From Streptantibioticus cattleyicolor NRRL 8057 = DSM 46488 (GTDB lineage: Bacteria > Actinomycetota > Actinomycetes > Streptomycetales > Streptomycetaceae): 64,000 bases of DNA. A program made the translations under genes and the position numbers. The notes under the pieces were generated by a model, which saw only the letters and a program-made list of their open reading frames with translations, did not search any database and was not told where the DNA came from. The stretch is from contig NC_017586.1 of NCBI RefSeq assembly GCF_000240165.1, positions 1,178,001 to 1,242,000 on the forward strand, in the 5' to 3' direction. Positions 1 to 64,000 of the stretch are shown here, one piece after another. Positions within the stretch are counted from its first letter, which is position 1; each line of letters opens with the position of its first letter.

Positions 1-91
1 AGGACGGGGCGGCGCCGACCCGCGCGTCGGCGGGCTGGCCGACCTGGATCGCACCCTCGGTGGTGCTGCCGGCCGGAAGGGTTTCAGCCAT
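1..91 (-). CDS. sufD: Fe-S cluster assembly protein SufD (N-terminal fragment)
   Basis: Only the first 30 codons are in the window; the gene runs off the left edge. The reading begins MAETLPAGSTTEGAIQVG, which I recognise as the N-terminus of streptomycete SufD, the partner of SufB in the SufBCD scaffold that builds iron-sulfur clusters in the cytoplasm. It follows sufB on the same strand after a gap of 69 bases, as expected for a sufR-sufB-sufD operon. The identification rests mainly on position after sufB, because the conserved beta-helix core of SufD lies outside the window. Confidence 0.85.
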   Translation of the reverse strand, partial: MAETLPAGSTTEGAIQVGQPADARVGAAPS

Positions 92-160
92 GGCTGTCGT
101 ACTGCTCTCTCTCGGTTGGGAACGTCGCCTGGGAACGCTGCTGGCTTCGGGCCGGGCCGG

Positions 161-1582
161 TCAGCCGACCGCGCCTTCCATCTGGAGCTCGATCAGCCGG
201 TTCAGTTCCAGGGCGTACTCCATCGGCAGCTCGCGCGCGATGGGCTCCACGAAACCACGGACGATCATCGCCATCGCCTCCTGCTCGGTCAGGCCGCGGC
301 TCATCAGGTAGAAGAGCTGGTCCTCGCTGACCTTGGAGACCGTCGCCTCGTGGCCCATGGAGACGTCGTCCTCGCGGACGTCCACGTAGGGGTAGGTGTC
401 CGAACGGGAGATGGTGTCCACCAGCAGCGCGTCGCACAGCACGTTGGACTTGGCGCCCTGGGCGCCCTCGCCGATCTCGATCAGACCCCGGTAGGAGGTG
501 CGGCCACCGCCCCGGGCCACCGACTTGGAGACGATGTTGGAGGAGGTGTTGGGGGCCATGTGCACCATCTTGGCGCCCGCGTCCTGGTGCTGGCCGGCGC
601 CGGCGAACGCGATCGAGAGCGTCTCGCCCTTGGCGTGCTCGCCCATCAGGTAGACGGCCGGGTACTTCATGGTGACCTTGGAGCCGATGTTGCCGTCGAC
701 CCACTCCATGGTGGCGCCCTCGTAGGCCACGGCGCGCTTGGTCACCAGGTTGTACACGTTGTTGGACCAGTTCTGGATGGTCGTGTAACGGCACCGGGCG
801 TTCTTCTTGACGATGATCTCCACGACCGCCGAGTGCAGCGAGTCCGACTTGTAGATCGGCGCGGTGCAGCCCTCGACGTAGTGCACGTAGGCGCCCTCGT
901 CGACGATGATCAGGGTCCGCTCGAACTGGCCCATGTTCTCGGTGTTGATCCGGAAGTACGCCTGGAGCGGGATCTCCACGTGCACGCCCTTCGGCACGTA
1001 GATGAACGAACCGCCGGACCACACCGCCGTGTTGAGCGCGGCGAACTTGTTGTCACCGGCCGGGATCACGGTGCCGAAGTACTCCTGGAACAGCTCCGGG
1101 TGCTCGCGCAGACCGGTGTCGGTGTCCAGGAAGATGACGCCCTGCTCCTCAAGGTCCTCACGGATCTTGTGGTAGACCACCTCGGACTCGTACTGGGCGG
1201 CCACACCGGCGACCAGGCGCTGCTTCTCGGCCTCGGGGATGCCCAGCTTGTCGTAGGTGTTCTTGATGTCCTCGGGCAGCTCTTCCCAGGACTCCGCCTG
1301 CTTCTCGGTGGAGCGCACGAAGTACTTGATGTTGTCGAAGTCGATGTCCGACAGGTCCGAGCCCCAGGTCGGCATGGGCTTCTTCGCGAAGAGCCCGAGC
1401 CCCTTCAGGCGCAGCTTCAGCATCCACTCCGGCTCGTTCTTCTTCGCCGAGATGTCGCGGACGACCTCTTCGGAAAGCCCGCGCCGGGCGGAGGCGCCGG
1501 CCACGTCCGTGTCGGCCCAGCCGTACTCGTACGTGCCGATGCCTTCGAGCTCCGGGTGAGTGGTCTCCGTAGGAGCAGTCAT
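161..1582 (-). CDS. sufB: Fe-S cluster assembly protein SufB
   Basis: A 473-residue SufB, the scaffold subunit that with SufC and SufD assembles [4Fe-4S] clusters and passes them to apo-proteins. The whole length matches the family: an N-terminal region rich in conserved motifs ([29 protein letters not shown]) and the C-terminal SufBD beta-helix with conserved stretches such as [13 protein letters not shown] and GRTSYRG. I start it at the ATG at 1582 because GGGAGGA lies about 8 bases upstream and because this ATG forms an ATGA overlap with the sufR stop; an upstream in-frame extension would sit inside sufR. Translational coupling to sufR is therefore likely, and expression should follow the SufR-controlled promoter upstream of sufR. 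Confidence 0.97.
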
Positions 1583-2394
1583 GCGGGGTTCCTCCCGGAC
1601 GTGCTGGCAGATGCTGATGCAGATGCGTTGGCGTGGTTGGCTTGTGGAACGAACGTCGTGCACACCCCGTCGCCGTGGGCGATGGTGGCCAGACGCTGCA
1701 CATGGGTCCCGAGCAGGCGGGAGAAGACCTCGGCCTCCGCCTCGCAGAGCTGCGGGAACTGCTCGGCGGTGTGCGCCACCGGGCAGTGATGCTGGCAGAG
1801 CTGCTCACCCGCAGCATCGCGCGCCTGACCGGCCACGGCCGGCGCCCTGCGCGTGGTAGCAGCGTACCCGTCCGCGGTCAATGCCTCGGCGAGCGCCCGG
1901 ACCCGCTGCTCGGGAGGTACGTCGGCGAGCGCCGCGGCGTACCGCTCGGCCTGGGCGGCGACCCGGGCGCGGGCGAACTCGGCGACCGCGGCCTCACCGC
2001 GCTCGCCGCCGCCCGCGCTGCGCGCGATCCAGCGCAGCGCCTCCGCGGCGAGCTGGTCGTACGCCTGGTAGAAGGCGTCCCGGCCGCAGTCGGTGAGGGC
2101 GAAGACCTTGGCCGGCCGGCCCCGCGAACGGGAGCCGTAGACCCGCTGGTCACGCGGCTCGACGATACCCTCGGCGACGAGCGCGTCAAGGTGCCGGCGA
2201 ACGGCCGCCGGGGTGAGCGCGAGGCGTTCGGCGAGGTCGGCCGCGGTGGACGGGCCGTGATCGAGGATGGAGCGGGCGACCCGGTTGCGGGTGCCGCGCT
2301 GGCCCTCGGCCTCGCCGGGCTCGACGGCAGGCGTACCCGAAGCGGCGGCCGGTGCGACCGTCGTCTCCCGCGCTACCTCGCCCTTGTATTTCAC
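1579..2394 (-). CDS. sufR: SufR-type iron-sulfur transcriptional repressor of the suf operon
   Basis: A 271-residue ArsR/DeoR-like winged-helix regulator. The helix-turn-helix spans about residues 36-80 ([20 protein letters not shown], then a recognition helix), and the C-terminal half carries cysteines at about 200, 204, 217 and 245 (CQHHCP, QLCEAE, DGVCTTF), the arrangement expected for a [4Fe-4S]-sensing SufR. In cyanobacteria and actinobacteria SufR with its cluster represses suf, and loss of the cluster derepresses it. I chose the GTG at 2394 rather than an ATG 12 codons upstream because it sits 6 bases after a -10-like hexamer (leaderless) and inside a CAAC-N6-GTTG operator. The C-terminal tail is Ala/Ser-rich ([10 protein letters not shown]). 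The stop overlaps the sufB start by ATGA. Confidence 0.9.
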
Positions 2395-2407
2395 AACGCC
2401 ATTGTTG
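2394..2407 (-). promoter_or_regulatory. SufR operator, CAAC-N6-GTTG
   Basis: Read on the minus strand the site is CAACAATGGCGTTG, an exact match to the CAAC-N6-GTTG palindrome described for SufR proteins. It covers the proposed -10 hexamer and ends on the first base of the sufR GTG start, so bound SufR would block transcription initiation of its own operon. The binding itself is inferred. Confidence 0.75.
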
Positions 2408-2430
2408 CGTAATTCCGTCGCTCGCGACAA
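2401..2430 (-). promoter_or_regulatory. sufR promoter (leaderless)
   Basis: Minus-strand TTGTCG (2430-2425), an 18-base spacer and AACAAT (2406-2401), followed after 6 bases by the GTG of sufR. The -10 overlaps the SufR operator. A second inverted repeat, CTCGC-GACAA-GCGAG (2421-2435), straddles the -35. The hexamers are only fair matches to the consensus. Confidence 0.5.
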
Positions 2431-2540
2431 GCGAGCAGTGGATCATCCCCGGTGCGTTGCGTCACGTAAGGCATGCCTCACTTCGGCCCCGCCGCCCGCC
2501 CCGGTGCGGGACGGCCGCGGTGCCTCCTTAGACTCGCCCC

Positions 2541-3467
2541 ATGCCAAGCACCCCCGCGGTCGAGCTCGTCGGCCTGGTCAAGCGGTACGGGGACAAGGTC
2601 GCGGTCGACGGGCTGGATCTGTCCGTCGCCCCCGGCACGCTGACCGCCGTACTCGGCCCCAACGGCGCCGGAAAGACCACCACCGTCGAGACCTGCGAGG
2701 GGTACCGCCGCCCCGACGCCGGTACGGTCCGGGTCCTCGGGCTCGACCCGGTGGCCGAGTCGGCGGCGCTGCGCCCGCGGATCGGGGTGATGCTCCAGTC
2801 CGGCGGCGTCTACCCGGGCGCCCGGGCCGAGGAGATGCTGCGCCACACCGCGCGGCTGCACGCCCATCCGCTGGATCCGGCGATGCTGATCGAACGGCTG
2901 GGCCTGGACGGCTGCGGGCGCACCCCGTACCGGCGGCTCTCCGGCGGGCAGCAGCAGCGCCTCGCGCTGGCCATGGCGGTGGTGGGCCGCCCCGAGCTGG
3001 TCTTCCTCGACGAGCCCACCGCGGGGCTGGACCCGCAGGCCCGCCGGGCCACCTGGGAACTCGTCCGCGAGCTGCGGGCGGACGGCGTGACCGTCGTGCT
3101 GACCACGCACTTCATGGACGAGGCGGAACAGCTCGCGGACCAGGTGGCGATCATCGACGGCGGCCGGGTGATCGCCGAGGGCACCCCGGAGGAGCTGTGC
3201 CGCGGCGGCGCCGAGGGCACGCTGCGGTTCACCGGCCGCCCCGGGCTCGACCTGGTCTCGCTGCTCAACGCGCTGCCCGCGGACAGCTCGGCGGCCGAGC
3301 CGGCCCCGGGCAGCTACCGGGTGGAGGGCAAGATCGATCCGCAGCTGCTGGCCACCGTCACCTCCTGGTGCGCCCAGCACGGCGTCATGCCCGACCGGAT
3401 CGCGGTGGAGCGCCGCACGCTGGAGGACGTCTTCCTGGAGCTGACCGGCAAGGAGCTGCGTTCGTGA
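2541..3467 (+). CDS. ABC transporter ATP-binding protein (DrrA-like exporter)
   Basis: A 308-residue ABC ATPase. Walker A is GPNGAGKTTT (about residues 39-48), the signature LSGGQQQRLALAMA near 135, Walker B LVFLDEPTAGLD near 155, and the switch His is in TTHFMDE. The C-terminal extension after about 220 is of the kind found in exporters of the DrrA/CcmA class. It overlaps the downstream permease gene by GTGA, so the two form a two-gene exporter. The substrate cannot be read from the sequence; family members export drugs, lipids or polysaccharides. The ATG lies 6 bases after a possible -10 (TAGACT, 2529-2534), and I see no clear ribosome binding site, so the transcript may be leaderless. The gene is divergent from sufR. 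Confidence 0.93.
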   Translation: MPSTPAVELVGLVKRYGDKVAVDGLDLSVAPGTLTAVLGPNGAGKTTTVETCEGYRRPDAGTVRVLGLDPVAESAALRPRIGVMLQSGGVYPGARAEEMLRHTARLHAHPLDPAMLIERLGLDGCGRTPYRRLSGGQQQRLALAMAVVGRPELVFLDEPTAGLDPQARRATWELVRELRADGVTVVLTTHFMDEAEQLADQVAIIDGGRVIAEGTPEELCRGGAEGTLRFTGRPGLDLVSLLNALPADSSAAEPAPGSYRVEGKIDPQLLATVTSWCAQHGVMPDRIAVERRTLEDVFLELTGKELRS

Positions 3468-4225
3468 GCACGTTTTCCCCGAAGCCGGGCGCGGCCCCGC
3501 TGCCCCGGATGATCGGCGCCCAGACGGCGCTGGAGACCCGGATGCTGCTGCGCAACGGTGAGCAGCTGCTGCTGACCGTGGTCATCCCCACCCTGCTGCT
3601 GGTGCTCTTCAGCGCGGTGCGGATCGTGGACACCGGGGCCGGCAAGGCGGTGGACTTCCTCGCCCCCGGCGTGCTGGCGCTCGCGGTGATGTCCACGGCC
3701 TTCACCGGCCAGGCCATCGCCACCGGCTTCGAGCGGCGGTACGGGGTGCTCAAGCGGCTGGGCGCCTCGCCGCTGCCGCGCTGGGCGCTGATGACCGCCA
3801 AGACCGGTTCGGTGCTGGTGACCGAGGTGCTCCAGGTGGTGCTGCTGACCGTGGTGGCGCTGGCGCTGGGCTGGTCGCCGCACGGCGACCCGGTGTGGGT
3901 GGTGGTGCTGCTGGTGCTGGGCACCGCCGCGTTCTCCGGGCTGGGGCTGCTGATGGCGGGCACGCTGAAGGCGGAGGCCACGCTGGCCGCGGCCAACCTG
4001 GTCTTCCTGCTGCTGCTGGTCGGCGGCGGGGTGATCGTGCCGCTGTCGAAGTTCCCGCACGCGTTCGCCTCGGTGCTCCATCTGCTGCCGATCTCTGCGC
4101 TCTCCGACGGCCTGCGCGCGGTGCTGCGGGACGGCGCCGGGATGCCGTGGGGGGACGCCGGGATCCTGGCGGTGTGGGCGGTGCTGGGGCTCGCCGCGGC
4201 GGGCCGCCTCTTCCGCTGGGAGTAG
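3464..4225 (+). CDS. ABC-2 type transporter permease
   Basis: A 253-residue integral membrane protein, the permease partner of the preceding ATPase. About six hydrophobic segments are visible: LLLTVVIPTLLLVLFSAV, a segment around FLAPGVLALAVMSTAFTG, VLVTEVLQVVLLTVVALALG, VWVVVLLVLGTAAFSGLGLL, ANLVFLLLLVGGGVIVPL, and ILAVWAVLGLAAAGRLF at the C-terminus. The cytoplasmic motif GFERRYGVLKRLGASPLPR is typical of ABC-2 permeases of the DrrB type. I use the GTG at 3464, which overlaps the stop of the ATPase gene (GTGA), as expected for coupled translation. The stop codon lies inside a 20-base tandem duplication. Confidence 0.9.
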   Translation: MSTFSPKPGAAPLPRMIGAQTALETRMLLRNGEQLLLTVVIPTLLLVLFSAVRIVDTGAGKAVDFLAPGVLALAVMSTAFTGQAIATGFERRYGVLKRLGASPLPRWALMTAKTGSVLVTEVLQVVLLTVVALALGWSPHGDPVWVVVLLVLGTAAFSGLGLLMAGTLKAEATLAAANLVFLLLLVGGGVIVPLSKFPHAFASVLHLLPISALSDGLRAVLRDGAGMPWGDAGILAVWAVLGLAAAGRLFRWE

Positions 4226-4257
4226 CCCGGGCGCGCCGGGAGTAGCCCGGGCGCGCC
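4218..4257 (+). repeat. 20-bp perfect tandem duplication across the permease stop codon
   Basis: The 20-base unit beginning GGGAGTAGCCC and ending GGCGCGCC occurs twice back to back (4218-4237 and 4238-4257). The first copy contains the TAG stop of the permease gene. Each unit carries CCCGGG and GGCGCGCC palindromes, so it may also contribute to a terminator between the exporter and ctaA. Confidence 0.9.
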
Positions 4258-4307
4258 ACGCCACCCCCTCGTGAAAACGCGCACAAGCGTCGGCCTACGA
4301 TGGTCGG

Positions 4308-5285
4308 GTGCCCAAGACACTCAACCCGTTCGTCCTCGTCGCCGAGCGGTGGCAGCCCTCCCGCAAGCTGGTCGAGCGGGCCGCGCTGGCCACCGTCGTG
4401 ATGGCCGTGATCATCGTGGTCACCGGCGGCGTGGTCCGGCTGACCCAGTCCGGACTCGGCTGCTCGACCTGGCCGACGTGCACCCCGGAGAGCCTGACGC
4501 CCACCCCGGCGATGGGCATCAACGGCGCCATCGAGTTCACCAACCGGATGCTCACCTACGTGCTGTGCGCCATCGTCGGCCTGGCCATCGTGGCGGCGCG
4601 GTCCCGGGATCCGTGGCGGCGTGAGCTGACCCGGCTGGGGTGGGCGCAGTTCTGGATCGTGATGGGCAACGCGGTGCTCGGCGGCATCGTGGTGCTCACC
4701 GGGCTCAACCCCTACGTGGTGGGGTCGCACTTCCTGCTGTCCAGCGCGCTGCTGACGGTGTCGGTGGTGATGTGGCAGCGCACCCGCGAGGGCGACGGTC
4801 CAGTGCGGGAGCTCACGGCCCGCCCGGTGCGGCAGCTGTCCTGGGTGCTGGCGGCGGCGTCGGGGGCGCTGATCGTCGTCGGCACCGTGGTCACCGGTGC
4901 CGGTCCGCACGCCGGTGACGCCCGCCATGTGCACCGGATCCCGGTCAACTGGCGGGAGATCACCCAGCTCCACGTGGACCTGGTGTACATCGTGGTGGGG
5001 CTCACCGTGGCGCTGTGGTTCGTGCTGCGGGCGGTGAGCGCCCCGGCGCCGGCCCGGCGGCGGGTGGTGGAGCTGTTCGCCGTGCTGATGGCCCAGGGCG
5101 TGATCGGGTACGTGCAGTACTTCACCGGGCTGCCGTCGGTCGTGGTGGGCGTGCACATGCTGGGGTCGGCGCTGGTGTGGATCGCGGTGCTGCGGGTGCC
5201 GCTGGCGCTGCGGGAGCGCCCCGAGGCCCCGGCCGGCACCGAGCTGCCGGCCCAGGAGTCAGCGGTCCCGGCCGGGGTCCGGTAG
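4308..5285 (+). CDS. ctaA: Heme A synthase (CtaA)
   Basis: A 325-residue polytopic membrane protein of the CtaA/COX15 family, which oxidises the C8 methyl of heme O to make heme A for cytochrome aa3 oxidase. Conserved features include GGVVRLTQSGLGCSTWPTC with the paired cysteines, EFTNRMLTY, the MGNAVLGGIVVLTGLNP segment, a central TQLHVDL histidine and GVHMLGSALVW. Eight membrane segments can be traced, in two four-helix halves. The start is the GTG at 4308, 6 bases after a TACGAT -10 (4296-4301), and no ribosome binding site is visible, so leaderless initiation is likely. The 3' end overlaps the convergent amidohydrolase gene by 27 bases. ctaB, the preceding enzyme of heme A synthesis, lies nearby at 8347-9291. 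Confidence 0.95.
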   Translation: MPKTLNPFVLVAERWQPSRKLVERAALATVVMAVIIVVTGGVVRLTQSGLGCSTWPTCTPESLTPTPAMGINGAIEFTNRMLTYVLCAIVGLAIVAARSRDPWRRELTRLGWAQFWIVMGNAVLGGIVVLTGLNPYVVGSHFLLSSALLTVSVVMWQRTREGDGPVRELTARPVRQLSWVLAAASGALIVVGTVVTGAGPHAGDARHVHRIPVNWREITQLHVDLVYIVVGLTVALWFVLRAVSAPAPARRRVVELFAVLMAQGVIGYVQYFTGLPSVVVGVHMLGSALVWIAVLRVPLALRERPEAPAGTELPAQESAVPAGVR

Positions 5286-6383
5286 CCGGTAGAGCCGGCG
5301 GGCGTTGCCGGCCGAGACCATCCCGGCCACCCGCCGCGCGTCCTGCCGCGACCAGGCGCCCTCGTCCACCCATCCGGCCAGCAGCCGCTCCAGCGCCCTG
5401 GTGTACAGCCGCACCCCGACCACGTACAGCTCGGGCAGGCCGTAGGCGTCGGTGGAGAACAGCAGCTTGCCGAAGGGCACCAGCTCCAGCACCTCGGCGA
5501 GGACGGCCTCGGCCCGGGCGCCGGTGTGGGTCAGGGCGAGGCCGACGTCGGCGTGGACGTGCGGGAAGACGTTGGCCAGGTAGGCGGCCTGCCGGTGGTA
5601 GGGGTAGCCGTGCAGCAGCACCAGGTCGGTGCCGAGGCCGTCGGTGGCCTTGGCGAAGTCGGTGAGGAGCGCCGGGTCGGCGTGGTCCAGCCGCAGGTCG
5701 GGGTCGCCGAAGCCGGTGTGCAGTTGCAGCGGCAGCCCGGTGGCCACCGCGCTCCACAGCAGGTGGCGCAGGAGGACGGGGTCGCGCAGCCGGGCTCCGG
5801 CGGCCCGCCCGGCGAGCCAGTCGGCGGCGGCCAGCCGTACCTCGGCCGGCCCCGGCGCGCTCGGCTCCAGCGCCAGCCCGTGGCGGTAGGCGGCCACCGA
5901 CTTGAAGGCGACCGCCGTGCGGGACGCGGTGTGGACGGCCTCGGCGAAGGCGGTGACGAAGGCGGCCGGGGTGGCGGCGGCGTCGGCGGCCCGTTCCGCC
6001 AGGGTCTCCAGGCGGACCACCTCGCGGGCCCGGGCGTCGCCGGCCGCGGCCAGCTCGTCCGGGGTCGTCAGGTCGCCGGGGATGCCGGTGTCCACCAGGT
6101 AGGTGCCGATCCCGGTGGAACGCAGCAGCCGCCGGGTGACCTCGTAGGCGCCCAGTTCGCGGCGGCGGGCCAGGTAGTGGGCGGGCGGGCAGTGCGCCTC
6201 CAGCCCGAGCAGCGGCGGGCACCAGCGGCGTACCGCGAAGCCGGTCTGGGTGTCGAAGTAGGTGGTGCCGGCGGCGGCCGGGGCGGCGGCCTCGGTCAGC
6301 AGCAGCTCGAACGAGGCGAGTCCGAGGTCGCCGCGGACCACGCCGTGGCAGTGGTGGTCGACCAGGGGCGGCAGCGCGTCCAT
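5259..6383 (-). CDS. Amidohydrolase family protein (FluG-type hydrolase partner)
   Basis: A 374-residue TIM-barrel amidohydrolase. Metal-binding motifs are visible: VDHHCHG near the N-terminus, a barrel Lys in VAFKSVAAYR, LQLHTGFGD, LLHGYPYHR, and the late Asp in LLFSTDAYGLPE. This pattern matches the amidohydrolase-2 domain fused to glutamine synthetase in fungal FluG and plant NodGS. The gene directly follows the glutamine-synthetase-like gene with TGATG (stop and start sharing one base), so the two are translationally coupled. Its substrate is unknown; a gamma-glutamyl amide or related amide is an inference from the pairing. The 3' end overlaps ctaA by 27 bases in convergent orientation. 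Confidence 0.88.
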   Translation of the reverse strand: MDALPPLVDHHCHGVVRGDLGLASFELLLTEAAAPAAAGTTYFDTQTGFAVRRWCPPLLGLEAHCPPAHYLARRRELGAYEVTRRLLRSTGIGTYLVDTGIPGDLTTPDELAAAGDARAREVVRLETLAERAADAAATPAAFVTAFAEAVHTASRTAVAFKSVAAYRHGLALEPSAPGPAEVRLAAADWLAGRAAGARLRDPVLLRHLLWSAVATGLPLQLHTGFGDPDLRLDHADPALLTDFAKATDGLGTDLVLLHGYPYHRQAAYLANVFPHVHADVGLALTHTGARAEAVLAEVLELVPFGKLLFSTDAYGLPELYVVGVRLYTRALERLLAGWVDEGAWSRQDARRVAGMVSAGNARRLYRLPDPGRDR

Positions 6384-7747
6384 CAGTAGCGCCACCGGAC
6401 GGCCGCGGCGATCTTCTCCGGGCTGTGCCCCTCGAACTGCGCGGCCTCCGCCCGCCGTACCGCCAGCACCGCGCCGAGCAGCACCTCCCCCAGCGCCTCG
6501 GCGAGCACCGGGTGGGCCGCCAGCCGGTCGGCGGCCTCGGTCAGGGTGCCGGGCAGCCGGACCGCTCCGGGGTGGTGGACGGGGTCGCCGGCGACCGGTT
6601 CCGGCAGGGTGAGCCCGGCCGCCACCCCGGCCAGCCCGGCGGCGATCACGGCACCGGTGACCAGGTACGGGTTGGCGGCGGCGTCGAAGCACTTGACCTC
6701 GGCGTTGGCGCTGCCGGGCTCGTCGGGCGGGCCGGCCACGAAGCGCAGCGCGGCCTCCCGGTTCTCCAGCCCCCAGCACTGGAAGGCGCCGGCCCAGTGC
6801 GAGGGGATCAGCCGCGCCCCGCTGACCGGTGAGGGGGCGCCGACGGCCAGCAGCGCCGGCAGCGCGTCCACCACCCCGGCCAGGAACGCCTCCCCGGTCG
6901 GGGTCATCCCGTACCGGCCGGTTCCGTCGCGCAGCAGGTCGGTGCCGTCGGCGGTGGCGCGCAGCCCGACGTGCAGATGGCAGCCGTTGCCGACCTGGCC
7001 GGCCACCACCACCGGGGCGAAGCTGGCGCGCAGGCCGTGCCGGACGGTGACCGCCCGTACCGTCTCGCGGACCAGCACCAGGTCGTCGGCGGCGGCCACC
7101 GGGTCGGCGGGGGCGGTGGAGACCTCGAACTGGCCGGGGGTGTACTCGGGGTGGATCTGGAGCACCTCGACGTGCTCGGCGGCGAGCGCGGTGAAGACCT
7201 CGCGCAGGTAGCCGGAGTGATGCACCACCCTGGTCATGCCGTAGGCGGGGCCGTGGCCGGCCGGGACCACCGGGTCGTCGGGGCCGGGTTCGGCGGCGAG
7301 CCATTCGGTCTCGAAGCCCATGGTGACCGCGATGCCCTCGGCGGCGGCGCGGTCGGCCATCCGGCGGGCGAAGCCGCGCTGGCAGGCGGGGTGGACGGCG
7401 CCGCGCTGGTCGTACCGGTCCACCGGGGCCCAGGCCCAGCCGGGCTGGGCGGCGAGCACGGTCAGCCGCCGCAGGTCGGGCAGGAGCCGCAGGTCGCCGT
7501 CGGGTCCGCCGAGGTGCGGGGAGGGGGCGACGGCGTCGTCGGAGGTGTAGACGTCGAAGATCGGCGACATGCCGACGCCGTGCCGGGCGACGTGCGGCAG
7601 CCGGCTCGCCGGGATCCCCTTGACCCGGGTGATCCCGGCGTTGTCGACCCAGGTCAGCGCGACCGCGTCGACCCCTTCGGCGGCGAGCCGCGCCGCCTGC
7701 TCGTGGGCGTGCTGCCGTGCCCGCTCCCGTGCGCCACCGGTGTCCAT
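6383..7747 (-). CDS. Glutamine synthetase-like gamma-glutamyl ligase
   Basis: A 454-residue member of the glutamine synthetase family, probably not the housekeeping enzyme. The N-terminal beta-grasp shows WVDNAGITRVKGIP. The catalytic domain has MGFETEWLA (metal-binding Glu), EYTPGQFEVS, NGCHLHVGLR (the His-containing motif), SRL-type segments at GARLIPSHWAGAFQCW, and AEVKCFDAAANPYL. Divergence from standard GlnA motifs and the pairing with an amidohydrolase place it with the GlnA-like ligases that attach glutamate to amines or polyamines, or with FluG-type enzymes. The start ATG at 7747 is the first plausible one. A run of 143 bases separates it from the next upstream gene. The precise substrate is not determinable. 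Confidence 0.9.
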   Translation of the reverse strand: MDTGGARERARQHAHEQAARLAAEGVDAVALTWVDNAGITRVKGIPASRLPHVARHGVGMSPIFDVYTSDDAVAPSPHLGGPDGDLRLLPDLRRLTVLAAQPGWAWAPVDRYDQRGAVHPACQRGFARRMADRAAAEGIAVTMGFETEWLAAEPGPDDPVVPAGHGPAYGMTRVVHHSGYLREVFTALAAEHVEVLQIHPEYTPGQFEVSTAPADPVAAADDLVLVRETVRAVTVRHGLRASFAPVVVAGQVGNGCHLHVGLRATADGTDLLRDGTGRYGMTPTGEAFLAGVVDALPALLAVGAPSPVSGARLIPSHWAGAFQCWGLENREAALRFVAGPPDEPGSANAEVKCFDAAANPYLVTGAVIAAGLAGVAAGLTLPEPVAGDPVHHPGAVRLPGTLTEAADRLAAHPVLAEALGEVLLGAVLAVRRAEAAQFEGHSPEKIAAAVRWRY

Positions 7748-7890
7748 CGCCTCTGCCCTCCGCCACTCGCCGACGCCTCCGGTGATCCGGCCGCGTCCAT
7801 GGTGCTAACGGCGCGGGGCCCGGTCGGGTGTCGTCCCGCCCGGCGGGTGGCCGGGCGCCCACCGGACGGCACCGGTGGCGAGCCTATCGA

Positions 7891-8232
7891 TCAGCCCTGT
7901 CCGCCGAGCTGGATACCGGCCATCCGCTTCCACTCGTACGGGCCGGTGCTCACCTTGGCGGCGAAGTCGCCGTCGAAGGAGTCGTGGACGGTGATCCCGG
8001 CGTGCTCGACGGCCTTGCGCGCCACCTCGTAGGAGGGGGCCACCAGGTCGCCCCAGCGGCCGTCGGCGCCGACCAGCACGATCCGGGTGCCGATCGCGCC
8101 GATGTGGGCGTAGTGGCCCTCGGCGCCGCCGTGGCCGTGCGCGAAGGCCGTGATCTGCCGGGCGAGCCGGTGGGCGCGCCGCTCGGCCCGCTGGTCGGGC
8201 GCGGTGGACTGGTCAACGGTGGTCTCTGCCAT
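7891..8232 (-). CDS. Conserved actinobacterial protein of unknown function
   Basis: A 113-residue soluble protein with no signal peptide or membrane segment. The middle and C-terminal parts (GAIGTRIVLVGADGRWGDLVA, EVARKAVEHAGITVHDSF, YEWKRMAGIQLGGQG) look like a compact conserved domain I have seen beside ctaB in streptomycetes, but I cannot name a function. The ATG at 8232 is preceded, at a distance of 7 bases, by minus-strand TAGCAT (8245-8240) and has no ribosome binding site, so it is a likely leaderless gene. It is followed on the same strand by the glutamine-synthetase-like gene. Confidence 0.8.
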   Translation of the reverse strand: MAETTVDQSTAPDQRAERRAHRLARQITAFAHGHGGAEGHYAHIGAIGTRIVLVGADGRWGDLVAPSYEVARKAVEHAGITVHDSFDGDFAAKVSTGPYEWKRMAGIQLGGQG

Positions 8233-8294
8233 GACCAGGATGCTACTCGCCGGTAATCGTGCGAGGAAGAGCGGTCCGCGGCCGGCAACGCCAA

Positions 8295-8324
8295 GGGCCG
8301 GCCCGGAGGGTTCCGGACCGGCCC
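8295..8324 (-). terminator. Hairpin terminator after ctaB
   Basis: Arms of 13 bases (8295-8307 and 8312-8324) with one mismatch and a 4-base loop lie 23 bases past the ctaB stop. There is no T-run, as is usual in GC-rich actinobacteria. Confidence 0.65.
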
Positions 8325-8346
8325 AGGTGGCTTCGTCGTCCGCGGC

Positions 8347-9291
8347 TCAGCGGACGAACGGGTCCACGGCCACCGCGACGAACAGCAGCGTCGCGTAGGT
8401 GATCGACCAGTGGAAGAGACGCATCTCCTTCAGGCCGGCCCCGGTCACCCCGGCCTTGGCGCGGCCGTAGAGGGCGTGCGCCTCCTTCAGCCAGAAGGCG
8501 CCCAGCACCGTGGCGACCACCGGGTAGAACCAGCCGGTGGCGCCCACCGGCCACCACAGCGCCAGCGAGACGGCGACCATCGCCCAGCTGTAGAGGACGA
8601 TCTGCTTGCCGACCACCACGTTGCCCGCGACGACCGGCAGCATGGGCACGCCCACCCGCTCGTAGTCGTCCTTGACCTTCATCGACAGCGGCCAGTAGTG
8701 CGGCGGCGTCCAGAAGAACAGCACCAGGAAGAGGACGAAGGGCGCCCAGGCCAGTTCGTTGCGGACGGCGGACCAGCCGATGAACACCTGGAGACAGCCG
8801 GCCACACCGCCCCACACGATGTTCTGCGCGGTGCGACGCTTCAGCCAGAGGGTGTAGACGAAGACGTAGTAGAGGATGGCCGCGGCCGAGAGCGCGGCCG
8901 ACAGCCAGTTGACCAGGAAGCCGAACATCAAGGTGGAGACCACCGACAGGGTGATCCCGAAGACCAGGCACTCGGCCGGCGAGACCATCCCGGTCACCAG
9001 CGGACGCTGCTCGGTGCGGTGCATCAGCGCGTCGATGTCCCGGTCGATGTACATGTTGAGCGCGTTGGCGCCCCCCGCCGAGAGGTAGCCGCCGACCATC
9101 GTGATCAGCACCCGCCACAGGTTGGGCACCCCATGGGCCGCCAGGAACATCACCGGGACGGTGGTGATGAGCAGCAGTTCGACGATGCGTGGCTTGGTCA
9201 GCGCCACGAACGCCTTGACACGGGCCCCGAACGGCCGGTGCCGAGGGCTCGTCCCGACGACCCCGGAGGGTCGGGATTCGACGGCTGTCAC
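8347..9291 (-). CDS. ctaB: Protoheme IX farnesyltransferase (heme O synthase)
   Basis: A 314-residue UbiA-family prenyltransferase that transfers a farnesyl group to heme b, giving heme O, the substrate of CtaA. The first Asp-rich motif is [18 protein letters not shown] and the second is the [15 protein letters not shown] region; about eight membrane segments follow the family pattern. [16 protein letters not shown] near the N-terminus is highly characteristic. I start at the GTG at 9291 ([10 protein letters not shown]), with AGAGG about 7 bases upstream; a longer reading upstream has no homologous character. It is divergent from tkt and is closed by a hairpin. Confidence 0.95.
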
Positions 9292-9676
9292 GAACACCTC
9301 TGGGAGGAAGGGTTGAAGACCAGCAAGTCCTCCCCAGGCGGAGACCGGGCAAGTCCTTGCGCGTACCACGCCACTCTAGACGTTGCCGTTACGCGACCCG
9401 TCGCGGGGGGCACCCGTGTTGGCGGTACGGGTCCGGCCCGGCGTGCCGGTGGTGGCGGGGTGCCGTTTCGGAGCAGTCCGGCGGGCGGGGCGACCCCCGG
9501 TGGACGACGCTGGTGAGGACCGGGAGACAATATGTATCGGGAATGAACAAAGTCTTTCTTCCGTTGCATGAGACGTCGCCAGAACGCCTCCCCCTCCAGG
9601 GGTAGGCTCGAAAACGCCCGGGTGGCAGACGGCCGGCCGGCGTTGTGAGACATGTGGAGAGGAGCCCTGACCCAGG
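9292..9676. other. Divergent intergenic region between ctaB and tkt
   Basis: 385 bases without a convincing gene. The direct repeat GCAAGTCCT occurs twice near 9324 and 9350. On the plus strand TAGGCT at 9603-9608 is a possible -10 for the pentose-phosphate operon, although its -35 is poor. An AT-richer island around 9530-9560 stands out from the surrounding GC-rich sequence. I see no RNA gene. Confidence 0.5.
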
Positions 9677-11755
9677 GTGAGCACGAAGCCGACCACCACT
9701 GACTTGGAATGGACCGAGCTGGACAAGCGTGCCGTGGACACCGCCCGTGTCCTGGCCATGGACTCTGTCCAGAAGGTCGGAAACGGCCATCCGGGCACGG
9801 CCATGAGCCTGGCACCCGCCGCGTACCTGCTCTTCCAGAAGCTGATGCGGCACGACCCCAGCGACCCCAACTGGACCGGCCGCGACCGCTTCGTCCTGTC
9901 GCCGGGCCACACCAGCCTTACCCTCTACACCCAGCTCTTCCTGTCCGGCTACGGCCTTGAGCTGGACGACCTCAAGGCGTTCCGCACCTGGGGTTCGCTC
10001 ACCCCGGGCCACCCGGAGCACGGCCACACCGTCGGCGTGGAGACCACCACCGGCCCGCTGGGCCAGGGCATCGCCAACGCCGTGGGCATGGCCATGGCCG
10101 CCCGTTACGAGCGCGGCCTGTTCGACCCGGAGGCGCCGGCCGGGGAGTCCCCGTTCGACCACACCATCTGGGCCATCGTCTCCGACGGCGACCTGGAGGA
10201 GGGCATCTCCGCCGAGGCCTCCTCGCTCGCCGGCCACCAGAAGCTCGGCAACCTGGTCGCGCTCTACGACGACAACCACATCTCGATCGAGGGCGACACC
10301 GAGACCGCCTTCTCCGAGGACGTCCTCAAGCGCTACGAGGCCTACGGCTGGCACGTCCAGCGCATCGAGCAGGCGCCCAGCGGCGACTTCGACGTCGAGG
10401 CGCTGCACCGGGCGCTGAAGGAGGCGCAGGCCGAGACCTCGCGCCCGTCGCTGATCGCGGCCCGCACCATCATCGCCTGGCCGGCCCCCAACGCCCAGAA
10501 CACCGAGGCCGCGCACGGCTCGGCGCTGGGTGAGGACGAGGTCGCGGCCACCAAGCGGGTGCTCGGCTTCGACCCGGACCAGCACTTCGAGGTCGCCGAC
10601 GAGGTGCTGGCCCACGCGCGCCGGGTCGTCGAGCGCGGCCGGGAGGCCCACGCCCAGTGGACCAAGCGGTTCGAGGAGTGGCGGGCCGCCAACCCCGAGC
10701 GGGCCGCCGACTTCGACCGGATCGCCGCCGGTGAGCTGCCGGCCGGCTGGGAGGCCAAGCTCCCGGTCTTCCCGACCGGCAAGGACGTGGCCACCCGCAA
10801 GGCCTCCGGCGAGGTGCTCAAGGCGCTCGGCGGCGTGCTGCCCGAGCTGTGGGGCGGCTCGGCCGACCTGGCCGGCTCCAACAACACCACCATCGACAAG
10901 ACCTCGTCCTTCCTGCCGGAGGGCAACCCGCTGCCGGAGGCCTCCCCGTACGGCCGCACCGTGCACTGGGGCATCCGCGAGCACGCCATGGGCTCGACCA
11001 TGAACGGCATCGCGCTGCACGGCAACACCCGCATCTACGGCGGCACCTTCCTGGTCTTCTCCGACTACATGCGCCCGGCCGTGCGGCTGGCCGCGCTGAT
11101 GAAGCTGCCGGTCACCTACGTGTGGACGCACGACTCCATCGGCCTGGGCGAGGACGGCCCGACCCACCAGCCGGTCGAGCACCTCTCCGCGCTGCGGGCC
11201 ATCCCGGGGCTCAACGTCGTCCGCCCGGCCGACGCCAACGAGACCTCCGTGGTCTGGGGCGAGATCACCCGCCGCTACTCGGCCAACCCGGCCCCGCACG
11301 GCCTCGCCCTCACCCGGCAGAACGTGCCCACCTACGACCGCAACGAGGACGCCGCCAAGGGCGGTTACGTGCTCTTCGAGGCCGAGGGCGGCGCCCCCCA
11401 GGTGATCCTGATCGGCACCGGTTCCGAGGTGCAGCTCGCCGTCGAGGCCCGCGAGGCCCTCCAGGCCGAGGGGGTCCCCACCCGGGTGGTCTCCATGCCG
11501 TCCGTGGAGTGGTTCGAGGAGCAGGACCAGGCGTACATCGACTCGGTGCTGCCGCCGAGCGTCAAGGCCCGGGTGGCGGTGGAGGCCGGCATCGGCCTGA
11601 CCTGGTACCGCTTCGTCGGGGACGCCGGCCGGATCGTCTCGCTGGAGCACTTCGGCGCCTCCGCGGACTACAAGGTCCTCTACCGCGAGTTCGGGCTGAC
11701 GGCGGAAGCCGTGACCGCCGCCGCCCGTGACTCCATCGCCGCCGCGGCCCGCTGA
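9677..11755 (+). CDS. tkt: Transketolase
   Basis: A 692-residue thiamine-diphosphate enzyme that moves two-carbon units between sugar phosphates in the non-oxidative pentose-phosphate pathway. The sequence shows KVGNGHPGTAMSLAP near residue 35, the thiamine-binding motif SDGDLEEGISAEA followed by LYDDNHISIEG, the pyrimidine-domain stretch TVHWGIREHAMG with its catalytic Glu, and HDSIGLGEDGPTHQPVEHL. Length is normal for the family. The start is the GTG at 9677; GGAGAGGAG lies upstream, somewhat far away. It is the first gene of a five-gene block (tkt-tal-zwf-opcA-pgl) transcribed to the right. Confidence 0.97.
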   Translation: MSTKPTTTDLEWTELDKRAVDTARVLAMDSVQKVGNGHPGTAMSLAPAAYLLFQKLMRHDPSDPNWTGRDRFVLSPGHTSLTLYTQLFLSGYGLELDDLKAFRTWGSLTPGHPEHGHTVGVETTTGPLGQGIANAVGMAMAARYERGLFDPEAPAGESPFDHTIWAIVSDGDLEEGISAEASSLAGHQKLGNLVALYDDNHISIEGDTETAFSEDVLKRYEAYGWHVQRIEQAPSGDFDVEALHRALKEAQAETSRPSLIAARTIIAWPAPNAQNTEAAHGSALGEDEVAATKRVLGFDPDQHFEVADEVLAHARRVVERGREAHAQWTKRFEEWRAANPERAADFDRIAAGELPAGWEAKLPVFPTGKDVATRKASGEVLKALGGVLPELWGGSADLAGSNNTTIDKTSSFLPEGNPLPEASPYGRTVHWGIREHAMGSTMNGIALHGNTRIYGGTFLVFSDYMRPAVRLAALMKLPVTYVWTHDSIGLGEDGPTHQPVEHLSALRAIPGLNVVRPADANETSVVWGEITRRYSANPAPHGLALTRQNVPTYDRNEDAAKGGYVLFEAEGGAPQVILIGTGSEVQLAVEAREALQAEGVPTRVVSMPSVEWFEEQDQAYIDSVLPPSVKARVAVEAGIGLTWYRFVGDAGRIVSLEHFGASADYKVLYREFGLTAEAVTAAARDSIAAAAR

Positions 11756-11794
11756 CCGCGCCCAAGACTTCCCTATCGAGGAGATGCAGTACTC

Positions 11795-12913
11795 ATGACG
11801 GACGCACTCAAGCGCCTCTCCGACGAAGGCGTCGCGATCTGGCTGGACGACCTGTCGCGGCAGCGGATCACCTCCGGCAACCTGGCCGAACTGATCGACG
11901 CCAGCCACGTCGTGGGCGTGACCACCAACCCCACCATCTTTCAGAAGGCGATCTCGTCCGGTGAGGGTTACCAGGAGCAGGTGGCCGACCTGGCCGCCCG
12001 CCGGGTGACCGTGGAGGAGGCGGTGCGCATGATCACCACCGCCGACGTCCGCGACGCCGCCGACATCCTGCGCCCGCTGTTCGACGCCACCGACGGCCAG
12101 GACGGCCGGGTCTCCATCGAGGTCGACCCGCGCCTGGCGCACGACACCAGGGCCACCGTCGCCGAGGCCAAGCAGCTGGCCTGGCTGGTGGACCGGCCCA
12201 ACACCCTGATCAAGATCCCGGCCACCAAGGCGGGGCTGCCGGCCATCACCGAGGTCATCGGGCGCGGCATCAGCGTCAACGTCACGCTGATCTTCTCCCT
12301 GGAGCGCTACCGCGCGGTGATGGACGCCTACCTGTCCGGCCTGGAGAAGGCCAAGGAGGCCGGCATCGACCTGGCCGGCATCCGCTCGGTCGCCTCCTTC
12401 TTCGTCTCCCGGGTGGACACCGAGGTCGACAAGCGGCTGGACAAGATCGGCGGCGAGGAGGCCAAGGCGCTGCGCGGCAAGGCCGCCCTGGCCAACGCCC
12501 GCCTCGCCTACCAGGCCTACGAGGAGGTCTTCGGCTCCGAGCGCTGGGCGGCGCTGGAGAAGGCCGGCGCCCACAAGCAGCGCCCGCTGTGGGCCTCCAC
12601 CGGCGTGAAGGACCCGGCGCTGCCGGACACCCTGTACGTCACCGAGCTGGTCGCCCCGAACACGGTCAACACCATGCCGGAGCCGACCCTGCACGCCACC
12701 GGCGACCACGGTGAGGTCACCGGTGACACCATCCGCGGCCGTTACCAGGAGGCCCAGGGCGTCCTCGACGCGCTGGCCGGCCTCGGCGTGGACTACGACG
12801 ACGTGGTCCAGGTGCTGGAGGACGAGGGCGTCGAGAAGTTCGAGGCGTCCTGGAACGACCTGCTCAAGTCGACCGAGGCCGAGCTCAAGCGGCTCGCCGG
12901 ACCGGGGGCCTGA
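11795..12913 (+). CDS. tal: Transaldolase
   Basis: A 372-residue class I aldolase that transfers a dihydroxyacetone unit between sedoheptulose 7-phosphate and glyceraldehyde 3-phosphate. The Schiff-base lysine is in [14 protein letters not shown]; the N-terminal [12 protein letters not shown] and the [11 protein letters not shown] strand are typical of the long actinobacterial transaldolases. GAGGAGATG lies about 9 bases before the ATG. The gap to tkt is 39 bases and to zwf 5 bases, supporting a single operon. Confidence 0.96.
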
Positions 12914-12918
12914 GAACC

Positions 12919-14445
12919 GTGACCAGCAGCAGCAACCCGCTGCGTGACCCGGCGGACCGGCGGCTCCCGCGCATCGCGGGGCCGTCCGGCCTGGTCATCT
13001 TCGGAGTCACGGGCGACCTGTCCCGTAAGAAGCTGATGCCCGCGGTGTACGACCTGGCCAACCGCGGTCTGCTGCCCCCGGGCTTCTCGCTCGTGGGCTT
13101 CGCCCGCCGTGACTGGGAGAGCGAGGACTTCGCCCAGGTCGTGCACGACGCCGTCAAGGAGCACGCGCGGACCCCGTTCCGGGAGGAGGTCTGGCAGCAG
13201 CTCGCCGAGGGGTTCCGCTTCGTACCCGGCGAGTTCGACGACGACGACGCGTTCGAGACGCTGCGGGCCACCATCAACGACCTGGACAAGGCGCGCGGCA
13301 CCGGCGGCAACTTCGCGTTCTACCTCTCGGTGCCGCCGAAGTTCTTCCCCAAGGTCGTCGCGCAGCTGAAGAAGCACGGCCTGTCCGAGGGCCCGGGCGA
13401 CTCCTGGCGGCGCGCGGTCATCGAGAAGCCGTTCGGCCACGACCTGGCCAGCGCCCAGGAACTCAACCGGGTGGTGCACGAGGTCTTCCAGCCGTCCGAC
13501 GTCTTCCGCATCGACCACTACCTGGGCAAGGAGACCGTCCAGAACATCCTGGCGCTGCGGTTCGCCAACACCATGTTCGAGCCGATCTGGAACCGGTCCT
13601 ACGTCGACCACGTCCAGATCACCATGGCCGAGGACATCGGCATCGGCGGCCGGGCCGGATACTACGACGGGATCGGCGCCGCCCGGGACGTCATCCAGAA
13701 CCACCTGCTCCAGCTGCTGGCGCTGACCGCGATGGAGGAGCCCGGCTCCTTCCACCCCAAGGCGCTGGTGGCCGAGAAGCTCAAGGTCCTGTCGGCCGTG
13801 GAGCTCCCGGAGGACCTGGGCCGGCACACGGTCCGCGGCCAGTACGTCCGGGCCTGGCAGGGCGGCCAGGAGGTGCCCGGGTACCTGGAGGAGGAGGGCA
13901 TCGACCCCAAGTCCAGGACGGACACCTACGCCGCCATCAAACTGACCATCAACAACCGCCGTTGGGCGGGCGTCCCGTTCTACCTGCGCACCGGCAAGCG
14001 GCTGGGCCGCCGGGTCACCGAGATCGCGGTGGTCTTCAAGCGCGCCCCGTTCCTGCCGTTCGAATCCCAGGCCACCGAGGACCTGGGGCAGAACGCGCTG
14101 GTCATCCGGGTCCAGCCGGACGAGGGCGTCACGGTGCGGTTCGGCTCCAAGGTGCCGGGCACCTCCATGGAGGTCCGGGACGTGACGATGGACTTCGCCT
14201 ACGGCGAGTCCTTCACCGAGTCCAGCCCCGAGGCGTACGAGCGCCTGCTGCTGGACGTCCTGCTCGGCGACGCCAACCTCTTCCCGCGCCACCAGGAGGT
14301 CGAACTCTCCTGGAACATCCTCGACCCGATCGAGGAGTACTGGGAGAAGAACGGCACGCCCGCCCAGTACCCGGCCGGGACCTGGGGGCCGGCCGAGGCG
14401 GACGAGATGCTCGCACGAGACGGCAGGAGCTGGCGTCGGCCATGA
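12919..14445 (+). CDS. zwf: Glucose-6-phosphate 1-dehydrogenase
   Basis: A 508-residue enzyme that oxidises glucose 6-phosphate with NADP to 6-phosphogluconolactone, the entry step of the oxidative pentose-phosphate pathway. Visible motifs are the nucleotide-binding VIFGVTGDLSRKKLMPA near residue 33, the substrate-binding VIEKPFGHD, the catalytic RIDHYLGKETVQN, and IWNRSYVDHVQIT. The GTG at 12919 begins 5 bases after the tal stop. The stop overlaps the ATG of opcA (ATGA), which fits the need for OpcA as an assembly partner of actinobacterial Zwf. Confidence 0.97.
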   Translation: MTSSSNPLRDPADRRLPRIAGPSGLVIFGVTGDLSRKKLMPAVYDLANRGLLPPGFSLVGFARRDWESEDFAQVVHDAVKEHARTPFREEVWQQLAEGFRFVPGEFDDDDAFETLRATINDLDKARGTGGNFAFYLSVPPKFFPKVVAQLKKHGLSEGPGDSWRRAVIEKPFGHDLASAQELNRVVHEVFQPSDVFRIDHYLGKETVQNILALRFANTMFEPIWNRSYVDHVQITMAEDIGIGGRAGYYDGIGAARDVIQNHLLQLLALTAMEEPGSFHPKALVAEKLKVLSAVELPEDLGRHTVRGQYVRAWQGGQEVPGYLEEEGIDPKSRTDTYAAIKLTINNRRWAGVPFYLRTGKRLGRRVTEIAVVFKRAPFLPFESQATEDLGQNALVIRVQPDEGVTVRFGSKVPGTSMEVRDVTMDFAYGESFTESSPEAYERLLLDVLLGDANLFPRHQEVELSWNILDPIEEYWEKNGTPAQYPAGTWGPAEADEMLARDGRSWRRP

Positions 14446-15536
14446 AGATCGATCTCACGGACACCACATCGTCGAAGATCAACCAGGCTCTCGTCGAGGG
14501 GCGCCGGGCGAGCGGTACGCCGGCCGTCGGTATGGTGCTCACCCTGGTCATCGTCACCGACGAGGGCAACGCCTACGACGCCCTCAAGGCGGCCGGGGAG
14601 GCGTCCCGGGAGCACCCCTCCCGGATACTCGCGGTCATCAAGCGGCCCGGCCGCTCGCCGCGGGACCGGGCGACCTCCCGGCTCGACGCCGAGGTACGGG
14701 TCGGCTCCGACGCCGGCACCGGCGAGACCGTGCTGCTGCGGCTGCACGGTGAACTCGCCCACCACGACGCCTCGGTGGTGCTGCCGCTGCTGCTGCCGGA
14801 CGCCCCCGTGGTGGTCTGGTGGCCGGAGGACGCCCCGGACCGCCCGGCCGAGCACCCGCTGGGCAAGCTGGCGCAGCGCCGGATCACCGACGCCGCGGCG
14901 GCCGAGGACCCGCTGGCCGCGCTGAAGGCACGGGCCGCGGCCTACTCCCCCGGCGACACCGACCTGGCGTGGACCCGGACCACCCCGTGGCGCAGCATGC
15001 TCGCCGCCGCGCTGGACCAGAAGCACTCCCGGATCACCTCCGCCGTGGTGGAGGGCGAGCCGTACAACCCCAGCACCGAGCTGCTCGGGATGTGGCTGGC
15101 GGACCGGCTCGGGGTGCCCGTGGAGCGCAGGGTCACCGACGGCCCGGGGCTCACCGCGGTACGGCTGTCCACCGCGGACGGCGTGATCTGCCTGGACCGT
15201 GCCGACGGCGCCCTGGCCGAGCTGGCCATGCCCGGCCAGCCCGACCGGCACGTCGCCCTCAAGCGGCGGGAGACGGCCGAGCTGATCGCCGAGGAGCTGC
15301 GCCGGCTGGACCCGGACGACATCTACAAGTCGGCCGTGCAGTTCGGGCTGGAGAAGCTGACCCACGGCGGTACCGGCAAGGCCGGGACGCCGGCCACCGA
15401 GTCGCAGCCCGCCGCCCAGGAGTCCACCCCCAAGGAGGACGGGACCAAGGAGACCGGCTCGCGCAGGTCCGCCGGGAAGATGTCGGCGAAGGCCGGGGCG
15501 GCGGCCGGCGGCGGCCAGGGGGAGCGGTCCTCGTGA
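14442..15536 (+). CDS. opcA: Glucose-6-phosphate dehydrogenase assembly protein OpcA
   Basis: A 364-residue OpcA, known to be required for assembly or activation of glucose-6-phosphate dehydrogenase. The N-terminus MKIDLTDTTSSKINQALVEG and the middle LLLPDAPVVVWWPEDAP are typical. The last 50 or so residues form a Thr/Ser/Lys/Gly-rich low-complexity tail (GTGKAGTPATESQPAAQEST and beyond), which looks disordered. The ATG overlaps the zwf stop (ATGA) and the stop overlaps the pgl GTG (GTGA), so zwf, opcA and pgl are translationally coupled. Confidence 0.95.
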   Translation: MKIDLTDTTSSKINQALVEGRRASGTPAVGMVLTLVIVTDEGNAYDALKAAGEASREHPSRILAVIKRPGRSPRDRATSRLDAEVRVGSDAGTGETVLLRLHGELAHHDASVVLPLLLPDAPVVVWWPEDAPDRPAEHPLGKLAQRRITDAAAAEDPLAALKARAAAYSPGDTDLAWTRTTPWRSMLAAALDQKHSRITSAVVEGEPYNPSTELLGMWLADRLGVPVERRVTDGPGLTAVRLSTADGVICLDRADGALAELAMPGQPDRHVALKRRETAELIAEELRRLDPDDIYKSAVQFGLEKLTHGGTGKAGTPATESQPAAQESTPKEDGTKETGSRRSAGKMSAKAGAAAGGGQGERSS

Positions 15537-16315
15537 CGGCACCCCAGGTCGTGGTCCACCGCGACAAGGAGCTGATGGCCAAGGCCGCGGCGGCCCGGCT
15601 GATCACCAAGATCGTCGACGCCCAGGCCGCCCGCGGCTCCGCCTCGGTGGTGCTCACCGGCGGGCGCAACGGCAACGCGCTGCTCGCGGCGCTCGCCGAG
15701 GCGCCCGCCCGGGACGCGGTCGACTGGTCCCGGCTCGACCTGTGGTGGGGCGACGAGCGCTTCCTGCCCGAGGGCGACCCGGAGCGCAACGCCACCCAGG
15801 CCCGCGAGGCCCTGCTGGACGCGGTACCGCTCGATCCGGCACGGGTGCACGCCATGCCCGCGGCCGGCGGCGCCTGGGGCAACGACGTGGACGCGGCGGC
15901 CGACGCCTACGCGGCCGAGCTGGCCGCCTCGGCCGGCCCGGCGGACCACGGCCCGGTGCCCACGTTCGACGTGCTGCTGCTCGGCGTCGGCCCGGACACC
16001 CACGTCGCCTCGCTCTTCCCCGAGCACCCCGGGGTGCGGGAGACAGAGCGCACGGTGATCGGGGTGCGCGGGGCGCCGAAGCCGCCGCCGAACCGGGTGT
16101 CGCTGACGCTGCCGGCGATCCGCGCCGCCCGTGAGGTGTGGCTGCTGGCGGCCGGCGAGGACAAGGCCAACGCGGTCGCCATCGCGCTGGCCGGGGCCGG
16201 GGAGATCCAGGCCCCGGCGGCCGGCGCGTACGGCCGCGGTCGCACCCTGTGGCTGCTGGACCGGGCCGCCGCCGCCCAGCTCCCCAAGCAGCTCTACCCG
16301 CCGGCCTCGGCCTGA
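15533..16315 (+). CDS. pgl: 6-phosphogluconolactonase
   Basis: A 260-residue DevB-type lactonase that hydrolyses 6-phosphogluconolactone made by Zwf. Conserved strands include VVLTGGRNGNALLAALAEA, the WWGDERFLPEGDPERNATQAREAL block, LLLGVGPDTHVASLFPEHP and LLAAGEDKANAVAIAL. I start at the GTG at 15533, which overlaps the opcA stop as GTGA. It is the last gene of the pentose-phosphate operon; a long perfect hairpin follows 6 bases after the stop. Confidence 0.95.
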   Translation: MTAPQVVVHRDKELMAKAAAARLITKIVDAQAARGSASVVLTGGRNGNALLAALAEAPARDAVDWSRLDLWWGDERFLPEGDPERNATQAREALLDAVPLDPARVHAMPAAGGAWGNDVDAAADAYAAELAASAGPADHGPVPTFDVLLLGVGPDTHVASLFPEHPGVRETERTVIGVRGAPKPPPNRVSLTLPAIRAAREVWLLAAGEDKANAVAIALAGAGEIQAPAAGAYGRGRTLWLLDRAAAAQLPKQLYPPASA

Positions 16316-16321
16316 GGCCAC

Positions 16322-16377
16322 GTGAAGCGGCCCGGCCGCGTCACCCCTCACGGGATGGCGCGGCCGGGCCGCTTCAC
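16322..16377 (+). terminator. Strong terminator hairpin after pgl
   Basis: Two perfectly complementary 19-base arms (16322-16340 and 16359-16377) enclose an 18-base loop. It ends the pentose-phosphate operon and, being symmetric, can also serve rbpA, which converges from the other side (stop at 16421). Confidence 0.9.
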
Positions 16378-16420
16378 CGTTCTCACCCTCCGGCTCGGCC
16401 GTGCGGCCGGGACCGGTGGC

Positions 16421-16756
16421 TCAGATCTCTCCGCGCAGCTTGGCGAGGGCCTCGGCGAGGATCGCCTCGCCGTCCGCGTCGCTGCGCCGTTCCCGGACGT
16501 ACGCCAGGTGGGTCTTGTACGGTTCGGTGCGCGGCGGAGCCGGCGGGTTGTTCTCGTCCTGCCCGGCCGGGAAGCCGCACCGAGGGCAGTCCCAGGTGTC
16601 CGGGATCTGCGCGTCACTGGCGAAACTCGGCTGGGTTTCGTGCCCGTTCGAGCACCAGAAGGAGATGCGAAGGCGGGGCGCGGACTCGCCGCGCTCGGCC
16701 TCCCCCATCGGCCCCGCTCCGACCCGACTGCCACGGATCGCGTTGCCACTTGCCAC
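16421..16756 (-). CDS. rbpA: RNA polymerase-binding protein RbpA
   Basis: A 111-residue RbpA, an actinobacteria-specific protein that binds group I/II sigma factors and RNA polymerase and stabilises the open complex. The N-terminal tail with GSRVGAGPMGEAERGE, the core with a CxxxH...CPRCG metal- or fold-determining set (FWCSNGHETQ, WDCPRCGFPAG), and the C-terminal sigma-interaction domain (THLAYVRERRSDADGEAILA) are all present. The start is the GTG at 16756 with GGGAG upstream. It is transcribed alone from a good promoter and converges on pgl. Confidence 0.97.
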   Translation of the reverse strand: MASGNAIRGSRVGAGPMGEAERGESAPRLRISFWCSNGHETQPSFASDAQIPDTWDCPRCGFPAGQDENNPPAPPRTEPYKTHLAYVRERRSDADGEAILAEALAKLRGEI

Positions 16757-16806
16757 GGTCGTAACTCCCTGCGTGATGCTGCTGCGAGGTCGTCCAGTTT
16801 ACGGGG

Positions 16807-16835
16807 ACCTTACGTGTCGTCCAGTGGCAGGCCAA
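16807..16835 (-). promoter_or_regulatory. rbpA promoter
   Basis: Minus-strand TTGGCC (16835-16830), a 17-base spacer and TAAGGT (16812-16807), giving a leader of about 45 bases before the rbpA start. This is a housekeeping-type promoter; I looked for a sigma-R type site (GGAAT...GTT) and found none. Confidence 0.6.
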
Positions 16836-16941
16836 CAGCCCGGCTCGGAAGGACGCCGTCCCATGATAAGCGCCCAGACGACGGGCCGTCAGTTGTGCCG
16901 CTGCGCAGGGGAGTAGAGGACCGCCCCGCCCGCCGGGCCGC

Positions 16942-17178
16942 TCAGTGCTTGAACTTCAGCACCAGGCCGAGCGCCACGATGGAGGCGAACCAGAGCAGAC
17001 CGACGACGATGGTGATCCGGTCCAGGTTGCGCTCGGCGACCGAGGAACCGCCGACGGAGGACTGCATGCCGCCGCCGAACATGTCGGACAGACCGCCGCC
17101 CTTGCCCTTGTGCATCAGGACCAGCAGCATCAGCAGCAGGCTGAAGACGATGAGGGCGATGGAGAACCCGATAACCAC
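16942..17178 (-). CDS. secG: Preprotein translocase subunit SecG
   Basis: A 78-residue SecG, the small two-helix subunit of the SecYEG protein-export channel. Helix 1 is VVIGFSIALIVFSLLLMLLV, then the conserved loop HKGKGGGLSDMFGGGMQSS with SSVAERNLDRITI, then helix 2 GLLWFASIVALGLVLKF. I chose the GTG at 17178 because it gives the usual length and N-terminus; an upstream in-frame start would add a charged extension untypical of the family. It follows tpiA after a 101-base gap containing a hairpin, which may reduce read-through from the glycolytic operon. Confidence 0.93.
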   Translation of the reverse strand: MVIGFSIALIVFSLLLMLLVLMHKGKGGGLSDMFGGGMQSSVGGSSVAERNLDRITIVVGLLWFASIVALGLVLKFKH

Positions 17179-17221
17179 GGCTGGACCAACTCTCTCGGTG
17201 ACATGTTGCAAAGCCTCGGGA

Positions 17222-17246
17222 GGCCGGGCGGACACCCCGCCCGGCC
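17222..17246 (-). terminator. Hairpin between tpiA and secG
   Basis: Perfect 10-base arms (17222-17231 and 17237-17246) with a 5-base loop lie 34 bases past the tpiA stop and 43 bases before the secG start. It is likely a terminator or partial attenuator of the gap-pgk-tpiA transcript. Confidence 0.7.
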
Positions 17247-17279
17247 CCCGTCAGGGTACTTCGGAAGCAGGCCGTCAGC

Positions 17280-18056
17280 CTACTGTTCCCCGTACCGGAC
17301 GATCTTCACGAACTCGTCGGCGTCCAGGCAGGCGCCGCCGACCAGGGCGCCGTCCACGTCGGCCTGGGCCATGATCGCCGCGATGTTGCCGGACTTCACC
17401 GAGCCGCCGTACTGGATCCGCACGGCGTCGGCGACCCCGGCGTCGTACAGCTCGGCCAGCCGGGCGCGGATCGCCCCGCAGACCTCCTGGGCGTCCTCGG
17501 GGGTGGCCACCTTGCCGGTGCCGATCGCCCACACCGGCTCGTAGGCGATCACGATGGTGCGCGCCTGGTCGGCCGGGACGTCCTTCAGGGCGCCGTCCAC
17601 CTGGGCGAGGGTGTGGGCCACCTGGTTGCCCGCCTCGCGGACCTCCAGCCCCTCCCCGACGCACAGGATCGGGGTCAGGCCGTGCCGGTAGGCCGCCTTC
17701 ACCTTGGCGTTGACCTGCTCGTCGGTCTCGCCGTGGTACTGGCGGCGCTCGCTGTGGCCGATGGCCACGAAGGCGCACTTGAGCTTGGCCAGCATGGCGC
17801 CCGAGATCTCACCGGTGTACGCGCCCGAGTCGTGCGCGGACAGGTCCTGCGCGCCGTACTTGATGCGCAGCTTGTCGCCGTCGACCAGGGTCTGCACCGA
17901 ACGCAGGTCCGTGAAGGGCGGCAGGACCGCGACCTCCACGGCGTCGTGGTCCTTGTCGGTGAGCGCGAAGGCGAGCTTCTGGACGTGGGCGATGGCCTCG
18001 AGGTGGTTGAGGTTCATCTTCCAGTTGCCCGCGATCAGCGGGGTGCGAGTGCTCAT
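17280..18056 (-). CDS. tpiA: Triosephosphate isomerase
   Basis: A 258-residue TIM-barrel enzyme that interconverts dihydroxyacetone phosphate and glyceraldehyde 3-phosphate. The catalytic residues are visible: Lys in GNWKMN near residue 13, His in [13 protein letters not shown] near 101, and Glu in [14 protein letters not shown] near 172, followed by the loop-6 region and [11 protein letters not shown]. The start ATG is 5 bases after the pgk stop, so it is co-transcribed with pgk. Length is normal. Confidence 0.97.
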
Positions 18057-18061
18057 GCGGT

Positions 18062-19285
18062 TCAGTCCTTAAGTGCGGCGAGACCGGGCAGGGTCTTGCC
18101 TTCGAGGTATTCCAGGCTGGCGCCGCCGCCGGTGGAGATGTGGCCGAAGGCGTTCTCGTCGAAGCCCAGGGTGCGTACCGCGGCGGCCGAGTCGCCACCG
18201 CCGACCACGGTGAAGGCGCCGTCGGCCGCGGAGGAGCCGGCCGCGTCGACCAGCGCCTGGGCCACCGCGCGGGTGCCCTCGGCGAAGTCGGGGTGTTCGA
18301 AGACGCCCATCGGACCGTTCCAGAACACCGTGGCCGCGTCGGCCAGTTGGGCGGCGAACAGCTCACGGGTGCGCGGACCGATGTCCAGCCCCTCCAGGTC
18401 CGCGGGGATGGCGTCGGCGGGGACGACCCGCGGGTCGGCGGGGGCCTTGGTCTTCAGGTCCGGGAAGTCGGCGGCGGCGACCACGTCGACCGGCAGCACG
18501 AACTCCACGCCCTTGGCCTTGGCGCGCTCCAGGTATTCGGTGACCGCCGGCACCTGCTCCTCCTGGAGCAGGCTCTTGCCGACCTCGTGGCCCTGGGCCT
18601 TGAGGAAGGTGTACGCCATGCCGCCGCCGATCAGGATGCGGTCGGCCTTCTCCAGCAGGTTGTCGATGACGGCCAGCTTGTCGGAGACCTTGGCGCCGCC
18701 GAGCACCACCACGTAGGGGCGGGTGACGTCCTCGGTGAGCCGCTGGAGCACACCGACCTCGGTGGCGATCAGCCCGCCCGCGGCGTGCGGCAGCCGGGCC
18801 GGCAGGTCGTAGACGGAGGCGTGCTTGCGGTGCACGGCACCGAAGCCGTCGCCCACGTACAGGTCGGCCAGGGTGGCCAACTCGTCGGCGAACGCGCCGC
18901 GTTCGGCGTCGTCCTTGGCGGTCTCACCGGCGTTGAACCGTAGGTTCTCCAGCAGCGTGACCTCGCCGTCGGCCAGGGCGGCGACGGTGGCCTTCGCGCT
19001 GTCCCCGACCGTGTCGGTGGCGAACGTGACCTGCTTGCCGAGGAGTTCGCCCAGCCGTCCGGCGACCGGGCGGAGCGAGAACTGCGGGTCGGGGGCGCCC
19101 TTGGGACGGCCCAGGTGGGAGGCGACGATCACCTTGGCGCCGCGCTCGGCGAGCTTGGCGATGGTCGGTACGGCGGCCCGGATGCGGCCGTCGTCGGTGA
19201 TGTCCTGCCCGGACAGGGGGACGTTGAGGTCGGCGCGGACGAACACCCGCTTGCCCGCGACCGAGAGGTCGTCGATCGTCTTCAT
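18062..19285 (-). CDS. pgk: Phosphoglycerate kinase
   Basis: A 407-residue enzyme that transfers phosphate from 1,3-bisphosphoglycerate to ADP. The N-lobe shows [12 protein letters not shown] and SHLGRPKG; the hinge region [31 protein letters not shown] and the C-terminal [12 protein letters not shown] nucleotide motif are present. AGGAG lies 8 bases before the ATG. It sits between gap and tpiA. A long hairpin just upstream separates it from gap and may be a processing or partial termination site. Confidence 0.97.
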
Positions 19286-19306
19286 GGTGTTGACTCCTGG
19301 GTCATG

Positions 19307-19348
19307 GGTCGGGGCCCGTACGACGCCGGTGTCGTTCGGGCCCCGACC
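19307..19348 (-). other. Long hairpin between gap and pgk
   Basis: Arms of 18 bases (19307-19324 and 19331-19348) pair except for one internal T-T position, around a 6-base loop. The structure ends 21 bases before the pgk ATG and starts 30 bases after the gap stop. It could terminate part of the gap message, protect a processed end, or both. Confidence 0.65.
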
Positions 19349-19378
19349 TTGTACATCGCGCGGTTGCCGACCGTCAGG

Positions 19379-21538
<2,160 letters not shown>

Positions 21539-21548
<10 letters not shown>

Positions 21549-22552
21549 GGGCCGATCCTTCCATGCATCCGAAAAATCCGGTCGTACGCGGCGGCCAACA
21601 GCTCCGGGTCGTGCCGCGGCCCGTCCGGGGCGGCGACCCGGGCCAGTTCGACCGTGCCGCCCAGCCCGGCGGCGGCCCGGTCCAGGCTGTCGCGGTCGGG
21701 TACGGCGGCCTCGTCGGCCAGCACCACGTCGATGGTGAGTTTAGGGGCGTGTCGGACCAAAACCTCCAAGTGACGCTGCGGAGAAAAGCCCGCGGTCTCC
21801 CCCGGCTGCGGGGCGAGGTTGAGGGTGAGGACGCGCCGGGCCCGGGTCTGCGTCAGCGCCTCGGCCAGCTCCGGCACCAGCAGATGGGGGATGACCGAGG
21901 AGAACCAGGAACCGGGGCCGAGCACCACCCAGTCGGCGTCGAGGACGGCCTGCACGGCCTGCGGCACGGCCGGCGGGTCCTGCGGCACCAGCCGGACCTC
22001 GCGCACCTCACCGGGGGTGAGCGCCACCGTGGCCTGGCCGCGTACCGTGCCCACCTCGTCCGGGCGTTCGGGGTCGTGGCCGCGGACGATGGCCTCCAGC
22101 TCCAGCGGGACCGCGGACATCGGCAGCACCCTGCCGTGCGCGCCGAGCAGGCGGCCCACCCACTCCAGCGCCGCCACCGGGTCGCCGAGCTGCTCCCACA
22201 GCGCGACGATGAGCAGGTTGCCGACCGCGTGGCCGTGCATCTCACCCTTACTGGTGAACCGGTGCTGGATCACCTTGGACCAGGTGCGCCCCCATTCGTC
22301 GTCACCGCACAGGGCGGCGAGCGCCTTGCGCAGGTCGCCGGGGGGCAGCACGCCGAGCTCGTCGCGGAGCCGGCCGCTGGAGCCGCCGTCGTCGGCCACG
22401 GTGACCACCGCGGTGAGGTCCTGGGTTATCCGGCGCAGCGCGGCCAGCGAGGCCGACAGCCCGTGGCCGCCGCCGAGCGCCACCACCTTGGGGGTGGCGC
22501 CGAGGCGGCGTACGCTGCGGCGCATCCGGCGCGCGTTCCTGGTGCGGATCAC
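21539..22552 (-). CDS. yvcK: Gluconeogenesis factor YvcK/CofD-like protein
   Basis: A 337-residue protein of the CofD/YvcK family, which binds UDP-sugars and is needed in other bacteria for growth on gluconeogenic carbon and for cell-wall homeostasis. Conserved parts are [52 protein letters not shown] and [17 protein letters not shown]. The first glycine loop reads GGGHGL where many relatives have GGGTGL or GGGMGL. The GTG at 22552 overlaps the rapZ stop (GTGA), and the stop overlaps the first codons of whiA by 10 bases. An alternative start a few codons downstream cannot be excluded. Confidence 0.93.
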
Positions 22553-23472
22553 TCGCGCCCCATGTCGCGATGGACGACCACGGTCTCGACGCCGTCCGAG
22601 GAGAGGCGGCGGGCCAGCCGCTCCGACATCGCGACGCTGCGGTGCTTGCCGCCGGTGCAGCCGACGGCGATGGTCACGTAGCGCTTGCCCTCGCGGCGGT
22701 AGCCGGCCGCGATGATGTGCAGCAGTTCGGCGTAGCGGTCCAGGAACTCCTTGGCGCCGGGCTGGTTGAAGACGTAGGTGGCCACCTCGTCGTTGAGCCC
22801 GGTGTAGGGGCGCAGCTCTGGCACCCAGTGCGGGTTGGGCAGGAAGCGGCAGTCGACCACCAGGTCGGCGTCGACGGGCAGGCCGTACTTGTAGCCGAAC
22901 GACATGACGGTGGCCCGCAGTTCGGGCTCCTCCTCACCGGCGAACTGGGCGTCCATCTTGGCGCGCAGCTCGTGCACGTTGAGGCTGGAGGTGTCGATCA
23001 CCAGGTCGGCCTCGCCGCGCAGTTCGCGCAGGAGGTCGCGTTCCTGGGCGATGCCGTCGACGATGCGCCCGTCGCCCTGGAGGGGGTGCGGGCGGCGCAC
23101 CGACTCGAAGCGGCGCACCAGGGCGTCGTCGGATGCCTCCAGGAACAGGACGCGCCGCTTGACGTTGCGGGTGTCGAGGTCGGCGAGGGATTCCCGCAGG
23201 TTGTCGAAGAACCGCCGGCCGCGGACGTCCACCACGACGGCGATCCGCGCGACGTTGCCCTGGGAGCGGGCGCCGAGGTCGACCATGGTGGGGATGAGGG
23301 CGGGCGGCAGGTTGTCCACCACGAACCAGCCGAGGTCCTCCAGGCACTTGGCGGCCGTACTGCGCCCGGCCCCGGACATGCCCGAGATGATCACCAGTTC
23401 GGGGATGGCCTCCGCTGCCTCGCCCGCTCCGCCGGTACTCACGTGTGCTCCGTCTCCGTGGGTCTCGCTCAT
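22549..23472 (-). CDS. rapZ: RNase adapter protein RapZ (P-loop nucleotide-binding)
   Basis: A 307-residue RapZ/YvcJ family protein. The Walker A loop is [14 protein letters not shown] near residue 30, the middle has [15 protein letters not shown] and [18 protein letters not shown], and the C-terminal domain has [15 protein letters not shown] and [19 protein letters not shown]. In enterobacteria RapZ controls glmS mRNA through RNase E; in streptomycetes its role is not settled. The ATG overlaps the uvrC stop (ATGA) and the stop overlaps the yvcK GTG (GTGA). Confidence 0.95.
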
Positions 23473-25562
23473 GGTTCCTGTCCCCGTTCCTCCCCCGGCC
23501 GGGCCGGGGCGTCCGGGACGTGCTCTCCGGTGGCCGCCCCCTCGTCGTCCATGATCTCTCCAGTCGCGGTGTTGACTGCGGGAACGGGGGGTGAAGCCTG
23601 GGCGAGCGCGGCGGCCACCGACTCGGCGGTGGTGCGGCCTATGCCCGGTACTTCGCAGATCTGCTCGATGGTGGCGGCGCGCAGGCGCTTGAGGGAGCCG
23701 AAGTGTTTCAGCAGCGCCTTGCGGCGGGTCTCGCCGAGGCCGGGCACCGTGTCCAGGGCGCCGGTGCGCATCGACTTGGAGCGCTTGCCGCGCTGGTAGC
23801 CGATGGCGAACCGGTGGGCCTCGTCCCGGACGCGTTGCAGCAGGTAGAGGCCCTCGCTGGTGCGCGGCAGGATCACCGGGTCGTCCTCGCCGGGCAGCCA
23901 GACCTCCTCCAGCCGCTTGGCCAGGCCGCAGACGGCGACGTCGGTCACCCCCAGCTCGTCCAGGGCCCGCTGGGCGGCGGCGACCTGGGGCGCTCCGCCG
24001 TCGACGACGACGAGCTGCGGGGGGTAGGCGAACCTGCGGGGGCGGCCGGTCTCCGGGTCGACGGGGCCGGCCGGGCCCTCCTCGCCGGGGTGGAGCGCGG
24101 CGTCCGGCGCCGGGAGCGCGGCGGCGTCCGGCGGTCCGGGCTCGTCCCACTCGCCGGTGCGCTGCTTCTCCGCGAGGTAGCGGCGGAAGCGCCGGGAGAC
24201 CACTTCGTGCATGGCGCGTACGTCGTCCTGGCCGGCGAACGACTTGATCTGGAAGCGCCGGTATTCGCTCCTGCGGGCCAGGCCGTCCTCGAAGACGACC
24301 ATGGAGGCGACCACGTCGTCGCCCTGGAGGTGGGAGATGTCGAAGCACTCGATGCGCAGCGGCGCGGTCTGCAGGCCGAGCGCCTCGGTGATCTCCTCCA
24401 GCGCGCGGGAACGGGTGGTCAGGTCGGAGGCGCGCCTGGTCTTGTGGAGCGCCAGCGCCTGCTGGGCGTTGCGTTCCACGGTGGCCATCAGGTCCTTCTT
24501 GTCGCCGCGCTGCGGGATGCGCAGCGCCACCTGGGAGCCGCGGCGTCCGGCGAGCCACTGCGCGACCGGCTCGACCGGGTCGGGCAGCGCGGGCACCAAC
24601 ACCTCCTTGGGGACCGCGTCCCCGCTCTCCTCGCCGTACAGCTGCTGGAGCGCGTGCTCCACCAGCCCGGCGGTGTCGACCGCCTCGACCTTGTCGGTGA
24701 CCCAGCCGCGCTGGCCGCGGACCCGGCCGCCGCGGACGTGGAAGATCTGCACCGCGGCTTCGAGTTCGTCCTGGGCCACCGCGATCAGGTCGGCGTCGGT
24801 GGCGTCGGCGAGGACGACGGCGTTCTTCTCCATGGCGCGTTTGAGCGCCTCGATGTCGTCGCGCAGCCGGGCGGCCTTCTCGTACTCCATCGTGGCCGCC
24901 GCCTCCTGCATCTGCTTCTCCAGCCGGCGCAGGTGGGTGCCGGTGCGGCCGGCCATGAAGTCGCAGAATTCCTCGGCGAGTTCGCGGTGGTCCTCGGGGG
25001 AGATCCGGCCGACGCAGGGCGCGGAGCACTTGCCGATGTAGCCGAGCAGACAGGGGCGGCCGATCTGCTCGGAGCGCTTGAAGACCCCGGCGGAGCAGGT
25101 GCGGACCGGGAAGACCCGCAGCAGCAGGTCGACGGTCTCGCGGATGGCCCAGGCGTGCGCGTACGGGCCGAAGTAGCGCACGCCCTTGCGCTTGGGGCCG
25201 CGCATGACCTGGACCCGGGGGAACTTCTCGCCCATGGTGACGGCGAGCGAGGGATAGCTCTTGTCGTCGCGGTACTTGACGTTGAAGCGGGGGTCGAACT
25301 CCTTGATCCAGGAGTACTCCAGCTGCAGCGCCTCCACCTCGGTGGTGACCACCGTCCACTCCACGGAGGCGGCGGTGGTCACCATCGTCCGGGTGCGCGG
25401 GTGGAGGTTGGCGATGTCCTGGAAGTACGACGACAGCCGCTGCCGCAGGCTCTTGGCCTTGCCCACGTAGACGACGCGGCCGTGCTGGTCGCGGAATTTG
25501 TAGACCCCGGGCGAGTCGGGGATCTGCCCCGGTTTCGGGCGGTAGCTGGAGGGGTCGGCCAT
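23469..25562 (-). CDS. uvrC: Excinuclease ABC subunit C
   Basis: A 697-residue UvrC, the nuclease of nucleotide excision repair that cuts on both sides of a lesion marked by UvrAB. Domains in order: GIY-YIG nuclease ([20 protein letters not shown], about residues 17-95), a Cys cluster ([21 protein letters not shown]), the UvrB-binding UVR motif ([20 protein letters not shown]), the RNase H-like second nuclease ([17 protein letters not shown] and [10 protein letters not shown]), and a C-terminal helix-hairpin-helix pair ([30 protein letters not shown]). A Pro/Ala/Glu-rich insert lies near residue 470 and a low-complexity tail follows the last domain. It is the first gene of the chain leading to whiA. 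Confidence 0.97.
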
Positions 25563-25644
25563 GGTTTCACCCTACTGGTGGGGACCGACGATCCGTGCGC
25601 GGGCGGGCACGGAGCCGGTCGCCCGGTGGCGCCGGTCCGCCGGG

Positions 25645-26055
25645 TCAGCCCTGGGCGCCGCCGGCGATCAGCTTGCCGCCGCGGACCCGTACCGGGACGG
25701 TGTCCAGCGGGGCGTCGGCGGGGCCCTGCACCACGGCGCCGGTGGCGGTGTTGAAACGGCTGCCGTGGCACGGGCAGGTGACCACGCCGTGGCTGTCGAC
25801 GTTGCCGCCGACCACGCACCCCTGGTGGGTGCAGCGGGCGCTGAACGCCTTGAAGGAGCCCTTGGCCGGCTGGGCCACGATCACCCGCTGCTCGGGGAAG
25901 ACCTTGGCGCCGCCGACCGGCACCTGCTCCGGGCTGCCGAGGTCGGTCTCGGGCATCGGCTTGGGGCCGCCGCAGGCGCTCAGCCCCAGGCAGGCCACCG
26001 AGGCGACGGCGGCCGACTGGAGCACGGTGCGGCGGGTTGCGGGGTGGTCGGACAT
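25645..26055 (-). CDS. Rieske [2Fe-2S] lipoprotein, Tat-exported
   Basis: A 136-residue secreted Rieske protein. The N-terminus has a twin-arginine motif (ATRRTVLQ, Arg 8-9), a hydrophobic stretch and a lipobox LSAC with Cys 28, so it should be folded in the cytoplasm and anchored outside. Cluster ligands are C75-x-H77 and C94-x-x-H97 (CTHQGC and CPCHGS), with C80 and C96 as the likely disulfide. The electron partner is not visible. It is flanked by uvrC and uvrA but is not obviously co-transcribed with uvrA, because a strong hairpin separates them. Confidence 0.92.
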   Translation of the reverse strand: MSDHPATRRTVLQSAAVASVACLGLSACGGPKPMPETDLGSPEQVPVGGAKVFPEQRVIVAQPAKGSFKAFSARCTHQGCVVGGNVDSHGVVTCPCHGSRFNTATGAVVQGPADAPLDTVPVRVRGGKLIAGGAQG

Positions 26056-26091
26056 GGTGGTCTCCGGGCTCGGTACGTGGTCCCTGTCGGG

Positions 26092-26121
26092 GCCGCGCCC
26101 CGCCGGGTGGCGGGGCGCGGC
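26092..26121 (-). terminator. Terminator hairpin after uvrA
   Basis: Perfect 13-base arms (26092-26104 and 26109-26121) with a 4-base loop, between the uvrA stop and the start of the Rieske gene. Confidence 0.85.
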
Positions 26122-26167
26122 GCCTACGTACCCTACGTGGCCGGCGTGCCGGGCCCGGAGCCGCCGG

Positions 26168-29100
26168 TCACCCCTTGCCGCTGGTGCGCTTGCGGGTCGC
26201 GGCGGCCTTGCCCGCCGGGCCGCCGGAGGCCGTCTTGGCCGCCGTGGTGCGGCTGGTGGCCGTCTTGCGGGCGGTGCCGCGGGCGGCGGCGACCTGCTTG
26301 GCCGGGGCCTTGCGGGTGCCGCGCCTGGGGGCGGACGGGGTGGCGTCGCTGACCCGCTCGCCCAGGATGTCCCGCAGGAACTTGCCGGTGTGGCTGGCCG
26401 GGACCGCCGCGACCTGCTCGGGGGTGCCCTCGGCGACCACCAGGCCGCCGCCGTTGCCGCCCTCGGGGCCCATGTCGACGATCCAGTCGGCGGTCTTGAT
26501 CACGTCGAGGTTGTGCTCGATCACGATCACCGTGTTGCCCTTGTCGACCAGGCCGGACAGAACGGTGATCAGCTTGCTGATGTCCTCGAAGTGCAGACCG
26601 GTGGTGGGCTCGTCCAGCACGTAGACGGTGCGTCCGGTGGAGCGCTTCTGCAGCTCGCTGGCGAGCTTGACCCGCTGGGCCTCGCCGCCGGAGAGGGTGG
26701 GCGCGCTCTGCCCGAGGCGTACGTAGCCCAGGCCGACGTCGTTGAGGGTGCGCAGGTGGCGGGCGATCGCGGGGACCGCCTCGAAGAACTCCAGCGCCTC
26801 CTCGATCGGCATGTCGAGCACCTCGGCGATGGACTTGCCCTTGTAGTGGACCTCCAGCGTCTCCCGGTTGTAGCGGGCGCCGTGGCAGACCTCGCAGGGG
26901 ACGTAGACGTCCGGCAGGAAGTTCATCTCGATCTTGATGGTGCCGTCACCGGAGCAGTTCTCGCAGCGACCGCCCTTGACGTTGAAGGAGAACCGGCCCG
27001 GCAGGTAGCCGCGGACCTTGGCCTCCATCGTCTCGGCGAAGAGCTTGCGGATGTGGTCGAAGACACCGGTGTAGGTGGCCGGGTTGGACCGCGGGGTGCG
27101 GCCGATCGGCGACTGGTCGACGTGGACCACCTTGTCCACCAGGTCGTCGCCGTCCACCCGGGTGTGGCGTCCCGGCACCGCCCGGGCGCCGTTGAGCTCC
27201 CGCGCCAGGTGGGTGTAGAGGATGTCGTTGACCAGCGTGGACTTGCCGGATCCGGAGACCCCGGTGACCGCGGTGAAGACGCCGAGCGGGAAGGAGACGG
27301 AGATGTCCCGCAGGTTGTTCTCCCGGGCGCCGTGGACCGTCAGCTTCCGCTCGCCGTCCACCGGCCGGCGCTGCTCGGGCACCGGGATCGCGCGCTTGCC
27401 GGACAGATACTGACCGGTCAGCGACTCGTCGTTGGCCAGCAGCTCGGCGAGCGAGCCGGAGTGGACCACCTTGCCGCCGTGTTCCCCGGCGCCGGGGCCG
27501 ATGTCGACCACCCAGTCGGAGGTGCGGATGGTGTCCTCGTCGTGCTCGACCACGATCAGGGTGTTGCCCAGGTCGCGCAGGCGGACCAGGGTCTCGATCA
27601 GCCGGTGGTTGTCGCGCTGGTGGAGGCCGATGGAGGGCTCGTCCAGCACGTACAACACGCCGACCAGGCCGGAGCCGATCTGGGTGGCGAGGCGGATGCG
27701 CTGGGCCTCGCCGCCGGACAGGGTGCCGGCCGCGCGGCTGAGCGAGAGGTAGTCCAGGCCGACGTCGACCAGGAACCGCAGCCGTTCGTTGACCTCCTTG
27801 AGCACCCGCTCGGCGATGGTCTTCTCACGCGGGGTGAGGGTGAGCGAGCGGAGGAACTCCGCGCAGTCGCTGATGGACATCGCCGAGACCTCGGCGATGG
27901 ACTTCTCCGCGACGGTGACGGCGAGCACGATGGGCTTGAGCCGGGTGCCCTCGCAGGTGGGGCAGGGCACCTCGCGCATGTAGCCCTCGAAGCGCTCCCG
28001 GCTGGCGTCGGACTCGGCCTCGGAGTGGCGGCGGCGCACGAACGGGATGGCCCCCTCGAACGCCGTGGTGTACGAGCGCTCCCGCCCGTAGCGGTTGCGG
28101 TAGCTGACCTGGATCTGCGTCTTGTGGCCGCCCAGCAGTGCCTTCTTGGCCCGCTGCGGCAGCCCGTTCCAGGGGATGTCGGTGCGGAAGCCCAGCTCGC
28201 CGGCGAGGGCGCCGACCAGGCGGGCGAAGTAGTCGCGGGTGTGGCCGAGCGACCAGGGGGCGATGGCCCCCTCGTCCAGCGACTTCTCCTCGTCCGGGAC
28301 GATCAGCTCGGGGTCGACCTCCATGCGGGTGCCGATGCCGGTGCAGTCGGGGCAGGCGCCGAACGGCGAGTTGAAGGAGAAGGAACGGGGCTCCAGCTCC
28401 TCGAAGGAGAGGTCGTCGTAGGGGCAGTAGAGGTGCTCGGAGAACATCCGCTCGCGCTGCGGATCGTCCTCGGGCAGGTCGACGAAGTCCAGCACGACCA
28501 TGCCGCCGGAGAGGCCCAGGGCCGTCTCCACCGAGTCGGTCAGCCGCCGCTTGGCGCTGCCCTTGACGGTGAGGCGGTCGACGACCACCTCGATGGTGTG
28601 CTTCTCCTGCTTCTTCAGCTTGGGCGGCTCGGTGAGGTGGACGATGACGCCGTCCACCCGGGCCCGGCTGTAGCCCTTGGTCTGCAGGTCGGCGAAGAGG
28701 TCGACGTACTCGCCCTTGCGCTCGCGCACCAGCGGGGCGAGCACCTGGAAGCGGCTGCCCTCCTCCAGCTCCAGCACCCGGTCGACGATGGCCTGCGGCG
28801 ACTGCCGGGAGATCGGCCGACGGCACTCGGGGCAGTGCGGCTTGCCGATGCGGGCGAAGAGCAGCCGCAGGTAGTCGTAGACCTCGGTGATGGTGCCGAC
28901 GGTGGAGCGCGGGTTGCGCGAGGTGGACTTCTGGTCGATGGAGACCGCGGGCGAGAGCCCCTCGATGAAGTCGACGTCCGGCTTGTCCATCTGGCCGAGG
29001 AACTGCCGGGCGTACGAGGAGAGCGACTCGACGTAGCGACGCTGCCCCTCGGCGAAGATCGTGTCGAACGCCAGGGACGACTTGCCGGATCCGGACAGAC

Positions 29101-29194
29101 CCGTGAAGACGATGAGGGAGTCCCGGGGCAGGTCCAGCGAGACGTTCTTGAGGTTGTGTTCGCGAGCGCCGCGGACGGTGAGTCGATCGGCCAC
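26168..29194 (-). CDS. uvrA: Excinuclease ABC subunit A
   Basis: A 1008-residue UvrA, the damage-recognising ABC ATPase of nucleotide excision repair. The first half has Walker [21 protein letters not shown], the zinc modules around CPECRRP and CPDCTGIGT, and signature [14 protein letters not shown]; the second half has [15 protein letters not shown], the zinc finger CENCSGDG...PCEVCHG, and [15 protein letters not shown] with [15 protein letters not shown]. The last 60 or so residues are an Ala/Lys/Thr/Arg-rich tail ([31 protein letters not shown]) resembling histone-like tails. The start is the GTG at 29194 giving [17 protein letters not shown]. No PafBC-type damage promoter was found upstream. 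Confidence 0.97.
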
Positions 29195-29510
29195 GCCGGT
29201 CCGTACCTTTCGTAGAAAACGGAGGGCAACGCCCTGGTGGAGACGGGCAGGCCCCCTGCGATCGGAGGGTGGCGCCCCCTGGAGTCCCCCAGCCAGCGTA
29301 ACCGGGGTGCCTGCCGCTCTCGTGGTCGTTGCGGGGAATCCAGCCGTTGCCGGAGGGCGGACGGGGGCCGCCCGGCGGTGACGTGCTGCTGCCGTGCCCT
29401 CCCGAGCCTATAGCACGCGTATTCGATTTTCGGCCGACAGTCGCCAGGTTCACCCGGTCGAGTGAGGAGCGCTAGCGTCGGAGACGGAACATCGATCAAG
29501 GAGGCTGCAC
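29195..29510. other. Divergent intergenic region between uvrA and the maleylpyruvate isomerase-type gene
   Basis: 316 bases without a gene. An AT-richer segment at about 29405-29440 contains minus-strand TATAGGCT, a possible -10 for uvrA; the -35 is unclear. I see no actinobacterial LexA box (GAAC-N4-GTTC). Confidence 0.4.
29449..29478 (+). promoter_or_regulatory. Promoter for the maleylpyruvate isomerase-type gene
   Basis: TTCACC (29449-29454), an 18-base spacer and TAGCGT (29473-29478), with AAGGAGG and the GTG start following at 29511. Confidence 0.5.
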
Positions 29511-30245
29511 GTGTCCGTCCAACGCCCCGATCCCGCCGCCGACGCGGACGCCGTCCGGCGTGCCACGCAAGAGCTGATCGACGCGGTCTCCGCGCTGCCC
29601 GCCGAGTCCGTCGGCGAGCCCTCGCTGCTCCCGGGCTGGACCCGCGGCCACGTCCTGACCCACCTGGCGCGCAACGCCGACGCCATGGTGAACCTCCTCA
29701 CCTGGGCCCGCACCGGCGTGGAGACGCCGATGTACGCCGACGAGGAGACCCGGAACAAGGACATCGAGGAGGGCGCCGGCCGGCCGCTCACCGAGCACCT
29801 GGACGACCTGCGCACCTCCGCGCGGCGCCTGGCCGACGCCATCGGGGCGATGTCCGCCACCGACTGGGCCGCCCAGGTGCGCACCCGGCAGAACGTGGTC
29901 AAGCCCGCCGCCGAGCTGCCCGACCGGCGGGTGGCCGAACTGCGGCTGCACCTCGTCGACCTCGGCATCGGCTACACCTGCCGCGACCTGCCCGCCGACT
30001 TCGCCGCCCGGGAACTGGCGACACGGGTGGACAACCTCGTCGGCCGCGAGGGTATTCCCGCCATCGAGGTGCACGACGCCGAGAGCGGTGAGCGGTGGGA
30101 GATCGGCGCCGCCGAGGAGCCCGAGCTGACCGTCACCGGCCCCACCCGCGCCCTGCTCGCCTGGGTCACCGGCCGGGCCGGCGCCGAGGAGCTGACCACC
30201 ACGCCCGCGCACAAGTCCCTTCCCGCGCTCCCCCCGCTAGGGTGA
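29511..30245 (+). CDS. Maleylpyruvate isomerase family mycothiol-dependent enzyme
   Basis: A 244-residue DinB-like four-helix protein of the mycothiol-dependent maleylpyruvate isomerase family. The metal-site region LLPGWTRGHVLTHLARNADA (His 47 and 51) and the later ELRLHLVDLGIGY supply the expected histidines; the C-terminal part (ELTVTGPTRALLAWVTGRAG) is the sterol-carrier-like domain of the family. These proteins use mycothiol in isomerisation or detoxification; the substrate here is unknown. AAGGAGG lies 7 bases before the GTG. It is followed immediately by the hydrolase gene, within which GTGA and ATG starts lie at its stop. Confidence 0.9.
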   Translation: MSVQRPDPAADADAVRRATQELIDAVSALPAESVGEPSLLPGWTRGHVLTHLARNADAMVNLLTWARTGVETPMYADEETRNKDIEEGAGRPLTEHLDDLRTSARRLADAIGAMSATDWAAQVRTRQNVVKPAAELPDRRVAELRLHLVDLGIGYTCRDLPADFAARELATRVDNLVGREGIPAIEVHDAESGERWEIGAAEEPELTVTGPTRALLAWVTGRAGAEELTTTPAHKSLPALPPLG

Positions 30246-30250
30246 CCGCC

Positions 30251-30904
30251 ATGTCGTACACCGGAGCAGTGAAGGTCGGCGGAACACCCGACGTGCACGA
30301 ACTCACCGACCTGATGATCACCAAGGTCGCGGTAGGCCCCATGGACAACAACGCCTACCTGCTGCGCTGCCGGAACACCGGCGAGCAACTGCTGATCGAC
30401 GCGGCCAACGACGCCGCCACCCTGCTGGAGGTGATCGGCCCGGACGGACTGGCCTCCGTCGTCACCACGCACCGCCACGGCGACCACTGGCAGGCGCTGG
30501 CCGAGGTGGTCGCGGCCACCGGCGCCCGCACCTACGCCGGCCGCCACGACGCGGAGGGCGTCCCGGTACCGACCGACGTCCTCGTGGACGACGGCGACAC
30601 CGTACGGGTGGGCCGGGTCGAGCTGACCGCCCGCCACCTGGTCGGCCACACCCCGGGCAGCATCGCCCTGGTCTACGACGACCCGCACGGGCACCCGCAC
30701 GTCTTCACCGGCGACTGCCTCTTCCCCGGCGGTCCCGGCCGGACGACGAACCCGGAGGAGTTCACCTCGCTCATGGACGGGCTGGAGGCCAAGCTCTTCG
30801 GCGTCCTGCCGGACGAGGCGTGGATCTACCCCGGGCACGGCAACGACACCACGCTGGGCGCCGAGCGTCCGCATCTGGCGGAGTGGCGCGAACGCGGCTG
30901 GTGA
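30251..30904 (+). CDS. MBL-fold metallo-hydrolase (glyoxalase II-like)
   Basis: A 217-residue metallo-beta-lactamase-fold hydrolase. The zinc motif is THRHGDHW (His 74, His 76, Asp 78, His 79), with later ligands in LVGHTPGSIAL, TGDCLFPGGPGRT and IYPGHGNDTTLG. The small size and motif order fit a glyoxalase II-like thioesterase. Pairing with a mycothiol-dependent enzyme suggests it may act on a mycothiol thioester, which is inference. An alternative GTG start at 30242 would overlap the previous stop as GTGA; I prefer the ATG at 30251. A strong hairpin follows. Confidence 0.9.
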   Translation: MSYTGAVKVGGTPDVHELTDLMITKVAVGPMDNNAYLLRCRNTGEQLLIDAANDAATLLEVIGPDGLASVVTTHRHGDHWQALAEVVAATGARTYAGRHDAEGVPVPTDVLVDDGDTVRVGRVELTARHLVGHTPGSIALVYDDPHGHPHVFTGDCLFPGGPGRTTNPEEFTSLMDGLEAKLFGVLPDEAWIYPGHGNDTTLGAERPHLAEWRERGW

Positions 30905-30916
30905 GCACCGCGGAGG

Positions 30917-30965
30917 ACGGCGGCGCCCGCCGGCGCGTACGGACACGCCCGGCGGGCGCCGCCGT
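30917..30965. terminator. Bidirectional terminator hairpin
   Basis: Perfect 17-base arms (30917-30933 and 30949-30965) with a 15-base loop, placed between two convergent genes (stops at 30904 and 30978). It can serve both. Confidence 0.9.
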
Positions 30966-30977
30966 TCCCGCCGACGG

Positions 30978-31283
30978 TTACTTGAACCAGTAGCGCACCC
31001 CGCGGTGGTGCGAGCAGGTGCCGGAGAAGTGCGCCGAGAAGCTGAAGGTGCCGTCCTTGCACTTGGCGGTGGCGCCGCGCGGGTGCTTCACCCAGGGGGC
31101 GCAGGTGCCGGTGGTGTGGTGGGCGCACGCGCTCCTGGCGGGCGCCGCCTGCGCCTGGCCGGCCAGCGGCACCAGCAGCGCGGCGCCCATCGCGGCGGCG
31201 GCCACCGCCTTGGCGAACCCGCCGCGCACGGCGGACGTCCGTGGCCGGGCCGCCCTCGGCGGCAGGGTGGATATGCGGCTCAT
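30978..31283 (-). CDS. Small secreted DUF3761-like protein
   Basis: A 101-residue exported protein. Residues 1-47 or so form a long Sec-type signal (basic N-region, then AVAAAAMGAALLVPLAG and an AQA-AP cleavage site). The mature part has six cysteine/histidine-rich positions (CAHHTTGTC, ATAKCKDGTFSFS, GTCSHHRGVRYWF), matching the DUF3761 pattern seen in secreted streptomycete proteins. I start at the ATG at 31283, which has GGAG 6 bases upstream. Function is unknown. It stands alone between a terminator and the ctaG-like gene. Confidence 0.82.
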   Translation of the reverse strand: MSRISTLPPRAARPRTSAVRGGFAKAVAAAAMGAALLVPLAGQAQAAPARSACAHHTTGTCAPWVKHPRGATAKCKDGTFSFSAHFSGTCSHHRGVRYWFK

Positions 31284-31442
31284 CAGGTCTCCGTAAGACA
31301 GGTCGGACACCACGGCGGTCCGACGGGAGCCCTGATCGTCCCGGCTCGGGCGGGTCCGGGCGGGGTGAACACGGTAGCCGTGACGAAAAGGTGATGATCA
31401 CATGGACGCCGTGTGTACGCCCCGGTCCGGGCGGGGCCGCCG

Positions 31443-32477
31443 CTAGCCGCGCGTCTGGCGCCGTACGCGTTGGCCGACCTCGCCGCCCTCCGTTTCCCAC
31501 CACGGGCGGACGAGCCCGGCGGCGGGCGGCTCCGGGGCACCGGCCGGTCGCGGGGCGGACGGCTCGGCCGGTGCGGGGACGTCGGTGGCCGGCACCAGTT
31601 CGCGGTCGAGGCGTTCGTCGAGTTCGGCGGTCTTCGACCGTTCGGCACGCCACCACTCGACGAAGACCGCGATCAGGAACGGAAGTCCGATCAGTTCGGC
31701 GATGGTCACCATCAGGCCGCCGCCGATCATCTGGTCGCGCTGGAGCGTCGGCCCCCAGGTCCGCGGGTGGGTGGCGTACCAGTGTCCGGCGACCAGGGTG
31801 CCGCTGGTCATCACCACGATGCCCGGCACCGAGTCGAAGAGCCCGTCGAACAGGACGAGCACCGCCCGTACCGGGTGGCTGCACCAACGCGGCAGCAGCT
31901 CCTGCCGGGTGAGCATCGGCAGCACGAACAGGCAGCCGGTGAGCAGCAGTTGCAGATGCATCAGCTGACGCACCCCGTCCTGGCGCAGCGCGGTCTGGAA
32001 GTACGGGGTGAAGTAGATCGTCAGCTCCGAGGCGAGCACCGCCACCGAGCTGACCAGGGGGAAGGTGAGGAAGCGCACCAGGCGTCCGCCCACGGCCGCG
32101 TCCAGCCGGCGGCGGCCGGTCTCCCCCAGGGCGCGGGAGGCCAGGGTGAGGGGGTCGCCGAGGGCGAGGCCGAGCGGGGCCAGCAGGTCGAGCACGATGT
32201 TCTGCACCGCGGCCGGCCAGAACAGCACCCGGCTGTAGACCATCAGCGCCGACATCGTGGCGATCACGATCATGCCAAGGCCCAGCACCCCGAAGGCCGC
32301 CGTGCGCCCTGCCGACCAGCGCTCGCCCCGCCTGCGCAGCCGTACCACGCCGGCCGCGTAGAGCGCCCCGAGCAGCACCGTGAAGGCCAGCGCGTACGGG
32401 TCGGCCTCCCAGGTGCCGAGGAACCGGGAAACCGTCAGCTCCGGCAGAGCTGTCGCCGCCAAGGTGTGCACCGGCAC
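31443..32477 (-). CDS. Cytochrome c oxidase assembly protein, CtaG-like membrane protein
   Basis: A 344-residue polytopic membrane protein of the Caa3-type CtaG family, associated with copper delivery to cytochrome oxidase. Roughly seven hydrophobic segments are visible after an N-terminal periplasmic stretch (for example ALAFTVLLGALYAAGVV, LGLGMIVIATMSALMVY and LQLLLTGCLFVLPML), with family motifs around MVYSRVLFW, MHLQLLLTGC and PLFLIAVFVEW-type ends. The last 70 residues are Pro/Ala/Glu-rich and probably cytoplasmic. The start is the GTG at 32477. It follows the TerC gene after 60 bases on the same strand. Confidence 0.85.
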   Translation of the reverse strand: MPVHTLAATALPELTVSRFLGTWEADPYALAFTVLLGALYAAGVVRLRRRGERWSAGRTAAFGVLGLGMIVIATMSALMVYSRVLFWPAAVQNIVLDLLAPLGLALGDPLTLASRALGETGRRRLDAAVGGRLVRFLTFPLVSSVAVLASELTIYFTPYFQTALRQDGVRQLMHLQLLLTGCLFVLPMLTRQELLPRWCSHPVRAVLVLFDGLFDSVPGIVVMTSGTLVAGHWYATHPRTWGPTLQRDQMIGGGLMVTIAELIGLPFLIAVFVEWWRAERSKTAELDERLDRELVPATDVPAPAEPSAPRPAGAPEPPAAGLVRPWWETEGGEVGQRVRRQTRG

Positions 32478-32537
32478 CCACCTGCCTCACGTTCGCCTGG
32501 GTCTGCTGCCGCGGTCTCCTCGATCGCGGCAACCAGG

Positions 32538-33548
32538 TTAGACGGGGGGTGTGGTGCGTTCGCGCGCCGGGGCGGGGGACCGCTGGACGGCGTCGTCCGG
32601 CGCCGGCGCGCGGCGCGAGGCGATCAGGCTGGTGGCCGTGGTGACCGCCAGGACGGCCGCGATCACGGCGAGCGAGACGGGGACGGAGATCTCCGGCACC
32701 TGCGCCCCGGACTGGTGCAGGGCGTGCAGCACCAGCTTGACGCCGATGAAGCCGAGCACGACCGACAGCCCGTAGGAGAGGTGGACCAGCCGCCGGAGCA
32801 GGCCGCCGATGAGGAAGTACAGCTGGCGCAGGCCCATCAGCGCGAAGGCGTTGGCCGTGAAGACGATGTACGGGTCCTGGGTCAGGCCGAAGATCGCCGG
32901 GATGGAGTCGAGCGCGAAGAGCACGTCGGTGGTGCCGATGGCGACCACCACGACGAGCATCGGGGTCGCCAGCCGCCGGCCCCGCTCGGTCACGAACAGC
33001 GCCGTGCCCCGGTAGCCGGAGGTGGTCGGCACCCGGCGCCGGACCGCGCGCAGCAGCCGGTTCCCGGTGTACTCCTCGGCCGGCTCGGGGCGCCGGGCCT
33101 CCCGCAGCAGCTTGACCGCGGTCCAGATCAGGAAGGCGCCGAAGAGGGGGAACAGCCACCCGAAGGCGGCGATGGCGGCGGCGCCGGCGGCGATGAGGAC
33201 CGCGCGCAGCACGAGCGCGACGAGGACCCCGATCAGCAGCACCCGCTGCTGGTAGCGGCCGGGTACCGCGAACTTCGCCATGATCAGCACGAAGACGAAG
33301 AGGTTGTCGACGCTGAGCGCCTTCTCGGTGACGAACCCCGCGAAGAACTCCCCGGCCGGCCCGCCCCCGGCCACCAGCAGCAGCCCGACGCCGAAGAGCA
33401 CGGCGAGGCCGGTCCAAGCGAGCGTCCACACCGCCGCTTGACCGACCGACACGTCGTGCGGCTTGCGGCCCCCCACGGCGATGTCCACGCCGATCAGGGC
33501 ACACAGGCCGAGGATGGTCACCACCCAGACGATCAGCGCGACATCCAC
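32538..33548 (-). CDS. TerC family integral membrane protein
   Basis: A 336-residue TerC/Alx-family protein with about eight membrane segments. The family hallmarks are EKALSVDNLFVFVLIM and IGTTDVLFALDSIPAIFG, each with the conserved Asp residues in the membrane, plus TANAFALMGLRQLYFL. Relatives export manganese or protect freshly exported metalloproteins; in tellurite-resistance clusters TerC works with TerD-type proteins, two of which lie directly upstream. I start at the GTG at 33548, which leaves the standard N-terminus. An imperfect 9-base inverted repeat lies 20-50 bases upstream. Confidence 0.9.
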   Translation of the reverse strand: MDVALIVWVVTILGLCALIGVDIAVGGRKPHDVSVGQAAVWTLAWTGLAVLFGVGLLLVAGGGPAGEFFAGFVTEKALSVDNLFVFVLIMAKFAVPGRYQQRVLLIGVLVALVLRAVLIAAGAAAIAAFGWLFPLFGAFLIWTAVKLLREARRPEPAEEYTGNRLLRAVRRRVPTTSGYRGTALFVTERGRRLATPMLVVVVAIGTTDVLFALDSIPAIFGLTQDPYIVFTANAFALMGLRQLYFLIGGLLRRLVHLSYGLSVVLGFIGVKLVLHALHQSGAQVPEISVPVSLAVIAAVLAVTTATSLIASRRAPAPDDAVQRSPAPARERTTPPV

Positions 33549-33566
33549 GCCACGAACCGTACAAGA

Positions 33567-33596
33567 TTCACCAAGATGCGGTAAATACTTGGTCAA
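33567..33596 (-). promoter_or_regulatory. Inverted repeat upstream of the TerC gene
   Basis: On the plus strand TTCACCAAG (33567-33575) and CTTGGTCAA (33588-33596) form an inverted repeat with one mismatch and 12 bases between. The right half read on the minus strand begins TTGACC, a possible -35. It may be an operator; no regulator is identified. Confidence 0.4.
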
Positions 33597-33686
33597 GTGG
33601 CCAGGTGGGAGCGTCGGAGAGGAACGCTACCGGAGCGCTCCGCGGACGCCGCGGCCTCCCCCGCACCGTGCGCCGGTGGCCGTGGC

Positions 33687-35744
33687 TCACCTGCCGTGCG
33701 CCTGCCGGACCGCGGCCACCTCCCCCAGCACCCGCTCCAGCACCCGGCTGCCCTCGGGCGGCAGCAACGGCTCGTACGTCCAGGTGTGGCCCACCCACGG
33801 GTCCGCCACGTGCTCCCCGGGGAACGGGGTGAGCCGCAGCAGCGACCGCCCCAGCACATCGGCCGCCACCGGCCCGCGCCCCGCCGCGTCCGCGCGCGCC
33901 GCGACCACCAGCGGGAGCACCCCGGCGTCCGGCCCCTCCTCGGCGATCCGGCCCAGCAGCGCGACGGACCGGTCGTCGAACCCGTACGGAAAGTCGTTGA
34001 CCACCAGCAGCCGGGCACCGCGCAACGGACCGGGCAGCTTCGGGTCGGCCTGCGTACCGCGCCCGTCCGACGCCATCCGCACCAGATCCGACCGCAGCGC
34101 CAGCTCCTCCAGCACCTCCGCCACACCGCCCGGCCGTTCGGCGAGGACGCCCGCCCGGCGCAACGCCTCCGCCGCCGGACCGAAGGCCGCCGCGGCGGTC
34201 CCGGCCGGATCCAGCAGATGAACGGTGAGCCCGCCGGCCGGGTGGACGGCGAGCAACCGCACCACCAGCGCCACGGCCGTCTCCAGCGCCCGCCGCCGCA
34301 CCTGCTCCGCCTCCGGCCCGGCCTCATCCGCCAGGTCCGCGTCGTGCCCGCTGTCCACCCACAGCCCGCACTCCAGCGGCAGCCGCGTCAGCATCGGTAT
34401 GCGCAGCTCGGGCACCTCCGGCAGATGGAGATCACCGAGCCGTACCGCCCAGGGCAGCGCCTCCGGCGGACGGTACGCCTGCCACACCGGGCTCTCCCAC
34501 CCCGCGCACCCGGACGGCAGCGCGGGCTCGACCACCTCCGACTCCGCGGTGAGCTGCCGCAGGTCCCGGTCGAGGGCGGCCCTCGCCTGGTCCACCAGCG
34601 CCTGCCGGGCGGCCGACGCCTGGTCCCGGGCGGCCTCCACGGCGGCCCCCAGCCGCGACCCCGGCTCCCCGAGCAACCGGTCGAGCTCCCGCTCCAACCG
34701 CCCGTCCGCGAACTCCACCGCCCCCCGATACCCCGCCATCGCCCTCGCCAGATCCTCGAACATCCCGTTGACCTGGTTGTACAGCCGCTCCTCCAGACTC
34801 CACCCCGCGGCATCCCCCGCGTAAGGCAGCCACCCCGGCCCCCCCACCCCCCTCGTCCAACGCCCGCCGCGGCGAAGGCAGAACGGAAACGCCCCCCGCC
34901 ACCGGGCCGGACGGCTGGGGCGGGGTTGCCGAGGCGGGAAGGCGGGCGGGGGCGGGGTGACCCGGCGGTGTCGCCGAGGCGGGGGGTACCGGAGCCGTGG
35001 GGCTGCCGGAGCCCACGGGGGCCCCGGAGCCCCATGGTCGGCGGAGCCGTCCGGGACCGCGGGGCCTGGCGGCAGCGGCGGCGGGGGCGCCGACGGGGCG
35101 GGCGGGGGCGTCAGGGCCGCGGGGCCTGGCGGCGGGAGTGCCGGGGCCGGGGGGCTCGGCGGGGCCGGGGCGGAGCATCGGGGGCCGGCTATCGCCTGGT
35201 CCACGGCGGCGGCCACGGCCGCCGGGTCCGGGACTCCGTGGTCGGCCAGCAGCCGCGGCAGCCCGTCCGCGTACCCCTGGCCGACGGCGCGCAGCCGCCA
35301 GCCGCCGTGCCGGCGGTACAGCTCCACGGCGACGACCGCGGTCTCGGTGTCCAGGCCGGTCAGCACGAAGGCGAGCGGCTCGGCCGAGCCGTCCTCGCCG
35401 GTGACCCGCACGCGCGGCGGCGCCGGCACGCCGAACCGGTCCGGCACCCGCCGTCCGCCGCGACCGGGCGGCAACGCGAGCACCACACCGAGCCGCCCCA
35501 CCGCGGCCGGCAACTCGGCCAGATCGACGGTGAGTTCGTGATCGCGGGCGGCGGCCGGAGGCACGCGCAGCCCGTCCGCACGCGCCGGCGCGCCGGGCCG
35601 CAGGAAGCTCGCGCCTCCCCCGGCGGCACCGCGCCCCTCGTCCAGCACGGCCCCGACGACCAGCGGCACCGCCGCCGAGACGTGGATCCGCAGCCGGTTT
35701 CCCGCCAGCGGCTGGTTCTCTCCCCGTACCAGTTCGACGCCCAT
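33687..35744 (-). CDS. TerD-domain protein fused to a degenerate FtsK-like ATPase region
   Basis: A 685-residue protein in three parts. Residues 1-190 or so are a TerD domain (MGVELVRGENQPLAGNRLRI, DHELTVDLAELP, GLDTETAVVAVELYRR). Then follows a Pro/Ala-rich linker of about 130 residues. From about 325 there is a predicted coiled coil (ERLYNQVNGMFEDLARAM, AARDQASAARQALVDQARAAL) and an alpha/beta region resembling the FtsK/HerA-type proteins of ter clusters (LAVHPAGGLTVHLLDPAGTA, ARLLVVNDFPYGFDDRSVAL with a Walker-B-like strand). I see no Walker A loop, so ATP hydrolysis is doubtful. GGGAGG precedes the ATG. It lies between terD and the TerC gene. Confidence 0.85.
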   Translation of the reverse strand: MGVELVRGENQPLAGNRLRIHVSAAVPLVVGAVLDEGRGAAGGGASFLRPGAPARADGLRVPPAAARDHELTVDLAELPAAVGRLGVVLALPPGRGGRRVPDRFGVPAPPRVRVTGEDGSAEPLAFVLTGLDTETAVVAVELYRRHGGWRLRAVGQGYADGLPRLLADHGVPDPAAVAAAVDQAIAGPRCSAPAPPSPPAPALPPPGPAALTPPPAPSAPPPPLPPGPAVPDGSADHGAPGPPWAPAAPRLRYPPPRRHRRVTPPPPAFPPRQPRPSRPARWRGAFPFCLRRGGRWTRGVGGPGWLPYAGDAAGWSLEERLYNQVNGMFEDLARAMAGYRGAVEFADGRLERELDRLLGEPGSRLGAAVEAARDQASAARQALVDQARAALDRDLRQLTAESEVVEPALPSGCAGWESPVWQAYRPPEALPWAVRLGDLHLPEVPELRIPMLTRLPLECGLWVDSGHDADLADEAGPEAEQVRRRALETAVALVVRLLAVHPAGGLTVHLLDPAGTAAAAFGPAAEALRRAGVLAERPGGVAEVLEELALRSDLVRMASDGRGTQADPKLPGPLRGARLLVVNDFPYGFDDRSVALLGRIAEEGPDAGVLPLVVAARADAAGRGPVAADVLGRSLLRLTPFPGEHVADPWVGHTWTYEPLLPPEGSRVLERVLGEVAAVRQAHGR

Positions 35745-35837
35745 CGGTCCTCCCCGTTCCCTCGGTCGTCGCGGCGCCGGCGGTCCGACCGTTCCGTCCC
35801 GGGTGCGGCAGGCTCACGCGGTCGGCGGCGCCCCCGC

Positions 35838-36416
35838 TCACAGGTGCGGCACGATCGAACCCATCAGGTCGTTGATGGTCCGGCCGCCGGCCGGGGCACC
35901 GATCGCGGTCATCGACCAGGCGCCGCCGGAACGGTGCACCTTGGCCATGATCTGCCCGGTGTACGGGCCGCCGCCGGTGAGGGTGTAACGGGCCAGCTCC
36001 TGGCCGTTGGTCTCGTCGACCAGCCGGCAGAACGCGTTCCGGACCTCCTCGAAGGTCTGCCCGGTGAAGGAGTTGACGGTGAAGACGATCTGGTCGACGT
36101 GGACCGGAACGCGCTCCAGGTCCACCAGGATCGCCTCGTCGTCGCCGCCCTGGCCCGCCCCGCCGACCAGGTTGTCGCCGGTGTGGCGCACCGAACCGTC
36201 CTCGCTGATCAGCTGGCGGAACCAGACCATGTCGACCCGCTGCTTGTCCGCGAAGAGCACCGCCGAGGCGTCGAGGTCTATCTCCCGGGTGCGGCGGCCG
36301 AAGAGCCCGCGGCGCGGCGCCGCCTGCCAGCCGAGCCCCATGCGGACCGCGGTCAGCGTCCCCCCACCGCTCTTGACCAGGCTGACCTGCTGGCCCTTGG
36401 ACAAGTTCACCGTCAC
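35838..36416 (-). CDS. terD: TerD family protein
   Basis: A 192-residue TerD-type calcium-binding stress protein. It begins VTVNLSKGQQVSLVKSGGG, has the WFRQLISEDGSVRHTGDNL region with acidic calcium-site residues, DEAILVDLERVPVHVDQIVF, and ARYTLTGGGPYTGQIMAKV. A Gly/Arg insertion (PRRGLFGRRTREIDLD) near residue 36 is found in streptomycete paralogues. The GTG at 36416 has GGAGGGG about 10 bases upstream, which decides the start. It leads a unit with the TerD fusion, TerC and the CtaG-like protein, downstream of uvrB. Confidence 0.92.
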   Translation of the reverse strand: MTVNLSKGQQVSLVKSGGGTLTAVRMGLGWQAAPRRGLFGRRTREIDLDASAVLFADKQRVDMVWFRQLISEDGSVRHTGDNLVGGAGQGGDDEAILVDLERVPVHVDQIVFTVNSFTGQTFEEVRNAFCRLVDETNGQELARYTLTGGGPYTGQIMAKVHRSGGAWSMTAIGAPAGGRTINDLMGSIVPHL

Positions 36417-36640
36417 GGGCGTTCCCCTCCGTCCGTTCGCGCGGGCCACCGCGCCGTTCCCCGCCGGATCGGTCGTTCCGGCCGCCCGGCCGCCCCTCGC
36501 GGGACGACCGGTCTCCTCGCACCCTACGCACCTCGTCCCGACGGCGGCAGGCCGGACCGGCTTTGTGGCGATCCCGCGACATCCGCGGCAGCGCCCGGCC
36601 GAGGGGACGAAGGGGGTGAAAGGGCCGATGGCCCCGCGGG

Positions 36641-38737
36641 TCAGGCGATCCCGGCCTCCCTCATCTGACGCAGCTCCTTCTTCAGCTCGCCCAACTCGTC
36701 CCGGAGGCGGGCGGCCACCTCGAACTGGAGCTCCGCGGCGGCGGTGTGCATCTGCTGCGTCAACTCCTCGATGAGATCGGTGAGTTCGTCGGCGGCCAGG
36801 CTCTTGCCCGACCGCTTCCCGGCGGACTTGGCCGACAGCCCCGGCACCGGCGACTTGCCGCGCGAGCGCTGGCGGCCGGAACCGAGCAGCTCCTCGGTGT
36901 CGGCGTCCTCCCGGGCGAAGGAGTCGAGGATCCCGGCGATCTTCTTCCGCAGCGGCTGCGGGTCGATGCCGTTCTCCTCGTTGTACGCGATCTGCTTCTG
37001 GCGCCGCCGGTTGGTCTCGTCGATGGCGCGTTCCATACCCGGGGTGATCTTGTCCGCGTACATGTGGACCTGGCCGGAGACGTTGCGCGCGGCGCGGCCG
37101 ATCGTCTGGATCAGGGAGGTGCCCGAGCGCAGGAAGCCCTCCTTGTCGGCGTCGAGGATGGCGACCAGGGAGACCTCGGGCAGGTCGAGCCCCTCACGCA
37201 GCAGGTTGATGCCGACGAGCACGTCGAACTCGCCCGCCCGCAGGTCGCGCAGGAGCTCCACCCGGCGCAGGGTGTCGATGTCGCTGTGCAGATAGCGGAC
37301 CTGGATGCCGAGCTCCAGCATGTAGTCGGTGAGGTCCTCGGCCATCTTCTTGGTGAGCGTGGTCACCAGCACCCGCTCGTCGCGTTCGGCGCGCAGCCGG
37401 ATCTCGTGCACCAGGTCGTCGATCTGGCCCTCGGTCGGCTTGACGATCACCTCGGGGTCGATCAGCCCGGTCGGGCGGATGATCTGCTCGACCACGCCGT
37501 CGGAGCGGGAGAGCTCGTACGGGCCCGGGGTGGCCGACAGGTAGACGGTCTGGTCGACGCGCTCCAGGAACTCCTCCCACTTCAGCGGGCGGTTGTCGAG
37601 CGCGGACGGCAGCCGGAAGCCGTGGTCGATCAGGGTGCGCTTGCGCGAGGCGTCCCCCTCGTACATCGCGCCGATCTGCGGCACGGTGACGTGCGACTCG
37701 TCGATGACCAGCAGGAAGTCGTCGGGGAAGTAGTCGAGGAGGGTGTTGGGCGCCGTGCCGGCCTCGCGGCCGTCGATGTGCCGCGAGTAGTTCTCGATGC
37801 CGGAGCAGGTGCCGATCTGGCGCATCATCTCGATGTCGTAGGTGGTGCGCATGCGCAGCCGCTGGGCCTCCAGCAGCTTGCCCTGCTTCTCCAGCCTGGC
37901 CAGCGTGGTCTCCAGCTCGGACTCGATGCCGGCGATCGCCCGTTCCATCCGCTCGGGGCCGGCCACGTAGTGGGTGGCCGGGAAGACGTACAGCTCCTGG
38001 TCCTCGGTGATCACCTCGCCGGTGAGGGGGTGGAGGGTGGAGAGCGCCTCGATCTCGTCCCCGAACATCTCGATGCGCACCGCGAGCTCCTCGTAGACCG
38101 GGAAGATCTCGATGGTGTCGCCGCGCACCCGGAAGGTGCCCCGGGTGAACGCCAGGTCGTTGCGGGTGTACTGGATGTCGACGAACCGGCGCAGCAGCTG
38201 GTCGCGGTCGATCTCGTCGCCCACCTTCAGCGGCACCATGCGGTCGACGTACTCCTGCGGCGTGCCCAGGCCGTAGATGCACGAGACGGAGGCGACGACC
38301 ACCACGTCACGCCGGGTGAGCAGGGAGTTGGTCGCGGAGTGCCGCAGCCGCTCGACCTCCTCGTTGATCGAGGAGTCCTTCTCGATGTAGGTGTCCGTCT
38401 GCGGGACGTACGCCTCCGGCTGGTAGTAGTCGTAGTAGGAGACGAAGTACTCGACCGCGTTGTTCGGCAGCAGCTCCCGGAACTCGTTGGCGAGCTGCGC
38501 GGCGAGCGTCTTGTTGGGCGCCATGACGAGCGTGGGGCGCTGGAGCTTCTCGATCATCCACGCCGTCGTGGCGGACTTGCCGGTGCCGGTGGCACCCAGC
38601 AGCACGACGTCCTTCTCGCCCGCCCGCACCCTGCGCTCCAGCTCGGCGATGGCCGCCGGCTGGTCACCGCTGGGCTGGTAAGGGCTGACGACCTGGAAGG
38701 GCGCCACCTTGCGTTCGATGTCTGATACGGGCCGCAT
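36641..38737 (-). CDS. uvrB: Excinuclease ABC subunit B
   Basis: A 698-residue UvrB helicase of nucleotide excision repair. Visible parts are Walker [17 protein letters not shown], the beta-hairpin region [24 protein letters not shown]-like [22 protein letters not shown], helicase motif [15 protein letters not shown] and QTIGRAARN, and a C-terminal UVR motif ([20 protein letters not shown]) that binds UvrC. The ATG at 38737 gives [11 protein letters not shown], and it lies 7 bases after the -10 of a damage-type promoter, so the message should be leaderless. The gene is divergent from the WGR/beta-propeller gene. Confidence 0.97.
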
Positions 38738-38744
38738 GGAACCC

Positions 38745-38767
38745 ACCGTACGACCCGCCACTGACAA
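38745..38767 (-). promoter_or_regulatory. PafBC/RecA-NDp-type DNA damage promoter of uvrB
   Basis: Minus-strand TTGTCAGTG (38767-38759), N8, TACGGT (38750-38745): an exact match to TTGTCRGTG-N8-TANNNT, the RecA-independent damage promoter motif of mycobacteria. The uvrB ATG follows after 7 bases. Confidence 0.85.
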
Positions 38768-38808
38768 AGGGCGCGCGCCGGCCCGGCGGCCTCCTCGGCG
38801 GCGGGGCG

Positions 38809-38831
38809 TTGTCAGTGGCCGCTCCTAGGGT
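38809..38831 (+). promoter_or_regulatory. PafBC/RecA-NDp-type DNA damage promoter of the WGR/beta-propeller gene
   Basis: TTGTCAGTG (38809-38817), N8, TAGGGT (38826-38831): exact consensus, facing away from the uvrB copy. The two -35 elements form a 10-base inverted repeat (CCACTGACAA and TTGTCAGTGG) 41 bases apart. Confidence 0.85.
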
Positions 38832-38881
38832 TCGTCGGTGTGGGGGGCGGCTGCTGGGGCCGTCCGGGAAGGGGTTGTGCG

Positions 38882-40330
38882 GTGTCGGTGTCCACGACGT
38901 ACCTGGAGCTGTCGGAGAACGGCGGCGGGGCGCACAAGTTCTACGAGGTGACGGTGGAGGGCGTGGCCGTCACGGTGCGCTACGGGCGGATCGGGGCCGC
39001 CGGGCAGGTGCAGCGTTCCACGTTCCCGAGCGAGCAGAAGGCGCAGGCCGCGGCGGCGAAGAAGATCGGCGAGAAGGTGCGCAAGGGGTACGCGCCGGCG
39101 GTGCCGGGGCAGCGGGCGGCCCGGCCGGTCACCCGGCGCCAGGTGGCCTCGGCGCCGTCGACGGCCCGGGCGGTCGCCCCGGTGCTGTGGCGGTTCCGCA
39201 CCGGTGCCTCGGCGTTCGGCATACACATCGACGACGACCGCTGCTGGGTGGGCAACCAGGCGGGGGACGTCTACACCCTCGGCCACGACGGCGAGGTCCT
39301 CGCCCGCTACCGGCTGCCGGACGGCGTCAAGTGCCTGGTCGCCGACGACTTCTGGATCTACGCGGGGTGCGACGACGGCACCGTCTACGACCTGTCCTCC
39401 AAGCTGCCGTTCGCCGCCTACGAGATAGCCGCCGACGTGGACATCTTCTGGCTCGACATCCACGAGGGCATCCTCAACGTCGCCGACCGCAACGGCGGTC
39501 TGACGGTGATCGACCACGAGGACGAGTACCAGTGGTCGCGTCGGAGCACGGGGGCGCACGCCTGGATGGTGCGGCGTGACGACCACGCCGTGTACCACGG
39601 TCACGCGCGGGGTGTGACCGCGTACGCCCCGGACGGCGGCGGGGAGCTGTGGCACACCGACACCCGGGGCGCGGTGCTCTTCGGCTGGCAGGAGGACGCG
39701 TCGGTCTACGCGGGCACCGCCCAGCGGGTCGTCCAGCGGCTGGCGAAGGCCACCGGCGCGGTGGAGGCCACCTACGCCTGCGACGCGGTGGTGTACTCCT
39801 GCGCCACCGCCCCCGGCGGACGGTACGTCTTCGCCGGCGACTCGGCCTCCTCGGTCTACTGCTTCGACGCGCACGGCACCCGGCTGTGGAAGCTGGGCAC
39901 CGGCGGCGGCTCGGCGCTGTCGATGCAGTACCGGGACGAGAAGCTGTACATGGTGACCACGGACGGTTCGCTGGTGTGCGTGGACGCCTCGCCGGCCGCG
40001 ATATCGGCCGCGCAGTCCGGCAGCGTGCCGGTGCCGGTGGACGTCAAGTCCTCGGCGGCGCTGCCCACCTACACCCCGTCGACGGCCGTGCGGACGGTGG
40101 CGTCGGCGCAGGCGGTGACGGGCGCGGGGGCGGACGGCGTGGTGGTCGAGTGCGTCCGGGACGGGGCACGGCTGCGGGTCCACGTGGTCTCGGAAGGGTA
40201 CGAGCCGACGTGGAACGTGCAGTTCCCGCGGGCCGTCCGGGAGGCCGGCGCCCGATTCCTGGTGGACGCGCTGCACCCGGCACCCGGCGGCTTCTACCGG
40301 GTGCGCGGGGAGATCCGGCGGCTGGTGTGA
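38882..40330 (+). CDS. WGR-domain protein with a C-terminal PQQ/WD-like beta-propeller
   Basis: A 482-residue protein of unknown function. Residues 1-75 or so are a WGR domain (YLELSENGGGAHKFYEVTVE, then VTVRYGRIGAAGQ, where Tyr replaces the Trp, then an alpha-helix with AQAAAAKKIGEKVRKGY), a module that in PARPs and MolR-type proteins contacts nucleic acid. From about 105 repeated beta-sheet units appear (DRCWVGNQAGDVYTLGHDGE, DDFWIYAGCDDGTVYDLSS, GRYVFAGDSASSVYCFDAHG, EKLYMVTTDGSLVCVDAS), a beta-propeller of the PQQ/outer-membrane-assembly type but without a signal peptide. I use the GTG at 38882 with GGAAGGGG upstream; an in-frame GTG at 38840, where transcription should begin, is an alternative. 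Its promoter links it to the DNA-damage response. Confidence 0.85.
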   Translation: MSVSTTYLELSENGGGAHKFYEVTVEGVAVTVRYGRIGAAGQVQRSTFPSEQKAQAAAAKKIGEKVRKGYAPAVPGQRAARPVTRRQVASAPSTARAVAPVLWRFRTGASAFGIHIDDDRCWVGNQAGDVYTLGHDGEVLARYRLPDGVKCLVADDFWIYAGCDDGTVYDLSSKLPFAAYEIAADVDIFWLDIHEGILNVADRNGGLTVIDHEDEYQWSRRSTGAHAWMVRRDDHAVYHGHARGVTAYAPDGGGELWHTDTRGAVLFGWQEDASVYAGTAQRVVQRLAKATGAVEATYACDAVVYSCATAPGGRYVFAGDSASSVYCFDAHGTRLWKLGTGGGSALSMQYRDEKLYMVTTDGSLVCVDASPAAISAAQSGSVPVPVDVKSSAALPTYTPSTAVRTVASAQAVTGAGADGVVVECVRDGARLRVHVVSEGYEPTWNVQFPRAVREAGARFLVDALHPAPGGFYRVRGEIRRLV

Positions 40331-40342
40331 CGGCCGGGGGCG

Positions 40343-40365
40343 TTGTCGGTGGCGGGGCATACGCT
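40343..40365 (+). promoter_or_regulatory. PafBC/RecA-NDp-type DNA damage promoter of ogt
   Basis: TTGTCGGTG (40343-40351), N8, TACGCT (40360-40365): exact match to the motif with R = G. The ogt GTG starts 7 bases after the -10, consistent with a leaderless transcript. Confidence 0.85.
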
Positions 40366-40371
40366 GGCGGC

Positions 40372-40908
40372 GTGAAGGTGATCTGGACGGTGCGGGAGAC
40401 CCCGATCGGCCCGCTGTTCCTGGCCGCGACGGATCAGGGGCTGGCCACTGTCGGCTTCCGGGCCGGGGAACAGGTGGTGGAGCGGACGGTACGCCGGCTG
40501 GCCGGGCGGTTCGGCACCGATCCGGTGCCCGGCGAGCCCGCGGACGACGCCCATCTGGCGCTTGCGGCACGGGAGTTGGACGCCTACTTCGCCGGGGAGC
40601 TGCGCGACTTCACCGTCGAGCTGGACTGGTCGCTCAGCGGCGGTTTCAACCGGCGGGTCCTGCACGAGCTGGCCACCGGTGTACCGTACGGCACCGTCGT
40701 CGGCTACCAGACGCTCGCCGACCGCGTCGGCGAACCCGGCGCCGCCCGGGCCGTCGGGGTCGCCATGGGCTCCAACCCGCTGCCCGTCGTCGTCCCCTGC
40801 CACCGCGTGGTGGAGAGCGACGGCGGCATCGGCGGCTTCGGCGGCGGCCTGGAGATCAAGCGGACCCTCCTCGGCCTGGAGGGCGTCCTCCCCCAGCCAC
40901 TGTTCTGA
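40372..40908 (+). CDS. ogt: Methylated-DNA--protein-cysteine methyltransferase
   Basis: A 178-residue O6-alkylguanine-DNA alkyltransferase that repairs alkylated guanine by irreversible transfer to its own cysteine. The active site is VVVPCHRVV with Cys 143; the helix-turn-helix region GVPYGTVVGYQTLADRVG and the recognition-helix segment ARAVGVAMGSNPLP are present, and the N-terminal ribonuclease-H-like domain (PIGPLFLAATDQGLATVGF) is normal. The start is the GTG at 40372 just after its damage promoter. It lies 41 bases after the WGR/beta-propeller gene and has its own promoter. Confidence 0.96.
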   Translation: MKVIWTVRETPIGPLFLAATDQGLATVGFRAGEQVVERTVRRLAGRFGTDPVPGEPADDAHLALAARELDAYFAGELRDFTVELDWSLSGGFNRRVLHELATGVPYGTVVGYQTLADRVGEPGAARAVGVAMGSNPLPVVVPCHRVVESDGGIGGFGGGLEIKRTLLGLEGVLPQPLF

Positions 40909-41268
40909 ACGCGACCCGCCGACCCGGGCCACACGGCGGTCGGGGCCGCCGCCGTCCCCTCCGGCCCGCGCGGCCGGTCGGGCCAGGGGGGCGGACAGGC
41001 CGCGTCGAGGCAATGCGCCACGCGCGGCCCCACCCGAGCCGGTGAAGCCCCACCAGCGGAACAGCGGCCGGGCAACGGACGAGGCGCCACGAGCAGCCCG
41101 CTCGGGCGAGGCGAGCGGGCCACACGCCAGGCAAGGGCACCGCCGTCCCCTGCCGGCCACGGGCGTCGTCCATGGGGCCAACCCACTACGTCGGCGCAGA
41201 GCGCCACGCGCGCTCCCCACCCGAGCCGGTCAAGGCCCCGCCGGCGGGTCAACGGGTGGGGGCGGCGC
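40909..41268. other. Gene-free region after ogt, containing a diverged duplication
   Basis: 360 bases with no credible gene. Two related blocks occur in the same order: CCGCCGTCCCC-like sequence (near 40950 and 41142) and a 45-48-base block at 41015-41059 and 41201-41248 that shares GCGCCACGCGCG and CCCACCCGAGCCGGT with a few indels. It looks like an old tandem duplication of about 190 bases. Confidence 0.7.
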
Positions 41269-41637
41269 TCAGTCCTTGCGGTCGAAGGCGGCCTTCGCCA
41301 TGTATTCCGGGTTGGGGTCGAGCGCGGCGGCGAGGCGGAAGTGGCGCACCGCTTCCTGGTGGCGGTTGGCCCGCTGGAGGGTGCGGCCGAGGGCGAAGTG
41401 GGCGAAGGCGTTGTCCGGCTCGCGCTCCAGGACTATCTGGAACTCCAGCTCGGCGGAGCGCAGTTGGGCGGACATGAAGAAGGCGCGGGCGCGCAGCAGC
41501 CGGGCCGCGGTGTTCTCCGGGTGGGCGGTGATCACCGGGTCGAGCAGCTTCACCGCACCCCGCGGGTCCCGGGCCTCCAGCAGGTGCTCGGCCGCCCGGT
41601 AGTCGATGACGTTGTCCTCGGGGGTCCGCTCACGCAC
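41269..41637 (-). CDS. Tetratricopeptide repeat protein
   Basis: A 122-residue soluble TPR protein. Three repeats can be traced: AEHLLEARDPRGAVKLLDPVI, ARLLRARAFFMSAQLRSAEL, and AHFALGRTLQRANRHQEAVRHF, each helix pair ending with the usual HPENTAA or EPDNAFA turn. This short type is conserved in streptomycetes and probably acts as a protein-binding scaffold; no partner is evident. The start is the GTG at 41637. It is transcribed away from the accessory region to its right. Confidence 0.85.
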   Translation of the reverse strand: MRERTPEDNVIDYRAAEHLLEARDPRGAVKLLDPVITAHPENTAARLLRARAFFMSAQLRSAELEFQIVLEREPDNAFAHFALGRTLQRANRHQEAVRHFRLAAALDPNPEYMAKAAFDRKD

Positions 41638-41976
41638 GGCCGTCTCCTTCCCACACGACGGTGGCGCGTTCCGCGCCGGCCGACGCGGACGGCCCGCGCG
41701 GGCTCACCGGCGTCGACGTACTACGCAAACGTCCCGGCCGCACCACTGATTCCCGCCCGCTTCTCCCTCGATCGGGTGAACCAGGCGATCGGACGGCCGA
41801 CAGGGCATCCCTACCCCGGCGCGTACGCGCGTACGCGACACCCGTACGCCGCGTCCGGCGGGCGGCCCGCGACCGCGTCTGCTTACCCTCCGGCCATGGG
41901 CCACGGGGACCTCCCGGCCGAGAAGTCCCGCGCCGGCCGGCCCCGCCGACACGCCTCCCCCACCAGGAGTCCTCCC
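41638..41976. other. Divergent intergenic region with a 16-bp palindrome
   Basis: 339 bases without a gene. The segment 41821-41836 reads GCGTACGCGCGTACGC, a perfect palindrome that is also a double GCGTACGC, and CGTACGCC follows nearby. TACCCT at 41884-41889 is a possible -10 for the dimethylformamidase-like gene. Confidence 0.5.
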
Positions 41977-42181
41977 ATGACCCCCAGCCGAGCGGGCCCC
42001 CGCCGACCGGCCCCGGCCGGAAGCACACCGGGCCGAAGCCCCCTCCCCCGGCACGCGCCCCCCGCACTGGGCCCGCCGCCACTTCCTCGGAGCCGCCGCC
42101 GGGCTCGGCGCCGGGGCGCTGGTCGCCGGGTGCTCCGAGGGCCCGGGACGGCGGGGCGGCGGGGAGCGCGGGACCGGACGC
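41977..42181 (+). other. Detached start and Tat/lipoprotein signal of the following gene (apparent frameshift)
   Basis: AGGAG and an ATG at 41977 open a reading frame MTPSRAGPRRPAPAGSTPGR that has no further sense. In another frame 42070-42140 encodes a clear twin-arginine lipoprotein signal (WARRHFLGAAAGLGAGALVA then GCSEG) continuous with the gene at 42182, but this frame has no start codon after its stop at 41978-41980. Removing one C from the C6 run at 42058-42063 would join the ATG to the signal. Either a recent frameshift or a sequencing error explains it. Confidence 0.7.
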
Positions 42182-43624
42182 GTGGCCGGGGACTCCTTCG
42201 TCGCCACGGAGAACGCCCGCCCCGGCGATCCGGACTGGCGGCTGCGCGTCCGGGGCACCGACCGGGCGGTGGAGGGATACGCCGACCGGGTGAGTGTGCT
42301 GCCCGGCGAAACGTTCCACCTGCACATATCCACCACCGCCAAGGGGTTCCGGGCCGAGGCGTTCCGGATGGGCTGGTACGGCGGGGCGCAGGCCCGCAAG
42401 GTCTGGGAGTCGCCGAGGACACCGGGCGGGGCGCGCGGCATCCCCCGGCCGTCGGGCGACACCCGTACCGTGCTGGCGGGGTGGCCGCCGTCGCTGGCGG
42501 TGACCACCACGGGGTGGCCGGAGGGCGCGTACCTGATCCGGCTCACCGCCGACACCGGCGAGCAGCGGTACATACCGGTCACCGTCCGCTCGGCGACGAC
42601 GGCGGGGCGGCTGGTGCTGGTCAACGCGGTGGCGACCTGGCAGGCGTACAACACCTGGGGCGGCCACAGCCTGTACCACGGGCCGGGCGGCAAGTCGGAC
42701 TACTCCGGCCGGGCGCTGGCGGTCGGCTGCGACCGGCCCTACGACGAGGACGGCGCGCCGCTGTTCACCACCTACGAGCAGCCGGCGATCGCGCTCGCCG
42801 AGCGGCTGGGGCTGCCGCTGGCGTACGTCACCGGCATGGACGTCGACCGCGACCCGGCGCTGCTGCGCGGGGCGCACGCGGTGGTCTCCCTCGGCCACGA
42901 CGAGTACTGGACCCCGGCGATGCGGGCGCATGTCACCGCGGCCCGGGACGCGGGCACCAACGTGGCCTTCCTCGGCGCCAACGCGTGCTTCCGGCGGATC
43001 CGGCTGGAGCCCTCCCCGGGCGGGGAACGCAGGTTGGTGGTCTGCTACAAGACCGACTGGCCACGCGATCCGCTGGCCGGCAAGGACGACGCCGCGGTCA
43101 CCACGGACTACCGCGAGCCGCCCGCCGCCCGTCCGGAGAACTCGCTCACCGGCACGCTGTACGAGTCCAACCCGACCGACGCCGACTACGTGGTGGCCGA
43201 GCCCGGGCACTGGCTCTTCGAGGGCACCGGGGTCACCCGTGGCACCGGCTTCCCCAACCTCGTCGGCACCGAGTACGACCGGGTCAACTCCGGGGCCGCG
43301 ACGCCTCGTCCGATCCAGATCGTGGCCCACTCCAGGCTGGTCTGCCGGGGCGTGCGCAGCTACTCGGACTCGGCGTACTACACGGTGGCGAGCGGCGCCG
43401 GGGTCTTCAACACCGGCACCATGCGCTGGGTGGAGTCGCTCACCGGGGACGGCGGCCACGGCATACCGCCGCACACCGCCGCCTTCACCTCACGGGTCAC
43501 CGAGAACCTGTTGCGGGCGTTCGCCGCCGGTCCGGCCGGGCGGACGCATCCGGCCGAGGACAACCTGGACGCCTACCACCCCTTCGACGGCGACCCGATA
43601 TGGGGCCGGAAGCACCTGTGGTGA
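42182..43624 (+). CDS. N,N-dimethylformamidase large-subunit-like protein (probable Tat lipoprotein, N-terminus frameshifted)
   Basis: The in-frame part from the GTG at 42182 is 480 residues and resembles the C-terminal domain of the dimethylformamidase beta subunit, found in secreted actinobacterial proteins. Recognisable stretches are an Ig-like beta domain (YADRVSVLPGETFHLHISTT, RMGWYGG), then LVNAVATWQAYNTWGGHSLY, DRPYDEDGAPLFTTYEQ, VVSLGHDEYWTPAMR, and GVFNTGTMRWVESL. The GTG at 42182 lies after the lipobox, so starting there would remove the export signal; I think the real start is the ATG at 41977 with a frameshift between. The substrate is unknown. It ends 7 bases before convergent coaE. 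Confidence 0.8.
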   Translation: MAGDSFVATENARPGDPDWRLRVRGTDRAVEGYADRVSVLPGETFHLHISTTAKGFRAEAFRMGWYGGAQARKVWESPRTPGGARGIPRPSGDTRTVLAGWPPSLAVTTTGWPEGAYLIRLTADTGEQRYIPVTVRSATTAGRLVLVNAVATWQAYNTWGGHSLYHGPGGKSDYSGRALAVGCDRPYDEDGAPLFTTYEQPAIALAERLGLPLAYVTGMDVDRDPALLRGAHAVVSLGHDEYWTPAMRAHVTAARDAGTNVAFLGANACFRRIRLEPSPGGERRLVVCYKTDWPRDPLAGKDDAAVTTDYREPPAARPENSLTGTLYESNPTDADYVVAEPGHWLFEGTGVTRGTGFPNLVGTEYDRVNSGAATPRPIQIVAHSRLVCRGVRSYSDSAYYTVASGAGVFNTGTMRWVESLTGDGGHGIPPHTAAFTSRVTENLLRAFAAGPAGRTHPAEDNLDAYHPFDGDPIWGRKHLW

Positions 43625-43631
43625 CGGTTCG

Positions 43632-44258
43632 TCAGTTTCCGGCGGGGCGGGCGGTGCCGCGGGCCGCCGCCCGTTCCCGCAACTCACGCCAGACACCGGC
43701 CACCTGGCGCTCCAGCTCCTCCAGCGGGCCGTCGTTGCGGATCACCAGGTCGGCCACGGCCAGCCGCTGCTCGCGGGTGGCCTGGGCGGCCATCCGGGCC
43801 CGGGCCTCCTGCTCGGTCATGCCGCGCAGCCGTGTCAGCCGGTCGAGCTGGGTGGCGGGGTCGGCGTCGACCACGACCACCAGGTCGTAGAGGTCGGCCA
43901 GCCCGTTCTCGGTGAGGAGCGGTACGTCGTGGACGACGATGGCCTCCGGCCCGGCCGCGGCCTGCAACTCGGCGGCGCGGTCCCGGACGAGCGGGTGCAC
44001 GATCGCGTTGAGCGCGGCGAGCCTGGCGGGGTCGCCGAAGACGATGCCGCCGAGCTTGGGCCGGTCCAGCGTGCCCTGCGCCGTCAGCACCTGGTCGCCG
44101 AACTCGGCCACCACGGCGGCGAGTCCGGGGGTGCCCGGCTCCACGACCTCGCGCGCGATGCGGTCGGAGTCGATCAGCACCGCCCCGTACGACACCAGCA
44201 ACCGCGAGACCTCGCTCTTGCCCGCCCCGATCCCGCCCGTGAGCCCCACATTCAGCAT
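43632..44258 (-). CDS. coaE: Dephospho-CoA kinase
   Basis: A 208-residue kinase catalysing the last step of coenzyme A synthesis, phosphorylation of the 3'-hydroxyl of dephospho-CoA. The P-loop is [17 protein letters not shown] at residues 5-21, followed by [40 protein letters not shown] and the lid region [20 protein letters not shown]. Length is typical for the single-domain form. The start ATG at 44258 is preceded by a short gap of 20 bases to the PAC2 gene stop, suggesting co-transcription. Confidence 0.96.
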
Positions 44259-44278
44259 GGGGCCAGCCTAGTGCCGCG

Positions 44279-45217
44279 TCAGGCGCCGCCCTCGCCGCTC
44301 TCCCGTTCGGCGAGGAAGCGCTCGAACTGGGCGCCGAGGTCGTCGGCGGAGGGCAGGTCGATCGGCTCGGCCATCAGGCTCTCCCGGGTGGCGGCGCCGG
44401 CCAGCGCGTCGTACTGGGTCTCCAGGCCGCGGACGACCGAGACGAGTTCGGCGTCGCCCTCGGCGATCTGGCGCTCGATCTCGCCGCGGATGGTGTGGGA
44501 TTCGGCGCGCAGCGCGCTGGCCGGGCCGGGGAGGACCAGCCCGGTGGCGGCGGTGATCGCCTCCAGCACGGCGAGCGAGGCGTCGGGGTAGGGGGAACGG
44601 GCCAGGTAGTGGGGGACGTGGGCGGCGACGCCCAGCACGTCGTGGCCGGCCTCGGCGAGCCGCAGTTCGATCAGCGACTCGGCGCTGCCGGGGACCTGGG
44701 CCTCGTCGAACCAGGCGCGGTGGCCGGGCATCAGGTCGACGCGGTTGCCGTGCGGGGTGATGCCGACCGGCCGGGTGTGCGGGACGCCCATCGGTATGCC
44801 GTGGAAGTTGATCGACAGGCGGACCCCGAAGCGCTCCACCAGTCGGCGCACGGCCTGCGCGAACGCCTCCCAGTGGACGTCCGGTTCGGGGCCGGAGAGC
44901 AGCAGGAACGGGGTGCCGGTGGCGTCGTGCACCAGGCGCAGCGCGATCTCGGGGGCCTCGTAGTCGGTCCAGTGGTCGCGGCGGAAGGTCATCAGGGGGC
45001 GTCGGGCCCGGTAGTCGACCAGGCGGTCGGCGTCGAAGCGGGCCACCACCTGGTGGTCGAGGCCGTCGAGCAGTCGGTCGACGAGGAGTTCACCGGTCTC
45101 GCCGGCGTCGATGAAACCGTCGAGGTGGTACAGGAGGACCGGGCCGCCGACGTCCGCGGAGTCGACCGCGTCCACGCCTTCCGGTTCGAGTTCGTACATG
45201 TCCTGCGGATCCAGCAC
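44279..45217 (-). CDS. PAC2 family protein
   Basis: A 312-residue PAC2 (proteasome assembly chaperone-like) protein, common in actinobacteria with a proteasome. The alpha/beta core shows [59 protein letters not shown], and [20 protein letters not shown]; the last 60 residues form a helical, Glu-rich tail. Its function in actinobacteria is not established. I use the GTG at 45217 with AGGAAAGGG about 10 bases upstream; an ATG five codons further in (MYELEPEG) is possible. It precedes coaE on the same strand. Confidence 0.88.
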
Positions 45218-45376
45218 CGTAACCGCCCTTTCCTGTTCTTCAACCGGCCAACGTCCGGGCGGGCGGCGGCATTCCCGGACCGGCCGGCACCGGCGCGGGT
45301 TACGCCGTGCGGGTGATCTTCGCGTGCCGGTGATGACGTGCGGCGGCACGCCGGGCGGATGGTGCGGTGAGCGGCC

Positions 45377-45405
45377 TTGACAGCGGTCCCGGCGGGGTCG
45401 AGGAT
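45377..45405 (+). promoter_or_regulatory. Promoter of the GH92 gene
   Basis: TTGACA (45377-45382), a 17-base spacer and GAGGAT (45400-45405). The -35 is perfect. Confidence 0.6.
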
Positions 45406-45445
45406 CCTCGACCGGACCAAGGCGCGGCATCGGTGACGACGGGGA

Positions 45446-45461
45446 CTGACAGCGTTGTCAG
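45446..45461 (+). promoter_or_regulatory. LacI-family-type operator upstream of the GH92 gene
   Basis: CTGACA-GCGT-TGTCAG is a perfect 6-base inverted repeat centred about 42 bases after the probable transcription start and 20 bases before the start codon. Such TGACAnnnnTGTCA boxes are typical of LacI-family sugar repressors in streptomycetes; a downstream roadblock position fits repression. Confidence 0.6.
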
Positions 45462-45480
45462 CACGAAGGGACACGAGCCA

Positions 45481-48261
45481 TTGACGCTACGTAGGGCCAT
45501 CTTCCGCCGGAACAGACCCGTGCCGGGCGCGCCGGGTGCCACCGGGACCTTTCCACGCCGCACCGCACGGCGCCCCGGGTTACCCGCTTCGCGCCTGGGC
45601 GCCCCCGTGGTCGCCGCGTTCGCGGCGGCCTTCTTCATGGCCGGACCGCTTCCCGTGGCGCACGCCGCCGCGCCCGCGTCGCACGGCCGACTGACCGACC
45701 TGGTCAACCCGTTCATCGGCACCAAGGACGAGGGGAACACCTACCCCGGGGCCGCGCTGCCCTTCGGCATGGTGCAGCTCTCCCCCGACACCGGGCACGA
45801 CACCGGCTACGACTACGACCAGAGCAGCATCCGCGGCTTCTCCGCCGTCCACCTGTCCGGGGTCGGCTGCGGGCTCGGCGGCGACCTGCCGGTGCTGCCG
45901 ACCACCGGCGAGGTCACCGCGACCGACGACGCGGCGTACGCGGCCTCGTACACGCACGCCGACGAGCAGGCGTCGCCGGGCTACTACCGGGTGGGGCTCA
46001 CCTCGTACGGCGGGATCACCGCGGAGCTGACGGCGACGACCCGGACGGGCTGGCAGCGCTACACCTTCCCGGCCACCGACAAGGCCAACGTTCTGATCAA
46101 CACCGGTCAGGCGCTGCACAAGGTCGTCAACAGTTCGGTCACCGTGGTGGACGACCACACCGTGGCGGCGACGATCACCGGGCGCGGTTTCTGCCAGGAC
46201 ACCCAGCCGTACACGGTGTACACGGTCACCCGTTTCAACCGGCCCTTCACCGCGCACGGCACCTGGAGCGGGGCGTCCGTCACCGCCGGGTCGGACACCT
46301 CCGACGGGGCCGGCCTGCGCGGCGCCTACGTGCGCTTCGACACCCGCGACGGCGACCGCTCGGTGGTGGCGACCACCGCGATCTCCTACGTCGACGCGGC
46401 CGGGGCGGTGCGCAACCTCGACCAGGAGGGGCGCGGCACCTTCGACGACACCGCGGCGCGCGCCGGGCGGACGTGGGAAGGGTGGCTGGCCGAGGCCCGG
46501 ATCAGCGGCGGCACCACCGACCGGCAGCGGGTCTTCTACTCCTCGCTCTACCGCGCGCTGCTGTCGCCCAACACCGGCAGCGACACCGACGGCCGTTACA
46601 CCGGCTGGGACGGCAAGGTGCACCGGGCGAAGGGGTTCACGTACTACCAGAACTGGTCGTTGTGGGACACCTACCGCACCCAGGCGCAACTGCTGTCGCT
46701 GCTGGCGCCGGCCCAGGAGCGGGACATGGCGCTCTCCCTGCTGCGGGTGGACCAGGAAGGCGGCTGGCTCCCCAAGTGGGGCTACGCCACGGTGGAGACC
46801 AACATCATGACCGGCGACCCGGTGACCCCGTTCCTGGTCAACGCCTACCAGCAGGGGCTGCTCGCCGGGCACGAGGAGGAGGCGTACCGGGCGCTGCGCG
46901 AGAACGCCGACTCGGTGCCGAGCGCCGACTCCCCGTACGAGGGCCGCGGCGGCAACCCGCGGTACCTGGCGGACGGTTTCGTTCCGCTGGATCCGTCGGC
47001 GCCGCACAAGCCGGGTGACTACGACTACGACCACGGGCCGTCGGCGACGCTGGAGTACGCGCTGGCCGACGCCGCGCTGGGCACGATGGCGCGCGGGCTC
47101 GGGCACGGCGCCGACGCCCGCCGGTACGCGGCGCGCGGGCAGAACTACCGCAACGTGTTCGATCCGCGCACCGGCTTCTTCCGGGCCCGGGACGCCGACG
47201 GGGTCTTCACCGGCCCGGCCGACCCCAAGGACAGCGTGGGCTTCCACGAGGGCACCGCCTGGCAGTACATGTGGCTGGTGCCGCAGGACCTGCCCGGACT
47301 GGTGTCGCTGATCGGCGGCGAGGGCGCGGCCAACCAGCGGCTGGATTCCTTCTTCGCCTACGACAAGCTCGTCAAGGACCCGGCCGGGACCGCCCGCAAC
47401 GTCTGGGTCAACGGGCCGTATTCCTACTACAACCAGGACAAGTACAACCCGCAGAACGAGCCCGATCTGATCGCCCCGTACACGTATCTGTCCACCGGGC
47501 AGCCGTGGAAGACCACCGACGTGGTGCACGCGGCGCTGACGCTCTTCACCGACCAGCCGGACGGCATCACCGGCAACGACGACCTGGGCACCATGTCGTC
47601 GTGGCAGGTGCTCTCCTCGGTGGGGCTCTTCCCCGTCTCCCCCGGCTCGGCCGTCTGGGGGCTGACCACGCCCGCCTTCGACCGGGTCGAACTCACCCTG
47701 GACCGCCGCTACTACCCCGCCGGGAAGCTGGTGATCTCCGCCCCCGGCACCTCCGACAGCGCCCGGTACGTGCAGTCCGTACGGGTCGGCGGCAAGCGGC
47801 ATCCGTCCACGTACGTGACCACGGCGGACATCAGGGCGGGGCGCCGGATCGCCTACGCCGTGGGCACCGCGCCCTCCGCCTGGGGCACCCGCCCCGGTGA
47901 CGCGCCGCCGGCCACCGACCATGTGACGGCGGTCGGCCACCACGTGGCGCTCGGGGTCGCCCCGGCCACCGTGACCGTCCCGGCCGACGGTACGGCGACG
48001 CTCACCGCCTCCGCGGTGCTCACTGGGCCGGGCACCGACCGGGCCGTGCTGACCGCGTCGGCCGCCGCTCCGCTGACGGCGGATCCGGCACGGCGGCGGC
48101 TGAGCGCGCGCTCGGACGGGCTGCCGGCCACCGTCGAGGTGCCGCTGACGGTGACCGTCCCGGCGGGCACCGCGCCCGGCCCCTACCAGCTCGGCGTCGA
48201 GCTGCGGGACGCCCGGGGCACCACGGTGAGCCGCACGGTGACGGTGACGGTCACCGGCTGA
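45481..48261 (+). CDS. Secreted GH92 family alpha-mannosidase
   Basis: A 926-residue glycoside hydrolase of family 92, exo-acting alpha-mannosidases. A long signal region (basic start, then VVAAFAAAFFMAGPLPVAHA with an AHAA cleavage site) is followed by the family N-terminal beta domain (LVNPFIGTKDEGNTYPGAAL, FGMVQLSPDTGHD) and the alpha/alpha barrel with NWSLWDTYRTQ, WGYATVETNIMTGDP, DYDYDHGPSATLEYALADAA, HEGTAWQYMW and GNDDLGTMSSWQVLSSVGLF. The last 110 residues form an Ig-like domain of the NEW3 type. I chose the TTG at 45481, which has AAGGGA 9 bases upstream and gives a normal signal; GTG starts further upstream would sit before the operator. Confidence 0.9.
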   Translation: MTLRRAIFRRNRPVPGAPGATGTFPRRTARRPGLPASRLGAPVVAAFAAAFFMAGPLPVAHAAAPASHGRLTDLVNPFIGTKDEGNTYPGAALPFGMVQLSPDTGHDTGYDYDQSSIRGFSAVHLSGVGCGLGGDLPVLPTTGEVTATDDAAYAASYTHADEQASPGYYRVGLTSYGGITAELTATTRTGWQRYTFPATDKANVLINTGQALHKVVNSSVTVVDDHTVAATITGRGFCQDTQPYTVYTVTRFNRPFTAHGTWSGASVTAGSDTSDGAGLRGAYVRFDTRDGDRSVVATTAISYVDAAGAVRNLDQEGRGTFDDTAARAGRTWEGWLAEARISGGTTDRQRVFYSSLYRALLSPNTGSDTDGRYTGWDGKVHRAKGFTYYQNWSLWDTYRTQAQLLSLLAPAQERDMALSLLRVDQEGGWLPKWGYATVETNIMTGDPVTPFLVNAYQQGLLAGHEEEAYRALRENADSVPSADSPYEGRGGNPRYLADGFVPLDPSAPHKPGDYDYDHGPSATLEYALADAALGTMARGLGHGADARRYAARGQNYRNVFDPRTGFFRARDADGVFTGPADPKDSVGFHEGTAWQYMWLVPQDLPGLVSLIGGEGAANQRLDSFFAYDKLVKDPAGTARNVWVNGPYSYYNQDKYNPQNEPDLIAPYTYLSTGQPWKTTDVVHAALTLFTDQPDGITGNDDLGTMSSWQVLSSVGLFPVSPGSAVWGLTTPAFDRVELTLDRRYYPAGKLVISAPGTSDSARYVQSVRVGGKRHPSTYVTTADIRAGRRIAYAVGTAPSAWGTRPGDAPPATDHVTAVGHHVALGVAPATVTVPADGTATLTASAVLTGPGTDRAVLTASAAAPLTADPARRRLSARSDGLPATVEVPLTVTVPAGTAPGPYQLGVELRDARGTTVSRTVTVTVTG

Positions 48262-48279
48262 CCACCGCCGCGAGGCGCG

Positions 48280-48310
48280 AGGGCCGCGGGGTCGCCGACC
48301 TCGCGGCCCT
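48280..48310 (+). terminator. Terminator hairpin after the GH92 gene
   Basis: Perfect 9-base arms (48280-48288 and 48302-48310) around a 13-base loop, 19 bases past the stop. Confidence 0.75.
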
Positions 48311-48348
48311 TCGCCGTACCGGGGCGGGGCGGAGGCGTGTGCGAGGGA

Positions 48349-48377
48349 TTGACGGCGCATTGGTATGGACCTAACCT
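48349..48377 (+). promoter_or_regulatory. Promoter of the beta-helix gene with a DasR-like box
   Basis: TTGACG (48349-48354), a 17-base spacer and TAACCT (48372-48377). The spacer contains ATTGGTATGGACCTAA (48359-48374), which matches the DasR/GlcNAc-response palindrome (ATTGGTCTAGACCAAT) at most but not all positions. Control by an amino-sugar repressor is an inference. Confidence 0.55.
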
Positions 48378-48447
48378 CGGCGCGCAGCTGGGGAGTTCAG
48401 CATCGCGCTCATCGTTCCGTCACGCGAACGACACTTCGGGAGGTCCC

Positions 48448-49401
48448 ATGCGCGTCCGCCCCGTTCCGCTCCTCGCCGCGGCCGTACTCGCCGGGGGCGG
48501 GCTGGTGGCCGCCGCCCCGGCGCCGCACGCCACCGTCACCGTGAGCACCGCGAGCCAGCTGAAGTCCGCGCTGGCCGCGGCGGAACCCGGCGACACCATC
48601 CAGCTCGCGGACGCCGTCTACCCCGGCAACTTCACCGCCACCACGCCCGGCACCGCCGCCGCGCCGATCACCCTCACCGGCTCCTCCCGCGCCGTGCTCA
48701 CCGCGAGCGGCGGCTACGGGCTCCATCTGGACGGCGCGAGCTACTGGCAGGTCCACGGCATCACCGTCACCGGCGGCCAGAAGGGCATCGTGCTGGACTC
48801 CGCCACCCACGTCACCCTCGACTCGGTCACCGTGCACGGGCTCCAGATGGAGGGCGTCCACTTCCGGCGGTCCAGCGGCGACGGGGTGATCGAGAACTCG
48901 CGGATCTACGACACCGGACGGGACCGCCCCGGCTACGGCGAGGGCGTCTACGTGGGCACCGCCGGCGACCTGACCGACCGGAGCGACCAGGTCCGGATCC
49001 TGGACAACACCATCGGCCCCGCCGTGCGCGCCGAGAACGTCGACATCAAGGAGGGCACCACCGGCGGCCTGATCGCCGGCAACTCCTTCGACGGCAGCGG
49101 ACTGAGCGACGCCAACTACGACGACTCCTGGGTGGACGTCAAGGGCAACGGCTGGACGGTGCGGGACAACACCGGCGTCCACACCCTCAACGACGGCTTC
49201 CAGGTGCACGCGGTCGCCCCCGACTGGGGGTGCGGCACGGTGTTCACCGGCAACCACGCCGATCTGACCGGAGCCACCGGGGCCGACCGGTACGCCATCG
49301 ACGTGACCGACTACAGCGCGGCGTGCCCGGTGACGATCGGCGCCGGCAACACCGTCACCGGCGGCCGGGGGCTGGTCGACCCCGGCGTGCCGGTGGGCTG
49401 A
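48448..49401 (+). CDS. Secreted right-handed parallel beta-helix protein (pectate lyase-like)
   Basis: A 317-residue exported protein. The signal peptide covers about residues 1-28 (VRPVPLLAAAVLAGGGLVAA). The mature part is a parallel beta-helix of the pectate lyase/polysaccharide lyase type: an N-terminal capping strand (VSTASQLKSALAAAEPGDTI), then coils such as GIVLDSATHVTLDSVTVHGL, GVHFRRSSGDGVIENSRIYD, GLIAGNSFDGSG and GCGTVFTGNHADLTGATG. No clear catalytic residues can be assigned, so lyase activity is not certain. The start is the ATG at 48448 with GGGAGG 6 bases upstream. Confidence 0.88.
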   Translation: MRVRPVPLLAAAVLAGGGLVAAAPAPHATVTVSTASQLKSALAAAEPGDTIQLADAVYPGNFTATTPGTAAAPITLTGSSRAVLTASGGYGLHLDGASYWQVHGITVTGGQKGIVLDSATHVTLDSVTVHGLQMEGVHFRRSSGDGVIENSRIYDTGRDRPGYGEGVYVGTAGDLTDRSDQVRILDNTIGPAVRAENVDIKEGTTGGLIAGNSFDGSGLSDANYDDSWVDVKGNGWTVRDNTGVHTLNDGFQVHAVAPDWGCGTVFTGNHADLTGATGADRYAIDVTDYSAACPVTIGAGNTVTGGRGLVDPGVPVG

Positions 49402-49472
49402 GCGCGCCCGCCCGCACGACAACGCGCCCCCTCCCCGCACGGGACGCCGGCGTCGGTCCGGAATCCGGGAAC

Positions 49473-49495
49473 GGCGAAGGCCCGCCCCCTTCGCC
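49473..49495 (+). terminator. Terminator hairpin at the foot of which the IS element sits
   Basis: An inner perfect 8-base stem (49473-49480 and 49488-49495) is extended by GAACGG/CCGTTC (49469-49474 and 49498-49503) with a small bulge. The insertion sequence begins immediately after it. Confidence 0.6.
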
Positions 49496-49506
49496 TTCCG
49501 TTCTAG

Positions 49507-50788
49507 TGGTCGTCGCAACACCCCAGTTCAGGGGATGCTGCGATGGACTTCAAGATCCGGGAGATCCGGACGGTGGCTCAGGGGCCCAAGAAGCTGCTGC
49601 GTGAGCGGGAGGCATACTCCCAACTCATGCAGCAGGGCCTGAGCAACAAAGAGGCGTGCCGGATCGTCGGTATCAACGAGAAGACCGGCCGGCGATGGCG
49701 GAACGGCCGCAGCGCGGACCGCCGGCAGAAGGCGGCGCCACCGATCCACGCGGTGGTGCCGCCTTCTGGTCCGTCCCGGTACCTGCGCGAGGACGACCGG
49801 ATCTACATCGCCGACCGGCTGCGGGAGAAGGCCACGGTTCGGGCGATCGCGGCCGAGCTGGGCCGCAGCCCGTCGACCGTCAGCCGCGAGATCCGCCGCA
49901 ACCGGCATCCGGGCAACGGCCAGTACCGACCACACGCAGCCCAGGCCCGTGCCGATGCCCGCCGGCCCCGCCCCAAGCCGGGGAAGATCAGCCAGAACCC
50001 CGAACTGCGGCGCTTCATCCAGGATCGCCTGCATCTACGGTGGAGCCCCGAGCAGATCTGCCAGGCTCTGCGGGCACAGTTCCCCCAGCGGCCGGAGATG
50101 CACGTGGTCCACGAGACGGTCTACCAGGCCCTCTATGTCCAGGGCCGGGGAGAGCTGCGCCGCGAGCTGGCCCGCGCCCTGCGGACCGGCCGCGCCCGGC
50201 GCAAGCCTCGCCGCCAGGCCCAGCAGCGCCAACCGCGGTTCTCCACTCCCATGGTGATGATCAGCGAACGGCCCGCCGAGGCGGAAGACCGGGCCGTGCC
50301 CGGCCACTGGGAGGGCGACCTCATCATCGGCAAGGACGGAGCCTCCGCCATCGGCACCCTGGTCGAACGAGCCACCCGCTACGTCATGCTCCTGCACCTG
50401 CCCGACGGCCGCAGCGCCGAGCACGTCCGTGACGCCCTGACTGACACCGTCCAGACGCTGCCCGCCCACCTGGTGCGCTCGCTGACCTGGGACCAAGACG
50501 CGGAGATGGCCGCGCACGGCGCGTTCACCATCGCCACCGACATCCCGGTCTACTTCTGCGATCCGGCCAGCCCCTGGCAGCGCGGCTCCAACGAGAACAC
50601 CAACGGCCTGCTGCGGCAGTACTTCCCCAAGGGCACCGACCTGTCCGTCCACACCCGCGAGCACCTGGACGCCGTCGCTGCCGAACTCAACGGCCGCCCA
50701 CGCAAAACGCTCGGCTGGGAAACCCCAGCCGAGCGCCTGCATAAACTGCTCGCGGCCTGATCAACACGACCACGTGTTGCGACGACCC
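49507..50788 (+). mobile_element. IS30-family insertion sequence, complete
   Basis: The ends share the 14-base inverted repeat GGTCGTCGCAACAC (left 49508-49521; right 50774-50787, read in reverse), and both ends are flanked by CTAG (49503-49506 and 50789-50792), which is either a 4-base target duplication or part of the repeat. The element of about 1.28 kb holds a single transposase gene with no visible damage. It lies between two convergent genes, the beta-helix gene and rpsA. Confidence 0.9.
49543..50760 (+). CDS. IS30 family transposase
   Basis: A 405-residue transposase of the IS30 family. The N-terminus holds two helix-turn-helix motifs (LMQQGLSNKEACRIVGINEK, and ATVRAIAAELGRSPSTVSRE), and the C-terminal DDE integrase core shows GHWEGDLIIGKDG (first Asp), LTWDQDAEMAAHGAF (second Asp) and NENTNGLLRQYFPKGTDL (Glu), followed by LNGRPRKTLGWETPAERL, the family end. 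All three acidic residues and the reading frame are intact, so the protein may be active. It fills nearly all of the insertion sequence. Confidence 0.96.
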   Translation: MDFKIREIRTVAQGPKKLLREREAYSQLMQQGLSNKEACRIVGINEKTGRRWRNGRSADRRQKAAPPIHAVVPPSGPSRYLREDDRIYIADRLREKATVRAIAAELGRSPSTVSREIRRNRHPGNGQYRPHAAQARADARRPRPKPGKISQNPELRRFIQDRLHLRWSPEQICQALRAQFPQRPEMHVVHETVYQALYVQGRGELRRELARALRTGRARRKPRRQAQQRQPRFSTPMVMISERPAEAEDRAVPGHWEGDLIIGKDGASAIGTLVERATRYVMLLHLPDGRSAEHVRDALTDTVQTLPAHLVRSLTWDQDAEMAAHGAFTIATDIPVYFCDPASPWQRGSNENTNGLLRQYFPKGTDLSVHTREHLDAVAAELNGRPRKTLGWETPAERLHKLLAA

Positions 50789-50868
50789 CTAGAAACCGCC
50801 CACCGGATGCCGGGCCTTCGTGGCTACCGCCTCAGGTCGGACCAGCGACCGAGGTCAGGGCCGGAGCG

Positions 50869-52365
50869 TCAGCTCTGGCCGCCGGCCAGCTTCTCGCGGA
50901 GCGCGGCCAGCGCCTCGTCCGAGGCGAGCGCACCGGAGGTGTCGCTGGACTCCGAGGAGTACGAGCCGCCGGTCGGCTGACCGCCGCCCTGGGCACCCTG
51001 GGTGCCCTCGGCCGCGGCCTCGGCGTCGGCCTCGCGGGACTTGATGACCTGCGCCTGGTGCTGCTCGAAGCGAGCCTGCGCCTCGGCGTACTGGCGCTCC
51101 CACTCCTCCCGCTGCTTCTCGTAGCCGGGCAGCCAGTCGTTGGCCTCCGGGTCGAAGCCCTCGGGGTAGATGTAGTTGCCCTGGTCGTCGTAGGACGCGG
51201 CCATGCCGTACAGGGTCGGGTCGAACTCGACCGCCGACGGGTCGGCGCCGAACGACTCGTTGGCCTGCTTCAGCGACAGGCTGATGCGACGGCGCTCCAG
51301 GTCGATGTCGATGACCTTGACGAAGATCTCGTCGTTGACCTGGACGACCTGCTCCGGGATCTCGACGTGGCGCTCGGCCAGCTCGGAGATGTGGACCAGG
51401 CCCTCGATGCCCTCGTCGACGCGGACGAACGCACCGAACGGCACCAGCTTGGTGACCTTGCCGGGGACGACCTGGCCGATCTGGTGGGTCCGGGCGAACT
51501 GCTGCCACGGGTCTTCCTGGGTCGCCTTGAGCGACAGGGAGACGCGCTCGCGGTCCATGTCGACGTCGAGGACCTCGACGGTGACCTCCTGGCCGACCTC
51601 GACGACCTCGGAGGGGTGGTCGATGTGCTTCCAGGACAGCTCGGAGACGTGGACCAGACCGTCCACGCCGCCCAGGTCCACGAAGGCGCCGAAGTTGACG
51701 ATCGAGGAGACCACACCCGACCGCACCTGACCCTTCTGGAGGGTGGTGAGGAAGGTCTGGCGGACCTCGCTCTGGGTCTGCTCCAGCCAGGCACGGCGGG
51801 ACAGGACCACGTTGTTGCGGTTCTTGTCCAGCTCGATGATCTTGGCTTCGAGCTCCTTGCCGACGTACGGCTGCAGGTCGCGGACGCGACGCATCTCGAC
51901 CAGGGAGGCCGGGAGGAAGCCGCGCAGGCCGATGTCGAGGATGAGGCCGCCCTTGACGACCTCGATGACGGTACCGGTGACGATGCCGTCCTCTTCCTTG
52001 ATCTTCTCGATGGTGCCCCAGGCACGCTCGTACTGGGCACGCTTCTTCGAGAGGATCAGGCGGCCTTCCTTGTCCTCCTTCTGGAGGACGAGGGCCTCGA
52101 TCTCGTCACCGACGGCGACGACCTCGTTGGGGTCGACGTCGTGCTTGATCGACAGCTCGCGCGAGGGGATGACGCCCTCGGTCTTGTAGCCGATGTCGAG
52201 CAGGACCTCGTCCCGGTCGACCTTCACGATGACGCCGTCGACGATGTCGCCGTCGTTGAAGTACTTGATCGTCTCGTCGATCGCGGCGAGGAAGGCTTCC
52301 TCGGAACCGATGTCGTTGACCGCCACCTGCGGGGTGGTGCGGGGGGCCTCGGTGCTGCTCGTCAT
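50869..52365 (-). CDS. rpsA: 30S ribosomal protein S1
   Basis: A 498-residue S1 with four S1 RNA-binding domains, the actinobacterial arrangement: about residues 36-105, 120-190, 205-275 and 290-360 (GDIVDGVIVKVDRDEVLLDI, GIVTGTVIEVVKGGLILDI, GQVRSGVVSSIVNFGAFVDL, GQVVPGKVTKLVPFGAFVRV). It recruits mRNA to the 30S subunit. The C-terminal 130 residues are acidic and Gln/Glu/Ala-rich, ending in a Ser/Gly stretch, without further S1 domains. GGAG lies 11 bases before the ATG. A leader of about 190 bases with interlocking stems lies upstream. Confidence 0.97.
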   Translation of the reverse strand: MTSSTEAPRTTPQVAVNDIGSEEAFLAAIDETIKYFNDGDIVDGVIVKVDRDEVLLDIGYKTEGVIPSRELSIKHDVDPNEVVAVGDEIEALVLQKEDKEGRLILSKKRAQYERAWGTIEKIKEEDGIVTGTVIEVVKGGLILDIGLRGFLPASLVEMRRVRDLQPYVGKELEAKIIELDKNRNNVVLSRRAWLEQTQSEVRQTFLTTLQKGQVRSGVVSSIVNFGAFVDLGGVDGLVHVSELSWKHIDHPSEVVEVGQEVTVEVLDVDMDRERVSLSLKATQEDPWQQFARTHQIGQVVPGKVTKLVPFGAFVRVDEGIEGLVHISELAERHVEIPEQVVQVNDEIFVKVIDIDLERRRISLSLKQANESFGADPSAVEFDPTLYGMAASYDDQGNYIYPEGFDPEANDWLPGYEKQREEWERQYAEAQARFEQHQAQVIKSREADAEAAAEGTQGAQGGGQPTGGSYSSESSDTSGALASDEALAALREKLAGGQS

Positions 52366-52436
52366 TAGGGAAAGGACTCCGGTACGGACAATAAGTCGTA
52401 GGTACTGCCACGCCGTGAGCCCGTATCGCTTCTGCC

Positions 52437-52487
52437 GATTCCGGACAGCTTCGAGGCGATGGGTCCCGGATCCGGAATCTTCGCCTC
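52437..52487 (-). ncRNA. Candidate structured 5' leader of rpsA (alternative stems or pseudoknot)
   Basis: Two perfect inverted repeats interlock. Stem A: GATTCCGGA (52437-52445) with TCCGGAATC (52471-52479). Stem B: GAGGCGA (52453-52459) with TCGCCTC (52481-52487). One arm of each lies in the loop of the other, so they could form a pseudoknot or exclude each other. The region begins about 70 bases before the rpsA ATG. Regulatory function is inferred from the structure only. Confidence 0.45.
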
Positions 52488-52563
52488 AACAACCGAGAGG
52501 TCTGCAACAGACGCGAGCGCAACCTGCTCCGTCCGAGGTGCGCAGGCCCGCAGCGCAACTTGT

Positions 52564-52592
52564 AGCATACGGGGGCAGCCGGGCATGGTCAA
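52564..52592 (-). promoter_or_regulatory. rpsA promoter
   Basis: Minus-strand TTGACC (52592-52587), a 17-base spacer and TATGCT (52569-52564). It is one of the best housekeeping promoters in the window and implies a start near 52557. Confidence 0.8.
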
Positions 52593-52681
52593 TGCGCGAA
52601 GAGCACACCAGGGACAGAACGCCCCAGACCGGCGCACACCTCCCCCGCCAGGTCACCGATGAGGGTACGACGAGCGCCGCG

Positions 52682-53572
52682 ATGATCCAAGACCCTACGT
52701 TTTACCACCGTGAGCCGGATTCCGTAGCAGTACCGCCGGTTTCGGCCGGAGAACCGGCCGGCGCCGGGCAGCCCGCCGGGGCGGAGCCGGAGGCGGTGCG
52801 CCGGACGGCGGGGGCGGCCGAGTCCACCCGGGCCAGCCGCTCGTGGTGGGACCGCAACGCCGACGAGTACCAGGCCGAGCACGGCGGCTTCCTCGGCGAC
52901 GACCGGTTCGTGTGGGGCCCCGAGGGACTCTACGAGCAGGACGCCCGGCTGCTCGCCCCGGCCGGCGGCCTGGCCGGGCTCGCGGTGCTGGAGATCGGCG
53001 CCGGCGCCGCCCAGTGCTCGCGCTGGCTGGCCGCGCAGGGCGCCCGCCCGACCGCGCTGGACGTCTCCCACCGCCAGCTGACCCACGCCCGGCGGATCGG
53101 TGCCGGCTTCCCGCTGGTGCAGGCGGACGCCGCCGCGCTGCCGTTCGCCGCCGCCAGCTTCGACCTGGCCTGCTCCGCGTACGGCGGGGTGCCGTTCGTC
53201 GCGGACTCGGCCCGGGTGATGCGCGAGGTGCACCGGGTGCTGCGGCCCGGCGGCCGGTGGGTGTTCTCGGTGACCCACCCGATCCGCTGGGCGTTCCCGG
53301 ACGAACCCGGCCCCGAGGGGCTGACCGCCTCCGGCTCCTACTTCGACCGCACCCCCTACGTCGAGCAGGACGAGGCGGGCCGGGCGGTCTACGTCGAGCA
53401 CCACCGCACCCTCGGCGACCGGGTACGGGAGATCACGGCCGCCGGCTTCCGCCTGGTGGACCTGGTCGAGCCGGAGTGGCCGGCCTGGAACACCCGGGAG
53501 TGGGGCGGCTGGTCCCCGCTGCGCGGCGCCCTGCTGCCGGGCACCGCCGTGTTCGTCTGCGTACGCGGCTGA
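52682..53572 (+). CDS. Class I SAM-dependent methyltransferase
   Basis: A 296-residue methyltransferase. After a low-complexity Pro/Ala/Gly segment (residues 15-45), the Rossmann fold begins: motif I is VLEIGAGAAQCSRWLAAQGA near residue 100, motif II ALDVSHRQLTHAR, then LVQADAAALPFAAASFDLA and VLRPGGRWVFSVTHPIRW. WWDRNADEYQAEHGGFLG before the fold is a common feature of actinobacterial relatives. The substrate is unknown. I start at the ATG at 52682 (MIQDPTFYHRE), a conserved N-terminus in streptomycetes. The gene is divergent from rpsA and is followed after 13 bases by hrpB. Confidence 0.92.
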   Translation: MIQDPTFYHREPDSVAVPPVSAGEPAGAGQPAGAEPEAVRRTAGAAESTRASRSWWDRNADEYQAEHGGFLGDDRFVWGPEGLYEQDARLLAPAGGLAGLAVLEIGAGAAQCSRWLAAQGARPTALDVSHRQLTHARRIGAGFPLVQADAAALPFAAASFDLACSAYGGVPFVADSARVMREVHRVLRPGGRWVFSVTHPIRWAFPDEPGPEGLTASGSYFDRTPYVEQDEAGRAVYVEHHRTLGDRVREITAAGFRLVDLVEPEWPAWNTREWGGWSPLRGALLPGTAVFVCVRG

Positions 53573-53585
53573 CGGGCGGGCCGGG

Positions 53586-56108
53586 GTGATACGGAGCGAG
53601 GCGGCCTCGCTGCCCGTCGCCGCCGCGCTGCCGGAGCTGCGGGCGGCGCTGGCGGACCACGGCTGCGCGGTGCTGGCGGCACCGCCGGGCACCGGCAAGA
53701 CGACGCTGGTGCCGCTGGCGCTGGCCGGGCTGCACGGCCCGTCCGGGGCGGCGGACGGGCCACGGGTGGTCGTCGCCGAGCCGCGGCGGATGGCGGCCCG
53801 CGCGGCGGCGCGGCGCATGGCGTGGCTGCTGGGCGAGGAGGCCGGCGGCCGGGTCGGCTTCACGGTGCGCGGCGAGCGGAAGGTGTCGCCGGCCACCGTG
53901 GTGGAGGTGGTCACCACCGGCGTGCTGGTGCAGCGGCTGCTGCGCGACCCGGAGTTGCCCGGGGTGGGCACCGTGGTCCTCGACGAGTGCCACGAGCGCC
54001 ATCTCGACGCCGACACCGCGCTGGCGTTCCTGCTGGACGTGCGGGCGGCGCTCCGGCCCGGGCTGCGGATCGTGGCGGCGTCGGCGACCACGGACACCGC
54101 GGCCTGGTCGGCGCTGCTGGACGGGGCGCCGGTGGTCCGGGCGGCCTCGGTGGCCCACCCGGTGGAGGTGGTGTGGGCGCCGCCGGCGCGTCCGGTGCGC
54201 CCGCCGGACGGCACCCGGGTCGACCCCGCGCTGCTGGAGCACGTGGCGGCGGTGGTGCGGCGCGCGCTGCGGGAACGCGCCGGGGACGTGCTCTGCTTCC
54301 TGCCCGGGGTCGGTGAGATCGCCCGGGTCGCCGGGGCGCTCGCGGGGCTCGCCGGGGACGGGATCGACGTGCTCCAGGTGCACGGCCGGGCGCCCGCCGC
54401 CGTCCAGGAGGCGGCGCTGTCGCCGGGGACGCGGCGGCGGGTGCTGCTGGCGACCTCGGTGGCCGAATCGAGCCTGACCGTCCCCGGGGTGCGCGTGGTG
54501 GTCGACAGCGGGCTGGCCCGGGAACCGCGCACCGACCACGCGCGCGGGCTGGGCGCCCTCGCCACGGTACGGGTCTCCCACGCGGCGGCGGACCAGCGGG
54601 CGGGCCGGGCCGGGCGGGAGGCCCCCGGCACGGTGTACCGGTGCTGGCCGGAGGCGGAGTTCGCGGGGTATCCGCGGTTCCCGGCGCCGGAGATCGCGGT
54701 GGCCGATCTGACCGGTTTCGCCCTCCAGGCGGCGTGCTGGGGCGACCCCGCGGCGGCCGGGCTCGCGCTGCCGGACGCGCCGCCGGCCGGGGCGATGGCG
54801 GCGGCCCGCGGCACGCTGCGGGCGATCGGCGCGCTCGATCCGGACGGCCGGGCCACGCCGCGCGGTCACCGGCTGGCGGCGGCCGGGCTGCCGCCCCGGC
54901 TGGCCCGGGCGCTGCTGGACGCGGCCGGCACGCTCGGGGCGCGCCGCGCGGCCGAGGTGGTCGCGCTGCTGAGCGAGGAGCCGCCGCGCGAGTACGGCGA
55001 CGACCTCGCCGCCGCCTGGCGCCGGGCGGCCTCGGCCCGTGACGGCTACGCCGAGCGGTGGCGCCGGGAGGCCCGCCGGCTGGCCTCGGTGGCGGCCGGG
55101 GCGGACGGCGAGGGGGCCGGGCACCGGTGGCCGGACGACGCCGCCGCCGGTTACGTGGTGGCGCTGGCGTTCCCGGAACGGGTGGCCCGGCGGCGCGGCG
55201 GCGGCTATCTGATGGCCTCGGGCACGGCGGCGGATCCGGTGCCGGGGACCGGGCTGTCGGGGGCGGCGTGGCTGGCGGTGGCGGTGGCGGACCGCCCGGT
55301 GGGGTCGGCGTCGGCGCGGATCCGGCTGGCGGCGGCGGTCGACGAGGAGACCGCGCGGCTGGCGGCGGCACCGCTGCTGTCGGCCGGCGAGGAGGTCGGC
55401 TGGGACCACGGCGACGTGGTGGCCCGGCACGTGGAACGGCTGGGCGCGATCGAGCTGTCCGAGCGGCCGTTGCGGGAGCCGGGGCGAGAACGGCTGCGGG
55501 CCGCCGTGCTGACGGGGCTGCGCCAGGAGGGCCTGGGGCTGCTGCGCTGGGGCCGGGAGGCGGTGGCGCTGCGCGGGCGGCTGGCGTTCCTCCACCGTGA
55601 ACTGGGCGCGCCCTGGCCGCCGATGAGCGACGAGGCGCTGCTGGCGGCGGCGGACGAATGGCTCGGCCCGGAGCTGGACGCGGCGCGCCGGAGGGCCGAC
55701 CTGGAGCGGGTGGACGCCGGGGCGGCGCTGACCCGGCTGCTGCCGTGGGCCTCGGGTGCGGCGGCCCGGTTCGAGGAGCTGGCCCCGCAGCGCGTCGAGG
55801 TGCCGAGCGGTTCACGGGTGCGGATCGAGTACGGGGACGGGTCCGGGCCGCCGGTGCTGGCGGTCAAGGTGCAGGAGCTGTTCGGGCTGCGCCGGACCCC
55901 GCGCATCGCGGACGGGCGGGTGCCGCTGCTGGTCCATCTGCTGTCGCCGGCCGGGCGTCCGGCGGCGGTGACGGCGGACCTGGAGTCGTTCTGGCGGGAC
56001 GGCTACCGCGCGGTCCGGGCCGAACTGCGCGGACGGTACCCGCGTCACCCGTGGCCGGAGGACCCGGCGACCGCGGAGCCCACCCGCCGTACCAACCCGC
56101 GCCGGTAG
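53586..56108 (+). CDS. hrpB: ATP-dependent helicase HrpB
   Basis: An 840-residue DEAH-box helicase. Motifs in order: Walker A APPGTGKTTLVPLAL near residue 33, VVVAEPRRMAARAAARRMA, DECHERHLDADTALAF, SATTDTAAW, LCFLPGVGEIARVAGAL, LATSVAESSLTVPGVRVVVDSGLAREPR, and ADQRAGRAGREAPGTVYRCW. The C-terminal half has the HrpB-specific domain (NFR-like LFGLRRTPRIADGRVPLLVHLLSPAGRP). The biological role of HrpB is poorly known, perhaps in RNA remodelling. The start is the GTG at 53586. The last 64 bases overlap the convergent DUF3068 gene. Confidence 0.95.
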   Translation: MIRSEAASLPVAAALPELRAALADHGCAVLAAPPGTGKTTLVPLALAGLHGPSGAADGPRVVVAEPRRMAARAAARRMAWLLGEEAGGRVGFTVRGERKVSPATVVEVVTTGVLVQRLLRDPELPGVGTVVLDECHERHLDADTALAFLLDVRAALRPGLRIVAASATTDTAAWSALLDGAPVVRAASVAHPVEVVWAPPARPVRPPDGTRVDPALLEHVAAVVRRALRERAGDVLCFLPGVGEIARVAGALAGLAGDGIDVLQVHGRAPAAVQEAALSPGTRRRVLLATSVAESSLTVPGVRVVVDSGLAREPRTDHARGLGALATVRVSHAAADQRAGRAGREAPGTVYRCWPEAEFAGYPRFPAPEIAVADLTGFALQAACWGDPAAAGLALPDAPPAGAMAAARGTLRAIGALDPDGRATPRGHRLAAAGLPPRLARALLDAAGTLGARRAAEVVALLSEEPPREYGDDLAAAWRRAASARDGYAERWRREARRLASVAAGADGEGAGHRWPDDAAAGYVVALAFPERVARRRGGGYLMASGTAADPVPGTGLSGAAWLAVAVADRPVGSASARIRLAAAVDEETARLAAAPLLSAGEEVGWDHGDVVARHVERLGAIELSERPLREPGRERLRAAVLTGLRQEGLGLLRWGREAVALRGRLAFLHRELGAPWPPMSDEALLAAADEWLGPELDAARRRADLERVDAGAALTRLLPWASGAAARFEELAPQRVEVPSGSRVRIEYGDGSGPPVLAVKVQELFGLRRTPRIADGRVPLLVHLLSPAGRPAAVTADLESFWRDGYRAVRAELRGRYPRHPWPEDPATAEPTRRTNPRR

Positions 56109-57061
56109 GCGGGGCCGGCCGCGCGGACGGTACGGCCGCGGGCCTCCAGCACCAGGGCGAGCGCCAGCAGCAGTGCCCCGGCGCCGGCCAGCCCCCACGG
56201 CAGGTAGGTGGTGAGCAGCAGCACCAGCCGGCGCTGGGACTTCACCAGGGCGACGGTGGAGGCGACGTAGTCGGGGCGCATCCGCACGTCCCCGGCGAAC
56301 GCGGTGAGCGGCGGGGTGCCGGGGCGGCCGGGGTAGCGCATCTCCTCGCGGTGGATCTCCTCGCCGTCGACCGGGGCGCCGGTCACCGGGTCGACCCAGA
56401 ACATGCGCCGGGTGGTGTACCAGCGCTCCATCCCGGCGGCCCGGACGACGGCCGGGGTGACCCCCAGCGGGAGCTTCCTGGGCACCGGCACCCGGGTCCA
56501 CGGGACGGTCTGCTCGAAGTAGTAGACCGTCAGCCCGTGGAAGGCGCGGGTGCCGCGGTAGTGGATCGGGGCGGAGGTGCGGGTCTGCGGGTCGAAGTAG
56601 TCGTAGTCGCGCTTCTCGGTCAGGAAGGGCCACTTGTACTCGATACCCGTGCGGCGTACCGGGTCGCCGTCCACGTTCTCCCCCGCGGCGTGCACCGGGG
56701 CCTGGGAGTGGGCGTCGAAGACGTAGCGTTCGGGGATCTCGGAGACCATCCGGCCGCGCGGGTCGGCCACGTACGACAGGCCGTCCCAGACCACCACGTG
56801 GCGTCCGGTCTCCCTCAGGACCCGGCGGGCCGCGGCCACGTCGCCGCGGAGCGTCTGCACGATGCTGACCTTCGGCACGGTGACGGCCTTCATCCGGGTG
56901 TAGTCGAGCAGGGTGGCGTTCCTCGCCTCCAGGACCACCACCTGGTACTGGCCGGCCGGGACGCGGGCCAGCCGGGGGAAGGCGTACCAGCGCAGCAGCG
57001 GTGAGAGCGTGGCGCACAGTACGGCGAGGGCGAGGACCACGAGGGCGGAGCGCCGGCGCAC
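56045..57061 (-). CDS. DUF3068 domain-containing membrane protein
   Basis: A 338-residue protein matching DUF3068, an actinobacterial family of unknown function. It has an N-terminal membrane anchor (LVVLALAVLCATLSPLLRWY), an extracytoplasmic beta-rich domain with DYFDPQTRTSAPIHYRGTR, YYFEQTVPWTRVP and FWVDPVTGAPVDGEEI, and a second membrane helix near the end (LPWGLAGAGALLLALALVL) followed by a short basic tail. That topology suggests an exported domain held by two helices. It overlaps hrpB by 64 bases at the 3' end and lies 13 bases after the tiny gene at 57075-57209. Confidence 0.88.
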   Translation of the reverse strand: MRRRSALVVLALAVLCATLSPLLRWYAFPRLARVPAGQYQVVVLEARNATLLDYTRMKAVTVPKVSIVQTLRGDVAAARRVLRETGRHVVVWDGLSYVADPRGRMVSEIPERYVFDAHSQAPVHAAGENVDGDPVRRTGIEYKWPFLTEKRDYDYFDPQTRTSAPIHYRGTRAFHGLTVYYFEQTVPWTRVPVPRKLPLGVTPAVVRAAGMERWYTTRRMFWVDPVTGAPVDGEEIHREEMRYPGRPGTPPLTAFAGDVRMRPDYVASTVALVKSQRRLVLLLTTYLPWGLAGAGALLLALALVLEARGRTVRAAGPAYRRGLVRRVGSAVAGSSGHG

Positions 57062-57074
57062 GACCCGGACCCCG

Positions 57075-57209
57075 TCAGGGCTGCCGGGGCACGGTGGTCA
57101 GCAGCGGCTTCGGCGACGTCGTCCCGGAGGGCGCGCCGGCCGCCGTGACGACGAGCACCAGGGCGAAGGCTGCGGCGGCTCCGACGACCGCGGCGATCAG
57201 GGCACGCAT
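57075..57209 (-). CDS. SPW_0924-type small membrane protein
   Basis: A 44-residue protein, MRALIAAVVGAAAAFALVLV followed by a short Thr/Ser/Pro-rich tail. It is a single membrane segment or uncleaved signal and matches the small SPW_0924 family of streptomycetes, of unknown function. GGGAGGA lies 7 bases before the ATG, which supports it being a real gene despite its length. It directly precedes the DUF3068 gene and is probably co-transcribed with it. Confidence 0.8.
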   Translation of the reverse strand: MRALIAAVVGAAAAFALVLVVTAAGAPSGTTSPKPLLTTVPRQP

Positions 57210-57327
57210 GACCGTCCTCCCGACTGCGGGCTGCGGCTGTGCTGCTCCGGCCGGGGTGACGCCGGGCGCGGGCACGGTAGCAACCGGGAGGCGAAATGAG
57301 AACAGGTTCCACCGAACGCGGACGCGT

Positions 57328-57354
57328 GGGGCGGGCCGTCGCCCGGCCCGCCCC
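57328..57354 (-). terminator. Terminator hairpin after the lytic transglycosylase gene
   Basis: Perfect 10-base arms (57328-57337 and 57345-57354) with a 7-base loop, 10 bases past the stop at 57365. Confidence 0.85.
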
Positions 57355-57364
57355 TGACGCCGCG

Positions 57365-58603
57365 TCAGCTCGCGGACGGGCTCGGCTGGGCCTTCACCGA
57401 CGGCGAGGCGCTCCCCCTGGCCGACGACGGGCTCGGCGACGAGGCGCACGGGGTCGGGGTCGGGCTCGGCGAGCCGCTGGTGGACGGCGACGGCGACGGG
57501 GTCACGGTCGGCGTGGCCGAGGGCGTCGGGGTGGCGGTCGGCGACGCGCTGCCACTCGCGGAGGCGGAGGCGGACGGCACCGGGCAGGTGGCCGTCGGCG
57601 ACGGGGACGGGTGCTTGCCGCCGCCCGGGTGGCTCGGCGCCGGACCGATGCTGCCGCTGACCGAGACCGTGGGCTGCGCGACCGGCGAGGAGCCCGACGA
57701 ACCGCCGTGCCCCTTGCCGCCGCCGCCATGAGCGGCCGGCGTCGAGGCGGAGGGCGACGGCCCGGCCGAGGGCAGCGCCGGCGGCAGGACGGTACCGGGG
57801 CCGCCGACCGGCTCGTCCGGCACGTCGTGGGCGCCCTTGCGGAAGTAGTCGTACCAGGCGCGCACCGTGTGCAGGTAGTCCAGCGAGTGGTTGTAGCCGA
57901 GGATCGCGCGGTCCATGTTCTTGGAGACGGACAGGTCGCCGCCGGCCGCGCACAGGTAGTTGCCGGCCGCCAGGGCCGCGTCGAAGATGTTGTTGGGGTC
58001 CTTGACCCCGTCCCCGTTGCCGTCCGCGCCCCAGGCGGCCCAGGTGGACGGGATGAACTGCATCGGGCCCACCGCCCGGTCGTGCAGCGGGTCGCCGTCG
58101 TACCGGCCGCCGTCGGTGTCGGGGATGTTCGCGAAACCGTTGCCGTCGAGCACCGGGCCCAGGATCGGCCGCAGCGTGGTGCCCGCCGCGTCCACGTCGC
58201 CGTTGTCGGCCTGGCCGGACTCCACCTGGCCGATGCCGGCCAGCAGTTCCCACGGCAGATGGCAGCCGGGCCGGCTCTGCGCCACCTTGGCCTCGGCGTT
58301 GCGGTAGGCGGCGAACACCGTGGCCGGCAGCCCGGCACCGCCGACGCCCGCGCCCGGCCCCGCGGTGGGCCCGTGGCCGCCCGAACCCCCGCCCGGATGC
58401 GGGGACTTGAGCGGCGGCAGGTCGGTGATGTACGGGGAGCCGCCGTCGATCGGCGTGCCCGGCGGCGGGGCCGGGTCCGTCGTACCGTGCGCGGCCGACG
58501 CCAGACCAGGGGGCTGCGACGCGGTCAGCGCCGCCATCGCCGCCGCGGCGACCGCCGTACTCAGGACCCCGTTGCGTACCCGTCGGCCGAACCGAGCTGC
58601 CAT
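57365..58603 (-). CDS. Secreted lytic murein transglycosylase with Ser/Pro/Thr-rich tail
   Basis: A 412-residue exported peptidoglycan lytic enzyme. The signal peptide is at residues 1-38 (VLSTAVAAAAMAALTASQPP). The SLT/MltB-type catalytic domain covers about 95-275: WELLAGIGQVESGQ with catalytic Glu 128, AVGPMQFIPSTWAAWGADGN and GAALAAGNYLC-like helices, ending at HTVRAWYDYFRKG. The last 120 residues are a low-complexity Ser/Pro/Ala/Thr tail, probably a cell-wall-spanning or glycosylated region. GGGAGGGGAAAGG precedes the ATG at 58603. It may help hyphal growth or germination, which is inferred from the family. Confidence 0.92.
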   Translation of the reverse strand: MAARFGRRVRNGVLSTAVAAAAMAALTASQPPGLASAAHGTTDPAPPPGTPIDGGSPYITDLPPLKSPHPGGGSGGHGPTAGPGAGVGGAGLPATVFAAYRNAEAKVAQSRPGCHLPWELLAGIGQVESGQADNGDVDAAGTTLRPILGPVLDGNGFANIPDTDGGRYDGDPLHDRAVGPMQFIPSTWAAWGADGNGDGVKDPNNIFDAALAAGNYLCAAGGDLSVSKNMDRAILGYNHSLDYLHTVRAWYDYFRKGAHDVPDEPVGGPGTVLPPALPSAGPSPSASTPAAHGGGGKGHGGSSGSSPVAQPTVSVSGSIGPAPSHPGGGKHPSPSPTATCPVPSASASASGSASPTATPTPSATPTVTPSPSPSTSGSPSPTPTPCASSPSPSSARGSASPSVKAQPSPSAS

Positions 58604-58742
58604 ACGCCCTTTCCCCTCCCATGCCGTCTCGCCCTGCGGTGTGCCGCGTCCGGGCCTGCCAGGTCCCGCGCGGGAAGCACGAACCACCCGGCGGCGGGCG
58701 CGTGCTGCACCGTGTGCGCCCCCCGGCGCGACAACGCAACGG

Positions 58743-58771
58743 ACCTTACGGCAACTGATGGACCGTAGCCA
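58743..58771 (-). promoter_or_regulatory. Promoter of the lytic transglycosylase gene
   Basis: Minus-strand TGGCTA (58771-58766), a 17-base spacer and TAAGGT (58748-58743), giving a leader of about 135 bases. I checked the leader for the c-di-AMP (ydaO) riboswitch that precedes many streptomycete cell-wall hydrolases and did not see its conserved blocks. Confidence 0.5.
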
Positions 58772-58863
58772 CACCACGGCAGCCACTCTCAACGACGCAC
58801 AAGGAGTACGGACGCCGTTCACCTCACCGCGCCGGCCGCCACCCCCACGGCACGGGAACGCCA

Positions 58864-58886
58864 CGGCCCCGGGCCCCCCGGGGCCG
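58864..58886 (-). terminator. Terminator hairpin after polA
   Basis: Perfect 9-base arms (58864-58872 and 58878-58886) with a 5-base loop, 11 bases past the polA stop. Confidence 0.8.
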
Positions 58887-58897
58887 CGACCGTCACC

Positions 58898-61633
58898 TCA
58901 GTGCGCCGCCGCCTCCCAGTCGTCACCGACGCCCACCGACACGTCCAGCGGCGCCCGCAGCGGATAGGCACCGGACATCTCCTGCCGCACCAGCGCCTCC
59001 ACCTCGGCGCGCTCACCCGGCGCCACCTCCAGCACGATCTCGTCGTGCACCTGGAGCAGCAGCCGCGAACGCAGCCGCTGCCGTCGCAACGCCTCGTCCA
59101 CCCGCAGCATCGCGATCTTGACGATGTCGGCGGCGGACCCCTGGATCGGCGCGTTGAGCGCCATCCGCTCGGCCATCTCCCGGCGCTGCCGGTTGTCACT
59201 GGTCAGATCCGGCAGATAACGGCGACGGCCCAGCAGCGTCTCGGTGTAACCGGTGACCCGGGCCTCCTCCACCACCCGCTGCAGATAGTCACGCACCCCG
59301 CCGAACCGCTCGAAGTACATGTCCATCAGCCCGCGCGCCTCGGCCGCGTCGATGCCCAGCTGCTGACTGAGCCCGAACGCCGACAACCCGTACGCCAGCC
59401 CGTACGACATCGCCTTGATCTTGCGGCGCATCTCCGCGTCCACCCCCTCCGGGGGCACCGAGAAGACGTACGAGCCCACCGTGGTGTGCAGGTCCTCCCC
59501 CGAGGTGAAGGCGGCGATCAGCCCCTCGTCCTCGGACAGATGGGCCATCACCCGCAGCTCGATCTGGCTGTAGTCGGCGGTCAGCAGCGACTCGTACCCC
59601 TCACCGACCACGAAGCCGCGGCGGATCGCCCGGCCCTCGTCGGTGCGCACCGGGATGTTCTGCAAGTTGGGGTCGGTGGAGGAGAGCCGGCCGGTGGCGG
59701 CCACCGTCTGGTTGAACGTGGTGTGGATCCGGCCCTCCGGGGCGATCGTCTTGATCAGCCCCTCCACGGTCGAACGCAGCCGCGCCTGCTCCCGGTGACG
59801 CAGCATGATCACCGGCAGCTCGTGCTCGGTCTGCCCGGCCAGCCACGCCAGCGCGTCGGCGTCCGTCGTCCACCCCGTCTTGGTCTTCTTCGTCTTCGGC
59901 AGCCCCAACTCGCCGAAGAGCACCTCCTGGAGCTGCTTGGGCGACCCCAGGTTGAACTCGTGGCCCACCGCGGCGTGCGCCTCCTTCACCGCCTGCTGCA
60001 CGGCGCCGGCGAACTGCTGCTCCATCCGCTCCAGCCACTCGCGGTCCGCGGCGATGCCGTGCCGCTCCATCCGGGCCAGCACCGCCGACGTCGGCAGCTC
60101 CACGTCACGCAGCAACTCCAACGCGCCGTCCTGCTCCAGCCGGGCCGCGAACACCTCACCCAGGTCGAGCACGGTACGCGCCTGCGCCATCAGCGCGTCG
60201 GCCTCCGCCCGCTCGTCCGTGCCGAACGCCAACTGGCCGTCCTCGGCGCCCGCCGGAGCCAGATCCCGCCCCAGGTACTCCACCGACAACGCGTCCAGCG
60301 CGAACGAACGCCGCCCCGGCTTGATCAGATACGCGGCGAGGGCGGTGTCCATCGTGACCCCCTCCACCCGCCAGCCGTGCTCGGCGAAGACCCGCATCGC
60401 CCCCTTGGCGTTGTGCAGCACCTTCGGCCGCGCCGGATCGGCCACCCACGCCGCGAACGCCTTCTCGTCGGCCTCGTCCAGCCGCGCCGGGTCGAACCAC
60501 ACCGCCGGCCCCGCCCCGCTCGCCAGCGCGATCTCACTGACGCCGCCGCTGCCCAGCGCCCAGGCGTCCACACTGGCCAGCCCCAGCGGCCCGGCCCCGT
60601 GCTCCGCCAGCCACCCCGGCAGCTCGCCCCCCTCCAGCACCCGGCCGTCGACCTCCACCCCGCCGACCGCCACCGGCACCGCGTCGTCCAGCGCCGCGCC
60701 CGGGTCCGCCGCGAAGAGCCGCTCCCGGAAGTTGGGGTTGCGGAACTCCAGCGCGTCCAGCACCACCTCCAGCGACGGACGGTCGTACGCCTCACGCGCC
60801 AGACCGTCCGGACCCGTGGACAACTCCACGTCCCGGCACAACTCCGTCAGCCGCCGGTTGAGTTTCACCGACTCCAGATGCTCGCGCAGGTTCTGCCCGG
60901 CCTTGCCCTTGACCTCCTCGGCCCGCTCCACCAGCTCGGCGAAGGAACCGAACTGCAGGATCCACTTGGCGGCGGTCTTCTCCCCCACCCCCGGGATCCC
61001 CGGCAGGTTGTCCGACGGGTCACCGCGCAGCGCCGCGAAGTCCGGGTACTGCCGCGGGGTCAGCCCGTACTTCTCCTCCACCTTCGCCGGCGTGAACCGG
61101 GTCAGCTCCGAGACCCCCTTGGTCGGGTACAACACCGTCACGTGCTCCGAGACCAGCTGGAGCGCATCACGGTCACCGGTGACGATCAGCACCTCGTAAC
61201 CGGCCGCCTCCGCCTGCGAGGCCAAGGTGGCGATCACGTCGTCCGCCTCGTAACCCTCCACCGCGAACCGCGGCACCCGCATCGCGTCCAGCAGCTCCCC
61301 GATCAGCTCCACCTGGCTGCGGAACTCGTCCGGGGTCTTGGACCGGGTCGCCTTGTACTCCGGGTACTCGTCGAAACGCCACGTCTTGCGCGAGACGTCG
61401 AACGCCACCGCCAGATGCGTGGGCTGCTCGTCACGGAGCGTGTTGGCCAGCATCGAGGTGAAGCCGTAGATGGCGTTCGTCGGCTGCCCGGTCACGGTGT
61501 TGAAGTTCTCCACCGGCAGCGCGTAGAAAGCGCGGTACGCCAGCGAATGCCCGTCCAGCAGGAGCAGGCGCGGCCGGTCACCACCCGCGGTGCCGGTCGC
61601 TGCGGTCGTCGTCTTCGATGCCTTTGCTGCCAC
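58898..61633 (-). CDS. polA: DNA polymerase I
   Basis: A 911-residue Pol I for gap filling and primer removal. The N-terminal 5'-3' exonuclease (LLLLDGHSLAYRAFYALP, AVEGYEADDVIATLASQAEA, VTGDRDALQL, GIPGVGEKTAAKWI) is complete. The middle 3'-5' proofreading domain has lost the DxE motif (the first acidic site reads LASVDAWAL), the usual state in actinobacteria. The polymerase core is intact: QTVAATGRLSSTDPNLQNIP, TADYSQIELRVMAHLS, RRKIKAMSYGLAYGLSAFGLS and LLQVHDEIVLEV. I start at the GTG at 61633, 7 bases after the -10 of a damage-type promoter; no ribosome binding site is present. Confidence 0.97.
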   Translation of the reverse strand: MAAKASKTTTAATGTAGGDRPRLLLLDGHSLAYRAFYALPVENFNTVTGQPTNAIYGFTSMLANTLRDEQPTHLAVAFDVSRKTWRFDEYPEYKATRSKTPDEFRSQVELIGELLDAMRVPRFAVEGYEADDVIATLASQAEAAGYEVLIVTGDRDALQLVSEHVTVLYPTKGVSELTRFTPAKVEEKYGLTPRQYPDFAALRGDPSDNLPGIPGVGEKTAAKWILQFGSFAELVERAEEVKGKAGQNLREHLESVKLNRRLTELCRDVELSTGPDGLAREAYDRPSLEVVLDALEFRNPNFRERLFAADPGAALDDAVPVAVGGVEVDGRVLEGGELPGWLAEHGAGPLGLASVDAWALGSGGVSEIALASGAGPAVWFDPARLDEADEKAFAAWVADPARPKVLHNAKGAMRVFAEHGWRVEGVTMDTALAAYLIKPGRRSFALDALSVEYLGRDLAPAGAEDGQLAFGTDERAEADALMAQARTVLDLGEVFAARLEQDGALELLRDVELPTSAVLARMERHGIAADREWLERMEQQFAGAVQQAVKEAHAAVGHEFNLGSPKQLQEVLFGELGLPKTKKTKTGWTTDADALAWLAGQTEHELPVIMLRHREQARLRSTVEGLIKTIAPEGRIHTTFNQTVAATGRLSSTDPNLQNIPVRTDEGRAIRRGFVVGEGYESLLTADYSQIELRVMAHLSEDEGLIAAFTSGEDLHTTVGSYVFSVPPEGVDAEMRRKIKAMSYGLAYGLSAFGLSQQLGIDAAEARGLMDMYFERFGGVRDYLQRVVEEARVTGYTETLLGRRRYLPDLTSDNRQRREMAERMALNAPIQGSAADIVKIAMLRVDEALRRQRLRSRLLLQVHDEIVLEVAPGERAEVEALVRQEMSGAYPLRAPLDVSVGVGDDWEAAAH

Positions 61634-61640
61634 GCCCCCG

Positions 61641-61662
61641 ATCCTGCCACGGACCACTGACA
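61641..61662 (-). promoter_or_regulatory. PafBC/RecA-NDp-type promoter of polA (one mismatch)
   Basis: Minus-strand TGTCAGTG (61662-61655), N8, CAGGAT (61646-61641). The core TGTCRGTG and the 8-base spacing are exact; only the first T of TANNNT is C, and the leading T of TTGTC is G. The polA GTG follows after 7 bases. Confidence 0.7.
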
Positions 61663-61798
61663 CTCCGGTCCCGGCGGGCGGGTGAGCGCCCCGTCGCGGA
61701 AGGTGACCGGCGCGTTGTCGGCGGCCCGTGGGAGGATCGGAACGAGCACGTCGACCCGGGCCCGCCGCGAGGGCCGGCACGTTCGAAGGGGAGCGAAG

Positions 61799-64000
61799 AT
61801 GGCAGCCAAACCGCCCAACGGGGACCCGGTCCAGGACGCGCCCGAGGTCACCGGACCCCAGCACGCGGCGGCCGGGCTGCCCGCCGTCGGCCACTCCCTG
61901 CGCATCGCCACCCGCCAGATGGGCGCCCGCCGCACCGCGCTCACCCTGCTCAAGGTCAACCAGAAGGACGGCTTCGACTGCCCCGGCTGCGCCTGGCCCG
62001 AGCCCGACAAGCGCCACCGCGCCGAATTCTGCGAGAACGGCGCGAAGGCCGTCGCCGAAGAGGCCACCCTGCGCCGCGTCACCCCCGCCTTCTTCGCCCG
62101 CCACCCGGTCTCCGACCTCGCCCGGCGCAGCGGCTACTGGCTCGGCCAGCAGGGCCGGCTCACCCAGCCCATGTACCTGCCCGAGGGCGCCGACCACTAC
62201 CAGCCGGTGCCCTGGGAACGGGCCTTCGAGATCATCGCCGACGAACTCACCGCCCTGGCCTCACCCGACCAGGCGGTCTTCTACACCTCCGGCCGCACCA
62301 GCAACGAAGCCGCCTTCCTCTACCAGCTCTTCGCCCGCGAGTTCGGCACCAACAACCTGCCGGACTGCTCCAACATGTGCCACGAGTCCTCCGGCTCCGC
62401 GCTCACCGAGACACTCGGCGTCGGCAAGGGCAGCGTGCTCCTCGACGACCTCCACCAGGCCGACCTGATCATCGTCGCCGGCCAGAACCCCGGCACCAAC
62501 CACCCCCGCATGCTCTCCGCCCTGGAGAAGGCGAAGGCCGCCGGCGCCCGCGTCGTCAGCGTCAACCCGCTGCCCGAAGCCGGACTCGAACGGTTCAAGA
62601 ACCCGCAGACCCCACGCGGCCTGGCCGCCGGCGGCACCCCGCTGACCGACCTCTTCCTCCAGATCCGCATCGGCGGCGACCAGGCGCTCTTCCGCGCCCT
62701 CAACCGCCTGCTGCTGGAGACCGACGGCGCCCTCGACACCGCGTTCATCGCCGAACACACCCACGGCTTCGAGGAGTTCGCCAAGACCGCCCGGGACACC
62801 GACTGGGACGAGGTGCTCCACGCCACCGGCCTCGACCGCCCCGCCATCGACCGGCTGCTGGCCATGGTCCTCGGCGCCCGCCGGATCGTGGTCTGCTGGG
62901 CGATGGGGCTCACCCAGCACAAGCACGCCGTCCCCACCATCCGCGAAGTCGTCAACTTCCTGCTGCTGCGCGGCAACGTCGGCCGCCCCGGCGCCGGCGT
63001 CTGCCCGGTCCGCGGCCACAGCAACGTCCAGGGCGACCGCACCATGGGCATCTTCGAACGCCCCGCCCCCGCCTTCCTCGACGCCCTGGAGCAGGAATTC
63101 GGCTTCGCCCCGCCCCGCCACCACGGCTACGACGTGGTACGGGCCATCCGCGCGCTGCGGGACGGCGAGGCCAAGGTCTTCTTCGCCATGGGCGGCAACT
63201 TCGTGGCCGCCTCCCCGGACACCGAGGTCACCGAGGCCGCCATGCGCCGCGCCCGGCTCACCGTCCACGTCTCCACCAAGCTCAACCGCTCCCACGTCGT
63301 CACCGGCGCCCGCGCGCTGATCCTGCCCACCCTCGGCCGCACCGAACGCGACCGGCAGGCCTCCGGCGAGCAGTTCGTCACCGTCGAGGACTCCATGGGC
63401 ATGGTGCACGCCTCCCGCGGCACCCTGGAGCCCGCCGGCCCCCACCTGCTCTCCGAACCCGCCATCGTCTGCCGGCTGGCCCGCGCCGTCCTCGGCCCGC
63501 ACAGCGTCGTCCCCTGGGCCGAGTTCGAGGCCGACTACGACCGGGTACGCGACCGCATCGCCCGCGTCGTCCCCGGCTTCGAGGACTTCAACACCAAGGT
63601 GCGCCGCCCCGGCGGCTTCACCCTGCCGCACGCCCCGCGCGACTCCCGCACCTTCCCGACCGCCACCGGCAAGGCCAACTTCACCGCCGCCCCGGTCGAA
63701 TACCCGCGGGTGCCCGAGGGCCGCCTGCTGCTCCAGACGCTGCGCTCGCACGACCAGTACAACACCACCGTCTACGGACTCGACGACCGCTACCGCGGCA
63801 TCAAGGGCGGACGCCGGGTCGTCCTCGTCCACCCCGCCGACGCCGCCGACGCCGGGCTCGCCGACGGCGACTACGCCGACCTGGTCGGCGAGTGGACGGA
63901 CGGCGTCGAACGGCGCGCCCCCGGGTTCCGCGTGGTCCACTACCCCACCCCCCGCGGCTGCGCCGCCGCCTACTACCCGGAGACCAACGTCCTGGTGCCG
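61799..64000 (+). CDS. FdhF/YdeP-type molybdopterin oxidoreductase (5' part)
   Basis: The reading is open from the ATG at 61799 to the window edge, 734 codons, without a stop. It matches the FdhF/YdeP family of molybdopterin-dependent oxidoreductases: N-terminal KVNQKDGFDCPGCAWPEPDK, then NLPDCSNMCHESSGSALTET, IVAGQNPGTNHPRMLSALEK, the LLLRGNVGRPGAGVCPVRGH motif and FAMGGNFVAASPDTEVTEAA, with RSHDQYNTTVYGLDDRYRGI in the C-terminal cofactor domain. Substrate is unknown; in E. coli YdeP is linked to acid resistance. GAAGGGGAG precedes the ATG. It is divergent from polA. Confidence 0.9.
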   Translation, partial: MAAKPPNGDPVQDAPEVTGPQHAAAGLPAVGHSLRIATRQMGARRTALTLLKVNQKDGFDCPGCAWPEPDKRHRAEFCENGAKAVAEEATLRRVTPAFFARHPVSDLARRSGYWLGQQGRLTQPMYLPEGADHYQPVPWERAFEIIADELTALASPDQAVFYTSGRTSNEAAFLYQLFAREFGTNNLPDCSNMCHESSGSALTETLGVGKGSVLLDDLHQADLIIVAGQNPGTNHPRMLSALEKAKAAGARVVSVNPLPEAGLERFKNPQTPRGLAAGGTPLTDLFLQIRIGGDQALFRALNRLLLETDGALDTAFIAEHTHGFEEFAKTARDTDWDEVLHATGLDRPAIDRLLAMVLGARRIVVCWAMGLTQHKHAVPTIREVVNFLLLRGNVGRPGAGVCPVRGHSNVQGDRTMGIFERPAPAFLDALEQEFGFAPPRHHGYDVVRAIRALRDGEAKVFFAMGGNFVAASPDTEVTEAAMRRARLTVHVSTKLNRSHVVTGARALILPTLGRTERDRQASGEQFVTVEDSMGMVHASRGTLEPAGPHLLSEPAIVCRLARAVLGPHSVVPWAEFEADYDRVRDRIARVVPGFEDFNTKVRRPGGFTLPHAPRDSRTFPTATGKANFTAAPVEYPRVPEGRLLLQTLRSHDQYNTTVYGLDDRYRGIKGGRRVVLVHPADAADAGLADGDYADLVGEWTDGVERRAPGFRVVHYPTPRGCAAAYYPETNVLVP

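Follow-up and report, generated by a model that had tools for sequence, protein, structure and literature searches.

The short stretch between uvrB and a gene encoding a WGR-domain protein probably contains two independent and complete promoters of the PafBC type (RecA-NDp), one for each gene, that stand back to back by happenstance. We searched both strands of the window, that is, the entire 64,000-nt stretch of DNA analysed here, for the motif TTGTCRGTG-N8-TANNNT, using 100 dinucleotide shuffles of the window as control. Two exact sites were found back to back, just as the earlier note had claimed: one on the minus strand at 38745-38767, upstream of uvrB (-26 element 38759-38767, -10 element TACGGT at 38745-38750, predicted start 38737/38738), and one on the plus strand at 38809-38831, upstream of the WGR gene (-26 element 38809-38817, -10 element TAGGGT at 38826-38831, predicted start ~38838). 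The gene order in the window is uvrB, WGR, ogt, and a third exact PafBC-type promoter, absent from that note, lies between the latter two genes (40343-40365, plus strand, predicted start 40372).

That both sites are chance matches without a regulatory role is an explanation to which we give next to no credence, in agreement with the earlier note. The exact motif is absent from all 100 shuffles, base composition would give ~0.001 exact sites in the window and 0.12 in the genome, and the genome-wide motif scan proposed there as a check, carried out on the source genome (8.10 Mb, two contigs), gave 24 exact sites against none for the reversed pattern. Five of the 24 sites are without a convincing gene, as would suit chance matches, but placement of the motif is kept at 80 of 80 WGR loci and 22 of 22 uvrB loci (see below).

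The TTGTCRGTG element had been labelled a -35 element, an identity ruled out by its position. If transcription starts seven bases past the -10 element, TTGTCRGTG spans -29 to -21, and the label is wrong because this location fits the -26 element contacted by PafB, PafBC being reported to sit between promoter DNA and sigma domain 4 (PMC11804915). The inverted repeat that had been described is indeed perfect, with a 41-base spacer, although its arms (38757-38767 and 38809-38819) are 11 bases long rather than 10; it provides no extra evidence because it is a by-product of two -26 elements pointing apart. We also looked for an SOS box, taking TCGAACN4GTTCGA to be its consensus. With up to three mismatches allowed, this was unmatched in 38738-38840, a result to be read alongside the degeneracy of the SOS boxes given for S. 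venezuelae (PMC9380542).

The uvrB gene (36641-38737, minus strand) matches the NCBIfam UvrB model over cut-off as well as the Pfam UvrB domains, and transcription is predicted to start at its ATG, so that it looks leaderless. The ogt-like gene (40372-40908, plus strand), encoding an O6-methylguanine-DNA methyltransferase with Pfam DNA_binding_1 and Methyltransf_1N domains over cut-off, is likewise predicted to be leaderless, its GTG coinciding with the predicted start. The WGR gene (38882-40330, plus strand) encodes a WGR domain (Pfam WGR 65.9 bits, cut-off 22, residues 5-74) and a beta-propeller (PQQ_2 over cut-off). Its GTG start at 38882 is backed by aligned orthologue N termini, and GGAAGGGG at 38867-38874, read by eye, is a likely ribosome-binding site. 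A leaderless start at the in-frame GTG at 38840 was considered and rejected: the orthologues start near 38882, and in all 80 loci 48-95 bases separate the end of the motif from the matched start.

Conservation of the WGR promoter was assessed in the best 80 of 396 relatives (78 from Streptomyces, one from Streptosporangium and one from an actinobacterium). This predominance of Streptomyces led us to place the source organism in Streptomycetaceae. The motif is present upstream of the WGR gene in all 80, with 67 exact matches and 13 with one mismatch (12 of the 13 at the first T), a level of conservation that is inflated by kinship, the 80 loci being from close relatives. In an alignment anchored at the motif there is little or no variation in TGTCAGTG or in the three fixed bases (T, A, T) of the -10 element, and every site reads TGTCAG. 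No -35 consensus is seen in these 80 sequences: columns -36 to -31 carry 0.36-0.92 bit and read C-G-G-C-C-G, unlike TTGACA. Four further family genomes all have the motif before the WGR gene (two exact, two with one mismatch). None of eight full-length WGR orthologues from two other families has it, and thus the link to the motif is not a general property of the WGR protein. The protein itself is patchily distributed, with matches in 28 of 296 class genomes (21 of them full-length) and in 4 of 16 chosen family genomes. Some of the class-wide loci lie on contigs equal in length to those of the 80 loci (for example L121 and L114), and the two sets were therefore not summed.

The uvrB promoter is similarly conserved. 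All 22 of the 80 WGR loci that reach the uvrB start have the motif (19 exact, three with one mismatch), with the start codon 6-7 bases further on, as do 24 of 26 further genomes (18 exact, six with one mismatch); uvrB in the remaining two lacks it, even with one mismatch allowed. For ogt genes found near the WGR gene, the motif is present in 11 of 19 cases (nine exact, two with one mismatch) and missing from eight. Two TerD-domain genes adjoin uvrB in the window (33687-36449, minus strand), and a TerD relative adjoins uvrB in five of the 80 WGR loci.

Does the back-to-back arrangement have a function of its own? The earlier note took the stretch to be a single damage switch controlling both genes, with the two -26 elements, in this scheme, forming a shared operator that co-regulates uvrB and the WGR gene. 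The perfect 11-base inverted repeat speaks for such a bidirectional switch, as do the predicted starts, which are ~100 bases apart (two polymerases might affect each other), and the occurrence in six near relatives of uvrB back to back with a motif-bearing ogt. We nevertheless consider it very unlikely, and the claim of a single switch did not survive comparison with related genomes. None of the 80 orthologous loci has uvrB and the WGR gene in back-to-back order; where both are seen (22 loci), they lie 1.36-3.65 kb apart and each has its own motif. Among 26 family genomes, drawn from the genera nearest in UvrB identity, six have uvrB facing ogt, each gene having a motif (exact or with one mismatch), but the gaps between the -26 elements there are 26, 68, 68, 70, 127 and 129 bases, against 41 bases in the window. 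One of these six genomes (G025, locus L219) has a WGR gene after ogt, again with its own motif, whilst in a seventh genome (L224) ogt faces uvrB but is without a motif. The -10 boxes, moreover, are complete on both sides, and the direction of the motif is reported to be essential in M. tuberculosis (PMC8151990).

Each gene keeps its motif through changes in gene order and gap, and motif direction is reported to be essential. We therefore favour two independent promoters over a shared uvrB/WGR operator, and since each gene appears to have an oriented promoter of its own, the unit of regulation would be the gene and not the intergenic region. We conclude from these comparisons that the genes have probably changed places whilst mostly keeping their promoters, with the juxtaposition in the window being a gene-order quirk of the lineage.

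If a joint damage switch does exist in Streptomycetaceae, the better candidate is at another locus, where a back-to-back pair is more widely conserved than that of uvrB and WGR. The pattern CACTGACA-N25-55-TGTCAGTG occurs in 230 of 394 family genomes, the reversed control occurring in eight (counted from the listing). We fetched 30 pair loci, 28 of which come from one genus; at 28 of the 30 the pair separates a gene encoding a SWIM-like protein (CxCxnCxH motif seen by eye, no Pfam match) from one encoding a MoxR-type AAA ATPase. The -10 element reads TANNNT on the SWIM-like side in 28 of 28 loci and CANNNT (26) or GANNNT (two) on the MoxR side, and 19 of the 30 have a 36-base gap. The source genome has such a pair at C2:3971436-3971516 (L036), with CAAGGT on the MoxR side and with DUF5682 and VWA genes following that for the MoxR-type ATPase.

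The source genome encodes the expected regulator. The best PDB matches of PafB (L035:6792-7781) and PafC (L035:7796-8746, start picked by us) are the M. smegmatis PafB and PafC of 7p5x (E 1.2e-56 and 2.7e-52, respectively), and the two genes lie downstream of pafA with one gene between. PafB residues R181, Y196, R204, R208, R211 and R214, all mutated in the ssDNA work of a 2025 paper (PMC11804915), are conserved without exception in an alignment read by eye. The promoters could be real and yet depend on another regulator or sigma factor, such as ClgR, with PafBC having only a minor role in Streptomycetaceae. A report on mycobacteria has ClgR recognising the P1 promoter region (PMC5656591), and no PafBC binding data for Streptomyces were found in the literature searched. 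We regard this as unlikely, however, given that PafB and PafC are both encoded, with the ssDNA-sensing residues conserved, and that the motif and its spacing equal those given for PafBC in mycobacteria (PMC8151990). Of 296 genomes of the class, 286 have PafB-like matches and 216 have the motif; with PafB-like matches so widespread, PafB absence is unusable as a class-wide test. The 13 genomes of one family (f36, counted by eye) have no more than weak PafB-like matches, and 10 of the 13 are without the motif, a correlation confounded by kinship. Taken together, the exact motif, its enrichment, its conserved placement and the encoded PafBC make the assignment of PafBC-type promoters to uvrB and the WGR gene well supported at the level of sequence.

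The motif is found throughout the family. All 150 Streptomycetaceae genomes examined, that of the window included, have at least one exact site (median 16, minimum two per genome), giving a sum of 2576 sites against 18 for the reversed control. To assign genes to the 24 sites of the source genome, we required a sense start no more than 80 bases from the site, picking the starts ourselves; 19 sites could be assigned in this way and five (L007, L008, L009, L014 and L024) were left out for want of a convincing start. Amongst the proteins encoded are UvrB, RecA, RuvC, exonuclease III, DnaX, the Ogt-like protein, the WGR protein, a RarA-like ATPase, a PD-(D/E)XK nuclease, a RecD2-type HHH-domain protein, a Z1 protein and a JetA-like protein; products with no evident repair role include a PfkB kinase and an amine-oxidase-like FAD protein. 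At 10 of the 19 sites, those of uvrB and ogt included, the start codon lies 6-9 bases past the motif, which is the expected transcription start. The site at L014 (C2:3778857-3778879) lies ~390 bases upstream of the apparent start of rpoB, a gene recognised by eye.

Genes resembling known defence systems are also found next to the motif. At L038 (C2:820000-832000), an exact site (C2:828361-828383) precedes a leaderless JetA-like gene that starts with GTG. A JetC-like gene comes next, and PADLOC classes the pair as Wadjet type III. JetA-like matches are found in 148 of the 150 family genomes, and the motif at 30 fetched JetA-like loci (that of the source genome included) is exact in 12, has one mismatch in nine and is missing from nine. 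Elsewhere in the source genome (L039:5277-8106), an exact site lies 35 bases before a Z1-domain gene that matches PADLOC MzaC and has a HATPase-domain gene upstream; this is possibly an Mza-like defence system with a damage-type promoter.

What might the WGR protein do? The tryptophan of the W-G-R motif has a role at DNA ends in PARP-type WGR domains. This residue is missing here, with the motif reading YGR (Y34-G35-R36) in 23 of 23 aligned proteins, and the domain was not classed with the DNA-break-binding WGR domains of the PARP type. The protein was modelled with a pLDDT of 83.5. Its propeller gives Z 30.6-32.3 over 265-280 residues when aligned with WD40-type propellers, seven-bladed ones among them, and propellers only were found among the matches listed when the full model was compared. 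Modelled alone, the C-terminal part has a confident fold over its last ~63 residues, but we claim no fold for it since the best Foldseek match has an E value of 0.33 and VIA-align gave none above Z 5.0 (OB-like and other small barrels). A second type of WGR protein in Streptomycetaceae, WGR-DUF4132, has a PafBC-type motif at 10 of 20 full-length loci (five exact, five with one mismatch). At one locus in the same family (L208:4939-8640, genome G032), an exact motif precedes a WGR-DUF4132 gene, which is followed by a gene for a MoxR-type ATPase.

The way in which the promoters would work can be sketched by analogy with mycobacterial work, from which we infer binding, start points, induction and PafBC as the regulator. 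Single-stranded DNA arising from lesions would bind the WYL domains of the PafB-PafC pair, and the activated PafBC would then touch both the -26 element and the housekeeping sigma factor (in its region 4), allowing RNA polymerase to start at promoters that lack a good -35 element. One such complex would fire leftwards into uvrB, with the ATG at the start point, and another rightwards into the WGR gene, giving a leader of ~44 bases, whilst the third copy of the motif would fire into ogt without a leader. More tentatively, and with considerable doubt, we can imagine a large PafBC regulon in Streptomycetaceae, in which DNA repair is linked with WGR proteins, with the MoxR-DUF5682-VWA/SWIM-like system and with defence genes of the Wadjet-like and Mza-like kinds. 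In this picture, proteins of the WGR family would be effectors of the damage response, placed in each lineage under the damage regulator in use there (LexA, DdrO or PafBC), and the WGR-propeller protein would work on DNA ends or on stalled complexes.

The promoter type is already known; the WGR gene appears to be a new member within the literature searched, with no paper on a WGR gene in the Streptomyces damage response found among the titles and abstract openings of open-access papers (most subscription papers fall outside this search). A 2022 study described a RecA/LexA-independent damage response as remaining to be shown in Streptomyces, and left the matter open on the strength of an initial search, according to which the motif of M. 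smegmatis PafBC seemed not to be conserved in S. venezuelae (PMC9380542). The enrichment of the motif, its conserved placements and the presence of PafBC genes make such a response directly testable with named targets, and give the WGR-propeller family a testable place in the damage response.

Among the closest known systems is the RecA-NDp (P1) promoter of mycobacteria, which has the same TGTCRG core followed after about ten bases by TA-N3-T (PMC8151990) and which likewise serves repair genes including uvrB; M. smegmatis uvrB mRNA is reported to be 37% lower without pafBC (PMC5656591). The Streptomycetaceae sites differ in belonging to another family, in preceding the WGR gene and ogt, in their many leaderless starts and in that PafBC dependence is here a prediction. 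The core also differs, being TGTCGG in M. smegmatis (PMC8151990) and TGTCAG at all 80 WGR sites. Use of a TGTCGG query might account for the earlier negative result in S. venezuelae, although this difference cannot be the whole reason because R is G at 15 of the 24 sites in the source genome. The earlier note was right to class the motif as that of RecA-independent damage promoters, but the type is not peculiar to mycobacteria, being known from other actinobacteria too (PMC8223512). Amongst these is S. coelicolor, where SCO6735 has a RecA-NDp promoter and its mRNA rises 5-fold after UV (PMC5087735, whose references include a paper on S. rimosus recA from 2002 and one on M. tuberculosis from 2004). 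Promoter type and family are the same as for the window sites, but SCO6735 has a single promoter serving a macrodomain gene rather than a divergent pair, and a follow-up paper on SCO6735 makes no mention of PafBC (PMC9411070). Finally, WGR genes are found under damage regulators elsewhere: in Deinococcus, genes for the WGR protein DR2173 and for a DUF4132 protein are reported to be strongly raised on DdrO depletion, and E. coli MolR is said to have been described as a member of the LexA regulon (PMC8533742). The regulators in these WGR and DUF4132 (MolR-like) systems are different ones, and the window protein combines its WGR domain with a propeller, DUF4132 being absent, but the comparison suggests that WGR proteins recur under unrelated damage regulators.
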